A stretch of DNA of 64,000 nucleotides from Candidatus Manganitrophaceae bacterium. Its GTDB lineage: Bacteria > Nitrospirota > Nitrospiria > SBBL01 > Manganitrophaceae. This document shows positions 1 to 64,000 of this stretch, piece by piece. Both the position numbers and the translations under genes were made by a program. A model generated the notes under the pieces. It ran no database searches, was not told where the DNA came from, and saw only the letters and a list, made by a program, of their open reading frames with translations. Position 1 is the first letter of the stretch; each line of letters begins with the position of its first letter. The DNA is taken from contig JACQEZ010000011.1 in the NCBI GenBank assembly GCA_016200325.1, positions 124,001 through 188,000 of the forward strand, given 5' to 3'.

Positions 1-501
1 ATTGCAGCGCCGGTCACCGAGGCGGAGAGCCAAGATCCGGCCTTTCAGCGCTTCCTGGAAGACATGGTTGAGACGATGCGCAAGCTCGACGGTGTCGGGC
101 TCGCCGCGCCGCAGGTTTTCGAGTCGAAACAGATCATTGTCATCGAGGCAAACGCCAATCCCCGCTATCCAGACGCACCCGATCTCTCCCTTTTGATCAT
201 GCTCAATCCAACCTTGACCCACCTCTCCGACGAAAAGATCGAGGGATGGGAAGGTTGCCTCAGCGTCGAGAACCTTCGCGGTAAGGTCGTCCGGTCGGCC
301 GGCGTCGGCGTGAAGGGGTTCGATCGTTATATGCGACCGGTTGAAATGGAGGCCGAGGGATTCCTGGCGATCGTCTTCCAACACGAAATCGACCATCTAA
401 ATGGAAAGGTCTACCTCGATCGAATGAAAGATTTCTCCACACTGACCCACATGGCCGAATTTGAACGGTATTGGATGACCCAACCTGCGGAGGTCGGATA
501 A
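1..501 (+). CDS. def: Peptide deformylase, 5' end cut off by the window
   Basis: Removes the formyl group from the N-terminal methionine of new proteins in the cytoplasm, using a bound divalent metal. The frame is open from base 1, so the N-terminus lies outside the window. All three family motifs are visible: GVGLAAPQ (nt 91-114), EGCLS with the metal-binding Cys (nt 250-264) and HEIDH with the two His ligands and catalytic Glu (nt 382-396). The first visible ATG (nt 64) is internal, because family-like sequence (PAFQRFLEDMVETM) precedes it. The gene ends about 100 bases before the next one in a T/C-rich spacer with no stem. Confidence 0.95.
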   Translation: MAAPVTEAESQDPAFQRFLEDMVETMRKLDGVGLAAPQVFESKQIIVIEANANPRYPDAPDLSLLIMLNPTLTHLSDEKIEGWEGCLSVENLRGKVVRSAGVGVKGFDRYMRPVEMEAEGFLAIVFQHEIDHLNGKVYLDRMKDFSTLTHMAEFERYWMTQPAEVG

Positions 502-603
502 TCATTTTTTTTCTTTCCCCCCCTTTTTTTTATATTTTCAGTCCCATCGATTGGCCCGACAACCAGCACGCTTGCAAGCACACACTTTGAGTGATCGAGA
601 GGC

Positions 604-1545
604 ATGCGCGTTAAATTAACGGTCCAAAAGTTCAACCCTGACATCGACCTCAAGCCTCATCCCCAAGATTACTTCGTGGAGACGAGCCGCGGCATGACGT
701 TGCTCTCGGCCCTGCTTAAGATCAAGGCCGAGACCGACGGCACCCTCACGTTTCGGGCCTCCTGCCGGGCGGCGATCTGCGGCTCCTGCCTGATGCAGGT
801 CAACGGGAGCCAAAAGCTCGCCTGCAAGGTTGCGATTAAAGAAGAGCTGGAGCATCATGGAAAGATCGAGGTCGGTCCGATGGCGAACATGCCGGTCATC
901 AAAGACATGGTCGTCCGGATGGACCCCTTTTGGGAGAAGATCCGAGCGGTCACCCCCTATCTGCTGGAAGACGGCGGCAAACCGGTGCCGACCGAGGCGT
1001 TAAAAGACATCCATAAAAAGCTCGATAACGCCGACGCTTGCATCATGTGTATGGCCTGCCTCTCCGCCTGCACCAGCTATGAGGTCTCCCCCGGATTTTT
1101 GGGGCCTGCGGCGCTGGCGAAAGCCTACCGTTTCCAGGCCGATCCGAGGGATCAAGGGCATGTCGACCGTCTTGAAAAGCTCCAGGGGCCGAACGGGATC
1201 TGGGATTGTGTTCGATGTAATTTCTGCGTTCAGGTCTGCCCGAAGGATGTGCAGCCGATGGAGCAGATCATCCGGCTGCGGCGGCGCTCGATCGGAGCCG
1301 GCTTCACCGACTCGGTCGAGGCGAAACATATCACCGAATTTACCAAAGTGGTCGCGGCGGAGGGACGGCTCAATGAAGCCCTCCTTCCCGTCTTAATGAC
1401 TTTGGGAAACATTCGCAAGATGATCCGGATCATCCCGCTCGGCATCAAGATGTTTTTACATGGAAAAACACCCTTCCCCTTTAAACGGGTGCCGGGACGC
1501 CAGGAGATCCGTGCAATCTTCAAGAAGTGGGAGAAGCCAAAATGA
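604..1545 (+). CDS. Succinate dehydrogenase/fumarate reductase iron-sulfur subunit, class-E-like
   Basis: 313-residue electron-transfer subunit of a succinate dehydrogenase or fumarate reductase. The N-terminal half is a plant-type [2Fe-2S] domain with CRAAICGSC plus a later LAC. The C-terminal half has two cysteine runs, [11 protein letters not shown] and [12 protein letters not shown]. The second is a complete CxxCxxCxxxCP, whereas the usual SdhB has a variant that binds [3Fe-4S]. This pattern and the CCG-domain partner immediately downstream resemble the class E (archaeal/HdrB-linked) type. The stop overlaps the next start as ATGA (1542-1545), so the two are probably translationally coupled. 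No flavoprotein subunit is visible here, so the complex must be completed elsewhere. Fumarate reductase and succinate dehydrogenase cannot be told apart from sequence. Confidence 0.88.
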
Positions 1546-2438
1546 AGTACGCCCTCTTTCCCGGATGCGCCTCTAAAGGGGCAACCCCCGAGCTCTATAC
1601 CTCGACCATGAAGGTCGTCGGGCGTTTGGGGATCGACATCGTCGAGCTCGAAGCGTTTAACTGCTGCGGGGCCGGTGTCATCACCGAAGCCGATCCCGAC
1701 CTCGCTTTAACCCTCAATGCCCGAACCCTCGCGACCGCCGAGCGGATGGGAATTCAAAATGTCATGACGATCTGCGGCACCTGCCAGGGTGTTTTGGGAG
1801 GAGCCAATAAAATCCTTCAAGAAGACGAGCCGCGGCGGGAACGGATCAATCGGGCGCTCAAGGAGACGACCGGACTGGAATATCAGGGGACGGTGGAGGT
1901 AAAGCATCTCCAGTGGATCTTGATCAAAGATTTCGGGCTCGACGCGCTCGCCAAATTTGTCACCCATCCCCTCAGCGATGTCTCCATCGCCGCCTTTTAC
2001 GGCTGTTATATTTTGCGCCCCTCCCGCGCCACCGGATTCGATGATTGGGAGAATCCGACCTCGCTGGAGAAGTTAATCCGAACGGTCGGCGCGCACCCGG
2101 TCTATTATGATGGTCGGACGAAGTGCTGCGGATTCCCGGTGCTGCTTGAGAAAGACCAGATCGCGCTGAGCATGGTCGGAAAGAATGTCTCGGAGGCGAA
2201 AGAGAGTGGGGGCGATGCGATGGTTACCCCTTGTCCCCTCTGCCACATGAGCCTCGATATCTACCAAGAGCGGGCCGAAGACAAACTCCAGCGGGAGCAG
2301 GGACCGGAGAAGACGTTGGGAATGCCGATTCTTCATCTTCCCCAGCTTTTAGGTTTGGCGATGGGGTTTTCACCAAAAGAGCTGGGGATGAAGCGGCATC
2401 TGGTTTCCACCGCCCCGCTCATCGAGAAAATCCAATAA
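1542..2438 (+). CDS. HdrB-like CCG-domain protein, partner of the Fe-S subunit
   Basis: 298-residue protein of the heterodisulfide reductase subunit B / SdhE family. It begins [10 protein letters not shown] and has two cysteine-rich CCG modules. The first has CCGAG followed by CGTCQG (about residues 36-90); the second has CCGFP followed by CPLCH (about residues 196-235). In the family these bind noncubane [4Fe-4S] clusters and can pass electrons to quinone or disulfide partners. The start at 1542 is chosen because it overlaps the upstream stop as ATGA; a TTG/GTG-type start at 1527 would only add five residues. In class E succinate:quinone reductases this subunit takes the place of the heme-bearing membrane anchor, and the gene order supports that reading. 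Confidence 0.85.
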
Positions 2439-2447
2439 GGAAAGCCA

Positions 2448-3098
2448 ATGGCCAAAACAGAAATTCCGGAGTGGGTTCCCCTTTTCCCCCTGCCGACAGT
2501 TGTCCTTTTTCCAAAGACCTACCTTCCGCTCCACATTTTTGAGCCCCGCTACCGAGAGATGGTTGAGGACGCCCTCCAAGGAGATCGAATGATCGGAATG
2601 GTTCTCCTGAAAGAGGGGTGGGAGGCCGACTATGATGGACGGCCGCCGATCTATGAAACCGGATCGATCGGAAAAATCGTCCGTTCCCAGCGGCTGGATG
2701 ACGGCCGGTTCAACATCATCTTATACGGCCTCGAAAAGTGTCTGGTCCGGACCGAGAAACAGGACCGATCGTACCGGCAAGGGCAGATTGATATTCTCCG
2801 GGAACCGGCGGTGGAGGCCCTTTATGCGCCTCTGAAAGAACGGCTGGTCGAGCTGACGCTGGAGTACCGTCAAAAAATGCCGGAGGGAGAGTCGCTCCAG
2901 TCGGTGCTCGAGACCGGGCTGGAGGACGATGTGTTGGTCGCAACCCTCTCGGCGGGGCTTCCGCTGACAGTGGTTGAGAAGCAATTTTTGCTGGAAGCGG
3001 AGACCCTTCCGCTGCGGGCACGGCGGTTGGCGGCGTTGATGGAAATGGGACTGCAAAGGACCGACACGATGGAGAATGCCGATGACGAAACCGCTTGA
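2448..3098 (+). CDS. Lon N-terminal (LAN) domain protein
   Basis: 216-residue stand-alone copy of the Lon protease N-terminal substrate-binding domain, without the AAA or protease domains. The N-terminus (VPLFPLPTVVLFPKTYLPLH, then IFEPRY) is the typical LAN signature, followed by the GSIGKI strand. The C-terminal third is helical. Such single-domain proteins are widespread and their function is unknown; they are presumed to bind protein substrates. A GGAAAG ribosome site precedes the ATG. Its end overlaps the start of bcp by 17 bases. Confidence 0.85.
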   Translation: MAKTEIPEWVPLFPLPTVVLFPKTYLPLHIFEPRYREMVEDALQGDRMIGMVLLKEGWEADYDGRPPIYETGSIGKIVRSQRLDDGRFNIILYGLEKCLVRTEKQDRSYRQGQIDILREPAVEALYAPLKERLVELTLEYRQKMPEGESLQSVLETGLEDDVLVATLSAGLPLTVVEKQFLLEAETLPLRARRLAALMEMGLQRTDTMENADDETA

Positions 3099-3573
3099 GC
3101 CGGGAGACGAGGCGCCCCCCTTTACCCTTCCTTCTTCGGAGGGGAAAGAGATCGATCTCGCCTCGTACCGCGGGAAGCGCTCCGTGGTCCTCTATTTTTA
3201 TCCGAAGGACGACACCCCCGGCTGCACCAAGGAGGCCTGTTTCTTTCGGGACGCCTTCTCCGACTTTAAAAAATCGAAGGGGGTCATCTTGGGGGTGAGC
3301 CTCGATCCGCTCGCCGCTCATGAAAAATTTATCAAGAAGTATACCCTCCCTTTTCCCCTCTTAAGCGATGCCGATGGGGCGGTCTCAAAAGCGTACGGCG
3401 TCTATAAGCTGAAGAACATGTATGGACGGAAATTTTGGGGGATCGAGCGATCGACCTTCGTCATCGATCCTGACGGAAAAATCACCCATCTCTTTCGACG
3501 GGTCAAGGTGGAGAGCCATATTGAAGAGGTGCTTGCCGCCTTAAAAGCGTCTCGGTTGGTGCGGAAGACCTAA
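3082..3573 (+). CDS. bcp: Thioredoxin-dependent thiol peroxidase (BCP/PrxQ family)
   Basis: Cytoplasmic peroxiredoxin that reduces hydrogen and organic peroxides. The peroxidatic Cys lies in TPGCTKEACFFRD, with the second Cys five residues later as in the atypical two-Cys (PrxQ) group. It is followed by the GVSLDPLAAHEKF and LLSDADGAVSKAYGV blocks, and the length (163 residues) is normal. The ATG at 3082 is preferred over the one at 3076 because GGAGA (3071-3075) sits six bases before it. It overlaps the Lon-N gene by 17 bases and is likely co-transcribed with it. Confidence 0.93.
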   Translation: MTKPLEPGDEAPPFTLPSSEGKEIDLASYRGKRSVVLYFYPKDDTPGCTKEACFFRDAFSDFKKSKGVILGVSLDPLAAHEKFIKKYTLPFPLLSDADGAVSKAYGVYKLKNMYGRKFWGIERSTFVIDPDGKITHLFRRVKVESHIEEVLAALKASRLVRKT

Positions 3574-3586
3574 GACCAAAAAGCGT

Positions 3587-3616
3587 TTGACATGGCTTAA
3601 AGACGCATGATATAGT
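3587..3616 (+). promoter_or_regulatory. Sigma-70-type promoter for the ferredoxin gene
   Basis: TTGACA (3587-3592) and TATAGT (3611-3616) are separated by 18 bases, about 64 bases before the ferredoxin start. The -35 is perfect consensus and the -10 matches at five of six positions. Confidence 0.65.
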
Positions 3617-3679
3617 CCGAAAATCAGTTTTTTTTAACGTACTTTCTTTTAACGTAATGACGAGGGAGGTAGTCCTACC

Positions 3680-4048
3680 ATGGCACTTTTGATCACCAAT
3701 GAGTGCATCGCCTGCGCAGCGTGTCTGCCTGAGTGTCCGAACGAAGCGATCTTTGAGAATCGGAGCGATTGCGAATCAAAGGGATATAAATTAACCGGCG
3801 AAGAGGGAGGCGGCCAGCTTGCCCACGCCACCAGCGATAACATCTATGTCATTACTTATGAGCGCTGCACCGAGTGTGTCGGCCATTTTGATGAACCGCA
3901 GTGCGCTGCCGTCTGCCCGGTTTCCGATTGCTGTATTCCTGATCCGATTTATCCCGAGACGACCGACGTGCTCCTTGGAAAAGCAAGGGCGCTGAATCCG
4001 GACAAGGAAATTGATCCGGCCCGCGTTTGGAGCGGCGTCCGCAACTAA
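3680..4048 (+). CDS. YfhL-type 4Fe-4S dicluster ferredoxin
   Basis: 122-residue soluble electron carrier with two [4Fe-4S] sites. The first motif is CIACAACLPECPNEAI at the N-terminus. The second cluster region is CTECVGHFDEPQCAAVCPVSDCC, with the longer spacing and extra cysteines typical of the YfhL/Alvin ferredoxin group. A C-terminal tail follows that usually forms a helix. It has its own promoter (3587-3616), a GAGGGAGG ribosome site and a terminator directly downstream, so it is probably a single-gene transcript. The redox partner is unknown. Confidence 0.92.
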   Translation: MALLITNECIACAACLPECPNEAIFENRSDCESKGYKLTGEEGGGQLAHATSDNIYVITYERCTECVGHFDEPQCAAVCPVSDCCIPDPIYPETTDVLLGKARALNPDKEIDPARVWSGVRN

Positions 4049-4073
4049 CAAAAATTGAGCAAGAAGTTTAAAA

Positions 4074-4106
4074 GGGAGAGGCACAGCAGTCGGCCTCTCC
4101 TTTTTT
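4074..4106 (+). terminator. Rho-independent terminator after the ferredoxin gene
   Basis: GGAGAGGC (4075-4082) pairs perfectly with GCCTCTCC (4093-4100) around a 10-base loop, followed directly by TTTTTT (4101-4106). It lies 26 bases after the ferredoxin stop and just before the convergent CBS gene. Confidence 0.88.
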
Positions 4107-4144
4107 ATTTCTCCCCTTATTCCGACGGCCGCCCGCCGCGCTTC

Positions 4145-4525
4145 TTACAAGCGATTCTTAAAGCAGATCACCAGGTCGCGCACCGAAATAATTCCGACGA
4201 TTATTCCTTTATCGGCCACCGCCAGGTGGCGAATCCCCTTGGTCGCCATCAGGTCATTCGCCTCTTTTGCCGTCTTGTCGATATCGATTGAAATGATCGG
4301 CTGGCTCATGATCTTCTCTACCGGCGTGGTATCGGGATTCACCCCCTCCGCCAAGGCTTTTCGGACAAAATCGGTCTCACTGACGATCCCGATCCGCTCC
4401 ACCCCCTCGCTGACCAGAAGCGAGCCGACCTTTTTGTCCCTCATCTGCTTGGCCGCCTGCCGAAGGGTGGCCTTGGGGGAGATTTCCTGAACATCGCGAT
4501 GCATGAGAAGGGCGAGTGGCGTCAT
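4145..4525 (-). CDS. Tandem CBS-domain protein
   Basis: 126-residue protein made of two CBS domains and little else: about residues 8-60 (from VQEISPKATLRQAAKQM) and 72-124 (PVEKIMSQPIISID). The pair forms one Bateman module, which in this family binds adenosyl nucleotides and acts as an energy sensor. With no effector domain it presumably acts on a partner protein, not identifiable here. It converges on the ferredoxin gene and is followed on its strand by nothing nearby. Confidence 0.88.
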   Translation of the reverse strand: MTPLALLMHRDVQEISPKATLRQAAKQMRDKKVGSLLVSEGVERIGIVSETDFVRKALAEGVNPDTTPVEKIMSQPIISIDIDKTAKEANDLMATKGIRHLAVADKGIIVGIISVRDLVICFKNRL

Positions 4526-4600
4526 TTGATCCTCCCTATACCTAATGATGAATGATAAAATCTTCCGTTCGATCTTACCGAACCGGACGCAAAAGGACTG

Positions 4601-5341
4601 TCAACCCTGCAAGCCCTCCGTCAACTTTGGAACGACCTCGGCCGCTCGGCCGGTCAAGAGAAGATCCCGCCCCGGTAGCATTGAATCGACCATGTTGATC
4701 TCCACTGTGAAAGCGCCGCTCGATCGAGCGATGGAGGCGAACGAGGCGGCCGGCTGAACCACCCCCGAGGTCCCGATGACCAGAAAGAGCTCGCCGCTCC
4801 GACAGGCGTCGATGCTCTTCTGCAGATCGGTGGGATCGATCGCCTCCCCAAACCAGATGACATCGGGCCGAAGCCGCGCATGACAGCGGTCACACTCGGG
4901 AAGGAGGGGCAGATCGAGGGAGCGATTCTCCGTCACCCGACCGCAGCTGACACACCGCATCCGCCAAAGGCTTCCATGCAATTCGATGATCTTTTGAGTG
5001 CCTGCCAACCGATGGAGGCCGTCGACATTCTGGGTAATCAGCGTAAAGGCCGGACAGGCTTTCTCCAGGAGAACGAGCGCGTCATGGGCGGGGTTCGGCT
5101 GTTTCCCCGAGATAATTTTCCGCCGCCAATGATACCACTCCCAGACGATCTCCGGCTGCGACTCAAAGGCTTCCGGGGTCGCCAGCTCCTCTGCCCTAAA
5201 TTGCTTCCAAAGTCCCCCTTCACCCCGAAAGGTCGGCACACCGCTGTCGGCGGAAATCCCCGCGCCGGTTAAAACGGTGATCGACCGGACGGAGGCGATC
5301 CGGTCTTGGACTTCCTTAATCTGTTCATCGATCCTGTTCAC
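4601..5341 (-). CDS. cobB: NAD-dependent protein deacylase, Sir2 family
   Basis: 246-residue sirtuin that removes acyl groups from lysines at the cost of NAD. Visible motifs are GAGISADSGVPTFRG (NAD loop), TQNVDGLH, the catalytic His in ELHGSLW, and a Zn site made of CVSC and CDRC. The start is GTG at 5341, the only start that precedes the first Rossmann strand without a long extension. It is transcribed away from the GGDEF gene. The class III deacylase residues (Tyr/Arg) of desuccinylases are not obvious, so plain deacetylase activity is more likely. Confidence 0.93.
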   Translation of the reverse strand: MNRIDEQIKEVQDRIASVRSITVLTGAGISADSGVPTFRGEGGLWKQFRAEELATPEAFESQPEIVWEWYHWRRKIISGKQPNPAHDALVLLEKACPAFTLITQNVDGLHRLAGTQKIIELHGSLWRMRCVSCGRVTENRSLDLPLLPECDRCHARLRPDVIWFGEAIDPTDLQKSIDACRSGELFLVIGTSGVVQPAASFASIARSSGAFTVEINMVDSMLPGRDLLLTGRAAEVVPKLTEGLQG

Positions 5342-5447
5342 GCTTGTTCACGCTGCTTGTGGCTCATCCGGCAAAGACGCGATTCTTCCTCCAACTTTTT
5401 TCCGAGTATATCGAATCCCCTGGATGAAAACAACAGGGCGATTTTTG

Positions 5448-5477
5448 TTGACGTCGAGAATAACTCCTAGGTATTCT
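5448..5477 (+). promoter_or_regulatory. Possible sigma-70 promoter for the GGDEF gene
   Basis: TTGACG (5448-5453) and TATTCT (5472-5477) with an 18-base spacer, ending 38 bases before the ATG at 5516. Confidence 0.45.
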
Positions 5478-5515
5478 AGGCGTTGGCATGATGAGAATTC
5501 CTGAGGAGGATGTGA

Positions 5516-6453
5516 ATGGGAGCAGGATTGCTTTTGGTGGAGAAGATCCGATCCGAACGGAAAAAAATCCGGGAGGCGCTCAAGGGGGGGGACCCCTTCC
5601 TACCGCTTCTATGAGGCCGAGACCCTCCGCCAGGGACTTCAAGTTCTCTCCAGAGAAAAAATTGATCATTATTTATGCACAGACGGCCGCTCCCTCTCAG
5701 GCCGATCTTTCCCACCTCTCCTCACTGGGCGAGCGCGAGGCCCACCGGCAGATTCCGCTCCTTCTCATCGAATCGACGCTTGATTCCGCCGAAAAACGAA
5801 AGGCCCTCGACAGCGGCGCATGGGATTATATCGACCGGCGCAGCAATCAGCTGGAAGAGCTGGCCCTCCGTACGGAGGTGCTCTTGCGCATCAAGATCGG
5901 GCAAGATAAACTAAAGCAGCGGATCCGACAGCTGGAGCGCCTCTCCATCATCGATCCGCTGACCGGCCTCTACAATCGAAAATATCTGAAAGAGTTCCTG
6001 CAACGCGAGATCAGAAGGGCGGAACGGCAAAAGGGGCAGATTGTCTGCATGATGATGGATGTCGATAACTTCAAGCGAATCAATGACGAGTTAGGTCATC
6101 TTAAAGGCGATCGGGTTCTGGTTGAGATCGGCACAATCCTTCGAGACCTCCTTCGGGGGTATGACTTCGCGGCGCGCTATGGCGGCGACGAGTTCACAAT
6201 CGTTCTGCCTCAACGGATGGAGATGCAGCAGGCGTTCGAGATCGCCGACCGAATCCGCCGGACCATTTCAGGGGAAACGTTCGGCGCCGGCCGAGGGAAA
6301 AAGGGGGGCCTCCAATTTACTGTCAGCATCGGCGCCTGCGTCTTCCCCTCCGCAGGAATCGAGACGGAAGAAGCCTTGATCGCCGCCGACGACGACGCCC
6401 TCTATCAGGCAAAGCGGGGCGGGAAAAACTGTATCCTTTTTCATCAGATCTAG
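5516..6453 (+). CDS. Diguanylate cyclase with degenerate receiver domain; N-terminal half frameshifted
   Basis: The C-terminal half is a clear GGDEF domain: DPLTGLYNRKYL, MMDVDNFKRIND, then the active GGDEF (nt 6181-6195) and ending at a normal stop. It should make cyclic di-GMP from GTP. The ATG at 5516 has an ideal AGGAGGA site five bases upstream and starts a receiver-like strand (MGAGLLLVEKIRSERKKI). That frame stops early unless one base is dropped in the G8 run (5584-5591) and one in the A6 run (5656-5661). Read that way, the protein is a continuous receiver-like domain followed by GGDEF. The frame open from 5488 also reaches the GGDEF domain, but its first 50 residues look like nonsense. 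The phosphate-accepting Asp strand is replaced by LIIIYAQT, so the receiver is probably not phosphorylated. It could be a sequencing error or a real lesion. Confidence 0.85.
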
Positions 6454-7323
6454 ATGGAGCGCGGCTCTTTGGACAGGTTGGACAGGAATGAAGAGAGCGA
6501 TCGCCTGATTGAGGCGCTGATTCAACTCCTCGGAGAAGAGGAGGGGCATCTGAAGGTCGTTCAGCAAAAACTGATTGAGATCGGCTCTCCCGCGCTCCCT
6601 GCCTTGTTGAAATGTAAAAACGAGGGAACGCCGATTATTTCGGAGCGGGCGGAGAAGATCATCGAAACGATCCGGCTCGGAGAGATGGACCAGGAATGGC
6701 GACATTATGCGGCGAAAGAGCCTTGCCCGCTTGAAGAAGGGGTTTTTCTACTCGCCCGGTTCGCCGATCCGAAGATCGATCCCCGGCATTATCAGGCGCA
6801 CCTCAACCGGATGGCCGATGTCTTGCGCGATCGGATTCAGGCGCTCTCCTCCCCCGCGGAGATCCTCCAGGCAATCAGCCATTACCTCTTCAGCGAGCTC
6901 GGTTTTTCAGGCAATCGGGAAGATTACTACCTTCCCGAAAACAGCTATATCCATACCGTTCTGGAGACCAAGAAGGGAATTCCGATCAGTCTCTCCACAC
7001 TGATGCTTCTTCTCGGAGAGCGGCTGAATCTGCCGTTGTATGGAATCGGGATGCCGGGACATTTTCTGGTCCAGTGGTCCGATGCCGCACATGACATTTT
7101 CATCGATCCCTTCAATCAGGGAAAGATGATGACCCGCCAGGAGATTGCGTCACAGCTCTCCGCGGACGAAGCGAAATTTGTGAATCGATATCTGCAAAAG
7201 GTCTCCACGCGCCAGCTTCTCGCCCGGATGATCCGGAATCTCATCCACGTCTACACGGAGGCGGGAGAGGTAGACAAAGGGACCTGGCTGGGACGCTTTC
7301 ACGAGCGAATTCGTTTTTCCTGA
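6454..7323 (+). CDS. SirB1-family protein (transglutaminase-like core)
   Basis: 289-residue protein whose start codon directly follows the stop of the GGDEF gene. The first ~85 residues are helical, with one HEAT-like stretch (IEIGSPALPALLKCK). The rest matches the SirB1/Transglut_core2 family: LEEGVFLLARFADPKID, then a pseudo-transglutaminase core with GIPISLSTLMLLLGERL, GIGMPGHFLVQW and DPFNQGKMM. The Cys of true transglutaminases is replaced by Ser in PISLS, so enzymatic activity is doubtful. The biochemical role of the family is unsettled. Tight spacing implies co-expression with the cyclase. Confidence 0.8.
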   Translation: MERGSLDRLDRNEESDRLIEALIQLLGEEEGHLKVVQQKLIEIGSPALPALLKCKNEGTPIISERAEKIIETIRLGEMDQEWRHYAAKEPCPLEEGVFLLARFADPKIDPRHYQAHLNRMADVLRDRIQALSSPAEILQAISHYLFSELGFSGNREDYYLPENSYIHTVLETKKGIPISLSTLMLLLGERLNLPLYGIGMPGHFLVQWSDAAHDIFIDPFNQGKMMTRQEIASQLSADEAKFVNRYLQKVSTRQLLARMIRNLIHVYTEAGEVDKGTWLGRFHERIRFS

Positions 7324-7363
7324 AGGAAAGGCGGGAGGGGGATCAATCGGGACTTGTTGCAGG

Positions 7364-7918
7364 CTAGGACGATCCTTCGTCGGGTAAATCCTCTTCCAAA
7401 GAGAGATTCCAATAGAGGTAATCTCTCCAACTCTCCGGGGTCTTTTTAAAACCGATCGTAATGGTCAGGGAAGGACTCCAATCGGGCCGTACCGGTTTTT
7501 TGATCAGCCGCATGTTCGCTTCTTCAGGGGTGCGCCCGCTTTTTCGGTTATTGCACCGAATACAGGCGGTCACGATGTTCGTCCAGGTCTTCTTTCCCCC
7601 CTTGGCAATCGGCACGACATGGTCAAAGGTCAGCTCATCGGCCCGGAAGTGCTGGCCGCAATATTGACAAGAATGCTTGTCCCTCGCGAAAATGTTGCTC
7701 CGCGAAAACTTCACTACCCTCTGGTTTTTTCTGATTTTAACCAATTCAAGCAGACGCAAAACGGAAGGAAGCCGGAAGGAGATCGAAATCCCTCGGATCT
7801 CTTTGTCGTAGACCTCCAGCACCTCGACCTTCCCCTGGCACAATAGAAGAATGGCCTTTTTCCAAGGGATGACCCGGAGCGGTTCGTAGGTTGCATTCAA
7901 TAGAAGCGTCATTTCCAT
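7364..7918 (-). CDS. HNH endonuclease domain protein
   Basis: 184-residue protein. The N-terminal ~70 residues (MEMTLLLNATYEPLRVIPWK) belong to a conserved family found just before an HNH nuclease domain. The nuclease motif has two zinc-knuckle pairs, CQYCG and CIRCN, flanking the catalytic block TFDHVVPIAKGG. Free-standing proteins of this type are common in many phyla and not linked to an intron or restriction system. There is no partner methylase here, so the substrate is unknown. Confidence 0.85.
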   Translation of the reverse strand: MEMTLLLNATYEPLRVIPWKKAILLLCQGKVEVLEVYDKEIRGISISFRLPSVLRLLELVKIRKNQRVVKFSRSNIFARDKHSCQYCGQHFRADELTFDHVVPIAKGGKKTWTNIVTACIRCNNRKSGRTPEEANMRLIKKPVRPDWSPSLTITIGFKKTPESWRDYLYWNLSLEEDLPDEGSS

Positions 7919-8105
7919 AGCGCTTTCCTAAAGTATACCACCTTCCCTTCGGCCTTTTTCAAGGCCGAAGCAGATGCAAACCAGATGCAAGATAAAGAGA
8001 CAATGGGTGACAGGGTACTGCGAAAAGGACTGATGGTCCCGAAGGTTTTCCCGACGGTCCACAAAGAGGTCATCCAAAAGGAAGGCGAACGCCCAAGCGA
8101 GATGT

Positions 8106-8190
8106 TGGTGCCGAAGGGGGGATTTGAACCCCCACGGGTTGCCCCACACGCCCCTCAAACGTGCGTGTCTACCAGTTCCACCACTTCGGC
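8106..8190 (-). tRNA. tRNA-Leu (anticodon GAG)
   Basis: 85 bases including an encoded CCA end. The acceptor arms GCCGAAG and CTTCGGC pair. The D-loop has TGGTAGA, the anticodon loop is TTGAGGG with GAG at the anticodon, and a long variable arm (TGGGGCAACCCG), as expected for leucine tRNA, precedes the T-arm GTTCAAATC. It reads CUC/CUU codons, consistent with the many CTC leucine codons in this window. Confidence 0.96.
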
Positions 8191-8202
8191 AAATTTTTCG
8201 AC

Positions 8203-8231
8203 ATTATAATAACTTCGTGGCACCCTGTCAA
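8203..8231 (-). promoter_or_regulatory. Perfect-consensus sigma-70 promoter for tRNA-Leu
   Basis: On the minus strand TTGACA (8231-8226) and TATAAT (8208-8203) are 17 bases apart, ending 12 bases before the tRNA 5' end. Both hexamers and the spacer are exact consensus, as suits a strong constitutive tRNA promoter. Confidence 0.85.
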
Positions 8232-8327
8232 GCAATGGCGTGTGATTTTGACGGAGAATTTCATCTTCATAAATATCCTAAATCGGATTGACTTGGCCGT
8301 TCCGTTTTGGTAGTCTATGCTGCCTTT

Positions 8328-9185
8328 ATGGAAAACAGAACGCAAAAGATGATGCAAAAGATGACACCAATATTGACAATTGAACAGCTGCGGGAAAAAG
8401 CCACCCTTCTGCGGTGTGACATCGTGGAGATGATCACCGCCGCCGGATCGGGCCATCCCGGCGGATCGCTCTCGGCGGCCGACCTGATCGCGGCCCTCTA
8501 CTTCAAGGTCCTTCGACACGACTCCTCTCGTCCAGAGTGGCCCGACCGCGATCGATTTATCCTCAGCAAAGGACACGGCGCGCCGGCCCTTTATGCCGCA
8601 CTGGCCCGAACCGGATATTTCGCCGTTGAAAAACTAAAGACCCTGCGGAAGCTCGGCAGCCCCCTTCAAGGGCATCCCGAGAAGGGAAAGCTCCCCGGTG
8701 TCGAAGCCTCCACCGGATCACTCGGCCAAGGGATCTCGATCGGCGCCGGCATGGCCCTCGCCGGACGGCTCGATCAAAAAGATTATCGGGTCTATGTCTT
8801 GATGGGCGATGGAGAGGCGAATGAAGGCCAGGTCTGGGAGGCGGCGATGCTCGCGGCCCATTATAAGATCGATCATCTGACGGTGATCCTTGACTGTAAC
8901 CGGCAGCAGCTCGATGGATGGACCGCCGAGATTCTCGACATCGAGCCGCTGGCAGACAAATGGCGGGCGTTCGGCTGGCATGTGATCGATTTCGACGGGC
9001 ACGATCTCGAGCAAATTCTCAGCGCCTTTGAAGAAGCGCAGGGAACGCGGGGAAAGCCGACCCTGCTCCTCGCCCGCACGACCAAAGGACGCGGGGTCTC
9101 GTTTATGGAGAACAACCTCGAATTTCATGGCGTCGCGCCGACGGCCGATCAGCTGCAGGCGGCCCTCAAGGAACTCAACGGATGA
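8328..9185 (+). CDS. Transketolase, N-terminal (thiamine-binding) subunit
   Basis: Half of a split transketolase of the non-oxidative pentose phosphate pathway. The protein carries the thiamine diphosphate site: GSGHPGGSLS near the start and the GDGEANEGQVWEAA...DCN motif in the middle. It matches the first ~285 residues of full-length transketolases. The stop overlaps the start of the second half as ATGA (9182-9185), so the subunits are coupled and should form an alpha2beta2 enzyme. Several in-frame ATGs exist (8307, 8328, 8349, 8361) and no Shine-Dalgarno decides among them; 8328 is a compromise. Confidence 0.92.
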   Translation: MENRTQKMMQKMTPILTIEQLREKATLLRCDIVEMITAAGSGHPGGSLSAADLIAALYFKVLRHDSSRPEWPDRDRFILSKGHGAPALYAALARTGYFAVEKLKTLRKLGSPLQGHPEKGKLPGVEASTGSLGQGISIGAGMALAGRLDQKDYRVYVLMGDGEANEGQVWEAAMLAAHYKIDHLTVILDCNRQQLDGWTAEILDIEPLADKWRAFGWHVIDFDGHDLEQILSAFEEAQGTRGKPTLLLARTTKGRGVSFMENNLEFHGVAPTADQLQAALKELNG

Positions 9186-10183
9186 AAACAGAAAGTCCCT
9201 CTCAGACTCAATCGACCGTCGAGAAACCGGCGCCGCGGCAAAAGAAATTGGGTGTCGCCACCCGAGACGCGTATGGACAGGTCCTGGTGGAGCTCGGACA
9301 CTCCAACCCCCGGATCGTGGCGGTCGATGCCGATCTCTCAAAGTCAACCAAAAGCGGCCTCTTCGCAAAAGCATTCCCCGACCGATTCTTCAACTGCGGC
9401 ATTGCCGAGGCGAACATGGTCTCCGTGGCGGCGGGGCTCGCCTCGTGCGGCAAAATTCCGTTCGCCTCAAGCTTCGCCTCTTTCCTTCTCTGCAAATCGT
9501 TTGACCAGCTTCGGATGTCGGTCGCGAATCCTTTTCTGAATGTAAAAATCGTCGGATCGCACGGCGGGATCAGCCTCGGAGAAGACGGCGCCTCTCAGCA
9601 GAGCGTCGAAGATTTTGCATTGGCCTGTGCCCTTCCAAAATTTAGCGTCCTCTCCCCGGCCGACGAGGTCTCCTGTAGAGCGCTCGTCCGGCTGGCCGCG
9701 GCGCATGTCGGACCGGTCTACATTCGAACCGGCCGCCCGAAAGCCCCCATTCTCTATACCGACGCCGATACATTTCAATGGGGCGCAGCGAACAAGCTGG
9801 TGACCGGAGAGGATGTGACGATCATCGCGAACGGGCTGCTCGTCTGGGAGGCGCTGATTGCATCCGACCTCCTTCGGGAGCGCGGCATCTCCGCCGGCGT
9901 CATCGACCTCCATACGTTAAAACCGATCGATGAAGCGGCCATCATCGCCGCGGCCGAAGAGTCCGGCGCCATCGTGACCGCCGAAGAGCATCTTCTGACC
10001 GGCGGCCTCTCCAGCCTCGTGGCTCAGGTGTTATCCCAGCATCGGCCGACCCCGATGGCTTCGGTCGGCATTGCCGATACTTATGCGGAGTCGGGCACAC
10101 CGACCGAGCTCCTCGAAAAATATGGCCTCACCGCAACGCAGATCGTTCAGGCGGCCGAGACCGTCTTAAAACGGAAGAAATAA
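9182..10183 (+). CDS. Transketolase, C-terminal subunit
   Basis: 333-residue second half of the split transketolase, with the pyrimidine-binding and C-terminal transketolase domains. Conserved blocks are TRDAYGQVLVELG, the cofactor-activating Glu in NCGIAEANMVSVAAGLA, GSHGGISLGEDGASQQSVED and VYIRTGRPKAP. An N-terminal extension of about 25 residues (Ser/Thr/Gln-rich) precedes the first conserved block. Translationally coupled to the N-terminal subunit by the ATGA overlap. Confidence 0.93.
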   Translation: MKTESPSQTQSTVEKPAPRQKKLGVATRDAYGQVLVELGHSNPRIVAVDADLSKSTKSGLFAKAFPDRFFNCGIAEANMVSVAAGLASCGKIPFASSFASFLLCKSFDQLRMSVANPFLNVKIVGSHGGISLGEDGASQQSVEDFALACALPKFSVLSPADEVSCRALVRLAAAHVGPVYIRTGRPKAPILYTDADTFQWGAANKLVTGEDVTIIANGLLVWEALIASDLLRERGISAGVIDLHTLKPIDEAAIIAAAEESGAIVTAEEHLLTGGLSSLVAQVLSQHRPTPMASVGIADTYAESGTPTELLEKYGLTATQIVQAAETVLKRKK

Positions 10184-10563
10184 CCGCTCCACTCTAAAAC
10201 GGATCCCCTTCTCCCGACCCCTCAATCGGCGCGATTCCTAATTTATATCATCGATCTATATCCCTTGCTCAATCCGCTTCAACAGAGTGAACCGCTTTTC
10301 ACTTTTCTGCAAATGCTTGCATCTCATCCCGAGCACACCCTTCATATTATGGTCAGGTTCGTATCAGAAACTCTCTATTTTGGACGATTCCGAAACAATA
10401 TCCAGTCTCCGATTAAGGGGAACACCGCTTGCATTTCTAAACAGGCATTCCCATTTATTTTCGTTCGGGATATACCCAGTTTTTTTAGGAAGCAACCTCC
10501 AGAGAAAAGGGTGCAAGGGGGAACGTCGAAACCTCAATCCGTTCAAGGCCAAGGAGGATGTTT
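10184..10563. other. 380-base gap without a supported gene
   Basis: Less G+C-rich than the flanking genes. Two overlapping plus-strand frames (from 10265 and 10287) lack ribosome sites and look like random translation. The only marked features are a run of T before an AGGAAGC stretch near 10488 and the 20-mer at 10521-10540, which recurs with two changes upstream of speD. No terminator after the transketolase genes was found. Confidence 0.5.
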
Positions 10564-11046
10564 ATGTCGTCATTACTCGGTCTCCTTCCAGCGATGATCG
10601 AAAACCCGCACTTCACCACGCCATTTGAGGAGGCTTCCCCCTTCTTTCTTCTTCTAATACTGATTGCGTTTTATCTCTATCTTTCCGGCCGCGTGATCCC
10701 TTTCGTCTTTTTTTCTTTCGCAACAGAAACCCGTTTTAATCGGTCGATATCAAAGCTGGATTTAATGATTGAACAAAACATCACGATTTGCGGTCGGCTG
10801 AAATATGTCGGCGACGATCTGATGGATGACCCCGCCCCTGAATTTATTTTGGAAGACGCGACAAAAAATCAGATTCCGATCGCTCCCTGGCTTCCGTTGA
10901 TCGCCCCGTTAACAGCAATCGGCCGGACGTCGGAGGGAATGTGGGATTATTTGGGTAAACAGCTAATCATTGCGGGAAAGATTGGAGTGAACAGGAAGAA
11001 AGAAAAGGCGGTGATCCCCCAGCTGGTAGTGGAAGTCTTACCGTAA
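10564..11046 (+). CDS. Conserved-looking membrane-anchored protein of unknown function
   Basis: 160-residue protein not recognised. One strong hydrophobic segment (about residues 24-48, FFLLLILIAFYLYLSGRVIP) follows a short N-terminus. The remainder is soluble, about 100 residues, with a GRLKYVGDDLMDD stretch. The ATG at 10564 is chosen because AAGGAGG (10551-10557) ends six bases before it, whereas the ATG at 10558 abuts the site. It stands alone between a gap and a convergent cyclase gene. Confidence 0.65.
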   Translation: MSSLLGLLPAMIENPHFTTPFEEASPFFLLLILIAFYLYLSGRVIPFVFFSFATETRFNRSISKLDLMIEQNITICGRLKYVGDDLMDDPAPEFILEDATKNQIPIAPWLPLIAPLTAIGRTSEGMWDYLGKQLIIAGKIGVNRKKEKAVIPQLVVEVLP

Positions 11047-11093
11047 TTCCGGCAGGCCAACCGAGCGGAACTCTTCCCTTTCAGGTCCGATGT

Positions 11094-12491
11094 CTAGTAG
11101 ACGACTTGATAAATCTGGACCGGATGGCTCTTTCCTTTGAGCATCATCGGCTCCAGCGGGATGGTTTTAATCTCTCCGCAGACAGCCTTATAGGTCTCCG
11201 GACAGATGAGAATTTTCTCTTTGCCGCTCTTCGACTGAATCCGTGCCGCGAGGTTGACGTCGTCGCCGATGACCGAGTATTGCATCTGCTTTTCCGAACC
11301 GATGTTTCCCGCGACGACATCGCCGGTCGCGATCCCGATGCCGATGTAGATCGCCTCGGCGCCCCGCCGGTCGCGCTCTTCGTTTAGATCGACCAAAGCT
11401 TTCTGCATTGCAATGGCGGTCCGGACGGCCCGCAGCGGATCGTCCGGATGACGAACCGGCGCGCCGAAGACCGCCATGATCGCGTCGCCGATAAACTTGT
11501 CGAGAACCCCTTCATGCGCGATGAGGACATCGACCATCACGCTGAAATACTCTCTCAAGATGCTGACCACCTCTTCCGGCGCCATCCGCTCCGACATCGA
11601 GGTGAATCCGCGGATGTCGGAGAAGAGGACGGTGACGCGTCGTCGCTCCCCGGTTAAAACGACATCTTTCGCCTCCAAGAGCTTTTCGGCCACCTGCGAT
11701 GAGACAAACCGCTGGAAGGTCCCTTTGATCCGATCCCGCTCTCTGAGCCCGGCGATCATAAAATTAAATGCATTTGCCAACATCCCGATCTCATCTTTAT
11801 TCGGAACCGCCACCTCCGCCGAAAGGTTCCCCTTTCGCACCTCTTCCATCCCTTGAACCAACACCTGAATCGGCTGCGTCATCGATGAGGCGACGCCGAA
11901 GGCAACCACCACCCCCAGCAGGATAAAACCAAGGGTTAATCCGGCGGCGGTCAAGCGGGAGGAGAAGACCTCCTGTTCCACCCCTTGAAGTGAGAATCCC
12001 ACCAAGATCCTCCCCCGGCTCCCCTCCCCCTGCTGAAGGGGAACCTCCAGCGGAAGAAGCGCTCCCCAGCGCGCGGGATCGAGGCTCTCTCCCAGTTTTC
12101 GAACGATCGCCGAAACCAGTTCTTGCTCGGCCGATGCAATCTCCTCTCGCTTTAACAGCGATTTTAAGAGGGGCCGATTGACCGCAGCGGCCTGGGCTTT
12201 GCCGGACTCATCCAAGACCACCACATAGAGCGCATTTGGATCCAGCTCTGGAACAAGCGAGACGAGGCTCTTTGAAAGATCCCACGGCGAGACGCCGGGG
12301 AGGCGAATCAGGCTCATCGAGCCGATCGTCTGGGTCACCCTCACCGCCCGCTTCTTTAGCTCTCCGCGCAGCGTCTGCTCGTGGCGGAGGCCGAAAAGAA
12401 AGGTGAGGGAGGAGGTCACGACGAGGATAATGAGAATCACCAGCAGGGTCAGCTTGAGCCGAAGCCCAAGGCGGAAAGGAGAAGAACTCAT
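11094..12491 (-). CDS. Membrane class III adenylate/guanylate cyclase with HAMP domain
   Basis: 465 residues. There is a transmembrane helix at about 12-34, a periplasmic sensor region of roughly 150 residues, a second helix (AGLTLGFILLGVVVAFGVAS), a HAMP domain, and a class III cyclase domain from about residue 285. Both metal-binding aspartates are present (FSDIRGFTS and FIGDAIMAVFG), as is the YSVIGDDVNLAARI block. The enzyme should make cAMP or cGMP in response to a periplasmic signal; the purine specificity cannot be read with confidence. No cyclic-nucleotide receptor is visible in the window. Confidence 0.9.
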   Translation of the reverse strand: MSSSPFRLGLRLKLTLLVILIILVVTSSLTFLFGLRHEQTLRGELKKRAVRVTQTIGSMSLIRLPGVSPWDLSKSLVSLVPELDPNALYVVVLDESGKAQAAAVNRPLLKSLLKREEIASAEQELVSAIVRKLGESLDPARWGALLPLEVPLQQGEGSRGRILVGFSLQGVEQEVFSSRLTAAGLTLGFILLGVVVAFGVASSMTQPIQVLVQGMEEVRKGNLSAEVAVPNKDEIGMLANAFNFMIAGLRERDRIKGTFQRFVSSQVAEKLLEAKDVVLTGERRRVTVLFSDIRGFTSMSERMAPEEVVSILREYFSVMVDVLIAHEGVLDKFIGDAIMAVFGAPVRHPDDPLRAVRTAIAMQKALVDLNEERDRRGAEAIYIGIGIATGDVVAGNIGSEKQMQYSVIGDDVNLAARIQSKSGKEKILICPETYKAVCGEIKTIPLEPMMLKGKSHPVQIYQVVY

Positions 12492-12533
12492 TCGATCATT
12501 CTGACCCGAATCGTTGATTTCATTCTCCTCTTG

Positions 12534-13430
12534 TTAAAAGAGATACCCGAGGAGCGCCAGGTAAGAGTAATCGTATCCCAACGCGAAGTCATTGATCAGG
12601 GCGATCCGGACGGCGGTGGAGAAGAGGAATTTCTCCTTAAACTGCACTTTGAAGCCGGGGGTGACATCGAGGCTTTTTTGCGCGGCGGTCTTATTTTTCG
12701 AATCCAACGATCCTCCCCCTCGACGGTAGAGGAGCTCCGTAAAGAAAACGAAGTTCTCTCCGAAGGAGCGGGCGAGCGCGGCATTGGCGATCACCAGATC
12801 GGTCGGGTTCACCCCCGAACGGCCGTCCATCGTATATTGATAGCCGATTTGAAGATGAAGGTCGGAGTAACCCCAGAGGGAAGCCGTCCAAGCCAGATCG
12901 AGATCGAGCTCGGGGTTGTCGCTTCCCGCTTCATAACCGGTCGGAAGCTTGACCAGCCCACGGACCGAGATGTTCGGATTTCGAATCATGGTGTACTTGG
13001 CGGAGAAAGAAGGATTCGAAAGGTCTTTCGTCTCCACCTTGTCGGTCGCGCTTCGGACACGGGAGGTATCGAACTGGAAAGCGGCCCCGACCGACCATCG
13101 ATCGGTGACCCCATAGTTGACGAGGAAGACTTTGGAGACCAATTCGGCTGCGACGCTCGCGCCGAATCGATCTTCAATCTTATCCCCGAAGGCGCGGGTA
13201 ACCCGTGTGTTCAGATAAGCGAAGTTGAGGCTTCCCTCCCCGGCCCTGAAGCTGGGGGTTCCGGTCATGGTAAAAAGCGGGGTCGCCTCGTTCGTCTCGG
13301 CCCCCGAGATCCCCCCGATTCCGCCGATCGCTCCCAGCTGCGCCCGCGCCGTCATCGGTAAGCCAAGGAAGAGGAGGCCGATTACGATATAGAGGAAACC
13401 CAATTTCCAGAGCTGTCTCGCCCGCGCCAT
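12534..13430 (-). CDS. Outer-membrane beta-barrel protein of unknown function
   Basis: 298-residue exported protein with a clear signal peptide (hydrophobic LGFLYIVIGLLFLGLP, cleavage near ARAQ). The body alternates polar and aromatic residues in short strands and ends YLALLGYLF, an aromatic C-terminus typical of BAM substrates. Gly-rich GAIGGIGGISG follows the signal peptide. It resembles the loose transporter or meta-pathway barrel group, but no substrate can be proposed. It lies 42 bases upstream of the cyclase gene on the same strand and may be co-transcribed with it. Confidence 0.7.
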   Translation of the reverse strand: MARARQLWKLGFLYIVIGLLFLGLPMTARAQLGAIGGIGGISGAETNEATPLFTMTGTPSFRAGEGSLNFAYLNTRVTRAFGDKIEDRFGASVAAELVSKVFLVNYGVTDRWSVGAAFQFDTSRVRSATDKVETKDLSNPSFSAKYTMIRNPNISVRGLVKLPTGYEAGSDNPELDLDLAWTASLWGYSDLHLQIGYQYTMDGRSGVNPTDLVIANAALARSFGENFVFFTELLYRRGGGSLDSKNKTAAQKSLDVTPGFKVQFKEKFLFSTAVRIALINDFALGYDYSYLALLGYLF

Positions 13431-13702
13431 ATTCTCCTCCCGTTTAAGGTGCCTCTAGGCCGCGATACCAAAACTGTATTTGATCGCGGGTCCGCTTCAA
13501 GAAGCCTCAACACGGGATTCAAGTATAGCAAAAGATTTCGTATTGGCAATTTTGGGATATTCCAAGAGGGGAAGAAATGAAAACAGGGATTCACTTAATA
13601 AGAGAAATCAGGCATCCGACTCTGAAAGAGAGGGGGTCGGCAAGGAACAATGATGTGCCATTGAACAATCGCCGAAGTGATTTAAATTCGATTCTTCGAA
13701 TC

Positions 13703-13837
13703 TTAGGGAAGCGAGGGAACCGGGGTGATCTCTTTCACCGTCGGCGTTGTCTCCGGTGCAGTGCTTCCATCCGGTGCGTCGTCTTTTAATGCTTCTTTTT
13801 GTGCTACCTCGTCCATCGTTTCATCGATCTCACACAT
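13703..13837 (-). CDS. Candidate 44-residue acidic Thr/Pro-rich small protein
   Basis: A short frame that starts MCEIDETMDEVAQKEALKDD and ends in a Thr/Pro-rich tail. An AGGAG site lies six bases before the ATG, and it begins 13 bases after the stop of the secreted-protein gene at 13850-14383, so it could be the last gene of that unit. Its composition (acidic, no hydrophobic core) suggests a disordered peptide. No family is recognised, and it may be chance. Confidence 0.4.
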   Translation of the reverse strand: MCEIDETMDEVAQKEALKDDAPDGSTAPETTPTVKEITPVPSLP

Positions 13838-13849
13838 ACCACGCTCCTT

Positions 13850-14383
13850 TTATTTTTCCGACAGGGATGCTTTTTCCCCGGGCCGAATTTGAATGGAGAG
13901 CCGGTTGGTGACGATCTCCCCGGTCCAAAAATCTTTCCCCTTCAAATCGATCCCTTGGGGCGCTTCTTTGATTGTATAGGTAAGCCGGACACCGTACAAA
14001 CCCCTCTTCAGCGGCTCCGAGGTGATCTCTGAGAGGGGTGGAAGTCGCTTCTCAATCTGCTCATTCGGCTTCAACTCGACAAAATCCTGCGGGGTCAATC
14101 CCTTGGCCGGAGCGGTCTTAATCGGCATGAAACCTTGCGGCTCCGCAAAGAGCTCCCACTGAAGATCGTTGAAGGGGTCGAGTCGCCGACTGACAATCAG
14201 CGGCCCATCGGTATTGTTCTTCAATCTAACCGTCAGAAAGATCGGCTCACCGGTTTTATAGATCGGCTTGTCGGATTTAATATAAATTTCCAACATCCCG
14301 GTCCGGCCCGATTCATCGGCTGTCGCCGTCTGTCCGATCAGAAGAAAGAGTATGATGACGAATAGGAATCGATACCTTCTCAT
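13850..14383 (-). CDS. Secreted Ig-fold-like protein of unknown function
   Basis: 177 residues with a signal peptide (RRYRFLFVIILFLLIGQTATA). The mature part has a beta-sandwich pattern like BsuPI/DUF-type proteins: LEIYIKSDKPIYKTGEPIFL, then VRLKNNTDGPLIV. The YKTGEPIFLTV strand pattern is common in macroglobulin-like or Ig-like periplasmic domains. No catalytic residues are apparent. Its role is unknown. Confidence 0.65.
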   Translation of the reverse strand: MRRYRFLFVIILFLLIGQTATADESGRTGMLEIYIKSDKPIYKTGEPIFLTVRLKNNTDGPLIVSRRLDPFNDLQWELFAEPQGFMPIKTAPAKGLTPQDFVELKPNEQIEKRLPPLSEITSEPLKRGLYGVRLTYTIKEAPQGIDLKGKDFWTGEIVTNRLSIQIRPGEKASLSEK

Positions 14384-14504
14384 TCAATTTCTCCTGCCAA
14401 ACCGCTCCGCCTCGTCTGGACGGCGGCGATCGTCGATCTATCCAAACGGTCCTCAGTCAACATCCCCTCCCTCCGACGGTATCGGGAGGATGATTCGCTC
14501 CATT

Positions 14505-15146
14505 TTAAGGTCCCTTTAACAGAATCATCACACCGGCGGGGGAGAAGGTCTTTCCGATCAAATGGGTGAGATTGGTTTTGGTCAGCCGTTCCTCTCCCCC
14601 TCCGATCTCTTCGAAGAGGTAGACCCTCCTCTCCTCAATCCCATGCTGAAGGAGGAGTTGCGCCACCGCCGCAGGGGTGTGCCGGTCATCGGTCAGGAGG
14701 CCCGCCTTGCTCGCTGCACGGACCGGTTCGACAATCGCCTCAATCGGCCGGTTGCGGACCGATCCCAAATAAGCATCTCCCCATCCCTCTTTGATCCGTG
14801 CAAAGGCCAGCTGCATCGTGCTGACGTTGGGAAAAATTTCGACCCCATCCTTCCCGAGCTGCGCAATTAGCTCCGGTCCAATCCCGAAAAAATTCGGATC
14901 GCCGGGGGCCAGCACCGCCATTTGCCGCCGTCCCAGGTTTGATCGGATGATCCCAACGGCTTCTTTCAAATCGGCTTGGAGTAAGATCTTTTTTGCATCA
15001 TGATTCGGAAAGAGGGCGAGCAGCCGCTCGCTGCCGAAGAGGATCTCGGCATCTTGGATCAACCGCATCGCCTTGAGGCTCATCGAGAGAATCCCGTCCT
15101 CGCCAACCCCGACCACCTGGACTTTCTCCTTAAACGGCTCTCCCAT
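14505..15146 (-). CDS. cbiE: Cobalt-precorrin-7/precorrin-6Y C5-methyltransferase (CbiE)
   Basis: 213-residue tetrapyrrole methylase that methylates C5 of the corrin ring in cobalamin synthesis with S-adenosylmethionine. Markers are the N-terminal VVGVGEDGILSMSLKAMRLI, the SERLLALFP block, LAPGDPNFFGIG (the SAM-binding GDP motif) and FPNVSTMQLAFARI. The CbiT decarboxylase domain found in CobL fusions is absent, and no other corrin gene is near, so the rest of the pathway must be elsewhere. Confidence 0.85.
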   Translation of the reverse strand: MGEPFKEKVQVVGVGEDGILSMSLKAMRLIQDAEILFGSERLLALFPNHDAKKILLQADLKEAVGIIRSNLGRRQMAVLAPGDPNFFGIGPELIAQLGKDGVEIFPNVSTMQLAFARIKEGWGDAYLGSVRNRPIEAIVEPVRAASKAGLLTDDRHTPAAVAQLLLQHGIEERRVYLFEEIGGGEERLTKTNLTHLIGKTFSPAGVMILLKGP

Positions 15147-15283
15147 GTCAGCAAGCAGTCCCTTTTCCCTCTAATGACCGGTAGTCTAAGCCTCCAGCGC
15201 CGATTAAGTCAATGATGAAATCAGGACAGCTTGCCTTGAAATCAAAAAGGGTTTGTGATAATTTATTCCCGGAAGGAGACGTG

Positions 15284-15691
15284 ATGGAAGAAGAGAAGGG
15301 ATTTCAAATTAGAGATCGCCGCGCCCACCTTTCGGAGACAGGGAAAGAGAAGGCCTCCGAGAAAACCGGCGAACAGAAACCGACCTCCCCTCCCCAAGCC
15401 GAGGCCGCTTCCCACGCCATGGAAGGAGAGGCCTCTTTCCCGGTTAATTTCTCCTCTTTTATACTTTCGCTCGCCACATCCGCGCTGATCCACCTGGGGC
15501 AAGAGGCCAATCCAGCCACGGGGGAGAGATCGGTCGAGCTCCCGTCGGCGCGCCAAGTCATCGATCTGATCTCTCTGCTCGAAGAAAAGACCAAGGGGAA
15601 CCTGACCAAGGAAGAAGAGAGCCTCCTCAGCCAGATCCTCTTCACCCTGCGGATGAAGTATGTCGAGGTGGAGAAGAAACGCCATCCCTGA
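15284..15691 (+). CDS. DUF1844 family protein
   Basis: 135-residue protein. The N-terminal 45 residues are charged and low complexity (EKTGEQKPTSPPQAEAA). The conserved DUF1844 core follows: NFSSFILSLATSALIHLG, then DLISLLEEKTKGNLTKEE. The ATG at 15284 has AAGGAG five bases upstream; earlier in-frame starts have none. DUF1844 has no known function but is often next to outer-membrane or cell-envelope genes, as here before tamB. Confidence 0.85.
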   Translation: MEEEKGFQIRDRRAHLSETGKEKASEKTGEQKPTSPPQAEAASHAMEGEASFPVNFSSFILSLATSALIHLGQEANPATGERSVELPSARQVIDLISLLEEKTKGNLTKEEESLLSQILFTLRMKYVEVEKKRHP

Positions 15692-15776
15692 TCTCGCCCC
15701 CCTCCTTTTTGAATTGAAGAGGGCAAGCCGGTCGGCATTCTCCTCCCTTTGACCCGCTTCAAACAAGGAGCCCTGT

Positions 15777-18700
15777 TTGTCGAAAAAGTGGATCCTATCC
15801 TTCCTTTTCGTCTCTGCGCTGCTCTTTTTTCTCATTCATCTCCTCCTCCAAAGCGGCCTCATTTCGGATAAGGCAAAAGGGGTCGCAGAGCGAACCCTCG
15901 CGCGTCTGCTCGGCCGACCGGTCCGGATTGAGCAGGTCCAGCTCCGCTCTTTCTCGGCATCGATTCTCTTCAAGGGAATCTCGGCGGCGCCGGCCGGCGC
16001 CGCTTCCCCCTTCTCGGCCGATGAGATCCGAGTCTACTTCAGCCCCTGGTCTTTGATCACACAATCTTTTTTCATCCGCCAGGTCGTCATTGAATCTCCT
16101 GCCGTCGCCCTGACACCGGAGTTTCTGGCAGCGTCTCCCTTCTCAATGAAGGGGGGGGCGAAGCAAGGCCCCCCGCCGGTCGTCATTCGCGCCATCCGGA
16201 TCAACAACGGATCATTCTCCTATCAAGGAGCAGGGGCCGTCCGTCGCGTCTCGGTCGGCGGCGTTCACGCCGAGATCCGTCCCGACCTGCGGATGAGCCA
16301 GTTCGAGATCGACCTCTCCGCAGACAAAGGGACCTTCTCGACAGAGCAGGGGGAGCGTCCGCTCGATCACCTGGAGGCGAAGGTTCTCCTTCTTCCCGGA
16401 TCGGTCGAGATCAAACAAGCGCTGCTTGATTCCGGACGCGCCTCGCTGCGAACCGACGGAACCCTTCATTCGAGAGAAGCAAATCGGCTCGACCTTCGGA
16501 TCGACCTCCGCTTTCCGCTGGAAGAGGGCGGTCTCGCAGCGGTCGCCGAGCGACATCTCTCCGGCGAGGTGCTCTTCCAGGGACAAATTAAAGGCATTTA
16601 TCCGAACCTCACCGTCGTCGGGAAGATCGCCCTCCCACACCTCTTCTCCGCGGGGACGGAGGTCGGCTCTTTGCTGTCGGAGATCTCCTACGGCGATCGG
16701 AAGCTGACGATTCCCTCCCTCTCCGGGGCGCTTTTCTCCGGCTCGTTCTCCGGAAGCGCAGAGGGGGACCTCACCGAGGAGACCCCGCATTATCACACCT
16801 CGCTTCAATTCCACCACCTCCCCTTCGAGAGTGGACGGCGGCTCCTCCTGAACACCGAGTCGGTTTACGACCGTGCCTTGGGAGGAACCTTTGCGGAGGG
16901 AACCCTCTCCGCGTCGGGTCAGGGGATGGCGCCGGAGGCCTGGATCGGAGAGGGACAAATCACCGTCAAACGGCTTCCTCTCTTCTCCCCCCCCTTCCCG
17001 GCCGACGCCGGAAGCGCGTTTAAGCTGATCACCCTTCTTCAAGAGGCCGATCTTCGCTGGAATTGGGCGGAAGACCGATTGACGGTGAACCAAGGCAAGA
17101 TGACTCTGCCGCGCGTCGAGGGAACCTTTCAAGGGGGTTGGACCCGACAAGAAGGGCTCTCCATGGAAAGCGCCCTTTCCGCGGAGGAGATCAAAGGGGT
17201 GGCGGAACCGCTCGGCCTCCCCCTCACCGGCGCGCTTCGTCTCGACGGGGTGGTCTCGGGGGCCGTCGACCAACCCCGCGCCGAAGGGAAAATCGTCCTC
17301 GACCGCTGGACCCTTCAGAAAGAGGCGATGGGGACCCTTGTCTCCCAGTTTTCCTACGAAGCGCAGACACTGCTCCTGAAGGAGGGAACGTTGCAGTCGC
17401 CGGTTCCCGCCGGCAATAAACCTCCCCCCTTTCGGTTCGATGGCAGCCTCCGATGGAGCGAATCCCACCCGCTCGCCTTCGACATCAAAACGAAAGTCGC
17501 CTCCGCCGATCCCCAGAGCATCTTCCGCTTCTTCAAGCTCTCGATTCCGCTCCAGACCACCGCGACCGGGGCCCTTTCGATCTCCGGGACGCCGCAGGCC
17601 TTTACGGTGAAGGGCCCGCTCACCGTGACCCGAGGGGTTCTTTATGACGAGCCGTTCGATCGAGGAAGGCTCGATTTGACGGTAACGGAAAAAGGGGTCG
17701 CCCTCCAGAAGGTCGTCCTCGAACGGGAGAAGGGACGCGTGGAGGGGGAAGGGGAAATCCAGTACCGCGGGACCTATCGCCTTGCGGCAAAAGGAACCGC
17801 GCTTCAGATCGAAGAGATCCATCTTCTCCGGAGCCGCGTGCCGCTGCTGTTCGGGAAGGCAACGATGGAAGTGACTGGGGAAGGAAGCTTCCAAAAGCCA
17901 AAACTCAGGGCGGCCGCAACCCTTCAAGGCCTTCGATACGGCGAGATGGAGGGAAAAAGCGGGACGCTCAAAGTCGACTGGAACGAGAAGCTGCTTCGCT
18001 GGGAGGGAACGGTTACAAAAAACCTCACCGCGCGGGGGGAGATCCGGCTGACCGAATCTTATCCTTTCTCTTTTCAAAGCCAATTTGGAAGGCTTCGCGT
18101 CGATTCTTTCCTCAAGGAGCGGCTCTCCCCCCCTTTCTCTAAGATGACCCTTTCCGTGACAGGAGAGCTGGAAGGAAACGGGACCCTCTCCCGGATCGAT
18201 CAGATGAATCTGACCGGGAACCTCACGGAATTCAATGCCGATCTCGGCGGCTATCCGGTCGACAATGACGGCCCGATCGCCATCCGCGCCGCGCAAGGGG
18301 TCTTCGCTTTTGAAAACGCCCGGCTCAAAGGGGAGAATACCGCCTTGGAATTCAACGGCGGCATGACCCCGTTCAAGCAATGGGATCTTTTTGTGAAGGG
18401 AGAGGCCAACCTAAACCTCTTCCCCTTCTTCTCAAAAACCATCACCTCGGGAAGGGGAACCGCAACGCTCGATGTGAGGATCGCCGACCAGTGGGAGGCG
18501 CCGACGATTCGGGGAGAGCTCTCACTTCAAAACGGCACGATACGAACGGTCTCTTTCGCTCAATCAATCCATGTCTCTTCTCTCTCGGTCGTTTTTAGCG
18601 AGCGGGCGCTGCTCCTGGAAACCCTTGAAGGAGAGATGGGACGGGGCCGGTTTCATGCGAGCGGGAAGGCCGATCTGGTCGGATTCGGAATCGGCCGGTT

Positions 18701-19703
18701 CGGATTTCTTCTGGAGATCATCGACACCCGTGTCAGCTTCTTCCAGGATTTGCCGGCCACGGTGAATGGAGAGCTCTTCTTCCAGAGGGAGGGAACCGAT
18801 CAAACATTAAAGGGAGAGCTGACCGTCAAAAAGGTGATTTACGATAAACGGATCGATCTTAAATCGTTGGTCACGGAGTTCCGGAAGAGAAAGGACGAGG
18901 AGATTGCCACGGAGACCCCGTTGATCGGCGGCGCCAAGATGAACATTCACGTCTATGGAAAAGAAAATATCGCGATCGACAACAACTGGGCGAAGGCCCC
19001 GGTTGAAGTCGATCTTTTTCTAAAAGGGACCATCGACCATCCCCTGCTGATCGGACGGGTCGAGATGCCCCGGGGAACAATCTATTATCGAAAAAACGAG
19101 TTCAAAATCGGGTCAGCCTCCTTGGAGTTCTTGAATTCGGAAAAAATCGACCCGACCATCCAACTGAATGCGAAAACAACCGTGATCCAGCGGGTCGACC
19201 TGAAGGACCCCGGGAAAAAGTATGCGGTCGACTTGAGCCTCACCGGCACCCTCTCCCAATTTACGTTGTCGTTGGCGTCCGATCCGCCGCTCGCCGATAC
19301 CGATATTTTGGCCCTTTTAACGTTTGGGAAGACAACCTCGGAACTCGCCCAGACCCAAAAAGGAGCGCCTGGAAACGAGGCGGCCGGACTGGCCCTTTCC
19401 GGGGTTCTCGAGGGTCCGGTTCAGAAGCTGACCGATCCGTTTCAGAAGTTTACCGGGATCGATCGGATCCAGATCGATCCGTACCAGAGCGGATCGAAAT
19501 CGTCGATCGGTCCCCGATTGACGGCGGAAAAACGGCTCCTGGATGACCGGGTGATCGTGACCTACACCACCACGCTCGATCCCACGGAAGAAGACCTGTT
19601 TCGAATGATTTATGAACTCACCAAAAATGTCTCCCTGGTGGGGGAGCGGGATGAATTCGGGCAGCTACGGGGGACGGTCCAATTTCGATTCGAATTTCGA
19701 TAA
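15777..19703 (+). CDS. tamB: TamB-like inner-membrane/periplasmic protein
   Basis: 1308-residue AsmA-superfamily bridge protein. One N-terminal membrane anchor (ILSFLFVSALLFFLIHLLLQ) is followed by a very long beta-rich periplasmic body. The C-terminal ~350 residues hold the TamB/DUF490 domain, with IDPTIQLNAKTTV, DPPLADTDILALLTFGKTT, IDRIQIDPYQ and a final beta strand ending RFEFR. TamB proteins help lipid transport and outer-membrane assembly together with an Omp85 partner, here encoded directly downstream. The start is TTG at 15777 with AAGGAG six bases upstream. Confidence 0.92.
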   Translation: MSKKWILSFLFVSALLFFLIHLLLQSGLISDKAKGVAERTLARLLGRPVRIEQVQLRSFSASILFKGISAAPAGAASPFSADEIRVYFSPWSLITQSFFIRQVVIESPAVALTPEFLAASPFSMKGGAKQGPPPVVIRAIRINNGSFSYQGAGAVRRVSVGGVHAEIRPDLRMSQFEIDLSADKGTFSTEQGERPLDHLEAKVLLLPGSVEIKQALLDSGRASLRTDGTLHSREANRLDLRIDLRFPLEEGGLAAVAERHLSGEVLFQGQIKGIYPNLTVVGKIALPHLFSAGTEVGSLLSEISYGDRKLTIPSLSGALFSGSFSGSAEGDLTEETPHYHTSLQFHHLPFESGRRLLLNTESVYDRALGGTFAEGTLSASGQGMAPEAWIGEGQITVKRLPLFSPPFPADAGSAFKLITLLQEADLRWNWAEDRLTVNQGKMTLPRVEGTFQGGWTRQEGLSMESALSAEEIKGVAEPLGLPLTGALRLDGVVSGAVDQPRAEGKIVLDRWTLQKEAMGTLVSQFSYEAQTLLLKEGTLQSPVPAGNKPPPFRFDGSLRWSESHPLAFDIKTKVASADPQSIFRFFKLSIPLQTTATGALSISGTPQAFTVKGPLTVTRGVLYDEPFDRGRLDLTVTEKGVALQKVVLEREKGRVEGEGEIQYRGTYRLAAKGTALQIEEIHLLRSRVPLLFGKATMEVTGEGSFQKPKLRAAATLQGLRYGEMEGKSGTLKVDWNEKLLRWEGTVTKNLTARGEIRLTESYPFSFQSQFGRLRVDSFLKERLSPPFSKMTLSVTGELEGNGTLSRIDQMNLTGNLTEFNADLGGYPVDNDGPIAIRAAQGVFAFENARLKGENTALEFNGGMTPFKQWDLFVKGEANLNLFPFFSKTITSGRGTATLDVRIADQWEAPTIRGELSLQNGTIRTVSFAQSIHVSSLSVVFSERALLLETLEGEMGRGRFHASGKADLVGFGIGRFGFLLEIIDTRVSFFQDLPATVNGELFFQREGTDQTLKGELTVKKVIYDKRIDLKSLVTEFRKRKDEEIATETPLIGGAKMNIHVYGKENIAIDNNWAKAPVEVDLFLKGTIDHPLLIGRVEMPRGTIYYRKNEFKIGSASLEFLNSEKIDPTIQLNAKTTVIQRVDLKDPGKKYAVDLSLTGTLSQFTLSLASDPPLADTDILALLTFGKTTSELAQTQKGAPGNEAAGLALSGVLEGPVQKLTDPFQKFTGIDRIQIDPYQSGSKSSIGPRLTAEKRLLDDRVIVTYTTTLDPTEEDLFRMIYELTKNVSLVGERDEFGQLRGTVQFRFEFR

Positions 19704-22441
19704 TTCTCATCCTCGGCCTTTTCTTCTTCCCCCGCGCCCTTCCCGCCGCCGAATGGGAGGGGCGGACCATCCATCAAATCTCCTTCGATTCGAGTGAACA
19801 TGCCTCCGAGAGCGAGGCCTTTGGGATCATCGGCCTCCACCCCGGAGAGCCTTATCAAACACGCCAAATTCGCCGGTCGATCGAGAAACTCTACGAGACC
19901 GGAAAATTTAAAGACATCTGGGTCGAAGTGGAACCGACGGTGGAGGGAGGGGTCTCCGTCAAGTTCGTCCTGGTCGAAAAGCGCTTTCTGGCCGATATCA
20001 CCGTTTTAGGAAATCATTTTATTTCCGAAAATGAAATCCTCCAGACGATCCCTTTAAAGCAGGGGGAGGAGTTCACCGAGGCGCGGTGGGAAAAGGCACT
20101 CTCCGCGGTGACCGCCCTCTATCGTTCCAAAGGATATTTTCAAGTCAGACTGACCATGGAGCTCAGGCACCGCGACGAGGACCGGCGGAAGGTCGACCTG
20201 ACCCTCCAGGTCAGCGAGGGGGACCGGGCCCGAATACGGAATGTTCAATTTACGGGAGAGAGGATCTTTTCCGACCTCACGCTGACGGTGCAGATGATTT
20301 CGCTGCTCGGGGGAGGCTCGCTCAAGGGGGAGTATTATCGCTTCGATGTTCTGGAAGCGGACCTCCAGCGGTTGCAGGATTTTTATGAAAAAGAGGGATA
20401 TCTGAAAGCCACCGTCGGCCCGCCGGTATTGGAGGTGGTGGAAAGAACGAACGAAGTCGATCTCACCATCCCGATCGCCGCTTCGAACCGAGTCGATCTC
20501 TTCTTTGAAGGCCGGACGCCGTTCTCTGAAAAGCAATTGAGGAAATTCGTACTGATCAAAGAAGAGCGGAGCGATTCGGACGAGATCCTCGAAGAGAGCG
20601 CGCGACAGATGGAAGAGTTCTACCGGCGCGAAGGATATCCGTTCGCCAAGGTGACCGTGACCTCCCGCCGGATTTCCGAAGAAAACAGAATAGAAGCGCA
20701 TTTTCAGATCAAGAGCGGATTTCGGACCCGTATTGAAAAAATCGACTTCTCCGGCAACCACACCTTTTCCCGGAAGCGGCTTCAGGGGGTGATCCGTCTC
20801 AAAGAGGAGGGACCTTTTACCAAAAGCCGCTTCACCCAGGAGCAACTCGATCGGGATGTTGTTTCCCTGATTCAGTTTTATAAGAAAGAGGGGTTCCGAG
20901 ATCCCCAGGTCACCTCCGAGGTCCGATTTGACCCCGCGATGGCGTCCGCCACCCTCCTCTTTAAAATCGACGGAGGAATCCGGACACGCATCGGAGAGGT
21001 ACAGCTCCAGGGGAATCAGGCGCTCTCCGAGACACAACTGAAAAAGGAGCTCCAGATCCGATCCGAGATGCCCTACAACGAGACCAGCGCGAAAGAAGGG
21101 GCGCGGCAACTCCTCGCCGCCTATGAAAAGGTGGGCTATCCCTATGCTTCGGTCAACCCGTCGATTCGTTTCTCCTCAGATCAGACATATGCCGACCTGA
21201 CCTATGAAATCATTGAGGGTGAGCAGGTCCGGCTCGGCCATATCACCCTCGACGGCAACCTGCGTACCCACGATGATGTCCTGCTTCGGGAGATGGCCTT
21301 GAAGGAGGGAGACCCTTATAACGTGGAAAGCATTTTAAAAAGCCAGCGACAGCTCTATCGGACCGGCCTCTTTTCTGTCGTCCACTTCGACCCGATCCAC
21401 CCCGAAGCGCATCCGACCGTGCAAGATGTCCAATTGCGCGTCGTCGAGCGTCCGAGCATCGCGCTCGATTTTGGCGTCGGCTATGCAAACTATGAACGGC
21501 TACTGGGCTTCCTGGAGGTCTCTCATCGGAATCTCTTCGGAACGGGACGATCGATCAGCGCCCGCGCCGAGGGAAGCTCGATCGAAAAGCGATACACCCT
21601 CGGCTATAAAGAGCCCTGGTTTATTTTTCCCGATACCGACGCCCATGTCGTCGCCGCCTACATTGATCAAAAACAAACCTCTTTCGACCTCGTCCGTGTC
21701 AGCGGCTCCGCCGGGTTTGATAAGAGCTTTTCGGAGAGCCTCAAAGGCTCTTTCTTCTATCAATACGACCGAAATCGGACCAGCAACGTCGCCGCAGTCG
21801 CCATCCTCACTCCGGATGATACCGGAAAGGTGAATATCGCCAGCCTCAATCCCTCCTTGATCCTCGACACCCGGGATGATCCTTTTAACCCGCGATCCGG
21901 CTCTGTCAACGGCATTACGGTCCGGGATGCGGCCCGGATTCTCGGCTCCGAAGTTCAGCTCGTGAAAGTGACCCTTCAAAGCAGCTGGTATCAGGCCCTC
22001 TCGAAGCGGTTCGTCTTCGCCTTCTCCGCTCGGACCGGGGTGGCGTGGCGGTTCGGAGAGACCTCCGATATCCCGCTGCCGGAGCGGTTTTTCGTCGGAG
22101 GAAGAAGCACCGTCCGCGGCTATGACCAAAACAAGCTCGGCGTCCAAGGGGTGACGATCATCAATGGGGAGCCGACCGGGGGGAATGCGATGCTGATCTT
22201 CAACGAAGAGCTCCGGATCGCCCTCCCCCAATCGTTCGGCCTCGTTCTTTTTTTCGACCACGGGAATGTCTGGCGGGGATACCGGGACATTCGTTTTCCC
22301 GACATCAAATCGACCACCGGCATCGGTATCAGGTATAATACCCCTGTGGGACCCTTTCGCCTCGATTGGGGATATAAGCTCGACCGTGAACTCGGCGAGA
22401 GTCCTTCGGCCATTCACTTCACCCTCGGCCATGCGTTTTAA
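19682..22441 (+). CDS. Omp85/TamA-BamA-like outer-membrane protein with about seven POTRA repeats
   Basis: Outer-membrane insertase-type barrel paired with tamB. The frame encodes a signal peptide (IILILGLFFFPRALPAA) and a first POTRA domain upstream of the first conventional start (GTG 19928), so the real start is upstream. There is no ATG, GTG or TTG after the in-frame stop at 19652; ATT at 19682 would give an ideal signal peptide and overlaps the tamB end by 22 bases. I count seven POTRA-like repeats of ~80 residues, five to six with the GN turn (VLGNHFIS, FSGNHTFSR, LQGNQALSE, LDGNLRTHD). The ~370-residue barrel carries the family VRGY motif (FFVGGRSTVRGY) and ends GHAF. Confidence 0.9.
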   Translation: MSIRISIILILGLFFFPRALPAAEWEGRTIHQISFDSSEHASESEAFGIIGLHPGEPYQTRQIRRSIEKLYETGKFKDIWVEVEPTVEGGVSVKFVLVEKRFLADITVLGNHFISENEILQTIPLKQGEEFTEARWEKALSAVTALYRSKGYFQVRLTMELRHRDEDRRKVDLTLQVSEGDRARIRNVQFTGERIFSDLTLTVQMISLLGGGSLKGEYYRFDVLEADLQRLQDFYEKEGYLKATVGPPVLEVVERTNEVDLTIPIAASNRVDLFFEGRTPFSEKQLRKFVLIKEERSDSDEILEESARQMEEFYRREGYPFAKVTVTSRRISEENRIEAHFQIKSGFRTRIEKIDFSGNHTFSRKRLQGVIRLKEEGPFTKSRFTQEQLDRDVVSLIQFYKKEGFRDPQVTSEVRFDPAMASATLLFKIDGGIRTRIGEVQLQGNQALSETQLKKELQIRSEMPYNETSAKEGARQLLAAYEKVGYPYASVNPSIRFSSDQTYADLTYEIIEGEQVRLGHITLDGNLRTHDDVLLREMALKEGDPYNVESILKSQRQLYRTGLFSVVHFDPIHPEAHPTVQDVQLRVVERPSIALDFGVGYANYERLLGFLEVSHRNLFGTGRSISARAEGSSIEKRYTLGYKEPWFIFPDTDAHVVAAYIDQKQTSFDLVRVSGSAGFDKSFSESLKGSFFYQYDRNRTSNVAAVAILTPDDTGKVNIASLNPSLILDTRDDPFNPRSGSVNGITVRDAARILGSEVQLVKVTLQSSWYQALSKRFVFAFSARTGVAWRFGETSDIPLPERFFVGGRSTVRGYDQNKLGVQGVTIINGEPTGGNAMLIFNEELRIALPQSFGLVLFFDHGNVWRGYRDIRFPDIKSTTGIGIRYNTPVGPFRLDWGYKLDRELGESPSAIHFTLGHAF

Positions 22442-22458
22442 ATCGTGAGGCACGCTCG

Positions 22459-23772
22459 TTGACCTTAAAGAAAAGGTGGCTTCTCCTGGCGCCGGCCGTC
22501 TTGCTCCTCTATCTTCTCTTTCCGACAAAAGAGGAAATCGCAAACCGGCGGGAGCCGGGGACCCCTCCGGCCATGCTTCCACGAGGGACCGGCTCGCCGC
22601 TCCCTCCCCCGGCTTCACCGGGAGAAACGGCCGCGTGGGTGACCCTGAACGAAAAAGGGGTTGCCTACTTCAAGAAAGGGGAGTATGCGGCGGCGCTGGA
22701 GGCCTTTGCAAACGCATCGGCGCTCCGGCCGGAAGAAGAGACGCTGCGGCGAAACCTGGCAGAGGCGCATGCCCAGCTTGGATGGGAGGCGCTCCGAGAG
22801 AACCGGCCGGCCGCGGCCGAGCCGCACTTTCAGACGTCGATCCAAATGTTCGAAGGAGGGGCGGCGTTCTACTTCGGCGCCGCGGCCGCCCTCCACGGCC
22901 AGCAGAGAGAGACGGAGGCGCTCCAACGGGTAGCGCAGGGGCTCTCGCGTGACCCCAACCAGCCGATCGGCCACAAGCTGCAGGGAGAAATTTATGAGGC
23001 GCAACACGATCCTGCGCGTGCGATAGAAGCGTGGAAACGGGCGCTGGCGCTCGATCCGAAAGACCTCTCGTTGGCTGCACGCCTTGAGAAGCTCGCACGG
23101 GAAGAATCGCTCTTCTCCCGCTTCCAGCGGGCCGAGACCCGCCATTTCGAGCTCCTATTCGAAGGACGGGAGGAGAAAGAACGGGCCCGGACCATCCTCT
23201 CGCTGTTGGAGGAGGCTTACCGGGAGATCGGGAAAGCCTTCTCCTATTATCCCGCACAGACAGTGGTGGCCCTGCTTTACACCAACCAGCAATTTAGAGA
23301 TGTGACGCGAAGTCCCGCTTGGACAAAGGCCCTCTTTGATGGTAAAATCCACCTTCCGATCGGGGGTCCGATCGAGAATGAGGCTTTGTTGAAAAAGATC
23401 ATTTATCACGAGTTCACCCACGCGCTCATCCACCAGCTCTCACACGGAAAGACCCCGACCTGGCTGAACGAAGGGTTGGCCCTCTATTTTGAAGAAGGGG
23501 CCGGCGACGAAAAGGTCGACCGGAGCCGTCCGACGCCTCCCCTCCCTCTCGACCGGTTGCATGGCTCCTTCCTGTCGTATGATGAACCAACCGCCCGGCG
23601 CGCTTATGAAACCAGCCGCTCCGCGACCGCATATTTGATCGATCGCTACGGCTTTTTCAGAATCAAGCTCTTTCTTGAGGAATTGGGTGGCGGCGACCCC
23701 TTTTCGGAGCGCTTCGAGCAGCAGTTCCTGATCTCCTATCCCGATTTTCAGCGGGCATGGCAACGAAACTGA
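22459..23772 (+). CDS. TPR protein with gluzincin (peptidase MA-like) domain
   Basis: 437 residues. An N-terminal hydrophobic segment (WLLLAPAVLLLYLLFP) anchors or exports it, followed by a Pro-rich linker and about four TPR repeats (residues 60-210). The C-terminal domain has HEFTHALIHQL, with the third zinc ligand Glu in WLNEGLALYFEEG, the gluzincin arrangement. It is therefore a probable periplasm-facing, membrane-anchored zinc protease. Starts at TTG 22459, 17 bases after the Omp85 gene, and overlaps the DUF4390 gene by 16 bases. Confidence 0.82.
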   Translation: MTLKKRWLLLAPAVLLLYLLFPTKEEIANRREPGTPPAMLPRGTGSPLPPPASPGETAAWVTLNEKGVAYFKKGEYAAALEAFANASALRPEEETLRRNLAEAHAQLGWEALRENRPAAAEPHFQTSIQMFEGGAAFYFGAAAALHGQQRETEALQRVAQGLSRDPNQPIGHKLQGEIYEAQHDPARAIEAWKRALALDPKDLSLAARLEKLAREESLFSRFQRAETRHFELLFEGREEKERARTILSLLEEAYREIGKAFSYYPAQTVVALLYTNQQFRDVTRSPAWTKALFDGKIHLPIGGPIENEALLKKIIYHEFTHALIHQLSHGKTPTWLNEGLALYFEEGAGDEKVDRSRPTPPLPLDRLHGSFLSYDEPTARRAYETSRSATAYLIDRYGFFRIKLFLEELGGGDPFSERFEQQFLISYPDFQRAWQRN

Positions 23773-24434
23773 GACAGTCGACGATGAACCGGTTCCGGTG
23801 GATCTCTCTCTTCTTGTGGATCGCACTTCTCTTTTCCCCCGTCCGCCTCTTTGCCGCCGGCCCAGAGCGGATTAGAAATGTGGTTACGGAGGTCGTCAAC
23901 CAAGAGGTCGTCGTCTCAGCCGACCTGATCGAAGGATTCAACAAAGAGATCATCGATGACATTCAAGACGGCATCCCGAAAGATTTCTACTACTACCTTC
24001 TCTTGAAGCGGAAGCAGAAGAGCTGGTTTGATGAGGAGATCCTCGCAAAAACGCTCCGGTACACCGTCAAATACGACACGCTGAAGAAAAAGTACACGGT
24101 CATTCAAAGAGACGGAGAGCATGTGGTGGAAAACACGATCGACAGCTTGGAGGCGATGCGGCGGATGGTCTCCCATATCGATCATATCCGGATCGCTCCC
24201 ATTCACATTCTAAAATCGAGATTCCGCTACTACGTGAGCGTCAAATCCCAGATGAAGGCGGCGAAGCTCCCCCTCTATCTCGATTATTTTCTTTTCTTTA
24301 TCCCTTTTCTCGAACTCGACACGCCGTGGGCCAACTCCGAGATTATTTCGCTCGCGAAGGGAGAATCGGTCCCTGCATCGGTGATGGCCCTGCGAGGAGC
24401 AACCCCTTCGGACCGGATCGGATTCACAAAATGA
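23757..24434 (+). CDS. DUF4390 protein, exported
   Basis: 225-residue protein with a signal peptide (WISLFLWIALLFSPVRLFAA); the internal ATG at 23784 may be the true start because it gives a normal short n-region. The mature part matches DUF4390: VVSADLIEGFNKEIIDDIQDG, the strand pairs YTVKYDTLKKKYTV, and a C-terminal hydrophobic YLDYFLFFIPFLELDTPW. Function unknown. It is regularly found just before ntrY-ntrX, as here, with the ATGA overlap (24431-24434), which suggests a part in the same envelope signalling unit. Confidence 0.85.
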   Translation: MATKLRQSTMNRFRWISLFLWIALLFSPVRLFAAGPERIRNVVTEVVNQEVVVSADLIEGFNKEIIDDIQDGIPKDFYYYLLLKRKQKSWFDEEILAKTLRYTVKYDTLKKKYTVIQRDGEHVVENTIDSLEAMRRMVSHIDHIRIAPIHILKSRFRYYVSVKSQMKAAKLPLYLDYFLFFIPFLELDTPWANSEIISLAKGESVPASVMALRGATPSDRIGFTK

Positions 24435-26632
24435 ATCACCCTCCCCTTGAAAACAAGCCCCCGATGAAGACGAGGAGCACCCTCCGTCCCGCCCTGATTA
24501 CCGCCCTCTTCCTCCTCCTCTCGGTTTCGCTGACCCTCCTCTTCTTCAAGGGGGTCGAGGGGCCGGCCCTTTTTTCGACCAACATCTTGGTCCTGACGCT
24601 GGTGAACGTCAACATCACACTGGCCATCCTCTTGGTTCTCCTCCTCTCCCGCAACCTCATCAAGCTTTACTTCGAGCGGCGGAAGCAGCCGCGATCGAGC
24701 TTTAAGAGCAAGCTCGTTGCCGCTTTCGTCGGCCTCTCGATGATTCCGTCGATCCTTCTCTTTATCGTCGCCAGCGGCCTGTTGACCAGCAGCATCGAGA
24801 ACTGGTTCTCCATCCAGGTGGAAAAATCGCTGAGCCACTCGCTGGAGGTGGCGCAGGGTTATTATCAAAAAAGCCAGGAAGAGATCGGCCTGCTCGCCCG
24901 GCTCACCGGGCAGACGATTCAAGACCGGCATCTTTTGGAAGGCCCCTACGAAGAGCTGGCTCGCGCCCTCGACGCGCAGCAAAAAGAGTATGGCGTGGAG
25001 GCGATCCATCTTTTTACCCCCAGCTTTCAACGCTTTGCTTCGACCTCCAAGGGAGTTCAGCTCTCTGATTCGGTCTTTCCGCCGTCCGATCTTCTCCAAC
25101 GGGCGCTGAATACCGCCGGGCCGATCACGACGATTCAATCGACCCGCCAGGGCGATTTAATCCGCGGCATCCTCTCGGTCAAATCAAGCGATCGGGTCGC
25201 CCTCTTGGTGGTCGACGGACGGATTCCCCCTGCGCTCGTCGGCAAGATGGAGGATATCAAAAAAGCGCTGGAAGATTACAAGCAGCTCAAGGCATTTAAA
25301 AATCCGATCAAAGGAAGCTACATTCTCTCCTTTCTGATCATCGTTCTCTTGATCATCTTTTCGGCCACCTGGTTTGGACTTTACCTCGCTCGGGGGATTA
25401 CGGTCCCAATGCAAAAACTGGCGGAGGGGACCCAAGCGGTTGCGCAGGGAGATTTGGAGTTCCAGATCGACGTCCGGGCCAACGACGAGTTGGGGGTCCT
25501 CGTCGACTCTTTCAATAAAATGACCTCCGATTTGAAACAGACCCGTCAGAAAGTGGAGGAAGCGACCCGCTCCCTGACCGAATCGAACTGGGAGCTGGAG
25601 AGCCGGCGCGCTTACATGGAAGGGGTCCTTCAAAATATCGCCGCCGGGGTGATCGCCATCAATGAACGGGGGATCATCACCACCTTCAACCAGTCGGCCG
25701 AGCGGATTCTGGGAATCCGCGCCCGCGAGGCGATCGGAGAAGCGTATGCGGCGTTCTTCACCGGACGGAAGATGGCGGTCATGGCCGATCTGATCGACAA
25801 GATGCACCGCCTGAAAAAGGAGGCAACGGAGGAGCAGCTGCAGCTCGAAGCGCGGAAAAAGCTGTTAACGCTGCGGACGTCCGCCTCGCTGCTGAAGGGG
25901 GAGGATCATCGACAGCTGGGGGCGGTGATCGTCTTCGATGATTTGACCGAATTGATCCGGGCGCAGAAGCTCGCCACCTGGCAGGAGGTGGCGCAGCGGA
26001 TCGCGCACGAGATCAAAAATCCGCTCACCCCGATCCAGCTCTCGGCGGAGCGCCTTCGAAAAAAGTACTTTGAGCGGTCGGATGATTTTGATAAGATTTT
26101 CGATGAATCGACCCGGATCGTCATCAACGAGGTGCACGACCTTAAAAACCTGGTCGACGAGTTCTCCAACTTCGCAAGAATGCCGGCGCCCCGCCCGACG
26201 CCGCAGAAGATCGATCCGATTTTAAAAGAGGTCATTGCCCTTTATCAGTCGGGCCACCGAGACATTCAGATTACCGCGGAATTCGACGAGGCGGCACCGC
26301 CGCTCAATCTCGATCGAGAACAGATCAAACGGGTCTTCGTAAACCTGTTCGATAACGCCATTGAAGCGATGAACCGCCGGGGCCGATTGGTCATCGGCAC
26401 CATCTATGATGCGGCCCAGCAGCGGGTCCGGATTGAGGTGGCCGACGAAGGAAGCGGGGTCCCGCCCGAAGACCTCGACAAGCTCTTCCTCCCCTACTTC
26501 TCCCGGAAGAAAACCGGAACGGGACTGGGACTCGCCATCGTCAATCGGATCGTACTCGATCACAACGGCCAGATCCGCGTGGTCGCGCGACAGCCGATCG
26601 GAACGATCTTTGTCGTGGAGTTTCCGGCATGA
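24431..26632 (+). CDS. ntrY: NtrY-like membrane sensor histidine kinase
   Basis: 733 residues from the ATG that overlaps the previous stop. Domain order is: transmembrane helices around residues 16-75, a third near 100, a periplasmic sensor part, another helix (SYILSFLIIVLLIIFSATWF), HAMP, PAS (about 395-500), HisKA with phospho-acceptor His in IAHEIKNPLTPIQLSAERL, and HATPase with GSGVPPEDLDKLF and GTGLGLAI. The EIKNPLTPI box is the NtrY hallmark. It should phosphorylate the NtrX regulator next door. Confidence 0.92.
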   Translation: MNHPPLENKPPMKTRSTLRPALITALFLLLSVSLTLLFFKGVEGPALFSTNILVLTLVNVNITLAILLVLLLSRNLIKLYFERRKQPRSSFKSKLVAAFVGLSMIPSILLFIVASGLLTSSIENWFSIQVEKSLSHSLEVAQGYYQKSQEEIGLLARLTGQTIQDRHLLEGPYEELARALDAQQKEYGVEAIHLFTPSFQRFASTSKGVQLSDSVFPPSDLLQRALNTAGPITTIQSTRQGDLIRGILSVKSSDRVALLVVDGRIPPALVGKMEDIKKALEDYKQLKAFKNPIKGSYILSFLIIVLLIIFSATWFGLYLARGITVPMQKLAEGTQAVAQGDLEFQIDVRANDELGVLVDSFNKMTSDLKQTRQKVEEATRSLTESNWELESRRAYMEGVLQNIAAGVIAINERGIITTFNQSAERILGIRAREAIGEAYAAFFTGRKMAVMADLIDKMHRLKKEATEEQLQLEARKKLLTLRTSASLLKGEDHRQLGAVIVFDDLTELIRAQKLATWQEVAQRIAHEIKNPLTPIQLSAERLRKKYFERSDDFDKIFDESTRIVINEVHDLKNLVDEFSNFARMPAPRPTPQKIDPILKEVIALYQSGHRDIQITAEFDEAAPPLNLDREQIKRVFVNLFDNAIEAMNRRGRLVIGTIYDAAQQRVRIEVADEGSGVPPEDLDKLFLPYFSRKKTGTGLGLAIVNRIVLDHNGQIRVVARQPIGTIFVVEFPA

Positions 26633-26662
26633 AGAGGCGTACAATGTCCCTTGGAAATCGAT

Positions 26663-28042
26663 ATGTCTGAAAATATCTTGATCATTGATGACGAGCCGGC
26701 GATCCTCTCGACCCTCTCCGGGGTCTTGATGGATGAAGGGTATAGTGTCTCCACCGTCGAAAACGGCGCGGCCGCGCTCCGTGAAGTGCAGGGAAATCCG
26801 CCGGCGCTGATTCTCCTCGATATCTGGATGCCGGAGCCGGACGGAATCGAAACGCTCAAGCGGCTGAAGACCCTCTTTCCCGACCTCGTGGTAATCATGA
26901 TGTCGGGGCATGGATCGATCGAGACCGCCGTGAAGGCGATCAAGATCGGGGCCTACGACTACATTGAAAAGCCGATCTCGCTCCAGAAAGTCGTGATGAT
27001 GGTGGAGCACGCGCTGACCGAGTTTCGGCTCAGGCAGGAAAACCGAACCCTCAAGCGTCTCGTAGAAAAACGATATGAGATGATCGGGGAGAGCGGCGCG
27101 ATCAGCCGCCTGCGGGAGCAGATTCGGATGGCCGGCCCCTCTCAAAGCCGCGTGTTGATCTCCGGCGAAAACGGCACCGGAAAGGAGCTCGTCGCCCGGG
27201 CGATCCACGCTGCCAGCGCACGCCGAAATCAGCCGTTTCTAGAGATCAACTGTGCCGCGATCCCTGAGAACCTGATCGAAAGCGAGCTCTTCGGCTATGA
27301 GCGGGGCGCCTTCAGCGGAGCCCAACATCAAAAGAAAGGCCAATTTGAATTGGCCGACGGCGGGACCCTCTTTCTCGATGAAATCGGCGACATGGCGCTG
27401 GCGACCCAATCCAAGGTGCTGCGCGTTTTACAGGAACAGGAATTCTATCGGGTCGGCGGAAGCGAGCGGGTCAAGGTCGATGTCCGGGTGATCGCCGCGT
27501 CGAACAAGAACCTCGCCGAGGAGATTAAGAAGGGATCGTTTCGGGAAGACCTCTACTATCGATTGAACGTCATTCCCCTTCATGTGCCGCCGCTGCGAGA
27601 GCGCCCTGAAGATATTCCGCAACTGCTGGAATACTTCGCCCAAGAGGTCGCGCAGGAGCAGGGAATCAAATTAAAGCGTTTTTCTCCGGAAGCGGTCGCG
27701 ATCTTGAAGCGGGCGCAGTGGCCCGGCAACGTCCGTGAGCTGAAGAACATCGTCGAGCGGCTGATGATCATGGTACCCGCGCCGGTCGTCCAACCGAACG
27801 ATCTTCCGGAGTTCATCACCGACGGTTTGATCGAGGAGAACTCCTTCCCGCCGTTTGAAGAAGCGGCCGGCCCCGGCTCGCTCAAGGACGCTCGAAATGC
27901 TTTCGAAAAGAAGTACATCCTCGCCAAACTTCAGGAACATGACTGGAATGTTCTTCAAACAGCGGAGGCGCTCCAGATCGAGCGAACCTATCTTTATCGG
28001 AAAATGAAACTCCTCGGCATTGAAGCGCCGGGAGAGGTCTAG
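26663..28042 (+). CDS. ntrX: NtrX-like sigma-54 response regulator
   Basis: 459 residues. The receiver domain has [10 protein letters not shown] and the phospho-accepting Asp in [11 protein letters not shown]. The AAA+ domain has Walker A GENGTGKE, the sigma-54-contacting GAFSGA loop, and Walker [13 protein letters not shown]. The C-terminal helix-turn-helix is [21 protein letters not shown]. It activates sigma-54 promoters when phosphorylated by the upstream kinase. ATG 26663 is preferred to an in-frame TTG at 26651. Confidence 0.93.
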
Positions 28043-28051
28043 AGGCCCGGC

Positions 28052-29320
28052 TTGCCAGATCAAATACTCCCCCTCCAGATTGAAAAGCTCGTCCATGGCG
28101 GCGACGGCCTCGCTCGCCCGGAGGGGCGGGTGGTCTTCGTCCCCTTCACCATTCCGGGGGAAACGATTGAAGCGAGAATTGTCCGCCAGAAAAAGGAATA
28201 TGCCGAGGCGGAGATCGTCACGATTCTTACCCCCTCGCCGGAGCGGAGAGAGGCGCCGTGCCCCGTCTTCACGGTCTGCGGCGGCTGTCAGCTGCAGCAG
28301 CTGCCGGAAGAGGCGCAACTGCGCTATAAAGTCGAGGCGATGCAGGAGGTCTTGGCCCGCATCGGAAAGATCACGTCGGTCAATCTCCTCTCGGCCATCC
28401 CCTCTCCCTTCCCCTTTCACTATCGGACGCGAACCCAGTTAAAGGTCGCACGGGGGGAGATCGGCTATTATCGACAGAAAAGCCATGAGATCGTTTCGAT
28501 TGAGCGCTGCCCGTTGCTGATCGCACCGTTGAATGCGGCGCTGGAGGCGATGCTCCGGTCGCTGCAACGGGACCGGCTCGAGGAGATCGAGCTTCAAGCG
28601 GTCCCCGCCGGCGACTTTTTGGTTGTCCTCCGGGGCGATCAATTTCCGCACGACCGCGGGGAGCAATTCTACGAGAGCGCACGGCAAGCGCTCCCGTTAA
28701 AAGGGGTGGTCGTCGGCAACCGGCGGGGCTGGCATATTTTTGGAGAGAATTTCCTGATCGACACCCTGCAGGAGAAGCGCTTCCGAATCAGCGAACGGGC
28801 TTTCTCGCAGGTGAACCCCGCCGTGAACCGTCTCCTGGTGGAGCGGGTGCTGAAATGGTCGGCGCCGACCGCAAGCGATCGGATCTTGGAGCTCTACAGC
28901 GGAATCGGCAATTTTACCCTCTTTCTGGCGGAGCGGGCGGGGGCCGTCACCGCCGTCGAAGGAAACCGCGCCGCCATCGAAGATGCGCGATGGAACCTCC
29001 AGAGCGCCGGCCTCGAGAACGTCACCCTTCAGACCGCCTCCGCACAAGAGGGGATGCGACGCGCCATCAAAGAAGAGGCGGGGTTCAGCCAGATCTTCCT
29101 CGACCCGCCGCGTGAAGGGGCCGGAAAACCGGTCATGGAAGGGATCGCCACCCTCGCCCCCGAAAAAGTCATCTACCTCTCCTGCGATCCGGCCACCTTC
29201 GCGCGGGACGCGCGGGTCCTGCTCGATCGAGGCTATGAGATAACGCGGCTCCAGCCGTTTGACATGTTTCCACAAACGGGACACCTGGAATTGCTGGCCG
29301 AGATGAGAAGAAAGAGATGA
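28052..29320 (+). CDS. RlmD/RumA-type 23S rRNA (uracil-5-)-methyltransferase
   Basis: 422 residues. The N-terminal TRAM domain (LQIEKLVHGGDGLARPEGRV) is followed by the [4Fe-4S] cysteines CPVFTVCGGC. The C-terminal SAM methyltransferase fold has LELYSGIGNFTLFLA, the LDPPREG motif and the catalytic SCDPATFARD. It methylates a uracil in 23S rRNA (U1939 or U747 type; not distinguishable here). Starts at TTG 28052, ten bases after ntrX. Its grouping with the regulators may be positional only. Confidence 0.9.
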   Translation: MPDQILPLQIEKLVHGGDGLARPEGRVVFVPFTIPGETIEARIVRQKKEYAEAEIVTILTPSPERREAPCPVFTVCGGCQLQQLPEEAQLRYKVEAMQEVLARIGKITSVNLLSAIPSPFPFHYRTRTQLKVARGEIGYYRQKSHEIVSIERCPLLIAPLNAALEAMLRSLQRDRLEEIELQAVPAGDFLVVLRGDQFPHDRGEQFYESARQALPLKGVVVGNRRGWHIFGENFLIDTLQEKRFRISERAFSQVNPAVNRLLVERVLKWSAPTASDRILELYSGIGNFTLFLAERAGAVTAVEGNRAAIEDARWNLQSAGLENVTLQTASAQEGMRRAIKEEAGFSQIFLDPPREGAGKPVMEGIATLAPEKVIYLSCDPATFARDARVLLDRGYEITRLQPFDMFPQTGHLELLAEMRRKR

Positions 29321-29380
29321 GAGAGGCGGGGGAGATCCACTTCGGCGTCCTGCCGCTGCAGACTTTGACCGAGATTGTGT

Positions 29381-31771
29381 CTAACCGCTGAAAATTTCCG
29401 GCCGGGCCGGGAAGGTAATCGCCCGTCGAAGTACACTCAGCGTCGATTCTTTTAACGTCTTAAACGGCTTGAACTCCACCCTTGGCTCGGTGATCTTCCC
29501 CTTTACTTCAAAATAAGAAGCGATAAACATCTTATCCTGGCCGAGGAGGATTGGTCCAAGGAGCGGAATCTTTCGAAGGATATCGTCGACGAGCCGAAAG
29601 ACCTGTACCCCCATCAACAGATCGAGCCGATCTTTTCCGAGATCAATCTCGCCGTCGGAGATGACCCGGACATCCCGTCCATAGAGGACGGTATTGTACA
29701 ATGTCACCTTTCCCTGGTTGATGCCGAGCGTCCCGGAAAAGGCGTCATACACGATCCCCTTGGCATTCAACTCAGGGAGGCTCCTCAGGTTCATCAATGA
29801 AAAAATGTTGGCGAGCGTCTTAAATCGGTAAATCGTCCCCTTCTCCAAATAGACCACCAGCTTCCCTTTGAGGTTGCTCTTAAAATCTTGGAACGTCCGC
29901 CCCTCCGTATTAAGACCGCCGGCGATCAGCGCCCGCCCCGACATCACCGGACGCGCGTCGGAACGCTCCCAGTCTTTAAAGAAGGCGCCGACGTTAATCT
30001 CCCTTAAATCGGGGATCAGCGCCAGAGCATACCCGCCGTCGGGCCGATAATAAATCTGCGCGAAGTTCGCCCTGAACCGTCCCTCTTCAAAAACAGCCTC
30101 GGTCTCTTGGAACTCCAGCACCCCGCCCCGGTAGGTCAGCGCGCTTTTGCATTTAAAGAAATCAAATCCTTTTATTTTGAGGCGGTCAATCTGGATCAGC
30201 CCGACGGCATATCCCTTTCCCTCGGACGGCGTGGGGGCTCCTTTCTCTTCTTTTGGAACTCCCTTTTTTGGGATTGCTTTTGAAGAGGAGCCCTGATCTT
30301 CCGGCAGCGTCGATCGGATGGCATCCCAGTCGAGGGTGGTCGCGCGCAGGTCGAATTCTATCCCTTGTCTGCGGAGATCGGGCATCCGACCGGTCGCCTT
30401 GAGTTGGGCATCGCCCCAAGCCCCCTCGGCCGACTCGATGACGAGAAGTCTTCCTTCCACGCGGCCGGTCGCTTTGATCTTTCGAATCGGTTCGAACGCG
30501 CGAAAGGGGGTGAATGTCCCCTCTTGCAAGCGGAACTGTCCTTTGAAATCGACTGCGGAAAGATTGTGGAGCGGGATGCTGATCGCAAGCGTTGCATCGA
30601 TGAACCCCTGCGCCTTCGTCTCCTTCAGCCAGATCCTTTGAAATCGCTCGGCGAGCACTTCCGACAAATCCGGAACGGCAACCCGGCCGGCAGTGTCAAT
30701 GTCGATCCGAGGGTCTGAAAAGAGGGAGAGGAGCTGTCCGGAGGTCGTTGGAAGGGTTGAATGATTCAGCCGGCTGTTCTGAAAGGCGAAAGTACCCTTT
30801 TGATGATTGTAACGCCACGCGGCCTGCTCGACCTGAAGAGGGGAGATCGCTTCATCGAGGATGACGGAGAGGCCGTTCGATGCTCCCTCTAACTGAAATA
30901 GATCGGAACGAAGGAGACGTTCGAGAGAGGGTAAATCGGCGCTCTCTCCGTCTATCTTAAAATGGCTCTCCTCGGTAAAAAAGGAGGGGACCGACTCGGG
31001 CAGATAAGGTTTGATCAGAGAGGAATCAAACGAAACGAGGGAGACGGCCAGGTGGGCGAGCGGTCGTCTGATCCGAAAGAAGCCCCCCCCTTCGATCGTC
31101 CCCTCTACTTTCACCCCGGTCGGCTTTTCAGGCAGATCGCTTCGCCAGACAGCGGGGCTCTCGACCCGCACGAGGACCCGGCCGTTGAGGGGAGGGTGCT
31201 CCACTTTTGCATCGACCCCCTCCGCAGTCCATTGAATCGATTGATTCGAGAGGTGAGCCGACTTTTTCGGAGGGATACGGTCGGTCAGGAAGACGGTCCC
31301 CTTTTGAATAAGGAAGAAGCCCGATCGAAGCTGAACCGTCCATCCCCTCTCTTTTTCTGATTTCTTTTTCGAGAGAAAATCGTCGAAATTCCACGTCCCG
31401 TCTTGATCCCGGACCAGATCGACGACCGGCCTGACCAGCCGGACCTCTTTAATGATGAACTGCCGCCTAATGAGGGGAAGGAGCTGAAAGCCGATCTGAA
31501 TTTCTTCGGCCTGTGCAAACCCTCCCGCTCCCCCGGCCGACCCGACGGCAACGCCAATAAATCGAAGCTCAGGACCGGTGAGAAAAGAGATCCGAAGTTG
31601 ATCGATGGAAAGGGGCCGTCCGGTAGTATTCTGAAACCGCTCCGTGAGGGAAGGAATCCATCGATTGAGGGTAATCCATGAGGGGAGGACAAACAGGACA
31701 GACGAGAGCGCCAGCAAAAAGACAGCGACCCAAAGCGGACTCTTTTTCTCTCTCCCCAACCCTGATTTCAT
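29381..31771 (-). CDS. AsmA-family protein
   Basis: 796 residues with one N-terminal transmembrane helix (SPLWVAVFLLALSSVLFVL) and a long periplasmic beta-rich body. The AsmA N-terminal block is seen in TGRPLSIDQLRISFLTGPEL and WNFDDFLSKKK. The C-terminal AsmA-like region has SLMNLRSLPELNAKGI, DAFSGTLGINQGKVT and VFRLVDDILRKIPLLGPILL. Family members help lipid or outer-membrane homeostasis. The start codon lies well inside the BON gene in another frame; this start is required to keep the helix. Confidence 0.87.
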   Translation of the reverse strand: MKSGLGREKKSPLWVAVFLLALSSVLFVLPSWITLNRWIPSLTERFQNTTGRPLSIDQLRISFLTGPELRFIGVAVGSAGGAGGFAQAEEIQIGFQLLPLIRRQFIIKEVRLVRPVVDLVRDQDGTWNFDDFLSKKKSEKERGWTVQLRSGFFLIQKGTVFLTDRIPPKKSAHLSNQSIQWTAEGVDAKVEHPPLNGRVLVRVESPAVWRSDLPEKPTGVKVEGTIEGGGFFRIRRPLAHLAVSLVSFDSSLIKPYLPESVPSFFTEESHFKIDGESADLPSLERLLRSDLFQLEGASNGLSVILDEAISPLQVEQAAWRYNHQKGTFAFQNSRLNHSTLPTTSGQLLSLFSDPRIDIDTAGRVAVPDLSEVLAERFQRIWLKETKAQGFIDATLAISIPLHNLSAVDFKGQFRLQEGTFTPFRAFEPIRKIKATGRVEGRLLVIESAEGAWGDAQLKATGRMPDLRRQGIEFDLRATTLDWDAIRSTLPEDQGSSSKAIPKKGVPKEEKGAPTPSEGKGYAVGLIQIDRLKIKGFDFFKCKSALTYRGGVLEFQETEAVFEEGRFRANFAQIYYRPDGGYALALIPDLREINVGAFFKDWERSDARPVMSGRALIAGGLNTEGRTFQDFKSNLKGKLVVYLEKGTIYRFKTLANIFSLMNLRSLPELNAKGIVYDAFSGTLGINQGKVTLYNTVLYGRDVRVISDGEIDLGKDRLDLLMGVQVFRLVDDILRKIPLLGPILLGQDKMFIASYFEVKGKITEPRVEFKPFKTLKESTLSVLRRAITFPARPEIFSG

Positions 31772-32087
31772 TCTTGATCGGGAGATTTCCTCCCGCCCGG
31801 GTGGCCACCTCCGCAACCTTCTTCTTCTGTGTCTCCGAATCGACCCGTCCTTTTAAGGAGATCTTTCCCTCCTCGACATGGACCTCGACCGGCTGATCCT
31901 CCAGCGTCGGCTCAGTCGCCATCAGCGCTTGAATCTTCGTTTCTAAGGCGGCATCCTGGGCGATAACGGCCGCCGGTTTTTGGGGCGGCGCCCCCGCACA
32001 TCGCACAAGAAGAAATCCGGCGAGGAGCAACACCGCCCCTCGCCGGATGATGGACCGAACGATCGGCTGAAATATCAGCCGACCCAT
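31569..32087 (-). CDS. BON-domain envelope protein, overlapping the AsmA gene
   Basis: 172 residues from the ATG at 32087. A hydrophobic signal (GAVLLLAGFLLVRCAGAPP) resembles a lipoprotein signal, but Arg at position -1 of the Cys is atypical. A BON domain follows (about residues 48-105): DQPVEVHVEEGKISLKGRV, then the final strand IKNEIRV. BON domains bind membranes or outer-membrane partners. After the domain the frame continues ~65 residues of Cys/Pro/Ser-rich sequence that is simply the AsmA gene read in another frame; no frame stops earlier. The real protein may end sooner if an indel is present. Confidence 0.7.
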   Translation of the reverse strand: MGRLIFQPIVRSIIRRGAVLLLAGFLLVRCAGAPPQKPAAVIAQDAALETKIQALMATEPTLEDQPVEVHVEEGKISLKGRVDSETQKKKVAEVATRAGGNLPIKNEIRVGEREKESALGRCLFAGALVCPVCPPLMDYPQSMDSFPHGAVSEYYRTAPFHRSTSDLFSHRS

Positions 32088-32149
32088 TTTCCAAACCATC
32101 TGATAAATGTGACCCATGGCGCAATACAGCCGGCCGATGCGGGGGTCTT

Positions 32150-32311
32150 CTATGGACGTGGAGGTCCGCTGACGGTCCGGCCGCTGACGAGTTGGAAAAC
32201 CAAAAGCACGGCGGCGATCACCAAAAGAGCATGGATCAATCCTCCGGCCACGTGCAGGCTAAATCCAAGCGCCCAGAGAATTAACAAAATCACAAAAAGT
32301 GTCCAAAGCAT
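32150..32311 (-). CDS. Small two-helix membrane protein (lmo0937/DUF5670 type)
   Basis: 53 residues: MLWTLFVILLILWALGF, then a Gly turn (HVAGG) and a second helix LIHALLVIAAVLLVFQLV. This is the pattern of the lmo0937 family of tiny membrane proteins, of unknown, possibly stress-related, function. The start at 32311 has AAGGAG six bases upstream; a longer frame from 32383 has none. Confidence 0.8.
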   Translation of the reverse strand: MLWTLFVILLILWALGFSLHVAGGLIHALLVIAAVLLVFQLVSGRTVSGPPRP

Positions 32312-32522
32312 AGCGATCTCCTTTTCGGTTACGTGAACATGCCGAATAATAGTGCAAATGGAATGCCGCTCTATCTGGTGCATGTTTTTTCAGATACTCG
32401 GATGGCAGGGCAAGGTTTTTCCCTCATCCTGCAAAAGGGTGCAGAAAGAATTCTATTCTCAGGCTTGGGCTTGAGCTTGGCTTGTTTTAGAAGAAGTGAT
32501 GCCGCTCCACAGAAAGGGCTCG

Positions 32523-32775
32523 ATGTGTTTTCACACGGAATATCTTCGGTTCGAAACACGGAAGAAGCGGAAGGACATCAACATCACCGCCGATGAGGAA
32601 AAGGCGATTCAGAAAAGCGGCATCTCGGAGGGGATGGTACTCGTCTCGCGATGCATATCACCGCCGCGTTTATGTCAACGATGCGGAGGAGGTCCTCATC
32701 GCAGATCAAGTCTATGATGCGGAGTTTGACGGGCGGCGACGAAAGCGGGTGATCATCAAGGTCATGGGAGAGTAG
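32523..32775 (+). pseudogene. yjbQ: Decayed yjbQ (UPF0047) remnant with frameshifts and internal deletion
   Basis: The first frame reads MCFHTEYLRFETRKKRKDIN and ...KSGISEGMVLVS, like the start of YjbQ family proteins. One base is then missing and AMHITAA follows in the second frame (about 32650-32670). A second one-base loss leads to VYVNDAEEVLIAD, and this joins directly to the family C-terminus QVYDAEFDGRRRKRVIIKVMGE (last 22 residues, given here only as a description of its ends: QVYDAEFDG to IIKVMGE). About 60 residues between LIAD and the C-terminus are gone, including the conserved His-rich middle. It cannot make a full-length product. Confidence 0.8.
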
Positions 32776-32803
32776 CAACGCCGCGGCCTTCGCAGCCAAA
32801 AAA

Positions 32804-33508
32804 TTACTGCGCCTTGATTGGATAGATATAATAGAGCATCACATAAGTGGTCGTGCTCGTCACCAACGCGATGACATAGAGCAGCATGGTAAAGGCTCCC
32901 ATCTTCCGATGGCGGGTCGCCGCATCGGGCATCCACTTTTCAATCCCCCGCTCCAGGAAAAGGACGGCAGCGACCAAGCCGAAGCCTGATGCATAGACGA
33001 GAAACCGCGCCATCGATCCCCAGCGAACCACCGCAACCCCGCCGAAGAAGACCCCCGCCCCCGCCAAGGTATAGTTAAACCCCTTGTTTCCCATCTGGAG
33101 GGTTCCCGCTTTTAGATAGCGCTCTTTCCCCTTTTTAAAAGAAGAGCGAAAACCGAGGATGATCATATAAATCGCCAAAACCAGGCCGATCGAGATCACC
33201 AGGATATGGATCGTCAGCATCGGCGTGAAGATATAGGAGTAGACCCAGTCGGGTCCGCCGAACCCCTCCTTCCCTTCCAACGACAGCGCCCCCAGGCCGC
33301 GCGCAAGATAGTAGATAGTGAAGTAGCCGAGCATCGCCACCATCCCCCAGAGCGTCACCAGATGGTGGTGTTGTCCCTGATGCTTCTTGGCTGTATACCA
33401 ACCATAGATAAAGAGAAGGGTAAACAGCCAGGCCATGACCGAGGAGATGTCGGCGCCCAAGGTCCCATAGGGTGAGAGAAAACCGGGTGTGGTCAGAAAC
33501 TCTTTCAT
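32804..33508 (-). CDS. Multi-pass membrane protein, DUF420-like
   Basis: 234 residues with about five or six transmembrane helices. Several His residues sit at helix ends, including KKHQGQHHHLVTLWGM and LTIHILVISIG. The pattern resembles DUF420/CtaM-like proteins that accompany heme-copper oxidases, but no oxidase gene is near. ATG 33508 is chosen because AAGGAG lies six bases upstream; a start at 33523 would put that site inside the gene. Function uncertain. Confidence 0.65.
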   Translation of the reverse strand: MKEFLTTPGFLSPYGTLGADISSVMAWLFTLLFIYGWYTAKKHQGQHHHLVTLWGMVAMLGYFTIYYLARGLGALSLEGKEGFGGPDWVYSYIFTPMLTIHILVISIGLVLAIYMIILGFRSSFKKGKERYLKAGTLQMGNKGFNYTLAGAGVFFGGVAVVRWGSMARFLVYASGFGLVAAVLFLERGIEKWMPDAATRHRKMGAFTMLLYVIALVTSTTTYVMLYYIYPIKAQ

Positions 33509-33547
33509 GGTGCGCTCCTTCATTTCTTTAGTGCGTCTGTTTCGATG

Positions 33548-34525
33548 CTACTTTCGCGCGGTTAAAACGGTGTTTCGCTCAATCTCGGTGATCGTATGAA
33601 ATCCTGCCTTCTCCAGCCAGCCGCGGATCTCCGAGCCTGGAAAGCAGCGCCCCTTCTCCGTATAGACCAACAGGTGGATCGAGAAGACGGCGTTCCATCC
33701 GGGCTCCGAGAGATCTTCGTTCAGGAACATATCCTTCACAATGATCAGCCCGCCGGGGTTCACGGCGCCGGAGAGCTTCTGAAACAGGGCCGCATTCTCC
33801 TTGGAAGTCTGATAGTGAAGGATGTCGGAGAGGAAGACGACGTCGAACGTCCCGGGAAGCGGGTCGCGGTTGAAATTGCCGCCGGCCAGGTGAATTCGAT
33901 CGGAGAGCTTCTCTTTCTCAACATTTTTCTCCGTCGTCACCAACGTCTGCGGCAGATCGAAGAGGGTCACCTGAAGCTGCGGATAGCGCTTTGAAAAGGC
34001 GATTGAGAAGGTGCCGGCCCCGCCGCCGACGTCGAGAAAGGTCTGATAGGAAGAGAGGTCAAGCCGCTCCGCAAGGGAGGGGGCGACCCGCTTCGCCATC
34101 CGATCAAGCACCCGCAAGATTTTTGCGCCGATCTCGGGACGGTTCATGAAGATGTTTCCGGTCACCGGCGGCCGTCCCGTCCGGACGATCTCTTCGAGCT
34201 TCCCCCACGCCTCCCACTCTTCGTCCTGCAGGAGCATCAGTTCGCCCATATAAAACGGACTTGTTTTGACGAGAAATTCGGCGACCGCGGGGGTGTTGGC
34301 ATAGCGCACCCCTTCGCGTTTGAGCAGACCGATCGACACCAATGCATCGAGGAGGCGCTCCAGGCTGGAAGGGTCTGCCTGAACCGTCGATGCGATCTCC
34401 CCCGCTGTCTTGGGGCCACTTCCCAAAGGGGTATAGAGGTCGAGCTTCACGGAGGTCAAAAAAATCTTTGCCTCCCAGTAATAGCCCAGCTGGAAGAGAG
34501 ACGGTACCGAAATTTCCCGACCCAT
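33548..34525 (-). CDS. SAM-dependent O-methyltransferase (acetylserotonin/hydroxyneurosporene type)
   Basis: 325 residues. An N-terminal dimerisation/winged-helix domain (KTAGEIASTVQADPSSLERL, LVSIGLLKREG) is followed by a class I methyltransferase domain. The SAM-binding loop is FLDVGGGAGTFSIAF, with DLPQTLVTTEKN and the FLSDILHYQTSKENA block where O-methyltransferases carry the catalytic His (SDILHY). The substrate is unknown; relatives act on phenolics, carotenoids or bacteriochlorophyll precursors. It starts 40 bases upstream of nothing co-directional except the DUF420-like gene, so the two may be one unit. Confidence 0.82.
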   Translation of the reverse strand: MGREISVPSLFQLGYYWEAKIFLTSVKLDLYTPLGSGPKTAGEIASTVQADPSSLERLLDALVSIGLLKREGVRYANTPAVAEFLVKTSPFYMGELMLLQDEEWEAWGKLEEIVRTGRPPVTGNIFMNRPEIGAKILRVLDRMAKRVAPSLAERLDLSSYQTFLDVGGGAGTFSIAFSKRYPQLQVTLFDLPQTLVTTEKNVEKEKLSDRIHLAGGNFNRDPLPGTFDVVFLSDILHYQTSKENAALFQKLSGAVNPGGLIIVKDMFLNEDLSEPGWNAVFSIHLLVYTEKGRCFPGSEIRGWLEKAGFHTITEIERNTVLTARK

Positions 34526-34704
34526 TGACCCCCCCTTTTTAGAACAGGCCGAGTATATCGGGGAAGAAAACAAAGGTCAAGATCAGAAGCAGGTCACGTG
34601 GAGCGCGTGGAGAATGAGAATGGAGGAATGAAGATGAACAAAGAAGCGGTCGCAGAGCGGTGGAACCACCACCGAGTCATCGGTGCGGAGCGCATTCCCA
34701 AAAC

Positions 34705-36627
34705 TCACTTTACTTCAGTCGCCGGATATTTCTCCACCACGTTAAATTTCTCAATTTTCCAACGCTCCTTGTCGCGCTTCAATTTCCAAAAGAGAAGGGT
34801 CTTCTGAAAGGAGATTCCTTTCTCTTTCTGAAGCCGCGCCGTCTGCATCAAGGAGACGTCGGCTTCCTCCCCTCGGAGCTTCAGCTCATAAACCTCGAAA
34901 TGAACCTCGAGCGGCCGGGCCCCCTCAAAAAGCTCCGCCATCTGACGCTCCATCTCCCCTCCCTCCGCAAGATCCGCCTTCTGACCCCTCCAATCTTGGT
35001 TTTGATAAGCCTGGCGCTGCCGCTCAATCAATTCCCGAACCAGCTCTTCATTCGCCTTTGGTTTCGGCGGAACCACCTCAATCGGCCGAGATGGAGCCGG
35101 CCCAATGAGCGCGGCCGCCGGAGAGGGCGGGGCCGGCTTCTCAATCGGACTGACCGGCGGGCTGACCGGCGCCGGTTTGATCCGGGCCTGTTTCGGTTTT
35201 TTTGGGGATAAGGGGGTTGCCTCCTTGGCGGCGTCGTTCATCACGGGGGCAGGAGGCACGGGCGGGGGAAGCGGCGCGGAGGGGATCTCCTTGGCCGGGG
35301 ATGATTTCGAAGACCCTTCTTCGATCTGCGGAACGATCGGCTCCGTTTTCCCCGCGACGATCGGAGGAGGGGCCGGTGGCGGAGGAACCGGGGAAGAGGA
35401 CGAGAGCGACACACGCTCAAAGAGGGAGGGACGATAATAGAGCGAGAAGAAAAGAACCCCTAAAAATCCGGCGAGCAGCAGGCCAAAGAGCACCCACCAG
35501 ATCGGCTGCCAAGAGCGACGCGGCCTCTCCGCCGGAAGAACGCTTGTCCTTTCAGAATCGGTTCCGGCCGACGGCATCTCGACCGACAGAGGGGAAAGGG
35601 TTGAAATCGACGGCAATGAGATCACCTCCACCGATGCGGGTCGTGGGGGCGACGCCGGCGGGATCAGCATCAACGGCGGAGCATCGACCGATTGGATCGG
35701 CGACGGACGGGAGAGGACCACTTCGTTTGAGGAAACCCGGTCGAAGGATTTACCTTCTGCCTCGATCTCTTTTCCAAAAAAAGCCTGGATATAATTGGAG
35801 AGGTTGAGCCGAAGATAGTTGCGCTGTAAAATCGCCTCCAGCGCCCCTCGCATTTCTCCGGCCGTCTGGAAGCGGGCCGCCGGTTCCGCAGCGAGTCCCC
35901 GCATGAGAATCGACCGGACCGGCTCTGAAAGATACCCCCACGGCGACAGCCCCGGCTTGATCGGCTCGGGAACTTCCCCCAACAACTCACAGAGAATCGC
36001 CGACACCGCATAGAGGTCTTCCGCCGGATGCTCATGCGCCTCCTCCCGCTTCTCGACCACCGCTTCCGGGGCGCGATAGCGCGAGCGGACGGCAGACCGG
36101 GGATCTTCAAGCCAGCCGAGGCCGAAATCGCTGACATGGATGACGCCGTCATAGCTGATGAAGATCCGTTCGGGATGAAGCCCGCCATGAACAATCGGCG
36201 CCCCGGCGATCCGGTGCGCCGCATCGAGCGCCTCGACAATCTGTTGGACGATTAAAAGGGCCATCCCGGTCGGGATCGGAAGGGTTCGGCTTCGCGACAG
36301 AAGGGTCTGAAGTTTTTTTCCAAAAAGACAGGGCTGAATAAAGTAGGGGATGCCGTTGATCTCCCCCAGATCAACGACACGGACGATGTTCGGATGCCAG
36401 AGGACCGCCGCCCGCCGGGCCTCCCGCAGAAAACGGGCGACCCAGTCGGCCCGATGGATGACCAATGGATGAAGGCGTTTTAAAACAAAAAGATTATGGG
36501 GAGGGCTCTCAGTTTGTACAAGGTGACTCTCGAGGAAGGGACCCCGCTTCAGCGCGCGCAGAAGGCGGTAACCTCCGAAGAGGGGAAGGGTCTGACGGCG
36601 CGGGTTCTCTCCAATCACCTTCTGCAT
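34705..36627 (-). CDS. Membrane-bound Ser/Thr kinase-like protein, probable pseudokinase
   Basis: 640 residues. Residues ~20-270 are a protein kinase fold: Lys in LFVLKRLHP, Glu in FLREARRAAVL, the metal-binding DFG in VSDFGLGW, and the APE motif (YRAPEAVVEK). The catalytic loop reads HGGLHPERIF where active kinases have HRDLKPxN, so the catalytic Asp is missing, and the glycine loop is also poor. A helix (WWVLFGLLLAGFLGVLFFSL) and a long Pro/Ala-rich linker lead to a C-terminal ~110-residue SnoaL/NTF2-like extracytoplasmic domain. A TTG at 36639 is an alternative start. Confidence 0.8.
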   Translation of the reverse strand: MQKVIGENPRRQTLPLFGGYRLLRALKRGPFLESHLVQTESPPHNLFVLKRLHPLVIHRADWVARFLREARRAAVLWHPNIVRVVDLGEINGIPYFIQPCLFGKKLQTLLSRSRTLPIPTGMALLIVQQIVEALDAAHRIAGAPIVHGGLHPERIFISYDGVIHVSDFGLGWLEDPRSAVRSRYRAPEAVVEKREEAHEHPAEDLYAVSAILCELLGEVPEPIKPGLSPWGYLSEPVRSILMRGLAAEPAARFQTAGEMRGALEAILQRNYLRLNLSNYIQAFFGKEIEAEGKSFDRVSSNEVVLSRPSPIQSVDAPPLMLIPPASPPRPASVEVISLPSISTLSPLSVEMPSAGTDSERTSVLPAERPRRSWQPIWWVLFGLLLAGFLGVLFFSLYYRPSLFERVSLSSSSPVPPPPAPPPIVAGKTEPIVPQIEEGSSKSSPAKEIPSAPLPPPVPPAPVMNDAAKEATPLSPKKPKQARIKPAPVSPPVSPIEKPAPPSPAAALIGPAPSRPIEVVPPKPKANEELVRELIERQRQAYQNQDWRGQKADLAEGGEMERQMAELFEGARPLEVHFEVYELKLRGEEADVSLMQTARLQKEKGISFQKTLLFWKLKRDKERWKIEKFNVVEKYPATEVK

Positions 36628-36674
36628 CGCTACATCCAAATAAAGCCACCCTATACCCGAAGGGAGTCGATGTC

Positions 36675-36731
36675 AAGCATCTTTGCAACGGTCGCAAGCA
36701 TCTTCGCTGACATCTTCGCCTACATATTCGA
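36675..36731. repeat. Degenerate 12-bp tandem array upstream of the kinase-like gene
   Basis: Units AAGCATCTTTGC, AACGGTCGC (short), AAGCATCTTCGC, TGACATCTTCGC and CTACATATTCGA follow one another. It lies about 48 bases upstream of the kinase-like start on the minus strand. Confidence 0.55.
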
Positions 36732-36773
36732 AAGACCGATCCCGGCCCGGTCAACCGGACGATCGACGGAGGT

Positions 36774-37724
36774 TCAACCGTTCGGGACGATCTCTTCTGG
36801 AAATCCCGGTTCGGTCACTCTCCCCTCTTTCTTGATGAAGCCGAGAAAGAGCGACTCCAGCGTCATCCATCCGGCGCAGGCGGCGGTCAAAATCGCGAGA
36901 TCGACCGCCGGCGAGAGAGGAAGACGGAGGATGATCCGGAGAAGATAAGCGAGGATCAAAAAATAGGTTGCCGCCATCGTAAAGCCGGGCCAGATGAAAA
37001 ACCGAAGGAGCGGAACAATTCTGGGGAGGGCGGGAAGAAACCAGACATAGGCTGCGGTCGCCATGACGCCGACGACCGCTCCGACGGCAAGCGTCTGATG
37101 GACGGAGTTCAGAAGAAGGGAGCCGAGCAGCGCCCCCGCCGTCCCGCCGATCAAGGTCGCTCCGACGATCCATGCCAGGTTCCGTCCGGGGGCGGTGCGG
37201 AAGAACTCCCCGATCGGCCGTCCGTCCGGAAAGATCGTCCGGGGTCCCCGCGCCTGCCGTGCGCGAAGGTAGCCGATCTCGAAACCGTCCCGCGCCACGG
37301 CCGCTGCGACAAAGCTGATCAGCGCCGCCCGAAAGGCATGGTAGCCGAAGAGGAACTCGACGATCCCGAGGATCATCCAATAGAGGGCGAAGGCATAGAG
37401 GAACCCGATCTTAAGAGAAAACCACTTCATCTCCTCCGGCCGCTCCCGCCAGAGCTGGCGGAGGGGACGGCCGAACCCTTCGGAGTAGGCATAGAGCGCC
37501 ACCGGGATCGAGACGAGGGAAGCCAAAAGACCGATCAGCATCAGAAAGAAGACGCGGGTTTCGAAAAAGATAAGGTAAGTGATCATCAGAAAAGGAAAGT
37601 AGACAGCCAGCCCGGAGAGTAAAATCACCCGGATCTTCCGCCGGCGTGCCGGTCGATCGGCGGCAAGCGCCTCCCCATACAAGACCCGGAGTTTCATTCG
37701 ATGAAGCATTTCATAACCCTGCAT
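36774..37724 (-). CDS. Polytopic membrane protein of unknown function
   Basis: 316 residues, not recognised. About seven hydrophobic segments, such as VILLSGLAVYFPFLMITYLI, FFLMLIGLLASLVSIPVALY and IVGATLIGGTAGALLGSLLL. The cytosolic stretch between helices is Arg-rich. The start is uncertain: 37724 is the first ATG, with TTG 37760 upstream; neither has a clear ribosome site. A 9-bp hairpin separates it from the M16 genes. Confidence 0.65.
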   Translation of the reverse strand: MQGYEMLHRMKLRVLYGEALAADRPARRRKIRVILLSGLAVYFPFLMITYLIFFETRVFFLMLIGLLASLVSIPVALYAYSEGFGRPLRQLWRERPEEMKWFSLKIGFLYAFALYWMILGIVEFLFGYHAFRAALISFVAAAVARDGFEIGYLRARQARGPRTIFPDGRPIGEFFRTAPGRNLAWIVGATLIGGTAGALLGSLLLNSVHQTLAVGAVVGVMATAAYVWFLPALPRIVPLLRFFIWPGFTMAATYFLILAYLLRIILRLPLSPAVDLAILTAACAGWMTLESLFLGFIKKEGRVTEPGFPEEIVPNG

Positions 37725-37748
37725 TGAGTCGGAGCCCGGATAAAGACG

Positions 37749-37770
37749 GGCGGCAGGCAAACCTGCCGCC
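37749..37770 (-). terminator. GC-rich hairpin after the M16 peptidase pair
   Basis: GGCGGCAGG (37749-37757) and CCTGCCGCC (37762-37770) pair perfectly around a 4-base loop, 15 bases past the second M16 stop. The following minus-strand sequence (CGTCTTTAT) has only a weak T run, so it may terminate poorly or protect the 3' end. Confidence 0.5.
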
Positions 37771-37784
37771 GCATTCCAGAATCT

Positions 37785-39278
37785 TTAAGGGGTCAACTGT
37801 ATATGAACGATCTTCCCGAGCGTGGCGAGAGAGCGGTCGAATTTTCCCTCATCTCCGACCACCAAGACGACCAGCCGGTCGGGATGGAGATATTTCTGGG
37901 CGACCCGCAGAATATCTTCGCGGGTGACTTTCGCCACGTTCTCCCGGTAGCGCTCCAGGAAATCGCTCGGCAGCCCATAATACTCCAGCGACATCTGACG
38001 GCTGACGATCTGCGCCGGGCTGGCAAAAGAGAAGATAAAGGAGTTGAGAAACGACTCCTTCGCCCGCTTTAACTCCTCCTCCGTGACCGGCGCCTCTCGA
38101 ATCTTCCGGATGTGATCGACAATTGTCGAGATCGCCTGATAGGTCGTCTCCACACGGGTCTCGCCATAGGCGACCATGACCCCTCGCTCGAAGTTCCCGG
38201 GCCGGAAGACGGTTCCGACCGAGTAGGCAAGCCCCTGCTGAGTCCGGACATCCCGGAAGAGCCGGCTGGTGAACCCGCCGGCCCCCAAGATGTCATCGAG
38301 GATCGAGAGGGCAAAAAAGTCGGGGTTGTCCTGTTTGATCCCGAGATGGCCGATTCGGATCTGCGTCTGAGTAATCGGCCGGATCACTTCGAAGACCCCC
38401 CCTTCATTCCGCTCCACCACCGGCGCGACCCGCGGGAAATCGATCTCTTTCTTTTTCCAGCCGGCGAACGCCTTCTCGATCTTTGCGACGATCTCTTTCT
38501 TATCGAAATCGCCGGTCACTCCGAGGATCATGTTGTTTGGGGCGAAATATTTCTCATGAAAGGCCACCACGTCGGCCCGCCCGATCGATCGCACCGTCGT
38601 CTCGGTCGCCTCCCGTCCATACGGATTGTCCGCACCGAAGATCAGCTTATTGAACTCGCGGCCGGCGATGGAGGAGGGACGGTCGTTTCGCCGCCGAATC
38701 CCCTCAATGGCGTTGTTTTTTGCAATCTGAAGTTTTTCCTCTTCAAAGACCGGATTCATCAGGATGTCGGCGAAGAGGCCGAGCCCCCGATCGACATCTT
38801 TCTTCAACACATCGAGCCCCGCCGAACCGACATCGGAGCCGATGCCGACCGAGAGCTCAATCGCCAGCTGATCGGTCAACTCATCAATCTCATTTCCGGT
38901 ATGATTTCGCGTGCCGCCGGTCCGCATTACCATTCCGCTGAGGCCGGCCAGCCCGATCTTATCGGCCGGCTCATAGATGCTCCCAGCTTTGATCACCGCA
39001 TCCAGGCGGATGATCGGAAGCTCATGATCTTCCATCAGATAGAGAATCATTCCATTCGAAAGGACCTGCCGCTCCGCCTTCGGCGGTTTGAATGCCGGCG
39101 GGGGAAAGTTCATCGTTCGCGGATCGGGCAGCTCCGGGGTCGGGACCGCAGCGAAAGAAAGGGAAAAGATAAGAAGCCAGAAGCCGGAAGCCAGCAGTAA
39201 AATCTGTTTTGCCCTCCCCTTCTGAATCCGGACTCCTGACTTCTGAATTCTATTTTCTATGCGAACAAAGCCTTTCAT
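37785..39278 (-). CDS. M16-family protein lacking the zinc motif (non-catalytic partner)
   Basis: 497 residues, exported (signal IFSLSFAAVP preceded by a repeat-derived N-terminus). Two M16 halves: an N-terminal domain with VLSNGMILYLMEDHELPIIR, where the HxxEH zinc motif is replaced (LAGLSGMVMRTGG), and a C-terminal domain with FTSRLFRDVRTQQGLAYSVG, carrying the Arg/Tyr pair that binds substrate in partner subunits. It should pair with the active peptidase encoded just upstream, as in two-chain M16 enzymes. The start overlaps the upstream stop as ATGA (39275-39278). Confidence 0.88.
   Translation of the reverse strand: MKGFVRIENRIQKSGVRIQKGRAKQILLLASGFWLLIFSLSFAAVPTPELPDPRTMNFPPPAFKPPKAERQVLSNGMILYLMEDHELPIIRLDAVIKAGSIYEPADKIGLAGLSGMVMRTGGTRNHTGNEIDELTDQLAIELSVGIGSDVGSAGLDVLKKDVDRGLGLFADILMNPVFEEEKLQIAKNNAIEGIRRRNDRPSSIAGREFNKLIFGADNPYGREATETTVRSIGRADVVAFHEKYFAPNNMILGVTGDFDKKEIVAKIEKAFAGWKKKEIDFPRVAPVVERNEGGVFEVIRPITQTQIRIGHLGIKQDNPDFFALSILDDILGAGGFTSRLFRDVRTQQGLAYSVGTVFRPGNFERGVMVAYGETRVETTYQAISTIVDHIRKIREAPVTEEELKRAKESFLNSFIFSFASPAQIVSRQMSLEYYGLPSDFLERYRENVAKVTREDILRVAQKYLHPDRLVVLVVGDEGKFDRSLATLGKIVHIQLTP
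39171..39262. repeat. Imperfect palindrome (GAATTCAGA/TCTGAATTC family), copy 2, inside a coding 5' end
   Basis: The right part (TTCTGAATCCGGACTCCTGA, then CTTCTGAATTCTATTTTCTA, 39220-39259) closely matches 46844-46888. The left part (AGAAGCCAGAAGCCGGAAGC, from 39171) is a looser arm. It encodes, on the minus strand, the first ~35 residues of the M16 partner protein. Confidence 0.6.
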
Positions 39279-40816
39279 CGTCCCTCCTCCTTCGACACGG
39301 GAAGAACCTTCCTCTTTTCCTCCCCGGCAGGGGGCGATACCTGGACCAGCGTCGCCACCGTTCGATTTTTCTTGGTGAAATAGGTCCGCGCCACCCGCAT
39401 TACATCCTCTCCGGTCACCTTCGCGATATCATCGCGATTTTGGAGGACATAGCGCCAATCGCCGGCGACCGCCTGAAAATAGGCCAACTGGCTGGCCAGT
39501 CCGCTGTTCGATCGAAGCGATCGAATCAAGCTGGCGTCGATGTTGGTAATGATCTTCTCGAGCTCTTTCGGGCTCGGCGGCTCCGTCTTCAGCCGGTCGA
39601 TCTCCTCGTAAATGGCCGCTTCCACCTCCGCCGTGGTATGAGGCGCGCGGGGGGTGGCGGAGAGGGTGAAAAGGCTCGGATACCGGACGCCGGGAGTTCC
39701 GGAGTTGGTCCCCACGGCGATGGCGATCTTCTTCTCCTCGACCAATTTCTTATAAAGGCGCGAAGTCCGTCCCATAGAGAGAAGCGCGTCGATGACGTCG
39801 AAGACCGGGTCGTCGGGATGATCGATCCCCGGCTTGTGATAGCCGATCATCACCTGCGGGTTGGCCTCTTCCTCGACCTCGATTCGCCGCTCTCCCAGCT
39901 GCGGCGGCTCCGCCGTGACCACCTGCGGCGGCGGCGGCCCGGCCGGGATGGCGCCGAAATATTTCTCGAGCATCGGCGTCACCTCGGCCGGTTTGAAGTC
40001 GCCGACCATCGCAATAATCGTATTGTTCGGCGCATAGTGGGTCTTAAAAAAACGGGCCGTTTCCGTCGCCGATAGATTCCGGACATCAGATGGCCACCCG
40101 AGCGTCGGATAGCCGTAGGGGTGGGCGACAAAGGCAGCCGAGAGGAAGGCTTCGACCAGTTTTCCGCCGGGGCTCGTCTCCACACTCCGCCGCCGCTCTT
40201 CCAAGACGACCTCGCGCTCCTTGTAGAATTCGCGCAGCACCGTCCGGGCCATGCGATCCGATTCAATCGCCATCCAGAGAGGAAGGCGGTTCGCCGGGAG
40301 CGACACGACATATGAAGTTACGTCCCGACCGGTGGAGGCGTTGAATCCGACCGCGCCGTTTCGATCGTAGAGCTCGCCGAGCTCATTGCTCACCACCCAC
40401 TTTTCCCCTTCCTGCTCCAGCGCTTGGAATTTCACCCGAAGCGCTTTTATTCTTTCGCGATCGGCCTTCGGCCCCTTCGCCTCTTCCAGGGTGATCTCAC
40501 GGTTCAGTCCCTCCAACTCTTCGAGAACCGATTTCTCCTTCTGATAGTCGGACGTCCCAAGCCGCTCCGTCCCCTTGAAGGCCATATGCTCATAGAGATG
40601 GGCCACGCCGGTGATTCCGCTGTGTTCGTTGACCGATCCGACCTTATAGGTAATTTGAAAAGAGACGGTCGGCGCCTGATGGCGCTCGACCATTAAGACG
40701 GTCAGGCCGTTCGAGAGGACTTTCTCGACGACCCGGTCGGCAAGGGTCTGCGCTGAGGCGGCGGACGCCCAGAGGTGAATTAAAAGGAGAGGGATCATCC
40801 ATTTTATTTTTTTCAC
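39275..40816 (-). CDS. M16-family zinc peptidase, catalytic partner
   Basis: 513 residues with a signal peptide (MIPLLLIHLWASAASAQT). The inverted zinc motif HLYEHMAFKGT is intact, and the more distal Glu ligand is in EVVLEERRRSVETSPGG. A mid-protein C-terminal M16 domain ends with LASQLAYFQAVAGDWRY. It is a periplasmic or surface zinc protease of the pitrilysin/MPP family. GTG start at 40816 with AAGGAG seven bases before. Overlaps its inactive partner, giving a fixed two-gene unit. Confidence 0.92.
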   Translation of the reverse strand: MKKIKWMIPLLLIHLWASAASAQTLADRVVEKVLSNGLTVLMVERHQAPTVSFQITYKVGSVNEHSGITGVAHLYEHMAFKGTERLGTSDYQKEKSVLEELEGLNREITLEEAKGPKADRERIKALRVKFQALEQEGEKWVVSNELGELYDRNGAVGFNASTGRDVTSYVVSLPANRLPLWMAIESDRMARTVLREFYKEREVVLEERRRSVETSPGGKLVEAFLSAAFVAHPYGYPTLGWPSDVRNLSATETARFFKTHYAPNNTIIAMVGDFKPAEVTPMLEKYFGAIPAGPPPPQVVTAEPPQLGERRIEVEEEANPQVMIGYHKPGIDHPDDPVFDVIDALLSMGRTSRLYKKLVEEKKIAIAVGTNSGTPGVRYPSLFTLSATPRAPHTTAEVEAAIYEEIDRLKTEPPSPKELEKIITNIDASLIRSLRSNSGLASQLAYFQAVAGDWRYVLQNRDDIAKVTGEDVMRVARTYFTKKNRTVATLVQVSPPAGEEKRKVLPVSKEEGR

Positions 40817-40835
40817 TTAAAACTCCTTTGCCTGT

Positions 40836-41480
40836 TCATTTGAACAGGCGTTTGAGGTCCGCCACCGTATCGACGAAGAAATCGGGTTTCGATTCCCGGA
40901 GAAGATTCACATCTCCCAAGCCGTAGCCGACCCCGCATGATTTGATGCCGGCCGCCCGCGCGGCCAGAACGTCATTCGGCGAATCACCGATCATCACCGC
41001 CTCGGAGGGAGGCACCTGGAGGTGATTGAGGGTTCTCAGGATCATCTCCGGATGCGGCTTTAAATTGACGATCGGCTCGCTTCCGAGGATCAAATCAAAA
41101 TGGTTCCGCGCCCCCAGCCCTTCCATAATTTTCGTGGTATAGAGGAGCGGTTTGTTGGTGACGACCGCCTTCTTTTTTCCGCTGAAATGAAGCAATACCT
41201 CTTCTATCCCGGGATAAAGGTCGGTCTCATCGAGAAGGTGTTTGAGGTAATGCGCTTCAAAGATCTCCAGCGACCGCTCCAGCAATGCAGGCTCGGCGTT
41301 CCCAAGCGAATCGAGAATCAGCCGCCGAACGCCGTTTCCGACGTAGCCGTAGATCTCTTCCAGCGGTCTTTCAGCAATACCGAGATCACGAAAAGTCAGG
41401 TTGACGGAGATGGCAAGATCGTTTTTGGAATCGATGAGCGTTCCATCGAGATCAAAGATCAAGAGTAAAACCGAATTCAT
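40836..41480 (-). CDS. gph: HAD hydrolase, phosphoglycolate phosphatase-like
   Basis: 214 residues. HAD motif I is FDLDGTLIDS, motif II VVTNK, motif III the Lys in NLKPHPEMI, and motif IV GDSPNDVLAARAAG. The helical cap after motif I and the overall length fit phosphoglycolate phosphatase and pyrophosphatase PpaX-like enzymes. Which phosphate ester is used cannot be read from sequence. Start at 41480; an upstream in-frame ATG at 41519 would add 13 basic residues. It lies 20 bases upstream of the M16 unit and is probably co-transcribed with it. Confidence 0.83.
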   Translation of the reverse strand: MNSVLLLIFDLDGTLIDSKNDLAISVNLTFRDLGIAERPLEEIYGYVGNGVRRLILDSLGNAEPALLERSLEIFEAHYLKHLLDETDLYPGIEEVLLHFSGKKKAVVTNKPLLYTTKIMEGLGARNHFDLILGSEPIVNLKPHPEMILRTLNHLQVPPSEAVMIGDSPNDVLAARAAGIKSCGVGYGLGDVNLLRESKPDFFVDTVADLKRLFK

Positions 41481-41739
41481 CCGATGCTTTCTGGCGGGAA
41501 GATCAATCGCGCTCCGCATATCCTTACTTATAAGACTTATGAGGCCGCGCTATAATGCCACGGGCCCCGATCAACCTCCGGCTCCAACTCAATATCAGCA
41601 ATCTCGGTACTATAAGAGAAACAGAGGAAGTTTTCAATCCCCTCCCCCGCCGGCTCGTCGACCGGACAGAGGGTCCCTTCTCCTCTCAAAAAAGCCCTCC
41701 TGAGAGGGATTTTATCCGCGGAAAGAGAGGGAAACAACC

Positions 41740-41768
41740 TTGACAAGGAAACCAAAAACCGATAGGCT
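41740..41768 (+). promoter_or_regulatory. Sigma-70-type promoter for the PBP1A gene
   Basis: TTGACA (41740-41745) and TAGGCT (41763-41768) with a 17-base spacer, 45 bases before the TTG start. Confidence 0.6.
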
Positions 41769-41813
41769 GAAGGTTCGACAATCAAGGATTTTCCTGGCAA
41801 ATCCCGGTGAATT

Positions 41814-44186
41814 TTGGACATTCCGATTGAAAATAACTCGGAGAGACGGCGTCGTTTCCGATGGGTGAAATGGCTCCTCCTCTCCATGGCCTCTCTTGCC
41901 CTGCTGGCGGTGATCGCCGCCGGCGGGGTGATCTGGTATTTCTCCCGGGACCTTCCCTCCCTCGAATCGCTCGGAAGCTACGAGCCGAGCCAAGCGACCC
42001 GAATCTACTCCGACGACAATCGGGTGATCGGGCAATTCTATATCGAAAAACGGGTTTTTGTTCCCCTCTCGAAGATGCCGAAAGAGCTGATTCAGGCGAT
42101 TCTGGCGGTGGAAGACTCCCGGTTTTACGAGCACAGCGGATTCGATTACCTCCGGATCGTGAAAGCCTTCGTGACCAATCTGGAGAGCGGGAGGATTCGC
42201 CAGGGGGCGAGCACAATTACGCAGCAGCTGACCCGCTCCCTCTTCCTGACCTCCGAGCGGACGATGAAGCGGAAGTTCAAGGAGATCCTCCTCGCCCGCA
42301 AGATGGAAACGATGCTGACCAAGGATGAGATCCTCGAGATCTACTTGAATCAGATCTATTTCGGGCATGGCGCCTATGGGGTCCAGGTCGCCTCCCGGAC
42401 CTATTTCGGCAAAGATGTCGGCGATCTGAAACTAGCCGAGGTCGCTTTCTTGGCCGGCCTTCCGAAGGCGCCGAACGACCACTCCCCCTATCGCAATCCG
42501 CAGAAAGCGAAGACGCGGCAGGGGGTCGTCCTCAGACGGATGCTTGACGAGGGATTTATCACGCCGGAACAGTATAAAACGGCCTACCAGCAAGACCTCT
42601 TCTTCCAAAAGCTCGTCCCCGACGAAGAGCTGGCGCTTCATTACATCGAATACATCCGGCAATATGTGATCTCCAAATACGGCGACGATGCGGTTTACAA
42701 GGGGGGACTCAACATCTACACCACCCTGAACATCGACATGCAGCGCTCCGCCAACCGGGCGCTTCGGACCGGCCTGCGCGATCTCGACAAGCGGCAAGGA
42801 TACCGCGGTCCGATCGGAAAGGCGGAGAGACCGGCCGAGACGGCGGAGATCGCCACCCCGACGCTGGCGGCTGGCGACCTCCTCGACGGGCAGGTGACGC
42901 AGCTCTCGGACAAAGAGGGGTATGCGCTGGTCCGCGCGGGCGGGGTCACCGGCAAGATGCTGATGGAAGACATGGCCTGGGGGGCGCGGCGGCTGAAAGG
43001 GCCGCATCTCCCGGACGACCTGCAGGTGATCGAGAAACCGAAAGTGTCAGACATCGTCAAAGTCAACGATCTGATTAAAGTCAAGGTGAAGAAGGTTGCG
43101 GCCGAGGGAAAAGGGACCTTCTTCAGCTTGGAGCAAGAACCGATCGTCGAAGGGGCCTTCGTCGCGATTGATCCGGCGACCGGGGCGGTGAAAGCGCTTC
43201 TTGGCGGGTATGACTTCAAGCGGAGCGAATTTAATCGGGCGCTCGCCGCCCGGCGGCAGCCCGGCTCTGCATTCAAGCCGATCATTTACGCCACCGCGAT
43301 CGAGCGGGGGCTGACCCCGGCGACGGTCGTCCTCGACAACCCGGTCGTCTACGAAGATGTGGAGCTCGACAAGGTCTGGAAACCGGAGAATTACGAGGAG
43401 AAGTTCTACGGCCCGATCACCCTTCGCGAAGCGCTCACCTATTCGCGAAATTTGGCGACCGTTCGGCTCTTGGAACAGGTCGGCGTTCGGAATGTGATCG
43501 ATTTCGCAAAGCGGGTCGGCATTCAAAGCCCGCTGACCCGCGACCTCTCCCTGGCGCTCGGCTCCTCCGGCGTCACCCTGATCGAGATGACCTCCGCCTA
43601 CACCGTCTTCGCCAGCCAAGGGGTCCGCGTCGATCCAACCCTCATCATTTCGGTCAGCGATCATAACGGCAAAGTCCTGGAGCACCGCGAGCTCGCCCCG
43701 CAGCAGGTCGTCTCGAAGGAGACCGCCTATGTGGTGACGAACATGATGGAAGACGTCATCCAGCGCGGAACGGCGAAAAAAGCCAAATCACTCGGGCGGC
43801 CGCTGGCCGGGAAGACCGGAACGACCAATGAGTTTACCGACGCCTGGTTTATCGGCTTCTCCCCCAATGTCGTCGCCGGCGTCTGGGTCGGATTCGACGA
43901 CAATCGGACCTTGGGAGACCGCGAAGCGGGCGGAAGCGCCGCATTGCCGATCTGGATGAGTTTTATGCAGGAAACGCTGGCCCGTTTTCCCGTTACACCT
44001 TTTTCTATCCCAGACAATATCGTTTATGCTAAGATAGACCCGCACACCGGGCTGCTCACCCCTCCGGGTGAAGAAAAAGGGATCGTCGAAGTCTTTGTAA
44101 AGGGGACCGAACCGAAAGAGTACAAGGTCGAGACCCCGACCCCGACACAGTTCTTTAAACTGGATGAGGAAGAGAGCGCGTTCTAA
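41814..44186 (+). CDS. mrcA: Penicillin-binding protein 1A (bifunctional)
   Basis: 790 residues, inner membrane with periplasmic enzymes. Single helix WLLLSMASLALLAVIAAGGV. The glycosyltransferase (GT51) domain has the catalytic Glu in AVEDSRFYEHSG and the GASTITQQLTRSLFL block. The OB-like linker sits at about 320-440. The transpeptidase domain has the nucleophile in SAFKPIIYATAIERG, the SRN motif in YSRNLATV, and KTGTTNEFTDAW. It polymerises and cross-links peptidoglycan. TTG start at 41814 with a GGTGA site. Confidence 0.93.
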   Translation: MDIPIENNSERRRRFRWVKWLLLSMASLALLAVIAAGGVIWYFSRDLPSLESLGSYEPSQATRIYSDDNRVIGQFYIEKRVFVPLSKMPKELIQAILAVEDSRFYEHSGFDYLRIVKAFVTNLESGRIRQGASTITQQLTRSLFLTSERTMKRKFKEILLARKMETMLTKDEILEIYLNQIYFGHGAYGVQVASRTYFGKDVGDLKLAEVAFLAGLPKAPNDHSPYRNPQKAKTRQGVVLRRMLDEGFITPEQYKTAYQQDLFFQKLVPDEELALHYIEYIRQYVISKYGDDAVYKGGLNIYTTLNIDMQRSANRALRTGLRDLDKRQGYRGPIGKAERPAETAEIATPTLAAGDLLDGQVTQLSDKEGYALVRAGGVTGKMLMEDMAWGARRLKGPHLPDDLQVIEKPKVSDIVKVNDLIKVKVKKVAAEGKGTFFSLEQEPIVEGAFVAIDPATGAVKALLGGYDFKRSEFNRALAARRQPGSAFKPIIYATAIERGLTPATVVLDNPVVYEDVELDKVWKPENYEEKFYGPITLREALTYSRNLATVRLLEQVGVRNVIDFAKRVGIQSPLTRDLSLALGSSGVTLIEMTSAYTVFASQGVRVDPTLIISVSDHNGKVLEHRELAPQQVVSKETAYVVTNMMEDVIQRGTAKKAKSLGRPLAGKTGTTNEFTDAWFIGFSPNVVAGVWVGFDDNRTLGDREAGGSAALPIWMSFMQETLARFPVTPFSIPDNIVYAKIDPHTGLLTPPGEEKGIVEVFVKGTEPKEYKVETPTPTQFFKLDEEESAF

Positions 44187-44190
44187 GTTC

Positions 44191-44258
44191 GTGAGGGGTG
44201 GAGTGGGAGGGATCCGGGAAGATCGTTTTTCCCGGACGCCTCGCGCTTCACGCCTCAC
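44191..44258. repeat. Imperfect palindrome (GTGAGGnGTGnAG family)
   Basis: Left arm from 44191 (GTGAGGGGTGGAGTGGGAGG then TCCGGGAA) pairs at about 24 of 30 positions with the right arm ending 44258 (TTCCCGGA then CCTCGCGCTTCACGCCTCAC), leaving a six-base loop. It lies directly after the PBP1A stop and could act as its 3' hairpin; there is no T run after it. Confidence 0.7.
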
Positions 44259-44277
44259 ATCCTTATTTACCGGCTGA

Positions 44278-45354
<1,077 letters not shown>

Positions 45355-45498
45355 CGGCTGGTTTAAGCCATTTGGAAAAAATTCTAGATGAAGCAAACGA
45401 CTGGCCATGCCGGCGCGAATGCCGCGAATACGATGTCCAGATAAAAATTCGGAGCCTGGGAAATGAATCAAGGTGAGGATCAGGCGGTGCCTGTCCAA

Positions 45499-45562
45499 GC
45501 CGCGGGGTGTGGGCGCATCGGAGGACCCTTTCTTAGTCACTTGCCGGACGGGCCCCACATAC
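45499..45562 (+). promoter_or_regulatory. Conserved ~62-nt leader element, copy 1 (before pgk)
   Basis: Begins CGCGGGGTGTGGG at 45501 and ends GGGCCCCACATA. It is about 88% identical to a second copy at 62739-62803. GTGTGGG (45507-45513) can pair with CCCACAT (45554-45560). It ends about 22 bases before the pgk ATG. No T tract follows, so it is not an ordinary terminator. Confidence 0.7.
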
Positions 45563-45583
45563 AAAAAGAAAGGGCGGACGCTC

Positions 45584-46783
45584 ATGAACATGAATAAATT
45601 GACCATTGAAGATGTCCCCATCAAAGGGAAGCGGGTCTTCATCCGGGCCGACTTCAATGTCCCGTTGGACAGCAACCTGCACATCACCGACGATACCCGA
45701 ATCCGCTCCACCCTTCCGACGATTAACTACGCCATCGACGAGGGAGCCATTGTGATCCTGGCCTCCCACCTCGATCGGCCGAAAGGGGTCGATCCACGCT
45801 ACACCCTCGCCCCCGTGGCAAAACGGCTCCAACGCTTTTTGGGGAAAGAGGTTTTCTTCGCCCCCGACTGCATCGGGCCGCAGGTTCAAAACATGGTCGC
45901 CAAATTGAAGCCGGGCGATGTCCTCCTTCTCGAGAACCTCCGTTTCCATCCGGAAGAGAAAAAGAACGACGAGGGCTTTGCCAAGGCGCTGGCCGATCTG
46001 GGAATCGATGTCTATATCAACGACGCTTTCGGGGCGGTCCATCGAAGCCATGCCTCGGTCACCGGCATCACCCACTTCATCAAGGTGAAAGCGTGCGGCT
46101 TCTTGATGAAGAAGGAGATCTCCTACCTCGAGGGGGCCGTGAAGAATCCGGCGCGCCCCTTCGTGGCAATCCTCGGCGGCGCAAAGGTCTCCGGGAAAAT
46201 CGGCGTCATCGAGAACCTCGGCAAGAAGGTCGACAAGGTGATCATCGGCGGTGGAATGGCCTTCACCTTTTTGAAAGCGCTGGGGAACGATGTCGGCAAT
46301 TCGCTGGTCGAAGACTCGATGCTCTCCTTCGCACGCGAGATCAAAGAGCATGCGATCGAGCGGGGAATCAAATTCTACCTTCCGGTCGACTGTGTGGTCG
46401 CCGCCAGCATGGATCCGGCGGCGGAGACGAAGATCGTCCCGGTCCAGGAAATTCCCAAGGGATGGATCGGCCTCGATACCGGACCGGCTTCCGTCCGCCT
46501 CTTCACCGAAGTGCTGGCGAACGCGAAGACGATCCTCTGGAACGGACCGATGGGGGTCTTTGAAATGGACGCTTACTCCCGCGGCACCTCCGCCATCGCC
46601 CATGCGATCGCCAACTCGTATGCGCTGACGATCGTCGGCGGCGGTGAGACCGCCCTGGCGGTTCACAAGGCGGGAGAGTCGGAGAATATCTCATTCATCT
46701 CCACCGGCGGCGGCGCGGCGCTGCAGCTGTTGGAAGGCAAAGATCTCCCGGGACTCGCGGTCCTTCCGGACAAAGAGGCCTAA
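45584..46783 (+). CDS. pgk: Phosphoglycerate kinase
   Basis: 399 residues. N-terminal RADFNVPLDSNLHITDDTRI, substrate-binding SHLDRPKG, the hinge-side GGAKVSGKIGVIENL, and the nucleotide-binding GPMGVFEMDAYSRGT with GGGETA. It makes ATP from 1,3-bisphosphoglycerate. Start at ATG 45584 (second ATG at 45590). A frame extending upstream would read through the conserved leader element. It is 230 bases after gap with a possible separate promoter region. Confidence 0.95.
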   Translation: MNMNKLTIEDVPIKGKRVFIRADFNVPLDSNLHITDDTRIRSTLPTINYAIDEGAIVILASHLDRPKGVDPRYTLAPVAKRLQRFLGKEVFFAPDCIGPQVQNMVAKLKPGDVLLLENLRFHPEEKKNDEGFAKALADLGIDVYINDAFGAVHRSHASVTGITHFIKVKACGFLMKKEISYLEGAVKNPARPFVAILGGAKVSGKIGVIENLGKKVDKVIIGGGMAFTFLKALGNDVGNSLVEDSMLSFAREIKEHAIERGIKFYLPVDCVVAASMDPAAETKIVPVQEIPKGWIGLDTGPASVRLFTEVLANAKTILWNGPMGVFEMDAYSRGTSAIAHAIANSYALTIVGGGETALAVHKAGESENISFISTGGGAALQLLEGKDLPGLAVLPDKEA

Positions 46784-46796
46784 TTATTAATGAAGG

Positions 46797-46886
46797 CGGA
46801 ATTCAGACGTCAGGAACCGGAAGGATCGGCAGGTCGCACCTCCTTCTGAATTCTGACTTCCGGCTCCTATATTCTGAATTTCTATT
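46797..46886. repeat. Imperfect palindrome (GAATTCAGA/TCTGAATTC family), copy 1
   Basis: The left arm (from 46799, GGAATTCAGACGTCAGGAAC) and the right arm (from 46843, CTTCTGAATTCTGACTTCCG continuing into GCTCCTATATTCTGAATT) are near-complementary over ~26 bp. Related to the palindrome inside the 5' end of the M16 partner gene. Lies between pgk and tpiA. Confidence 0.7.
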
Positions 46887-46901
46887 CTAAACGGTCCCTT
46901 G

Positions 46902-47678
46902 ATGCGCACCCCTTGTTTTGTGGCGAATTGGAAAATGAATAAGAACCGCGGCGAGGCGCTCGTTTACCTTCAGGAGATGGAGAAGCGATGGCCGCAGCTT
47001 CCCCCCCTCCCTTTCGAGGCGATCGTCACCCCCCCTTTTACTCTGCTCGCCCCGATGGCCGATTATCTAAAGGGGGGAAGTGTTCCCGTCGGCTTGGGGG
47101 GCCAGAACACCCACTTTGAGGAGCGCGGCGCATATACCGGCGAAATTTCTCCCCTGATGCTCCGCGACGCCGGATGCCGCTATGTGATCATCGGCCATTC
47201 GGAGCGCCGGATCTATTTCGGAGAGACGAATGCCATCATTCACAAAAAGGTCGCTGCGGCACTGCGGGCGGGATTGATCCCGATCCTCTGCGTCGGCGAG
47301 ACCCGGGAAGAGCGGGAGGAAAATAAAACCTGGGAGGTCATCGAGCGGCAGCTGAGAGAGGCGCAGGACGACCTCCGGCCAGGCCCGTCGGATTGGATCA
47401 TCGCCTATGAGCCGGTCTGGGCGATCGGCACCGGGCTCACCCCACAGCCGGAAGAAGCCGAGTCGACCCACCGCCAGATCCGCGATTATTTTCTGTCGCT
47501 TTCGGAAGAAGGAGCCGACACACCCCGTCTTCTCTACGGCGGCAGCGTCACCGAGAAGAACATTGCGCTATTTATGGAGGAGGCCGACATCGATGGTGTA
47601 TTGGCCGGCGGCGCCAGCCTCTCCGCCGAGTCGTTCGGCAATATGATCGAATTGGGAGTAAAAGCAAAAAATAAATAA
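46902..47678 (+). CDS. tpiA: Triosephosphate isomerase
   Basis: 258 residues. FVANWKMNKN (Lys in the active site), catalytic His in IIGHSERRIYF, catalytic Glu in YEPVWAIGTG, and the phosphate-gripping LYGGSVTEKN with VLAGGASL. It interconverts dihydroxyacetone phosphate and glyceraldehyde-3-phosphate. ATG 46902 is preferred to TTG 46899. It is separated from pgk by a palindromic repeat and is 12 bases from secG. Confidence 0.95.
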   Translation: MRTPCFVANWKMNKNRGEALVYLQEMEKRWPQLPPLPFEAIVTPPFTLLAPMADYLKGGSVPVGLGGQNTHFEERGAYTGEISPLMLRDAGCRYVIIGHSERRIYFGETNAIIHKKVAAALRAGLIPILCVGETREEREENKTWEVIERQLREAQDDLRPGPSDWIIAYEPVWAIGTGLTPQPEEAESTHRQIRDYFLSLSEEGADTPRLLYGGSVTEKNIALFMEEADIDGVLAGGASLSAESFGNMIELGVKAKNK

Positions 47679-47690
47679 TAAGGAGAATCA

Positions 47691-48086
47691 ATGTACATAT
47701 TCGTCGTAATCATTCATCTGATCGTCTGTCTCATCCTGATGGGGGTCGTTCTGCTCCAGGCCGGCAAAGGGGCCGAGATGGGGGCCGCCTTCGGGGGATC
47801 GAGCCAGACCATTTTCGGCAGCCGCGGCGCCGCCACCTTCTTGAGCAAGCTCACCGTCGGAGCGGCCGTCCTCTTCATGATCACCTCCCTCACCCTTTCT
47901 ATCCTGAGCCGGGACCGATCGATCGCCTCCTCCATCGTTGATACCGGCAAGAAAGATGAGCTTGTTCCGAAAGAGGTTCCGGTTCCGGGGGGCAAAGACA
48001 CCCTTCCACCCAAAGGTTCGGACGATACGTCGAAGGCGGCACCCGCCACACCGCCGGCCACGACCGCTCCGGCGCCTGCAAAATAA
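47691..48086 (+). CDS. secG: SecG, preprotein translocase subunit
   Basis: 131 residues. Two membrane helices (VVIIHLIVCLILMGVVLLQ and LSKLTVGAAVLFMITSLTLS) with the conserved QAGKGAEMGAAFGGSSQTIFG loop region between them (shown in part). A long C-terminal tail is rich in Pro, Ala and Thr. AAGGAG site nine bases before the ATG. SecG adjacent to tpiA is a common bacterial gene order. It helps protein export through SecYEG. Confidence 0.92.
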   Translation: MYIFVVIIHLIVCLILMGVVLLQAGKGAEMGAAFGGSSQTIFGSRGAATFLSKLTVGAAVLFMITSLTLSILSRDRSIASSIVDTGKKDELVPKEVPVPGGKDTLPPKGSDDTSKAAPATPPATTAPAPAK

Positions 48087-48168
48087 AAGGGTGGGACAGG
48101 GCGCTTCGGGTGTGAGGATTCAAAACCAACAGAATTCTCCCGGTGTCGGTTCCACATACGATCAATCG

Positions 48169-48206
48169 AACTCAGGGGGGCCGACTCCGGCCCCATTGAG
48201 TTTTTT
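48169..48206 (+). terminator. Rho-independent terminator after secG
   Basis: AACTCA...GGGGCCG pairs with CGGCCCC...TGAGTT (48169-48183 with 48187-48202), followed by TTTTTT. It closes the gap-pgk-tpiA-secG cluster and stands 33 bases before the transporter start. Confidence 0.85.
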
Positions 48207-48238
48207 CCAAAAAATCAGTATGATCGTGCCCTAAAGGC

Positions 48239-50422
48239 ATGAATCTTCTTTTGACCACCAAACTTGTTGCGGCGCTTCTTCTCCTCTCCATCCTCGGATG
48301 CGCCCGCTCCCCGCTGAACGATCCCTATCCTCGGTCGGAAGAGGGGAAAAACATTCTCTACTCTTCTTTCAGCGAACGGCCGAAACATCTCGACCCCGCG
48401 CAATCGTACTCTTCCAACGAAGCGACCTTCACCGGTCAAATCTACGAGCCCCCTTTTCAGTACCACTATCTCAAGCGTCCCTACACCCTGGTCCCCTTGA
48501 CCGCCACCGAAATGCCGACCCCGATTTACCTCAATAGTAAAGGCGAGCGGCTCAAGGAGACCGACCCGGCGGAGCAGGTGGCATCGAGCGTCTATGAAAT
48601 CAAGATCCGGCCCGGCAGCCGCTATCAGCCCCACCCCGCCTTCGCTCAAGAGGGTCAAGAAGGCGAGGGACCCTTTCTCTATCACGCGCTCGGCCCCAAC
48701 GACCTTTCAAAGATTGCCACCCTCGGCGATTTTAAGCGGACCGGCAGCCGAGAGCTGACCGCCGAAGATTACGTCTATCAAATCAAACGGCTTGCCCACC
48801 CGAAGATCCAGTCTCCGATCTACGGCTTTATGTCGGAATATATCGTCGGGTTAAAGGAGTTGGCCGCCACCCTCCAGCAGGCGCAGGTGAAGGCCGGCCG
48901 GGACGCCTTTCTCGATCTGCGGACGTTCCCTCTGGCCGGTGTGGAGGTGGTCGATCGGTACACCTATCGAATCAAAATCGTCGGCAAATATCCGCAGTTT
49001 ATCTACTGGCTGGCGATGCCGTTCTTCGCCCCGATCCCCTATGAGGCCGACCGATTTTATTCTCAACCGGGGCTGACCGAGAAGAACATTACCCTCGACT
49101 GGTATCCGATCGGCACCGGCCCCTATATGTTGACGGTCAACAATCCGAATCGTCAGATGGTGCTGGAGCGGAATCCGAATTTCCATGGCGAGCGCTATCC
49201 GAGCGAGGGAGAGCCGGAAGATGAAGCGGCCGGCCTGCTCGCCGACGCCGGCAAGCCGCTCCCCTTCATCGACAAGGTCGTCTTCAGCTTGGAGAAAGAA
49301 GATGTTCCGGTTTGGAATAAATTTTTGCAAGGCTACTACGACGCATCGGGAATCTCGTCCGACACCTTCGACAAAGCGATCCGGATCAGCGGCACCGGCG
49401 ATGCCGACCTGACCGAGGAGATGAAGGAGAAGAAAATCCGCCTCGTGACAAGCGTGGAGACGAGCACCTTTTACCTCGGATTTAATATGCTCGACCCGGT
49501 GGTCGGAGGAAAATCCGAAGCCGCTCGAAAGCTCCGCCAGGCGATCGGGATCGCCGTCGATGAAGAGGAGTCGATCGCCATCTTCCGGAACGGGCGGGGG
49601 ATCGCAATGCAGAGCCCGATCCCGCCGGGGATCTTCGGCTACACCGAGGGGGAAGCCGGGATCAACCGCTACGTTTACGATTGGGTGAACGGTCGGCCGC
49701 AGCGAAAACCGATCGAGGTTGCGCGGAAACTTCTCGCCGAGGCCGGCTATCCCGACGGCCGCGATGCCCAGACCGGGCAGCCGCTCGTCCTGAATTTCGA
49801 CACCACCGGCACCGGACCGGAGGCGAAGTCGAGTTTCGATTGGATGCGAAAGCAGTTTGAGAAGCTGAACATTCAGCTCGTCATCCGAAACACCGATTAC
49901 AATCGGTTCCAAGATAAGATGCTGAAAGGCACCGGGCAGATCTTCCAATGGGGGTGGAACGCCGACTATCCCGATCCGGAGAACTTCCTCTTCCTCCTCT
50001 ACGGCCCGAATGCCAAGGCGGGAAAAAACGGGGAGAATGCAACCAACTACGAAAATCCGGAGTTCGACCGGCTTTTCGAGAAGATGAAAAACATGGGGAA
50101 CACCCCGGAGCGAAAAGCGATCATCGACCAGATGGTCGCGCTCGTCCGGTACGACGCCCCCTGGGCCTCCGGCTTTCATCCGAAGCAGTTCGGCCTCTAC
50201 CACGCCTGGTATCGAAAGGCCAAGCCGAACCTGATGGCCAACAACACGCTCAAGTATGCCAAGATTGATCCGGCCCTCCGCGCCCAACAGCGTCAAACGT
50301 GGAACAAACCGGTCTGGTGGCCGGTGGTGGCGCTGGTCGGCGTCTTGGTGGTCGGCACCCTTCCGGCCGTGGCGACCTACCGGCGCAGAGAGCGGGGAAC
50401 GGTCCAGAGGAGACTAGAATGA
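48239..50422 (+). CDS. Peptide-type ABC transporter substrate-binding lipoprotein with C-terminal membrane helix
   Basis: 727 residues, family 5 solute-binding protein. The signal peptide ends in a lipobox (LLLLSILGC). The body has the family blocks KHLDPAQSYSSNEATF, LTAEDYVYQIKRL and IGTGPYMLTVNNPNRQMVLE. Unusually, it ends with a transmembrane helix (WWPVVALVGVLVVGTL) and a short basic tail. It presumably delivers peptides or a related ligand to the permeases encoded next; the ATGA overlap (50419-50422) ties it to the first permease. Confidence 0.88.
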   Translation: MNLLLTTKLVAALLLLSILGCARSPLNDPYPRSEEGKNILYSSFSERPKHLDPAQSYSSNEATFTGQIYEPPFQYHYLKRPYTLVPLTATEMPTPIYLNSKGERLKETDPAEQVASSVYEIKIRPGSRYQPHPAFAQEGQEGEGPFLYHALGPNDLSKIATLGDFKRTGSRELTAEDYVYQIKRLAHPKIQSPIYGFMSEYIVGLKELAATLQQAQVKAGRDAFLDLRTFPLAGVEVVDRYTYRIKIVGKYPQFIYWLAMPFFAPIPYEADRFYSQPGLTEKNITLDWYPIGTGPYMLTVNNPNRQMVLERNPNFHGERYPSEGEPEDEAAGLLADAGKPLPFIDKVVFSLEKEDVPVWNKFLQGYYDASGISSDTFDKAIRISGTGDADLTEEMKEKKIRLVTSVETSTFYLGFNMLDPVVGGKSEAARKLRQAIGIAVDEEESIAIFRNGRGIAMQSPIPPGIFGYTEGEAGINRYVYDWVNGRPQRKPIEVARKLLAEAGYPDGRDAQTGQPLVLNFDTTGTGPEAKSSFDWMRKQFEKLNIQLVIRNTDYNRFQDKMLKGTGQIFQWGWNADYPDPENFLFLLYGPNAKAGKNGENATNYENPEFDRLFEKMKNMGNTPERKAIIDQMVALVRYDAPWASGFHPKQFGLYHAWYRKAKPNLMANNTLKYAKIDPALRAQQRQTWNKPVWWPVVALVGVLVVGTLPAVATYRRRERGTVQRRLE

Positions 50423-51396
50423 TCGGGTACCTCATCCGCCGCGTCCTCTATGCCGTGCCGATCTTGATCGGGGTGAATCTCCTCACCTTCATTCTCTTCT
50501 TCGTCGTGAACACCCCCGACAACATGGCGCGAATGCACCTCGGGATGAAACGGGTCAATCAGGAGGCGATCGAGAAGTGGAAAGCGGAACATGGCTATGA
50601 CAAACCGCTTCTCTTTAATTCCGCCGCCGAAGGCCGGGGGACGTTCACGAAGACGATCTTCTTCGAAAAATCGGTGAAGCTCTTTGCATTTGATTTCGGA
50701 CGGGCCGATGATGGGCGGGAGATCGGGGCCGACATCCGCCAGCGAATGGGACCGAGCCTCGCCATCGCCGTTCCCGCTTTGATCGTCGGGCTGCTGATTG
50801 ACATCACTCTCGCCATGCTCATCGCTTTCTTCCGGGCAACCTATATCGATTATTGGGGGGTGATCGTTGCCGTCGCCATGATGTCGGTTTCTGCCCTCTT
50901 TTATATCATCGGCGGACAGTTTCTCTTCAGCAAGGTGCTGCGGCTCGTCCCGATCTCCGGCTACAGCAGCGGATTCGGCTCCCTCAAGTTCGTCCTCCTT
51001 CCGGTCTTAATCGGCTTGATCGCCGGACTGGGAAGCAGTTTGCGCTGGTACCGCACGATTTTCCTCGAAGAGATCGGGAAAGAGTATGTCCGAACCGCCC
51101 GGGCAAAGGGGCTCTCTGAGCTGCGGGTTCTCTTCGGCCATGTCTTACGAAATGCGCTGATTCCAATTCTCACCGGCGTGGTGGTGATCATTCCCCTTCT
51201 CTTTCTCGGCTCGCTCCTAACCGAATCGTTCTTCGGCATCCCCGGTCTTGGAAGCTATACGATCGACGCCATCAACAGCCAGGACTTCGCCATTGTCCGT
51301 GCGATGGTCTTCCTCGGATCGGTCCTCTATATCATCGGACTGATTCTGACCGACATCTCTTACACACTGGTCGATCCACGCGTGAGGCTCACCTGA
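50419..51396 (+). CDS. ABC transporter permease, DppB type
   Basis: 325 residues with six membrane helices. N-terminal IGYLIRRVLYAVPILIGVN, the binding-protein-dependent transport (BPD) EAA loop around EYVRTARAKGLSELRVLFGH, and C-terminal YTLVDPRVRLT. It has a longer periplasmic loop (about residues 40-90) than average. It starts at the ATGA overlap and ends in a TGATG overlap with the next permease. Confidence 0.9.
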   Translation: MIGYLIRRVLYAVPILIGVNLLTFILFFVVNTPDNMARMHLGMKRVNQEAIEKWKAEHGYDKPLLFNSAAEGRGTFTKTIFFEKSVKLFAFDFGRADDGREIGADIRQRMGPSLAIAVPALIVGLLIDITLAMLIAFFRATYIDYWGVIVAVAMMSVSALFYIIGGQFLFSKVLRLVPISGYSSGFGSLKFVLLPVLIGLIAGLGSSLRWYRTIFLEEIGKEYVRTARAKGLSELRVLFGHVLRNALIPILTGVVVIIPLLFLGSLLTESFFGIPGLGSYTIDAINSQDFAIVRAMVFLGSVLYIIGLILTDISYTLVDPRVRLT

Positions 51397-52811
51397 TGCC
51401 GATCCTCCCCGTGGTCCTCTGGACCGACGCCTTGATCTTCATCTTACTTGCTGCGGCCATTGCACTCGGCCTCTACGCCTCCCGGCAAGAGCCGCTGCGC
51501 GCCCCCTGGCGGCAGATCCGCCGGCGGCCGGTAGCGATGGCGGCGATGGTCATCCTGCTCGCCTATGTCGGAGTCGGCTTGACCGATTCGATCCACTTCA
51601 AGCGGAAACTGCCGGCAACCGAGGCGGGCCAGGCGGCGCAGTACGCGCCGGAAGTCGTCTCTCTCCTCGATGGGATGACCGATCGGCTCCGGAAAAATGT
51701 CGAGCGGACCTATTCCGCCCCGCTGGCGGCGCATGCGTACTCGAAGGAAACGGTCGAGATGCCCGACGGCACCCAGGGGCGCATCTTTCCCCGGCTGAAA
51801 TATGGCGGCGCCCATCTCGGCAACCCGGAATCGGAGCGGTCGCGCGATCTCTTCCTCACCACCCTTCAAGGCACCGCCATCGGACTGGTCGCGGCGTTTG
51901 CGTTCAATGGCCTCTTCGTTCTCGGCCTTAGCAGGCGCCATCAAACCACGGTGCCGGCGATGGCTGAAACGATTTTAAAAGGGAAGAGCGACACCGCCTG
52001 GCGGGCGACCCTCGGCACCCTGACCCTGCTCATTCTCCTCTCAGGGATCGCTTTTTCGCTGAGCGCCAAATACCATCTCTTCGGAACCGACAAGGTGGGA
52101 CAGGATGTCTTTTACCTCTCCCTCAAGGCGATTCGGACCGGGCTGGTAATCGGCACCGTGACGACGCTTGTCATGCTCCCCTTTGCCATTCTCCTTGGGA
52201 TTGCCGCCGGCTACTTCCGCGGATGGGTGGACGACGTCATCCAATATATTTATACGACCCTCAGCTCGGTGCCGGGGGTGCTCCTGATCGCCGCGGCGGT
52301 CTTGATCCTCCAGGTCTATATGGATCAGAATGCCGACGCGTTCACCAGCGTGAACCAGCGGGCCGACATTCGCCTCCTCTTTCTCTGCATTATCCTCGGA
52401 GTCACCGGCTGGATCGGCCTCTGCCGGCTGCTGCGGGGCGAGACGCTGAAGCTGCGGGAGATGGACTATGTTCAAGCGGCGACCGCGCTCGGGGTCGGAA
52501 GCTGGCGGATCATCCTTCGCCACATTCTCCCGAACGTGATGCACATCGTCTTGATTTCGGTGGTCCTCGATTTCAGCGGCCTGGTCCTCGCCGAGGCGGT
52601 CTTGTCATACGTCGGGGTCGGCGTCGATCCGGCGATGATCTCCTGGGGGAACATGATCAACAGCGCCCGGATGGAGATGGCGCGCGAGCCGATCGTCTGG
52701 TGGTCGCTCGTCGCCGCCTTCGTCTTTATGTTCGGCCTGGTCCTCTCGGCCAATCTCTTCTCCGACGCGGTGCGGGATGCGCTCGATCCCCGCTTGAGGG
52801 GGCGCGCATGA
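51396..52811 (+). CDS. ABC transporter permease, DppC type, with long N-terminal extension
   Basis: 471 residues where DppC is normally about 300. Residues 1-190 include three or four extra hydrophobic segments (LIFILLAAAIALGLYA, AMAAMVILLAYVGVGL, IGLVAAFAFNGLFVLGL, ATLGTLTLLILLSGIAFSL) and a soluble insert. The standard permease begins near residue 225 (FGTDKVGQDVFYLSL) and has the EAA loop MDYVQAATALGVGSWRIILR and the closing DALDPRLRG. ATGA overlap with the ATPase gene. Confidence 0.88.
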   Translation: MPILPVVLWTDALIFILLAAAIALGLYASRQEPLRAPWRQIRRRPVAMAAMVILLAYVGVGLTDSIHFKRKLPATEAGQAAQYAPEVVSLLDGMTDRLRKNVERTYSAPLAAHAYSKETVEMPDGTQGRIFPRLKYGGAHLGNPESERSRDLFLTTLQGTAIGLVAAFAFNGLFVLGLSRRHQTTVPAMAETILKGKSDTAWRATLGTLTLLILLSGIAFSLSAKYHLFGTDKVGQDVFYLSLKAIRTGLVIGTVTTLVMLPFAILLGIAAGYFRGWVDDVIQYIYTTLSSVPGVLLIAAAVLILQVYMDQNADAFTSVNQRADIRLLFLCIILGVTGWIGLCRLLRGETLKLREMDYVQAATALGVGSWRIILRHILPNVMHIVLISVVLDFSGLVLAEAVLSYVGVGVDPAMISWGNMINSARMEMAREPIVWWSLVAAFVFMFGLVLSANLFSDAVRDALDPRLRGRA

Positions 52812-54835
52812 ACACCCCGGATCCTGTCCTTAGAGTGACCGACCTCAAAACCTGGTTTCACACCGACGGCGGGATCGTCCGGGCGGTCGACGGGATCTCG
52901 TTCGACGTGCGACGGGGGGAGACGTTTGCCCTGCTCGGAGAGTCGGGTTGCGGGAAATCGATGACGGCGCTGTCGCTCATGCGGCTCGTTCCGGAGCCGG
53001 CGGGGCGGATCGTGTCGGGAGCGGTCGTGTTGAATGGAGAGGATCTCTGCGCGCTGCCGGAGGTGGCGATGCGCCCGCTGCGCGGCCATCGGATCTCGAT
53101 GATCTTTCAAGAGCCGATGACGAGCCTCAATCCGGTGATGACCGTCGGCGCGCAGATCTCCGAGACGCTGCGGTATCATTTCTCCCTCGATGGAGCGGCG
53201 GCGAAAAGACGCGCCTGCGACCTCCTTATTTCGGTCGGCATCCCCGACCCGGTCCGCCGGTTCGACGAATACCCCCATCAGATGTCGGGGGGGATGAAGC
53301 AACGGATCATGATTGCCATGGCGCTCGCCGGCGAGCCGGCGCTCTTGATTGCCGATGAGCCGACGACGGCGCTCGACGTGACGATTCAGGCGCAGATTCT
53401 TGACCTGCTCCGTCGCCTGCAGCGAGAGCGAGGGATGGCGATCCTACTCATCACCCACGACCTCGCGGTCGTCTCCGAAATGGCCGACCGGGTCGCCGTA
53501 ATGTATGCCGGTCAAATTGTGGAGAGCGCCGACCGCGCGACCTTCTTCAGCAACCCGCGCCATCCCTATTCTCAAAAGCTCTTCCACTCGCTGCCGAACC
53601 GGAACAAGCGGGGGGAGCGTCTCGGCGTGATTCGGGGCAGCGTTCCGCCGCTCAACCGGGAGTTCGCCGGCTGCCGCTTTGCCAACCGATGCGATGCGGC
53701 GTGGGAGGCGTGCGAGACGATCGTCCCCCGCTGGATCGACGGAGCCGGCGGCGTGCGATGCCATCTCTACGATCCGGCCGTTGCGGCGACGCGGCCGGCG
53801 ACCGCGATCGAAGCCACACTTTCAGTAACGACGGAAGGGAACGGAAAGGGAACGGTTCAAGCAAACGACTCCCTCCTCCAGGTGACCGATCTGAAAGTTC
53901 ACTTTCCCATTCATAAAGGGCTCCTCAAAAAAATCGTCGGCCAGGTGAAAGCGGTCGACGGCGTTTCTTTCTCCCTGGCCGCCGGTCGGACGGTTGCACT
54001 CGTCGGCGAGTCGGGCTGCGGAAAGACAACCGCCGGAAAAGCGATCCTTCAGCTGATTCGCCCGACCGGAGGAGGCGTTCAATTCGACGGCGTCGAATTG
54101 ACGACCCTCTCCGGACCGGCCCTTCGAGAAAAGCGGGGCGACTGCCAGATCATCTTTCAAGATCCCTACGCGTCGCTCAATCCCCGGATGATGGTCGGCG
54201 ACATCATCAAAGAGGGGATTGAAGCACAACGCCGCGCGAAATCATTCGCCGAAGCGGAGACGCGGGTCGATCGGCTCCTGGAGCAGGTCGGTCTCCCCGT
54301 CGATGCGAAGCGGCGCTATCCCCATGAGTTCTCCGGGGGCCAGCGGCAGCGAATCTGCATCGCTCGGGCACTTGCGGTCGATCCGAAGGTGATCATCTGT
54401 GATGAGCCGACCAGCGCGCTCGATGTCTCCGTTCAGGCGCAGATTCTCAATCTTCTGAAAGATCTTCAGGAGCGGTTCGGCCTCGCCTATCTCTTCATCA
54501 CCCATAACCTCTCCGTGGTGGAATACTTCGCCCATGAGGTGGCGGTGATGTACCTCGGCCGGATCGTCGAATACGGCCCGGTCGAGGCGGTGCTGAACCG
54601 CCCGCAGCACCCCTACACCCAGGCCCTCCTCTCGGCCGTCCCTCAGGTCGACATCGAGAAGAAACGAACCATTCTCCGCTTGGAAGGGGAGATCCCCTCC
54701 CCGATGAATCCGCCCCAAGGCTGCTATTTCCACCCCCGTTGCCCCGAAGTAATGGCGATCTGCCGGGAAACCTATCCCGGAGAGAACGACCGTGGCACCG
54801 GACATACAACCCGCTGTCATCTCTACTCGAAGTAA
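52808..54835 (+). CDS. Fused double ATPase of a peptide ABC transporter (DppD-DppF type)
   Basis: 675 residues with two full nucleotide-binding domains. First: Walker A GESGCGKS, Q-loop IFQEPMTSLNP, signature MSGGMKQR, Walker B LLIADEPTTALDV. Second: GESGCGKTTAGK, IFQDPYASLNPR, FSGGQRQRICIARAL, IICDEPTSALDV. Each half ends in the oligopeptide-type cysteine tail (CRFANRCDAAWEAC; CYFHPRCPEVMAIC). It supplies energy to the permeases of this operon and could serve the ATPase-less second system at 56-61 kb. Confidence 0.92.
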   Translation: MNTPDPVLRVTDLKTWFHTDGGIVRAVDGISFDVRRGETFALLGESGCGKSMTALSLMRLVPEPAGRIVSGAVVLNGEDLCALPEVAMRPLRGHRISMIFQEPMTSLNPVMTVGAQISETLRYHFSLDGAAAKRRACDLLISVGIPDPVRRFDEYPHQMSGGMKQRIMIAMALAGEPALLIADEPTTALDVTIQAQILDLLRRLQRERGMAILLITHDLAVVSEMADRVAVMYAGQIVESADRATFFSNPRHPYSQKLFHSLPNRNKRGERLGVIRGSVPPLNREFAGCRFANRCDAAWEACETIVPRWIDGAGGVRCHLYDPAVAATRPATAIEATLSVTTEGNGKGTVQANDSLLQVTDLKVHFPIHKGLLKKIVGQVKAVDGVSFSLAAGRTVALVGESGCGKTTAGKAILQLIRPTGGGVQFDGVELTTLSGPALREKRGDCQIIFQDPYASLNPRMMVGDIIKEGIEAQRRAKSFAEAETRVDRLLEQVGLPVDAKRRYPHEFSGGQRQRICIARALAVDPKVIICDEPTSALDVSVQAQILNLLKDLQERFGLAYLFITHNLSVVEYFAHEVAVMYLGRIVEYGPVEAVLNRPQHPYTQALLSAVPQVDIEKKRTILRLEGEIPSPMNPPQGCYFHPRCPEVMAICRETYPGENDRGTGHTTRCHLYSK

Positions 54836-55145
54836 CACCGCCCTTCTATTATATAGAGAACGCCCGCTCCGGCCCCATGCGGCTTTCTGAAGCCATACGG
54901 CATCCCTCTCTACAAGATTTACCCCAGAATCAGCAAGGAAAGAACTGTATTCCGTCCGGCCTTGATTACGGGCGGGCGGGACAAACATCGGACAATGATG
55001 GCGTAAGATTGGGTTAAATTTTCATTGACACCCGGGGTGTGCCCATCGTAGTATTATCCCAACAAGGAGTATACTCATACGGTTTACATAGAAAGCGGCG
55101 GCACCCGTTGAAAGACAATATTAATCCTGTAACAGGGTCTAAAAC
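54836..55145. other. 310-base intergenic region before the PEP-CTERM-like gene
   Basis: No gene supported. The left half holds no clear terminator after the transporter. The right half holds a promoter (55025-55054) with a palindrome in its spacer, the 10-bp palindrome GAGTATACTC (55067-55076) just after the expected transcription start, and a ~70-base untranslated leader. Confidence 0.55.
55025..55054 (+). promoter_or_regulatory. Sigma-70 promoter with palindromic operator-like spacer
   Basis: TTGACA (55025-55030), TAGTAT (55049-55054), spacer 18. ACACC-CGG-GGTGT (55028-55040) is a palindrome sharing bases with the -35 box and may bind a regulator. Confidence 0.6.
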
Positions 55146-56036
55146 ATGTTGAATGAACCGCAGGGCAAGTCCGATTCGATCTCTTCAGAGCGGCGATCAA
55201 AGCGATCCGGCATTCGTGCCGGGGTAATCGCCGCGATGCTGACGCTGATGATCGCCGCTGCTTCAGCGGCGCCGGCTTGGGCGCTGAGCGTCTCTCAAGC
55301 TTACCTGCTGGGGGATTGGTCTTCACCGACCCAGACCTCGACAGCCCCCTTTGCGTTGACCGGCACCTCCGGCTTTCAGCTCTCCCTCAGCTCAGGTGTC
55401 GCCACTTCCGCAACCGCCGTGAGCGGGCTGCTGCCGATCCAGATTTCGGACCGTCTTTATTACCAATCCAACACAGGGACCCTCGATCCCTCGGAAGTAG
55501 CGGCGAGCGGAATCGCTGCCCGCGTGAACAGCGAGCTGGCCAAGCTCGACGATGTCGGTATCGTCACCGAGTCGACCGATGCGCCGCTCAATGTCGACTT
55601 TACCAGCGGCGCCTCGCTCACCTTAAAGACCTCCACCTCCAATGTCTCTGTGCCCGGATTGGTTATTTTCGAAGATGCAGGACTGGATCCATTCGCGCTC
55701 CGCTACTGCTACAATGCGGCCTGCACCCAATCGGACCTTCTCTTTAATGGGTTTAGTTCATCGGCTCTCTCGACCGTTCTCTCCTCCAGCGGATTCGGAA
55801 CCAACGACGTTGCACCCGGCATTGATCAGGCCTACTATTTCGTTTTTGATCAGGCGGTGACCGGCGGATATTTTAAGATCACCGAGACTCAAAATTACGG
55901 GGGAAGTTCGAGTACGCCCCTCGAAATTGATTTTGCCGGCGTGGCCACCCAGCCGGTTCCGACGCCGAGCACCTTTCTCCTTCTTGCTGCGGGATTGATC
56001 TCCCTTCCCTTGCTCCGGAAGCTGCGGTATAACTAA
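55146..56036 (+). CDS. Secreted protein with PEP-CTERM-like sorting tail
   Basis: 296 residues. An N-terminal signal peptide (AGVIAAMLTLMIAAASAAPA) follows a long basic n-region of ~25 residues. The mature protein is Ser/Thr/Ala-rich with few charges. The C-terminus is a sorting-type signal: VPTPSTFLLLAAGLISLPLL then RKLRYN. The usual Pro-Glu-Pro is Pro-Thr-Pro here. In PEP-CTERM proteins this tail is cut by an exosortase, and the protein ends up on the surface or in extracellular polymer. No exosortase is in the window. Confidence 0.75.
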   Translation: MLNEPQGKSDSISSERRSKRSGIRAGVIAAMLTLMIAAASAAPAWALSVSQAYLLGDWSSPTQTSTAPFALTGTSGFQLSLSSGVATSATAVSGLLPIQISDRLYYQSNTGTLDPSEVAASGIAARVNSELAKLDDVGIVTESTDAPLNVDFTSGASLTLKTSTSNVSVPGLVIFEDAGLDPFALRYCYNAACTQSDLLFNGFSSSALSTVLSSSGFGTNDVAPGIDQAYYFVFDQAVTGGYFKITETQNYGGSSSTPLEIDFAGVATQPVPTPSTFLLLAAGLISLPLLRKLRYN

Positions 56037-56056
56037 TCTTCATCTGATTCTCCTCG

Positions 56057-56095
56057 GAGGGGCGGGCCGCTTTTGACCCGCCCCTCTTATTTTTT
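56057..56095 (+). terminator. Rho-independent terminator after the PEP-CTERM-like gene
   Basis: GAGGGGCGGG (56057-56066) pairs perfectly with CCCGCCCCTC (56077-56086), followed by TTATTTTTTC. Confidence 0.9.
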
Positions 56096-56216
56096 CTGAG
56101 ACCCTTTCAGTCCGCTTCCCTTCTCTCCGACCCGACCCGTTGCGAAAAGCATCCGACTTCTGTTATACCGAGCTTGGCATGAGAAGAAGTGACAGCAACC
56201 CAAAACGGATCGTTCG

Positions 56217-57833
56217 ATGCATCTTCAACGTCGGTTTCAAATCTATTTCGTGATGGCGGCCCTGATCGGTGCCGGCCTCGGCAGCTGCACGAAGCCGAAA
56301 GCGCCGGCGCATCCGACGACCCTGTCAACCGCTTCGATCGGCGAGCCGAAACGGCTGGTTCCGATGATGGCCTCCGACAGCGCCTCCCAGGAGATTACCA
56401 GCCTTGTCTTCAACGGCCTGGTGAAATACGACAAGAACGCCCGGCTGATCGGCAGTCTCGCCGAGACGTTCGAGCGGAGCCCCGACTGCCTCTCGGCCAC
56501 CTTCCATTTGCGAAAAGGGGTCAAATGGCACGACGGCAAAGAGTTCACCGCCGATGATGTGCTCTTCAGCTATCAGAAGGTCATCGATCCGAACGTGATC
56601 ACCCCCTACAGCAGCAATTTTGAATCGGTCGCGCGGGTCGAGAAGGTCGATCCCTACACGGTGCGGGTGATCTACAAGGAGCCGTTCGCCCCCGGCCTGG
56701 AGAGCTGGACGATGGGAATCCTTCCGAAACACCTGCTGGAGGGGAAAGAGCTCAACACCGATCCGTTCAGCCGAAACCCGGTCGGGACCGGCCCGTTCCG
56801 CTTCTCGGAGTGGACCACCGGCCAGAAGGTCGTGTTAAAGGCGAATCCCGATTACTTCGAGGGGAAGCCGGAGATCGAGACGTTTATCTATCGGATCCTC
56901 CCCGACATGGCAACGCAATTTCTGGAGCTAAAGGCGCTGAATCTCGACTGGATGGCCCTTCGGCCGGTGCAATACCAGAAGCAGACCGACACTTCCTTTT
57001 TCCGGCGCGAGTTCAATCGATTCAAGTATCCGGCGTTGGCATACACTTACATCGGATATAACCTGCTCGATCCCAAGTTCGCCGATCCGCGGGTGCGGCG
57101 GGCGCTCACCCACGCCATCGACAAAGAAGCGATCATCCAAGCGGTTCTCTTCGGCCTCGGCCGGCCGGCCACCGGCCCCTACATCCCCGAGTCGTGGGCC
57201 TACAATCCGGAGGTGAAGGCGCTCGACTACAATCCGGAGAAGGCGAAAGCACTCCTCGCCGAGGCCGGTTGGCGCCCGGCCGAGCCGGCCGGAAAGGACG
57301 GGCTGCTTCAGAAAAAAGGCCGGCCTTTCGCCTTTACCCTCTTGACCAATCAGGGGAATGAAGAGCGGATGAAAGCGGCGGAGATCGTTCAAAACAATCT
57401 GAAACGGGTCGGCATCCAGGTCGAGATCCGGGTAGTCGAGTGGCAGGCGCTGCTGCACCAATTTATCGACAAGAAGCAGTTCGACGCCGTGATCCTCGGC
57501 TGGGGGGTCGGGCTCGATCCCGACATCTACAACATCTGGCATTCGAGCAAGACGAAAGAGGGAGAGTTCAACTTTGTCTCCTATCGAAATCCCCGGGTCG
57601 ACGACCTCCTCATTCAGGGACGGCGGAGCTGCCGACCGGAAGACCGGAAGAAGATCTATCAGGAGGTCCACCGGCTGATTGCGGAAGAGCAGCCCTACAC
57701 CTTTCTCTATTACCCGATGGCCCTCCCGATCATTCATAAGCGGTTCACAGGAATCGAACCCTCCCCGATCGGGATCACCTATAACCTTCCCCAATGGAAA
57801 ATTGAAAATCGGGCCGCGGGACACCTCCCCTAA
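56217..57833 (+). CDS. Second peptide-type ABC transporter substrate-binding lipoprotein
   Basis: 538 residues, family 5 solute-binding protein. Lipobox in ALIGAGLGSC. Family blocks include KGVKWHDGKEFTADDVLFSY, RNPVGTGPFRFSEWTTGQKV and PRVRRALTHAIDKEAIIQAV. It lacks the C-terminal helix of the protein at 48239. Likely works with the permeases on the opposite strand at 59-61 kb, which have no ATPase of their own. Peptide versus nickel or opine ligand cannot be told. Confidence 0.9.
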   Translation: MHLQRRFQIYFVMAALIGAGLGSCTKPKAPAHPTTLSTASIGEPKRLVPMMASDSASQEITSLVFNGLVKYDKNARLIGSLAETFERSPDCLSATFHLRKGVKWHDGKEFTADDVLFSYQKVIDPNVITPYSSNFESVARVEKVDPYTVRVIYKEPFAPGLESWTMGILPKHLLEGKELNTDPFSRNPVGTGPFRFSEWTTGQKVVLKANPDYFEGKPEIETFIYRILPDMATQFLELKALNLDWMALRPVQYQKQTDTSFFRREFNRFKYPALAYTYIGYNLLDPKFADPRVRRALTHAIDKEAIIQAVLFGLGRPATGPYIPESWAYNPEVKALDYNPEKAKALLAEAGWRPAEPAGKDGLLQKKGRPFAFTLLTNQGNEERMKAAEIVQNNLKRVGIQVEIRVVEWQALLHQFIDKKQFDAVILGWGVGLDPDIYNIWHSSKTKEGEFNFVSYRNPRVDDLLIQGRRSCRPEDRKKIYQEVHRLIAEEQPYTFLYYPMALPIIHKRFTGIEPSPIGITYNLPQWKIENRAAGHLP

Positions 57834-58037
57834 ACCCGAACGGTGTGCAAAAAAGAGACAGCCCTTCCACCCTCCGTTGAATATCTGTACCCGTCCGACA
57901 CAATTCGTTTTTAAAAATGGGATCGCCTCAACCAGATCTATCTGATCGGTGCTTTTTAGCGGCACCCTGATTGCAGTGCTGACGACTACCCGCGGATCGA
58001 CTTCCGATTCGTCGGTCTAAAGGCAACGGGAGGAACG

Positions 58038-58295
58038 ATGACGTCACTTCGCTTCGGGGTTCGGCTGACGCTATTCGATCTCGGAATGGCGCTCCCGCAT
58101 CATCAGGGACCACAGTTCGGCCTGAGCCTTCGCTATCGTACCCAGAAAAAGATGTTAGAGCTCTGGATCGGCATGAGGATGACCGAGCGAATCGCCGGGC
58201 CGGCCCCTTCACCATCCATCGAGGGCTCGCCTGCCCGACCGGCCCCCACGGCACCGCCCATTGAAGGAGGCCGTTCCGTATCAACCCATTTTTAG
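58038..58295 (+). CDS. Candidate 85-residue protein of unknown function
   Basis: Starts MTSLRFGVRLTLFDLGMALP after a good GGGAGGA site four to five bases before the ATG. The first 50 residues are mixed basic/hydrophobic, the C-terminal 35 Pro/Ala/Ser-rich (PSPSIEGSPARPAPTAPPIE). No family recognised. It leads a possible unit with the YHS and DUF2383 genes (14 and 27 bases between them). Confidence 0.45.
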   Translation: MTSLRFGVRLTLFDLGMALPHHQGPQFGLSLRYRTQKKMLELWIGMRMTERIAGPAPSPSIEGSPARPAPTAPPIEGGRSVSTHF

Positions 58296-58308
58296 AAAAG
58301 GGGACGCA

Positions 58309-58461
58309 ATGAGCCGAGATCCGGTATGCGGGGTGTTGATCGACGAAAAACTCTCAACCGCGTTGAAGTATGAGGGGAAGAGTTACTATTTTTGCAGCCA
58401 CGCGTGCAGGAAACAGTTCTATGAAATTCCAGAAAAGTATCTCTTGACCCGCGCCGCTTAA
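58309..58461 (+). CDS. Small YHS-domain protein
   Basis: 50 residues consisting only of a YHS/TRASH-like domain: RDPVCGVLIDEKLSTALKYE, then SYYFCSHACRKQF. The cysteines (C6 and two in FCSHAC) fit a metal-binding site, often copper or iron. It may be a metal chaperone or sensor for the neighbouring ferritin-like protein; the pairing is inference. ATG 58309 follows AAAGGGGA. Confidence 0.8.
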   Translation: MSRDPVCGVLIDEKLSTALKYEGKSYYFCSHACRKQFYEIPEKYLLTRAA

Positions 58462-58488
58462 CCGATTTAAACCAAGGAGGAACCTGCC

Positions 58489-58956
58489 ATGGAGTACAAA
58501 GGTGCCATCATGGGCAATGACGAAATCGTCAGCACATTAAACGACCTCATCGAGACCGACCACAATGCCATCGGCGCATATAATACGGCGATCGACGGCC
58601 TCAATGATCAGCCGACGATCCGGGACAACTTCATCCAATTCCGTGGGGACCATGAACGTCATATCGAGGAACTCTCCCCGTTCGTCCGGCAATATGGGGG
58701 AGAGCCGGAGAAAAGCCCCGGCGGCATGGGGGTGCTTCAAAAAGGATGGACCGCCGTCTCAAAGCTCGGCGGGGCCGATGCGATCCTCTCGGCGATGGTC
58801 TCCAATGAGGAATCGGCCGTCTCGGCCTATGAAGAGGGAGCGACCAAGAATTTCCCCCCCGAGATCCTTCAATCGGTCGAGAAGGGGCTGCGGGACGAGC
58901 GCCGGCACCTCGCCTACTGCCAAGGCGAATACGCCCGGCTGAAAAAAGCAGCCTGA
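58489..58956 (+). CDS. DUF2383/PA2169-type four-helix bundle protein
   Basis: 155 residues, ferritin-like four-helix fold. Conserved LNDLIETDHNAIGAYNTAID, FRGDHERHIEELSPFV, the Gly-rich middle loop, and helix four with GLRDERRHLAYC. Glu/His positions (ETDH, DHERHIEE, NEESAVSAYEE, DERRH) could bind a di-metal site. Often linked to stress proteins. AAGGAGG lies eight bases upstream. Confidence 0.85.
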   Translation: MEYKGAIMGNDEIVSTLNDLIETDHNAIGAYNTAIDGLNDQPTIRDNFIQFRGDHERHIEELSPFVRQYGGEPEKSPGGMGVLQKGWTAVSKLGGADAILSAMVSNEESAVSAYEEGATKNFPPEILQSVEKGLRDERRHLAYCQGEYARLKKAA

Positions 58957-58968
58957 TATTAAATGTGG

Positions 58969-59027
58969 ATTTCGGATTGCGTATTTCGGAATAAAAATCT
59001 TTTGACCCTCACTCCGCAATCCGAAAT
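58969..59027. repeat. 13-bp perfect inverted repeat between convergent genes
   Basis: ATTTCGGATTGCG (58969-58981) and CGCAATCCGAAAT (59015-59027) are exact complements around a 33-base loop that contains a third ATTTCGGA. It lies between the DUF2383 gene and the convergent permease and could be a two-way terminator or a mobile palindrome. Confidence 0.8.
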
Positions 59028-59038
59028 CGCGCGGCCTT

Positions 59039-59929
59039 TCACACCTTTAACCTTGGATCGAGCGCGTCGCGCAGCCCCTCGCCCAAGAGGTTGTAGCCGA
59101 GGACCGTGACGAAGATCGCAAGGCCCGGGAAGATCGAGAGCCACCAGGCGATCTCGAGGTTGTCTTTTCCGGCCGTCAGAATGCCTCCCCAGCTCGGCTT
59201 CGGCGGCTGCACGCCGAGGCCGAGGAAGCTCAACGCCGACTCGGTGAGGATCGCCCCGGCGATCCCGAGCACAGCGGAAACATAGACCGGCGACAGGGCA
59301 TTCGGCAGGAGATGGCGGAAGATCAGCCGAAGATCGTCCGCGCCGAGGGTTCGGGCGGCGGCGACATAATCGACCTCCTTCAGCGCTAAAAATTGCCCCC
59401 GGACCAGCCGGGCCACCCCCATCCAGCGGGTCAAGCCGATGACAATCATGATGTTCCAGATCGACGGCTCCAGAATCGCAATCACCGCCAGGATTAAAAA
59501 GAAAGCCGGGATCGAGAGCATGACATCGACGAGCCGCATGAGAAGCGCGTCGACCGCGCCGGCATAAAAGCCGGCGGCGGCGCCGACCCAGACCCCGATA
59601 AAGACGGCGATGCCGACCGCGACAAATCCGACCAGCAGCGAGACACGTGCCCCCCAGATCACCCGGCTGAGGACGTCGCGCCCCAGCGGGTCGGTTCCGA
59701 ACGGATGTTGGAAGCTCGGCGGGTTGAGGATGTTCTGAATGTCGATCTGATCGGGCGGATAGGGGGCGAGGAGCGGCGCTCCCAGGGCGACGAGAAAGAC
59801 GCTGAACACGACGACGGCGCCAAAGAGCGCAACCCGGTTTCGGACAAATCGCCGCCAGACATCGGCCGGCGGGGGAAGCAGGATCGGGGGCGGCAGGTCG
59901 GATCGCGCGGCGGACTCGGTTTTTTCCAT
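59039..59929 (-). CDS. ABC transporter permease, DppC type (second system)
   Basis: 296 residues, standard length. N-terminal Pro-rich stretch (PPPILLPPPADVWRRFVRN), first helix LFGAVVVFSVFLVALGAPLL, HPFGTDPLGRDVLSRVIWGA, EAA loop DYVAAARTLGADDLRLIFRH, end DALDPRLKV. ATG 59929 is chosen because GGGAGA lies four bases upstream; ATG 59950 has none. It follows the partner permease gene on the minus strand by 61 bases. Confidence 0.9.
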   Translation of the reverse strand: MEKTESAARSDLPPPILLPPPADVWRRFVRNRVALFGAVVVFSVFLVALGAPLLAPYPPDQIDIQNILNPPSFQHPFGTDPLGRDVLSRVIWGARVSLLVGFVAVGIAVFIGVWVGAAAGFYAGAVDALLMRLVDVMLSIPAFFLILAVIAILEPSIWNIMIVIGLTRWMGVARLVRGQFLALKEVDYVAAARTLGADDLRLIFRHLLPNALSPVYVSAVLGIAGAILTESALSFLGLGVQPPKPSWGGILTAGKDNLEIAWWLSIFPGLAIFVTVLGYNLLGEGLRDALDPRLKV

Positions 59930-59990
59930 CGGATCTCCCTTCTTATCCATTTTGATTTAGCCACTTCAGCCCTGATACCGAGGCCGCGCT

Positions 59991-60962
59991 CTACGAAATC
60001 CGAATCCTGGGATTGATCCAGGCGTAGGAAAGGTCGGCGAGGAGGTTGCCGGCCAGCGTCAGCACCGCCCCGATCATCGTCAACCCCATCACCACCGGGT
60101 AATCGCGCGCCAAGACCGACTGATAAGAGAGCTGGCCCATCCCGGGAATCGCGAAGACCGTTTCAATAATCACGCTCCCACCGATCAAGGCCGGCAGCTC
60201 CAGCCCGATCAGGGTGACGACGGGGATCAGCGCGTTCCGCAGCGCATGTTTAAAGATCACCTGCCGCTCCGAGAGCCCTTTAGCCCGCGCCGTCCGGATA
60301 TAATCTTGCCGGACCACCTCTAACATCTCCGATCGAAGGTAGCGGGAGTAGCCGGCGAGCCCGATGAAAGCGGCGGTCAAGACCGGCAAGATCAGATGCT
60401 CCGCCCAATCGACCCCCCGTTCGAAGAACGACATCTGCGCCACCGACAGCGATTGGACGCCGGAGAGCGGCAGCCAGCCGAGCGTCACCCCGAAGAGGAG
60501 CATCAGCAGCAGCGCCAGCCAAAAGTTCGGAAGGGCAAAGCCGATATAGACAAAGAGGGTCGTCGCTCGGTCGAACCAGGAGTATTGGCGGGTCGCCGAC
60601 ACAATCCCGATCGGAAAGGCGATCAGGACGATCAGGGTGAGCGAGAGGAGGTTGATGATCACCGTAATCGGCAGCCGGTCGAGGATCTTCTTCGACACCC
60701 GCTCTCCGTCGACAAAGGAGCGACCGAGGTCGAGCGTCACGAAGCGCCGGAGCCAGTCGGCATATTGGACTGGAAGCGGCCGGTCGAGTCCATAGAGCCG
60801 TCTTAAGTTTTCTCGGGCTTGTGCCGATATCTTAGGATTGAGGGTCGTCTGAAGGTCGGTCGGCTCTCCCGGCGCCAGATGAAGGAGGCCGAAGGTCAAA
60901 AGGGTGATGCCGAAGAGAGAAATTAAAAATTGCGCGAGGCGACGGAAGAGAAAAGAGGCCAT
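59991..60962 (-). CDS. ABC transporter permease, DppB type (second system)
   Basis: 323 residues with six helices. N-terminal FLFRRLAQFLISLFGITLLT, PGEPTDLQ, SKKILDRLPITVIINLLSL, EAA loop DYIRTARAKGLSERQVIFKH, end YAWINPRIRIS. It pairs with the DppC-type gene downstream. No ATPase gene accompanies the pair; the fused ATPase at 52.8-54.8 kb is the nearest candidate. Confidence 0.92.
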   Translation of the reverse strand: MASFLFRRLAQFLISLFGITLLTFGLLHLAPGEPTDLQTTLNPKISAQARENLRRLYGLDRPLPVQYADWLRRFVTLDLGRSFVDGERVSKKILDRLPITVIINLLSLTLIVLIAFPIGIVSATRQYSWFDRATTLFVYIGFALPNFWLALLLMLLFGVTLGWLPLSGVQSLSVAQMSFFERGVDWAEHLILPVLTAAFIGLAGYSRYLRSEMLEVVRQDYIRTARAKGLSERQVIFKHALRNALIPVVTLIGLELPALIGGSVIIETVFAIPGMGQLSYQSVLARDYPVVMGLTMIGAVLTLAGNLLADLSYAWINPRIRIS

Positions 60963-61319
60963 ATTTCGACTATGCCATCAAAAAGGACTTTTCTAAATCA
61001 AATGCAGCCTGATTCTGACTCAAATGATCCTAAAATTCACCAAATTTTTCCAAATCCGGCATTGAATATCTTTCGGATCTTCATGTAGACTCTACTCAAC
61101 ATGGGAAGAACGGCGAAACCTCAACCTATAGGCGCAGGAGATTCAGCCGACCCCAATTAGTGGTGAACTTTTTACCTTGACAAAAAAATTTATTGATATA
61201 TATTTACAAAAAATTTTAGCTGTTTTTGGGATGCCGGGAGAAAAGGAGGTGAGACTGCTCACAACTCACAATTCGAAAGGGGTGAACTCACCCCGTCCTA
61301 ACGAAAGGGGGCAAATAGA
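60963..61319. other. 357-base intergenic region with the speD promoter and structured leader
   Basis: AT-rich in the middle. Contains a 20-mer at 61108-61127 that recurs at 10521-10540, the promoter at 61177-61204, a perfect Shine-Dalgarno (61243-61252) far from any start, two hairpins, and a 33-codon upstream frame. No additional gene is supported. Confidence 0.6.
61177..61204 (+). promoter_or_regulatory. Sigma-70-type promoter for speD-speE
   Basis: TTGACA (61177-61182) and TATATT (61199-61204), 16-base spacer, within an AT-rich stretch. Confidence 0.65.
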
Positions 61320-61332
61320 GTGCATGCTTTAG
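61231..61332 (+). CDS. Candidate 33-residue leader peptide overlapping speD
   Basis: ATG 61231 opens MPGEKEVRLLTTHNSKGVNS and runs to TAG 61330, overlapping the speD start (61320) in another frame by 13 bases. The perfect AAGGAGGTGA lies inside it, and no good site precedes its own ATG, so translation is uncertain. Confidence 0.3.
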   Translation: MPGEKEVRLLTTHNSKGVNSPRPNERGQIECML

Positions 61333-61754
61333 GGACGCACTTGTTGGTGGAGTTGAAGGATTGTAACACCAAAACACTCAATGACCTGAAGAAGATCGAG
61401 GACATTCTCGTTACCGCAGCAAAGGAAGCGAAAGCAACCATCATTGAAAGTCGGTTCCACAAGTTCAGCCCCTTCGGAATCAGCGGCGTGGTCGTGATTG
61501 CGGAATCGCATCTGACCATCCATACATGGCCTGAATACGGCTATGCGGCCGTTGACATCTTTACCTGCGGCGAAACGCTCCAGCCTTCCGTCGCCGCCCA
61601 TTACATTGTCACCAAACTACAATCGAAGAATCCCTCCTTGGTCGAAATGAAGAGGGGTTTGCTTTCCTTGGGCGACCAAAAGTTGCCGCACAAGCCGGTT
61701 AAAGGAGAGCCCGTTCATTATGACCGAGCCAAAGAGCTACAAATGGTTCCTTGA
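61320..61754 (+). CDS. speD: S-adenosylmethionine decarboxylase proenzyme
   Basis: 144 residues, bacterial class 1b type. Self-cleavage is expected at the Ser in AESHLTIHTWPE, giving the pyruvoyl cofactor. CGETLQPSVAA supplies the conserved Cys/Glu region, and GTHLLVELKDC is the start of the beta chain. It makes decarboxylated SAM, the aminopropyl donor for spermidine. Starts at GTG 61320 with AAAGGGGG about eight bases before. Overlaps speE by 35 bases. Confidence 0.95.
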   Translation: MHALGTHLLVELKDCNTKTLNDLKKIEDILVTAAKEAKATIIESRFHKFSPFGISGVVVIAESHLTIHTWPEYGYAAVDIFTCGETLQPSVAAHYIVTKLQSKNPSLVEMKRGLLSLGDQKLPHKPVKGEPVHYDRAKELQMVP

Positions 61755-62640
61755 TCACCTCTCCCCGTATGAGGGGCACATGCATGGGATCGACACCATC
61801 GTCTTTTCCAAGCAGACCCAATTTCAGCAGGTAGAGATTCTCGATACCAAAAGCTACGGACGTTGCTTGGTTCTCGACGGCAAGATGCAGTCGAGCGCGA
61901 TGGACGAGTTTATTTATCATGAAGCGCTCGTCCACCCCGCGATGCTCACCCATCCGGAGCCGAAGCGGGTCTTCATCGTCGGAGGGGGGGAAGGCGCCAC
62001 CCTCCGGGAGATCTTGCGCCACCGGTCGGTCGAGCGGGTCTTGATGGTCGACATCGACCAAGAGGTGGTGGAGAGCTGCAAGCGGCACCTCCCGCAATGG
62101 CACCAGGGGGCGTTTGAAGATCGCCGCGCAGAGGTCCGCTACCTCGACGCGCGGAAGTATCTGGAGGAGACGACCGACACCTACGATATCATCATCATCG
62201 ACATCTCCGAGCCGGTCGAAGAAGGGCCCGCGTACCTCCTCTACACGAAAGAATTCTACAGCCTGGTGATGGAGCGGCTCACCGACCATGGGATCATCTC
62301 GCTTCAGGCCGGCACCACCGCCGCCACCAACCTGCTGAACTACTCCGCCGTCTATCAGACCCTCCGGGCGGTCTTTCCGGTGGTCTCCCCCTATCAAGCG
62401 GCCATCCCCTCTTTCGGTCTCCCCTGGGGCTTTGCGTTGGCCTCGAAGCGGTTCGATCCGAGGATGTTGGACCAGAATGAAGTCGACCGGCGCATTTCAC
62501 AGCGGGTGGCGGGAGAGCTGAAATATTACGACGGCGAAACCCATGTCGGCCAGTTCTACCTCCCAAAACAGGTTCGGACCCAAATCGAGAAACAAGAGCG
62601 AATCATCGAAGACAATTATCCGTTGTTCACATACCATTGA
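61720..62640 (+). CDS. speE: Polyamine aminopropyltransferase (spermidine synthase family)
   Basis: 306 residues. N-terminal beta domain, then the Rossmann core with VFIVGGGEGATLREILRH, MVDIDQEVVESCK and the active-site region IIIDISEPVEEGPAYLLYT. The last block, with an inserted EGG-like segment and YLLYT, is closer to thermospermine synthase (ACL5)-type enzymes than to the DSSDPIGPA of classical spermidine synthase, so the product may be spermidine, thermospermine or an agmatine adduct. Uses the SpeD product from the overlapping gene. Confidence 0.9.
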   Translation: MTEPKSYKWFLDHLSPYEGHMHGIDTIVFSKQTQFQQVEILDTKSYGRCLVLDGKMQSSAMDEFIYHEALVHPAMLTHPEPKRVFIVGGGEGATLREILRHRSVERVLMVDIDQEVVESCKRHLPQWHQGAFEDRRAEVRYLDARKYLEETTDTYDIIIIDISEPVEEGPAYLLYTKEFYSLVMERLTDHGIISLQAGTTAATNLLNYSAVYQTLRAVFPVVSPYQAAIPSFGLPWGFALASKRFDPRMLDQNEVDRRISQRVAGELKYYDGETHVGQFYLPKQVRTQIEKQERIIEDNYPLFTYH

Positions 62641-62738
62641 GAAAGAAATTTTTTCAGCATTTAAAAACAGGTTCTCTGAGATCTCCCGTGAAGAGACATC
62701 ATCATAGATCAAAGCGAGCAGCCGGCTTCGCCGGTGCG

Positions 62739-62803
62739 AGCGCGGGGTGTGGGGGCATCGGAGGACTCTTTCATTTGCACTTTCCGGACGGGCCCCCACA
62801 TAT
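62739..62803 (+). promoter_or_regulatory. Conserved ~62-nt leader element, copy 2 (before the decarboxylase)
   Basis: Begins CGCGGGGTGTGGGGGCATCG at 62741. GTGTGGGGGC (62747-62756) pairs with GCCCCCACAT (62792-62801) as a 10-bp stem around a 35-base loop. The stem ends five bases before the ATG at 62807. A small extra hairpin (CCGGC-TTC-GCCGG, 62722-62734) lies just upstream. Nearly identical to the element before pgk. Confidence 0.7.
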
Positions 62804-62806
62804 AAA

Positions 62807-64000
62807 ATGATCGACCAAGAGCAATTCAAAACCCCCCTTTTTGACGCCATGGTCTCGCTCGCCGAGAGCCGGAAGGTCTCCTTCCACACCCCCGGCCACA
62901 AGAGCGGCAAGGGGATTTCGACCCGCTTCCGGAAATTCGTCGGTCCGAAGATCTTCTCGATCGACCTGACGACGCTGGACGAAGTCGACTCCCTCCAAAA
63001 GCCGAAAGGGGTCATCAAAGAGGCGCAGGAGCTCGCCGCCAAGGCCTACGGCGCCGACCGCTCGTTCTTCCTCGTCAACGGCACCACCGGCGGCAACCAT
63101 GCGATGATCCTCGCCGCCTGCGGCCCGCGCGACAAGGTCCTCGTCGCCCGCAACGCCCACAAGTCGGTCTTGGCCGGGCTGATCTTCTCCGGCGCCGAGC
63201 CGATCTTCTTCTCCCCGGCGGTCGACGACAATTTAAAATTGACCCTCAACGTCACCTACGAAGAGACGATCCGCGCGATCGACGCCCATCCCGAAGCGAA
63301 AGCCCTCTTCCTCACCAGCCCCAACTACTACGGCATCTGCGCCGATCTGGAGCGGATCATCCCGTACGCCCATGGAAAGGGCCTGGTGGTGATGGTCGAC
63401 GAGGCACACGGGCCCCATCTGAAATTTCACCCCGATTTGCCGATTTCCGGCGTCGAGGCCGGCGCCGACCTCGTCGTCCAGAGCACTCACAAGATCATCG
63501 GCGGGATGACGCAGGCGTCGATGCTTCACGCGCAGGGGCCGCGGGTCGACATGACGACCCTCGCCCAGGTCCTCCGCTTCGTTCAGAGCACCAGTCCGTC
63601 CTATATTTTAATGGCGTCGTTGGATCTGGCACGGATGCAGATGGCGACCGAGGGGGAGAAGCTTCTCGACAAGGCGATCAAGCTCGCCACCGAGGCGCGG
63701 GCGAAGATCAATCGGATCCCCGGCGTCTTCTGCTTCGACAAAGAGATGGTCAAAAACCCGATGTTCGCCCCGATGGGCGATTTCGACATCACCAAGCTGA
63801 CGATCACCGTCCGGGACCTCGGCCTCTCCGGCTTTCAGGCGTCGCAGATCCTCAACACCAAGTATCACATTCAGGTCGAGATGGCCGATCCATTCAATGT
63901 GCTGGTCATCGTCAGCATCGGCGACCGGCGGGACGACCTCAACAAGCTCGTCGACGCCCTCCGCGACATGTCGAAGGAATACCACGGCAAACCGAGCCAA
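62807..64000 (+). CDS. Arginine/lysine/ornithine decarboxylase, 3' end beyond the window
   Basis: 398 residues visible with no stop. Fold-type I PLP enzyme of the Orn/Lys/Arg decarboxylase major domain: SFHTPGHKSGKG, the YGADRSFFLVNGTTGG cofactor loop, VDEAHGPHLKF (Asp to the PLP nitrogen), and the Schiff-base Lys in QSTHKIIGGMTQ. There is no N-terminal wing domain, like the short SpeA/CadA-type enzymes. With speD and speE it probably makes agmatine or another diamine for polyamines. The start lacks a normal ribosome site; it sits right after the leader stem. Confidence 0.92.
   Translation, partial: MIDQEQFKTPLFDAMVSLAESRKVSFHTPGHKSGKGISTRFRKFVGPKIFSIDLTTLDEVDSLQKPKGVIKEAQELAAKAYGADRSFFLVNGTTGGNHAMILAACGPRDKVLVARNAHKSVLAGLIFSGAEPIFFSPAVDDNLKLTLNVTYEETIRAIDAHPEAKALFLTSPNYYGICADLERIIPYAHGKGLVVMVDEAHGPHLKFHPDLPISGVEAGADLVVQSTHKIIGGMTQASMLHAQGPRVDMTTLAQVLRFVQSTSPSYILMASLDLARMQMATEGEKLLDKAIKLATEARAKINRIPGVFCFDKEMVKNPMFAPMGDFDITKLTITVRDLGLSGFQASQILNTKYHIQVEMADPFNVLVIVSIGDRRDDLNKLVDALRDMSKEYHGKPSQ

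Follow-up and report, generated by a model that had tools for sequence, protein, structure and literature searches.

The window analysed here, a 64,000-nucleotide stretch of one contig, contains a gene whose first codons resemble a palindromic repeat, and it raises the question of how such a sequence could come to stand at the start of an apparently exported protein. The host genome (4.21 Mb in 20 contigs) belongs to the genus Candidatus Manganitrophus of the Nitrospirota. An earlier note had proposed that a mobile-looking palindrome has become the signal peptide of this protein, the inactive partner of an M16 peptidase.

The N-terminus of the M16 partner

The partner gene encodes a protein with Pfam matches to Peptidase_M16_C (2.3e-40) and Peptidase_M16 (1.6e-7). 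The active-site motif of M16 peptidases is HxxEH; as read from the translation, the partner has the M16 fold without it. A second M16 gene lies directly upstream in tandem, and its stop codon overlaps the partner ATG by 4 nt (ATGA). The features of the locus are as follows.

37785–39278, minus strand: M16 partner gene, open reading frame of 497 aa
39275–40816, minus strand: upstream M16 peptidase gene with HLYEH (open reading frame and Pfam)
39280–39293, minus strand: Shine-Dalgarno sequence GAAGGAGGAGGGAC before the partner ATG, in a context common to five congeners
39219–39251, minus strand: left (purine) arm, AGAATTC AGAAGTC AGGAGTC CGGATTC AGAAG
39198–39218, minus strand: loop, encoding about GRAKQILL
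about 39172–39197, minus strand: right (pyrimidine) arm CTGCTGGCTTCCGGCTTCTGGCTTCT, encoding LLASGFWLL

The N-terminus of the open reading frame is MKGFVRIENRIQKSGVRIQKGRAKQILLLASGFWLLIFSLSFAAVPTP. The signal peptide predicted by reading this sequence spans approximately residues 1–43, with a basic n-region, a hydrophobic core and a small residue at -1; cleavage, placed by eye, would fall between SFA and A. Codons 1–44 contain one copy of a heptad palindrome, the left arm of which encodes RIQKSGVRIQKG / RIQKSGVRIQK. The earlier note had derived this peptide and LLASGFWLL from the repeat arms, and the arm positions agree with this. Its reading is supported: the two arms jointly account for the n-region and for most of the h-region. 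Tandem-repeat finding located 7-base units at 39219–39251 and 39172–39194, with 2, 0, 1 and 1 mismatches between heptad pairs in the left arm and 1, 1 and 3 in the right arm. When the 106-base M16 stretch was compared with the genome by BLAST, its positions 8–94, spanning both arms, matched another genomic place at 75% (E 7.7e-10), with further matches at 2.6e-6 and 3.1e-5 (over 15–94 and 14–89). A two-heptad 16-mer, allowing up to 2 mismatches, has 89 matches genome-wide compared with 4 for a reversed control. These results confirm that the start of the gene is written in the repeat, as had been claimed.

The start codon, the Shine-Dalgarno sequence and the 4-nt overlap all precede the repeat and are conserved in the congeners. 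The frame is open throughout the repeat, and no in-frame ATG, GTG or TTG occurs between the repeat and Met56. Because a conserved start codon stands before it, we consider the repeat copy to be translated; throughout, start codons were inferred from context, using draft genomes and crude gene calls.

The repeat family and its distribution among congeners

The repeat is a palindrome of 7-base units (AGAAGTC, AGGAGTC, AGAATTC) with about two to six heptads per arm. The arms are paired on opposite strands and their units fit the heptad consensus MTYCTGA. The earlier note had given the unit as GAATTCAGA/TCTGAATTC, which has to be discarded: the exact pattern GAATTCAGA-N(0-20)-TCTGAATTC has 0 matches genome-wide, the 9-mer TCTGAATTC has a single exact match in the M16 copy, at 39242, and GAATTCAGA is found on the plus strand in the pgk–tpiA copy only. 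The unit is instead the degenerate heptad.

The genome-wide count suggested by that note gave 28 clusters, contained in 27 regions around 16-mer matches together with the M16 copy (L110 and L113 gave none; L103, L104, L111, L112 and L123 are weak). According to a crude ORF caller, 23 of the 28 are intergenic, including two that touch a gene by 1–2 nt (L101, L115) and two with a gene called on one side only (L103, L120); most copies do not code. Two clusters form coding starts (the M16 partner and a SurA-like protein) and three form C-terminal tails (L108:1970–2004, L118:1997–2050, L119:2033–2074), the tail-bearing proteins being a DAHP-synthase-family protein, a cytochrome c and a glycogen debranching enzyme. 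The intergenic copy that had been reported within the window is real and non-coding.

45473–46783, plus strand: pgk (PF00162, 6.5e-156)
46798–46882, no strand assigned: intergenic palindrome copy, non-coding, fold z -3.6, present also in G003
46899–47678, plus strand: tpiA (PF00121, 1.1e-84)

The M16 copy folds with -31.5 kcal/mol (z -2.9), and the six copies folded range from z -2.9 to -7.2. A copy upstream of accD ends in a T-run. Elsewhere in the window, at 44187–44301, inverted heptads of a second dialect (GTGAGGC/GTGAAGC type) separate a penicillin-binding-protein-like gene from the next gene, and related heptads occur in the corresponding gap of G002, G004 and G005.

No transposase linked to the copies was found, and the 3339-base locus around the sole Y1_Tnp of the genome contains no pair of heptads even with 3 mismatches allowed. 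In the REP/RAYT class, by contrast, a Y1 transposase is flanked by the palindrome. Co-directional flanking genes were rejected as a signature, as 19 of 24 ordinary gaps of 50–200 nt are likewise co-directional.

A stricter search of 146 genomes, allowing 1 mismatch at most, gave 54 matches in this genome, 36 in G020, 21 in G003, 5 in G004 and none in G001, G002 and G005; in most relatives there are no more than a few. In all five congeners (G001–G005), the M16 partner carries a short, ordinary signal peptide without the repeat, behind the same GGGT-Met context. The earlier note had named relatives with the same N-terminus and no repeat family as evidence against its proposal, and for the M16 partner no such relative was found. 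The loop base run ATTTTACT of the M16 copy is present too in the native signal peptide of G003, and part of the hydrophobic core may thus be ancestral. In the M16 tree, this genome groups with G003 and G001 (94/93), and G002, G004 and G005 group together.

Orthologous junctions were compared for lolD, lolC and lysS (names inferred from Pfam types and position), pgk–tpiA and accD. This genome has a heptad palindrome in both the lolD–lolC and lolC–lysS gaps, and G003 has the former copy without the latter. At both gaps, G002 has a different palindrome built from CGTTATTC/CGAATAA units; in G004 and G005 the genes are separated by short spacers only, with no palindrome. The pgk–tpiA gap holds the heptad palindrome in G003 and a GGGCGACGC-type palindrome in G002, G004 and G005. 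The accD-upstream copy is common to G004 and G005 in diverged form; the repeat family is therefore older than the genus split. The description of the palindrome as mobile stands in so far as orthologous junctions differ in whether they carry a copy; the lack of a linked transposase and the other palindromes at some junctions speak against it. The gaps lolD/lolC, lolC/lysS, pgk/tpiA and trpC/trpF (L116, L109, L115) differ among Manganitrophus species, with different palindromes or none at the same gap, which looks like the replacement of one repeat by another. G003 also has an array of heptads in another dialect across the predicted start of argininosuccinate lyase (L159:124–1608), which may extend this cytosolic enzyme at its N-terminus.

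Coding properties of the heptad and further signal peptides

As 7 and 3 are coprime, a uniform heptad array encodes one cyclic peptide in all three frames: an AGAAGTC purine arm yields (RSQKSEV)n, and AGAAGCC-type units yield (GFWLLAS)n on the other strand. Mixed arrays differ slightly between frames. The element being palindromic, a charged segment precedes a hydrophobic one on either strand. GACTTCT units introduce a TGA every 7 codons whichever frame is read, and GGCTTCT units carry none. In each of the four clear cases with two arms, TGG stands at the in-frame positions, and a TGA out of frame is retained in the SurA-like, MauG and OEP genes; this in-frame TGG is no independent sign of selection, since an open frame demands it. 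For 23 copies read in six frames (those of the 28 with ends that could be set by eye), the first halves contain 26% K+R and 18% hydrophobic residues, and the second halves 4% and 48%. Charged-then-hydrophobic readings number 8 in these copies compared with a shuffle mean of 2.7 (sd 1.9), 1 of 100 shuffles reaching 8; the SurA copy falls below the thresholds if taken without its own VKK start. There are 8264 heptamers open on both strands, and 442 would yield a similar peptide pair.

The second coding start in this genome belongs to the SurA-like gene (L100:2056–2631; SurA_N_3 1.9e-14). Its product has a GTG start and the N-terminus VKKEFRSQASGVSSQKSGMGNTFFWILTAGFWFRVFLAPPALFA, consisting of left arm, loop and right arm; were an ATG in the loop used instead, the right arm alone would serve. 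Diverged forms of this N-terminus occur in G002, G004 and G005. With the frame unchanged, the orthologs of G002 and G005 read ...FFWILSSGFCLLFLPQVLLA; those of G001, G009, G013 and G014 have unrelated signals, and no ortholog was found in G003. In G004 (L129, C1 about 2984800) the arm is present with a 2-nt deletion, relative to G005, in the repeat-derived n-region; this breaks the frame from the GTG and is either a sequencing error or real. In G002 and G005, the SurA-like N-termini are the best right-arm matches of the whole genome, which suggests that this signal has persisted while most of the repeat family was lost, or that it arose twice.

A left arm combined with a TGG-type right arm was detected in 14 of 395 Nitrospirota genomes, with 1 match for the reversed control. 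Reading of loci L214–L242, several of which overlap, yielded one new signal peptide, MLRNNTCRIQNSGVRSQNKKNRYSGFWILISVFLILAVFPAYSYA, with both arms, on a CCP_MauG protein (MauG peroxidase) of G248 (L217; hairpin supported, z -3.9). Loci L214, L221, L222 and L232 were dropped because their genes begin beyond the repeat, and L225/L226 because they look antisense. At the threshold used, the MauG protein is present in 5 of 16 family genomes (G248, G149, G318, G309, G410); that of G149 has a plain signal, and the G410 match begins only at residue 74. In G318 and G309 (L245, L246), an ATTCCC/GGGAAT-type palindrome stands where G248 has the heptad palindrome.

The signal peptides of these three unrelated proteins align, the second and third being 54% and 41% identical to the first. 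Shared descent via gene duplication is ruled out, the mature proteins belonging to different Pfam families. When the three were combined into a profile (A1), 70 of the 395 genomes gave a match with E 0.02 or lower. Twenty places were hand-picked among the A1 matches listed, nearly all for long open frames, and include five new exported or membrane proteins; this search favoured signal-like readings.

L278, G248: outer-membrane efflux protein (OEP), both arms, hairpin z -4.5
L280, G237: TPR lipoprotein with LNGC, left arm strong and right arm weak, hairpin z -3.7
L281: AtpF, left arm only, in the n-region, hairpin unsupported (z 0.4)
L283: DUF3570 protein, left arm only, in the n-region
L290: FlgH, left arm only, in the n-region, hairpin unsupported (z -0.7)

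Right arms are clear in SurA, MauG and OEP. Since the later cases derive from a profile of the first three signal peptides, they are unfit to measure enrichment. The N-terminal coding cases of the present dialect found independently of the profile (M16, SurA, MauG) are all of exported types (3/3), too few for a claim of enrichment, and the argininosuccinate lyase of L159, cytosolic and of another dialect, counts against enrichment for export.

Other places were dropped where frames look spurious or antisense (L279, L282, L286, L291, L292, L296), where a natural similarity exists without heptads (L284, L293) or where the start follows the repeat (L295, L288). At L288, about bases 996–1094, the repeat seems to be the source of a Shine-Dalgarno sequence, AGGAGGGGAAATG, for the downstream gene. 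The left arm also occurs in frame inside conserved proteins of other Nitrospirota (L285, L287, L289, L294, L297: MnmA, MurC, a P-type ATPase, chorismate synthase and a Usp/PCP_red protein), where it resembles the Rickettsia palindromic elements.

Origin of the M16 signal and comparison with known systems

We favour, with a probability of about 0.82, the reading that a species-specific heptad palindrome in the M16 partner has been retained as a translated, usable Sec signal peptide. A normally intergenic palindrome would have inserted, or grown, downstream of the start codon and within the stretch that encodes the signal peptide, after the split from the sister species. The purine-rich arm would then provide the basic, polar n-region, and the loop and pyrimidine-rich arm the hydrophobic core, with the cleavage site taken from the old c-region (FSLSFA before AVPTP) and the mature enzyme unchanged. 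The sole barrier would be the in-frame TGA of GACTTCT-type units, gone where the unit is GGCTTCT. The palindrome would stay because it is translated into a usable, predicted Sec signal peptide. The identity of the repeat, the frame left open behind a conserved start, the lack of the repeat in the congeners and its return in other proteins are observed; we infer the insertion as an event, Sec export, and neutrality or selection.

An alternative that we think unlikely, though deserving of weight, is that the palindrome serves between cistrons as an RNA hairpin, retained for its effect on mRNA stability, termination or translational coupling, with an incidental coding use. The intergenic position of 23 of the 28 clusters, the stable folds, the T-run of the accD-upstream copy and the proposal of regulator binding for Geobacter heptad sites (PMC2700814) are all consistent with this, but the M16 and SurA copies are located downstream of a start codon, and the lolD/lolC and lolC/lysS junctions of G004 and G005 do without any palindrome. 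It is improbable that only a permissive n-region received the element, with an ancestral hydrophobic core and a coincidental right-arm likeness. While G003 shares ATTTTACT in its native core and AtpF, FlgH and DUF3570 have only a recognisable left arm, the BLAST match of the M16 copy crosses both arms, these arms fold together, and other proteins have clear right arms. We give very little credence to an untranslated repeat with the true M16 start downstream and the signal lost: the next in-frame ATG is indeed Met56, but the Shine-Dalgarno sequence and ATGA overlap are conserved, the frame is open and 5/5 congeners have an N-terminal signal. Chance likeness is negligible, for although the heptads are simple and purine/pyrimidine skewed, the 89 matches versus 4, the E value to a second copy and the few matches in most relatives argue against it.

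Beyond the M16 signal peptide, we tentatively propose that heptad palindromes could be a recurrent bacterial source of new signal peptides: an element that lands at the start of an exported gene would replace the signal in one step, in any frame or strand, and the resulting signal could survive after the repeat family has disappeared. Signal peptides change quickly, and it is seldom possible to trace where they came from; in the present case the sequence of origin can still be read. One peptide, RIQxSGV...SGFWLL, recurs on unrelated exported-type proteins, and the SurA-like case persists where the family is almost gone. This would offer a concrete way for repeat DNA between genes to turn into a functional piece of protein, with the 7-base unit and the palindrome as the reason for its suitability.

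In the open literature searched, we recognised no description of the heptad palindrome in Manganitrophus or of heptad-made signal peptides. The TAACTGA heptad repeats (PMC4679880) are arrays of 7-base units in intergenic DNA close to the ends of genes, and the coding outcome has been worked out for either strand. In contrast to the present family, they are described as direct repeats with hardly any inverted pairs and with a stop in every forward frame; the main text of that paper does not use the term signal peptide. The 'class 3' elements of Geobacter metallireducens (Aklujkar 2009, PMC2700814), predicted global regulator binding sites, are tandem heptads of consensus MTYCTGA in opposite-strand pairs, one of them between proBA. 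The right-arm units CTTCTGA, CTCCTGA and ATTCTGA found here fit this consensus, and a different multicopy element occupies proBA in a sister species, as at lolD/lolC, lolC/lysS and pgk/tpiA. Class 3 arms have five heptads; the arms here have about two to six, the number varying. However, class 3 belongs to another phylum and is described as binding sites, coding not being stated in the passages that describe it.

The Rickettsia palindromic elements (Ogata 2000, via PMC2229807) are 105–146 bp long and Rickettsia-specific. By description, they share with the heptad palindrome a multicopy, in-frame occurrence in conserved genes, although in the example given the enzyme guanylate kinase carries the insertion, as opposed to a signal peptide. 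RU-2/YPAL of Yersinia pestis (Delihas 2007, PMC2759123) is a MITE-derived repeat of 168 bp that forms residues 1–30 of the signal peptide predicted for YPO1552, and the homologs carry unrelated signal peptides; the review that summarises the Rickettsia elements restates this case (PMC2229807). Here too a small repeat makes a predicted signal peptide, but RU-2 concerns one hypothetical exported protein and supplies only part of the signal, and as its account (PMC2759123) describes no heptad unit, frame independence would not follow. One repeat-made Yersinia signal peptide and the Geobacter heptad elements are thus already known from these accounts (PMC2759123, PMC2700814); the M16 case is one of several, such events having apparently happened several times in related bacteria.
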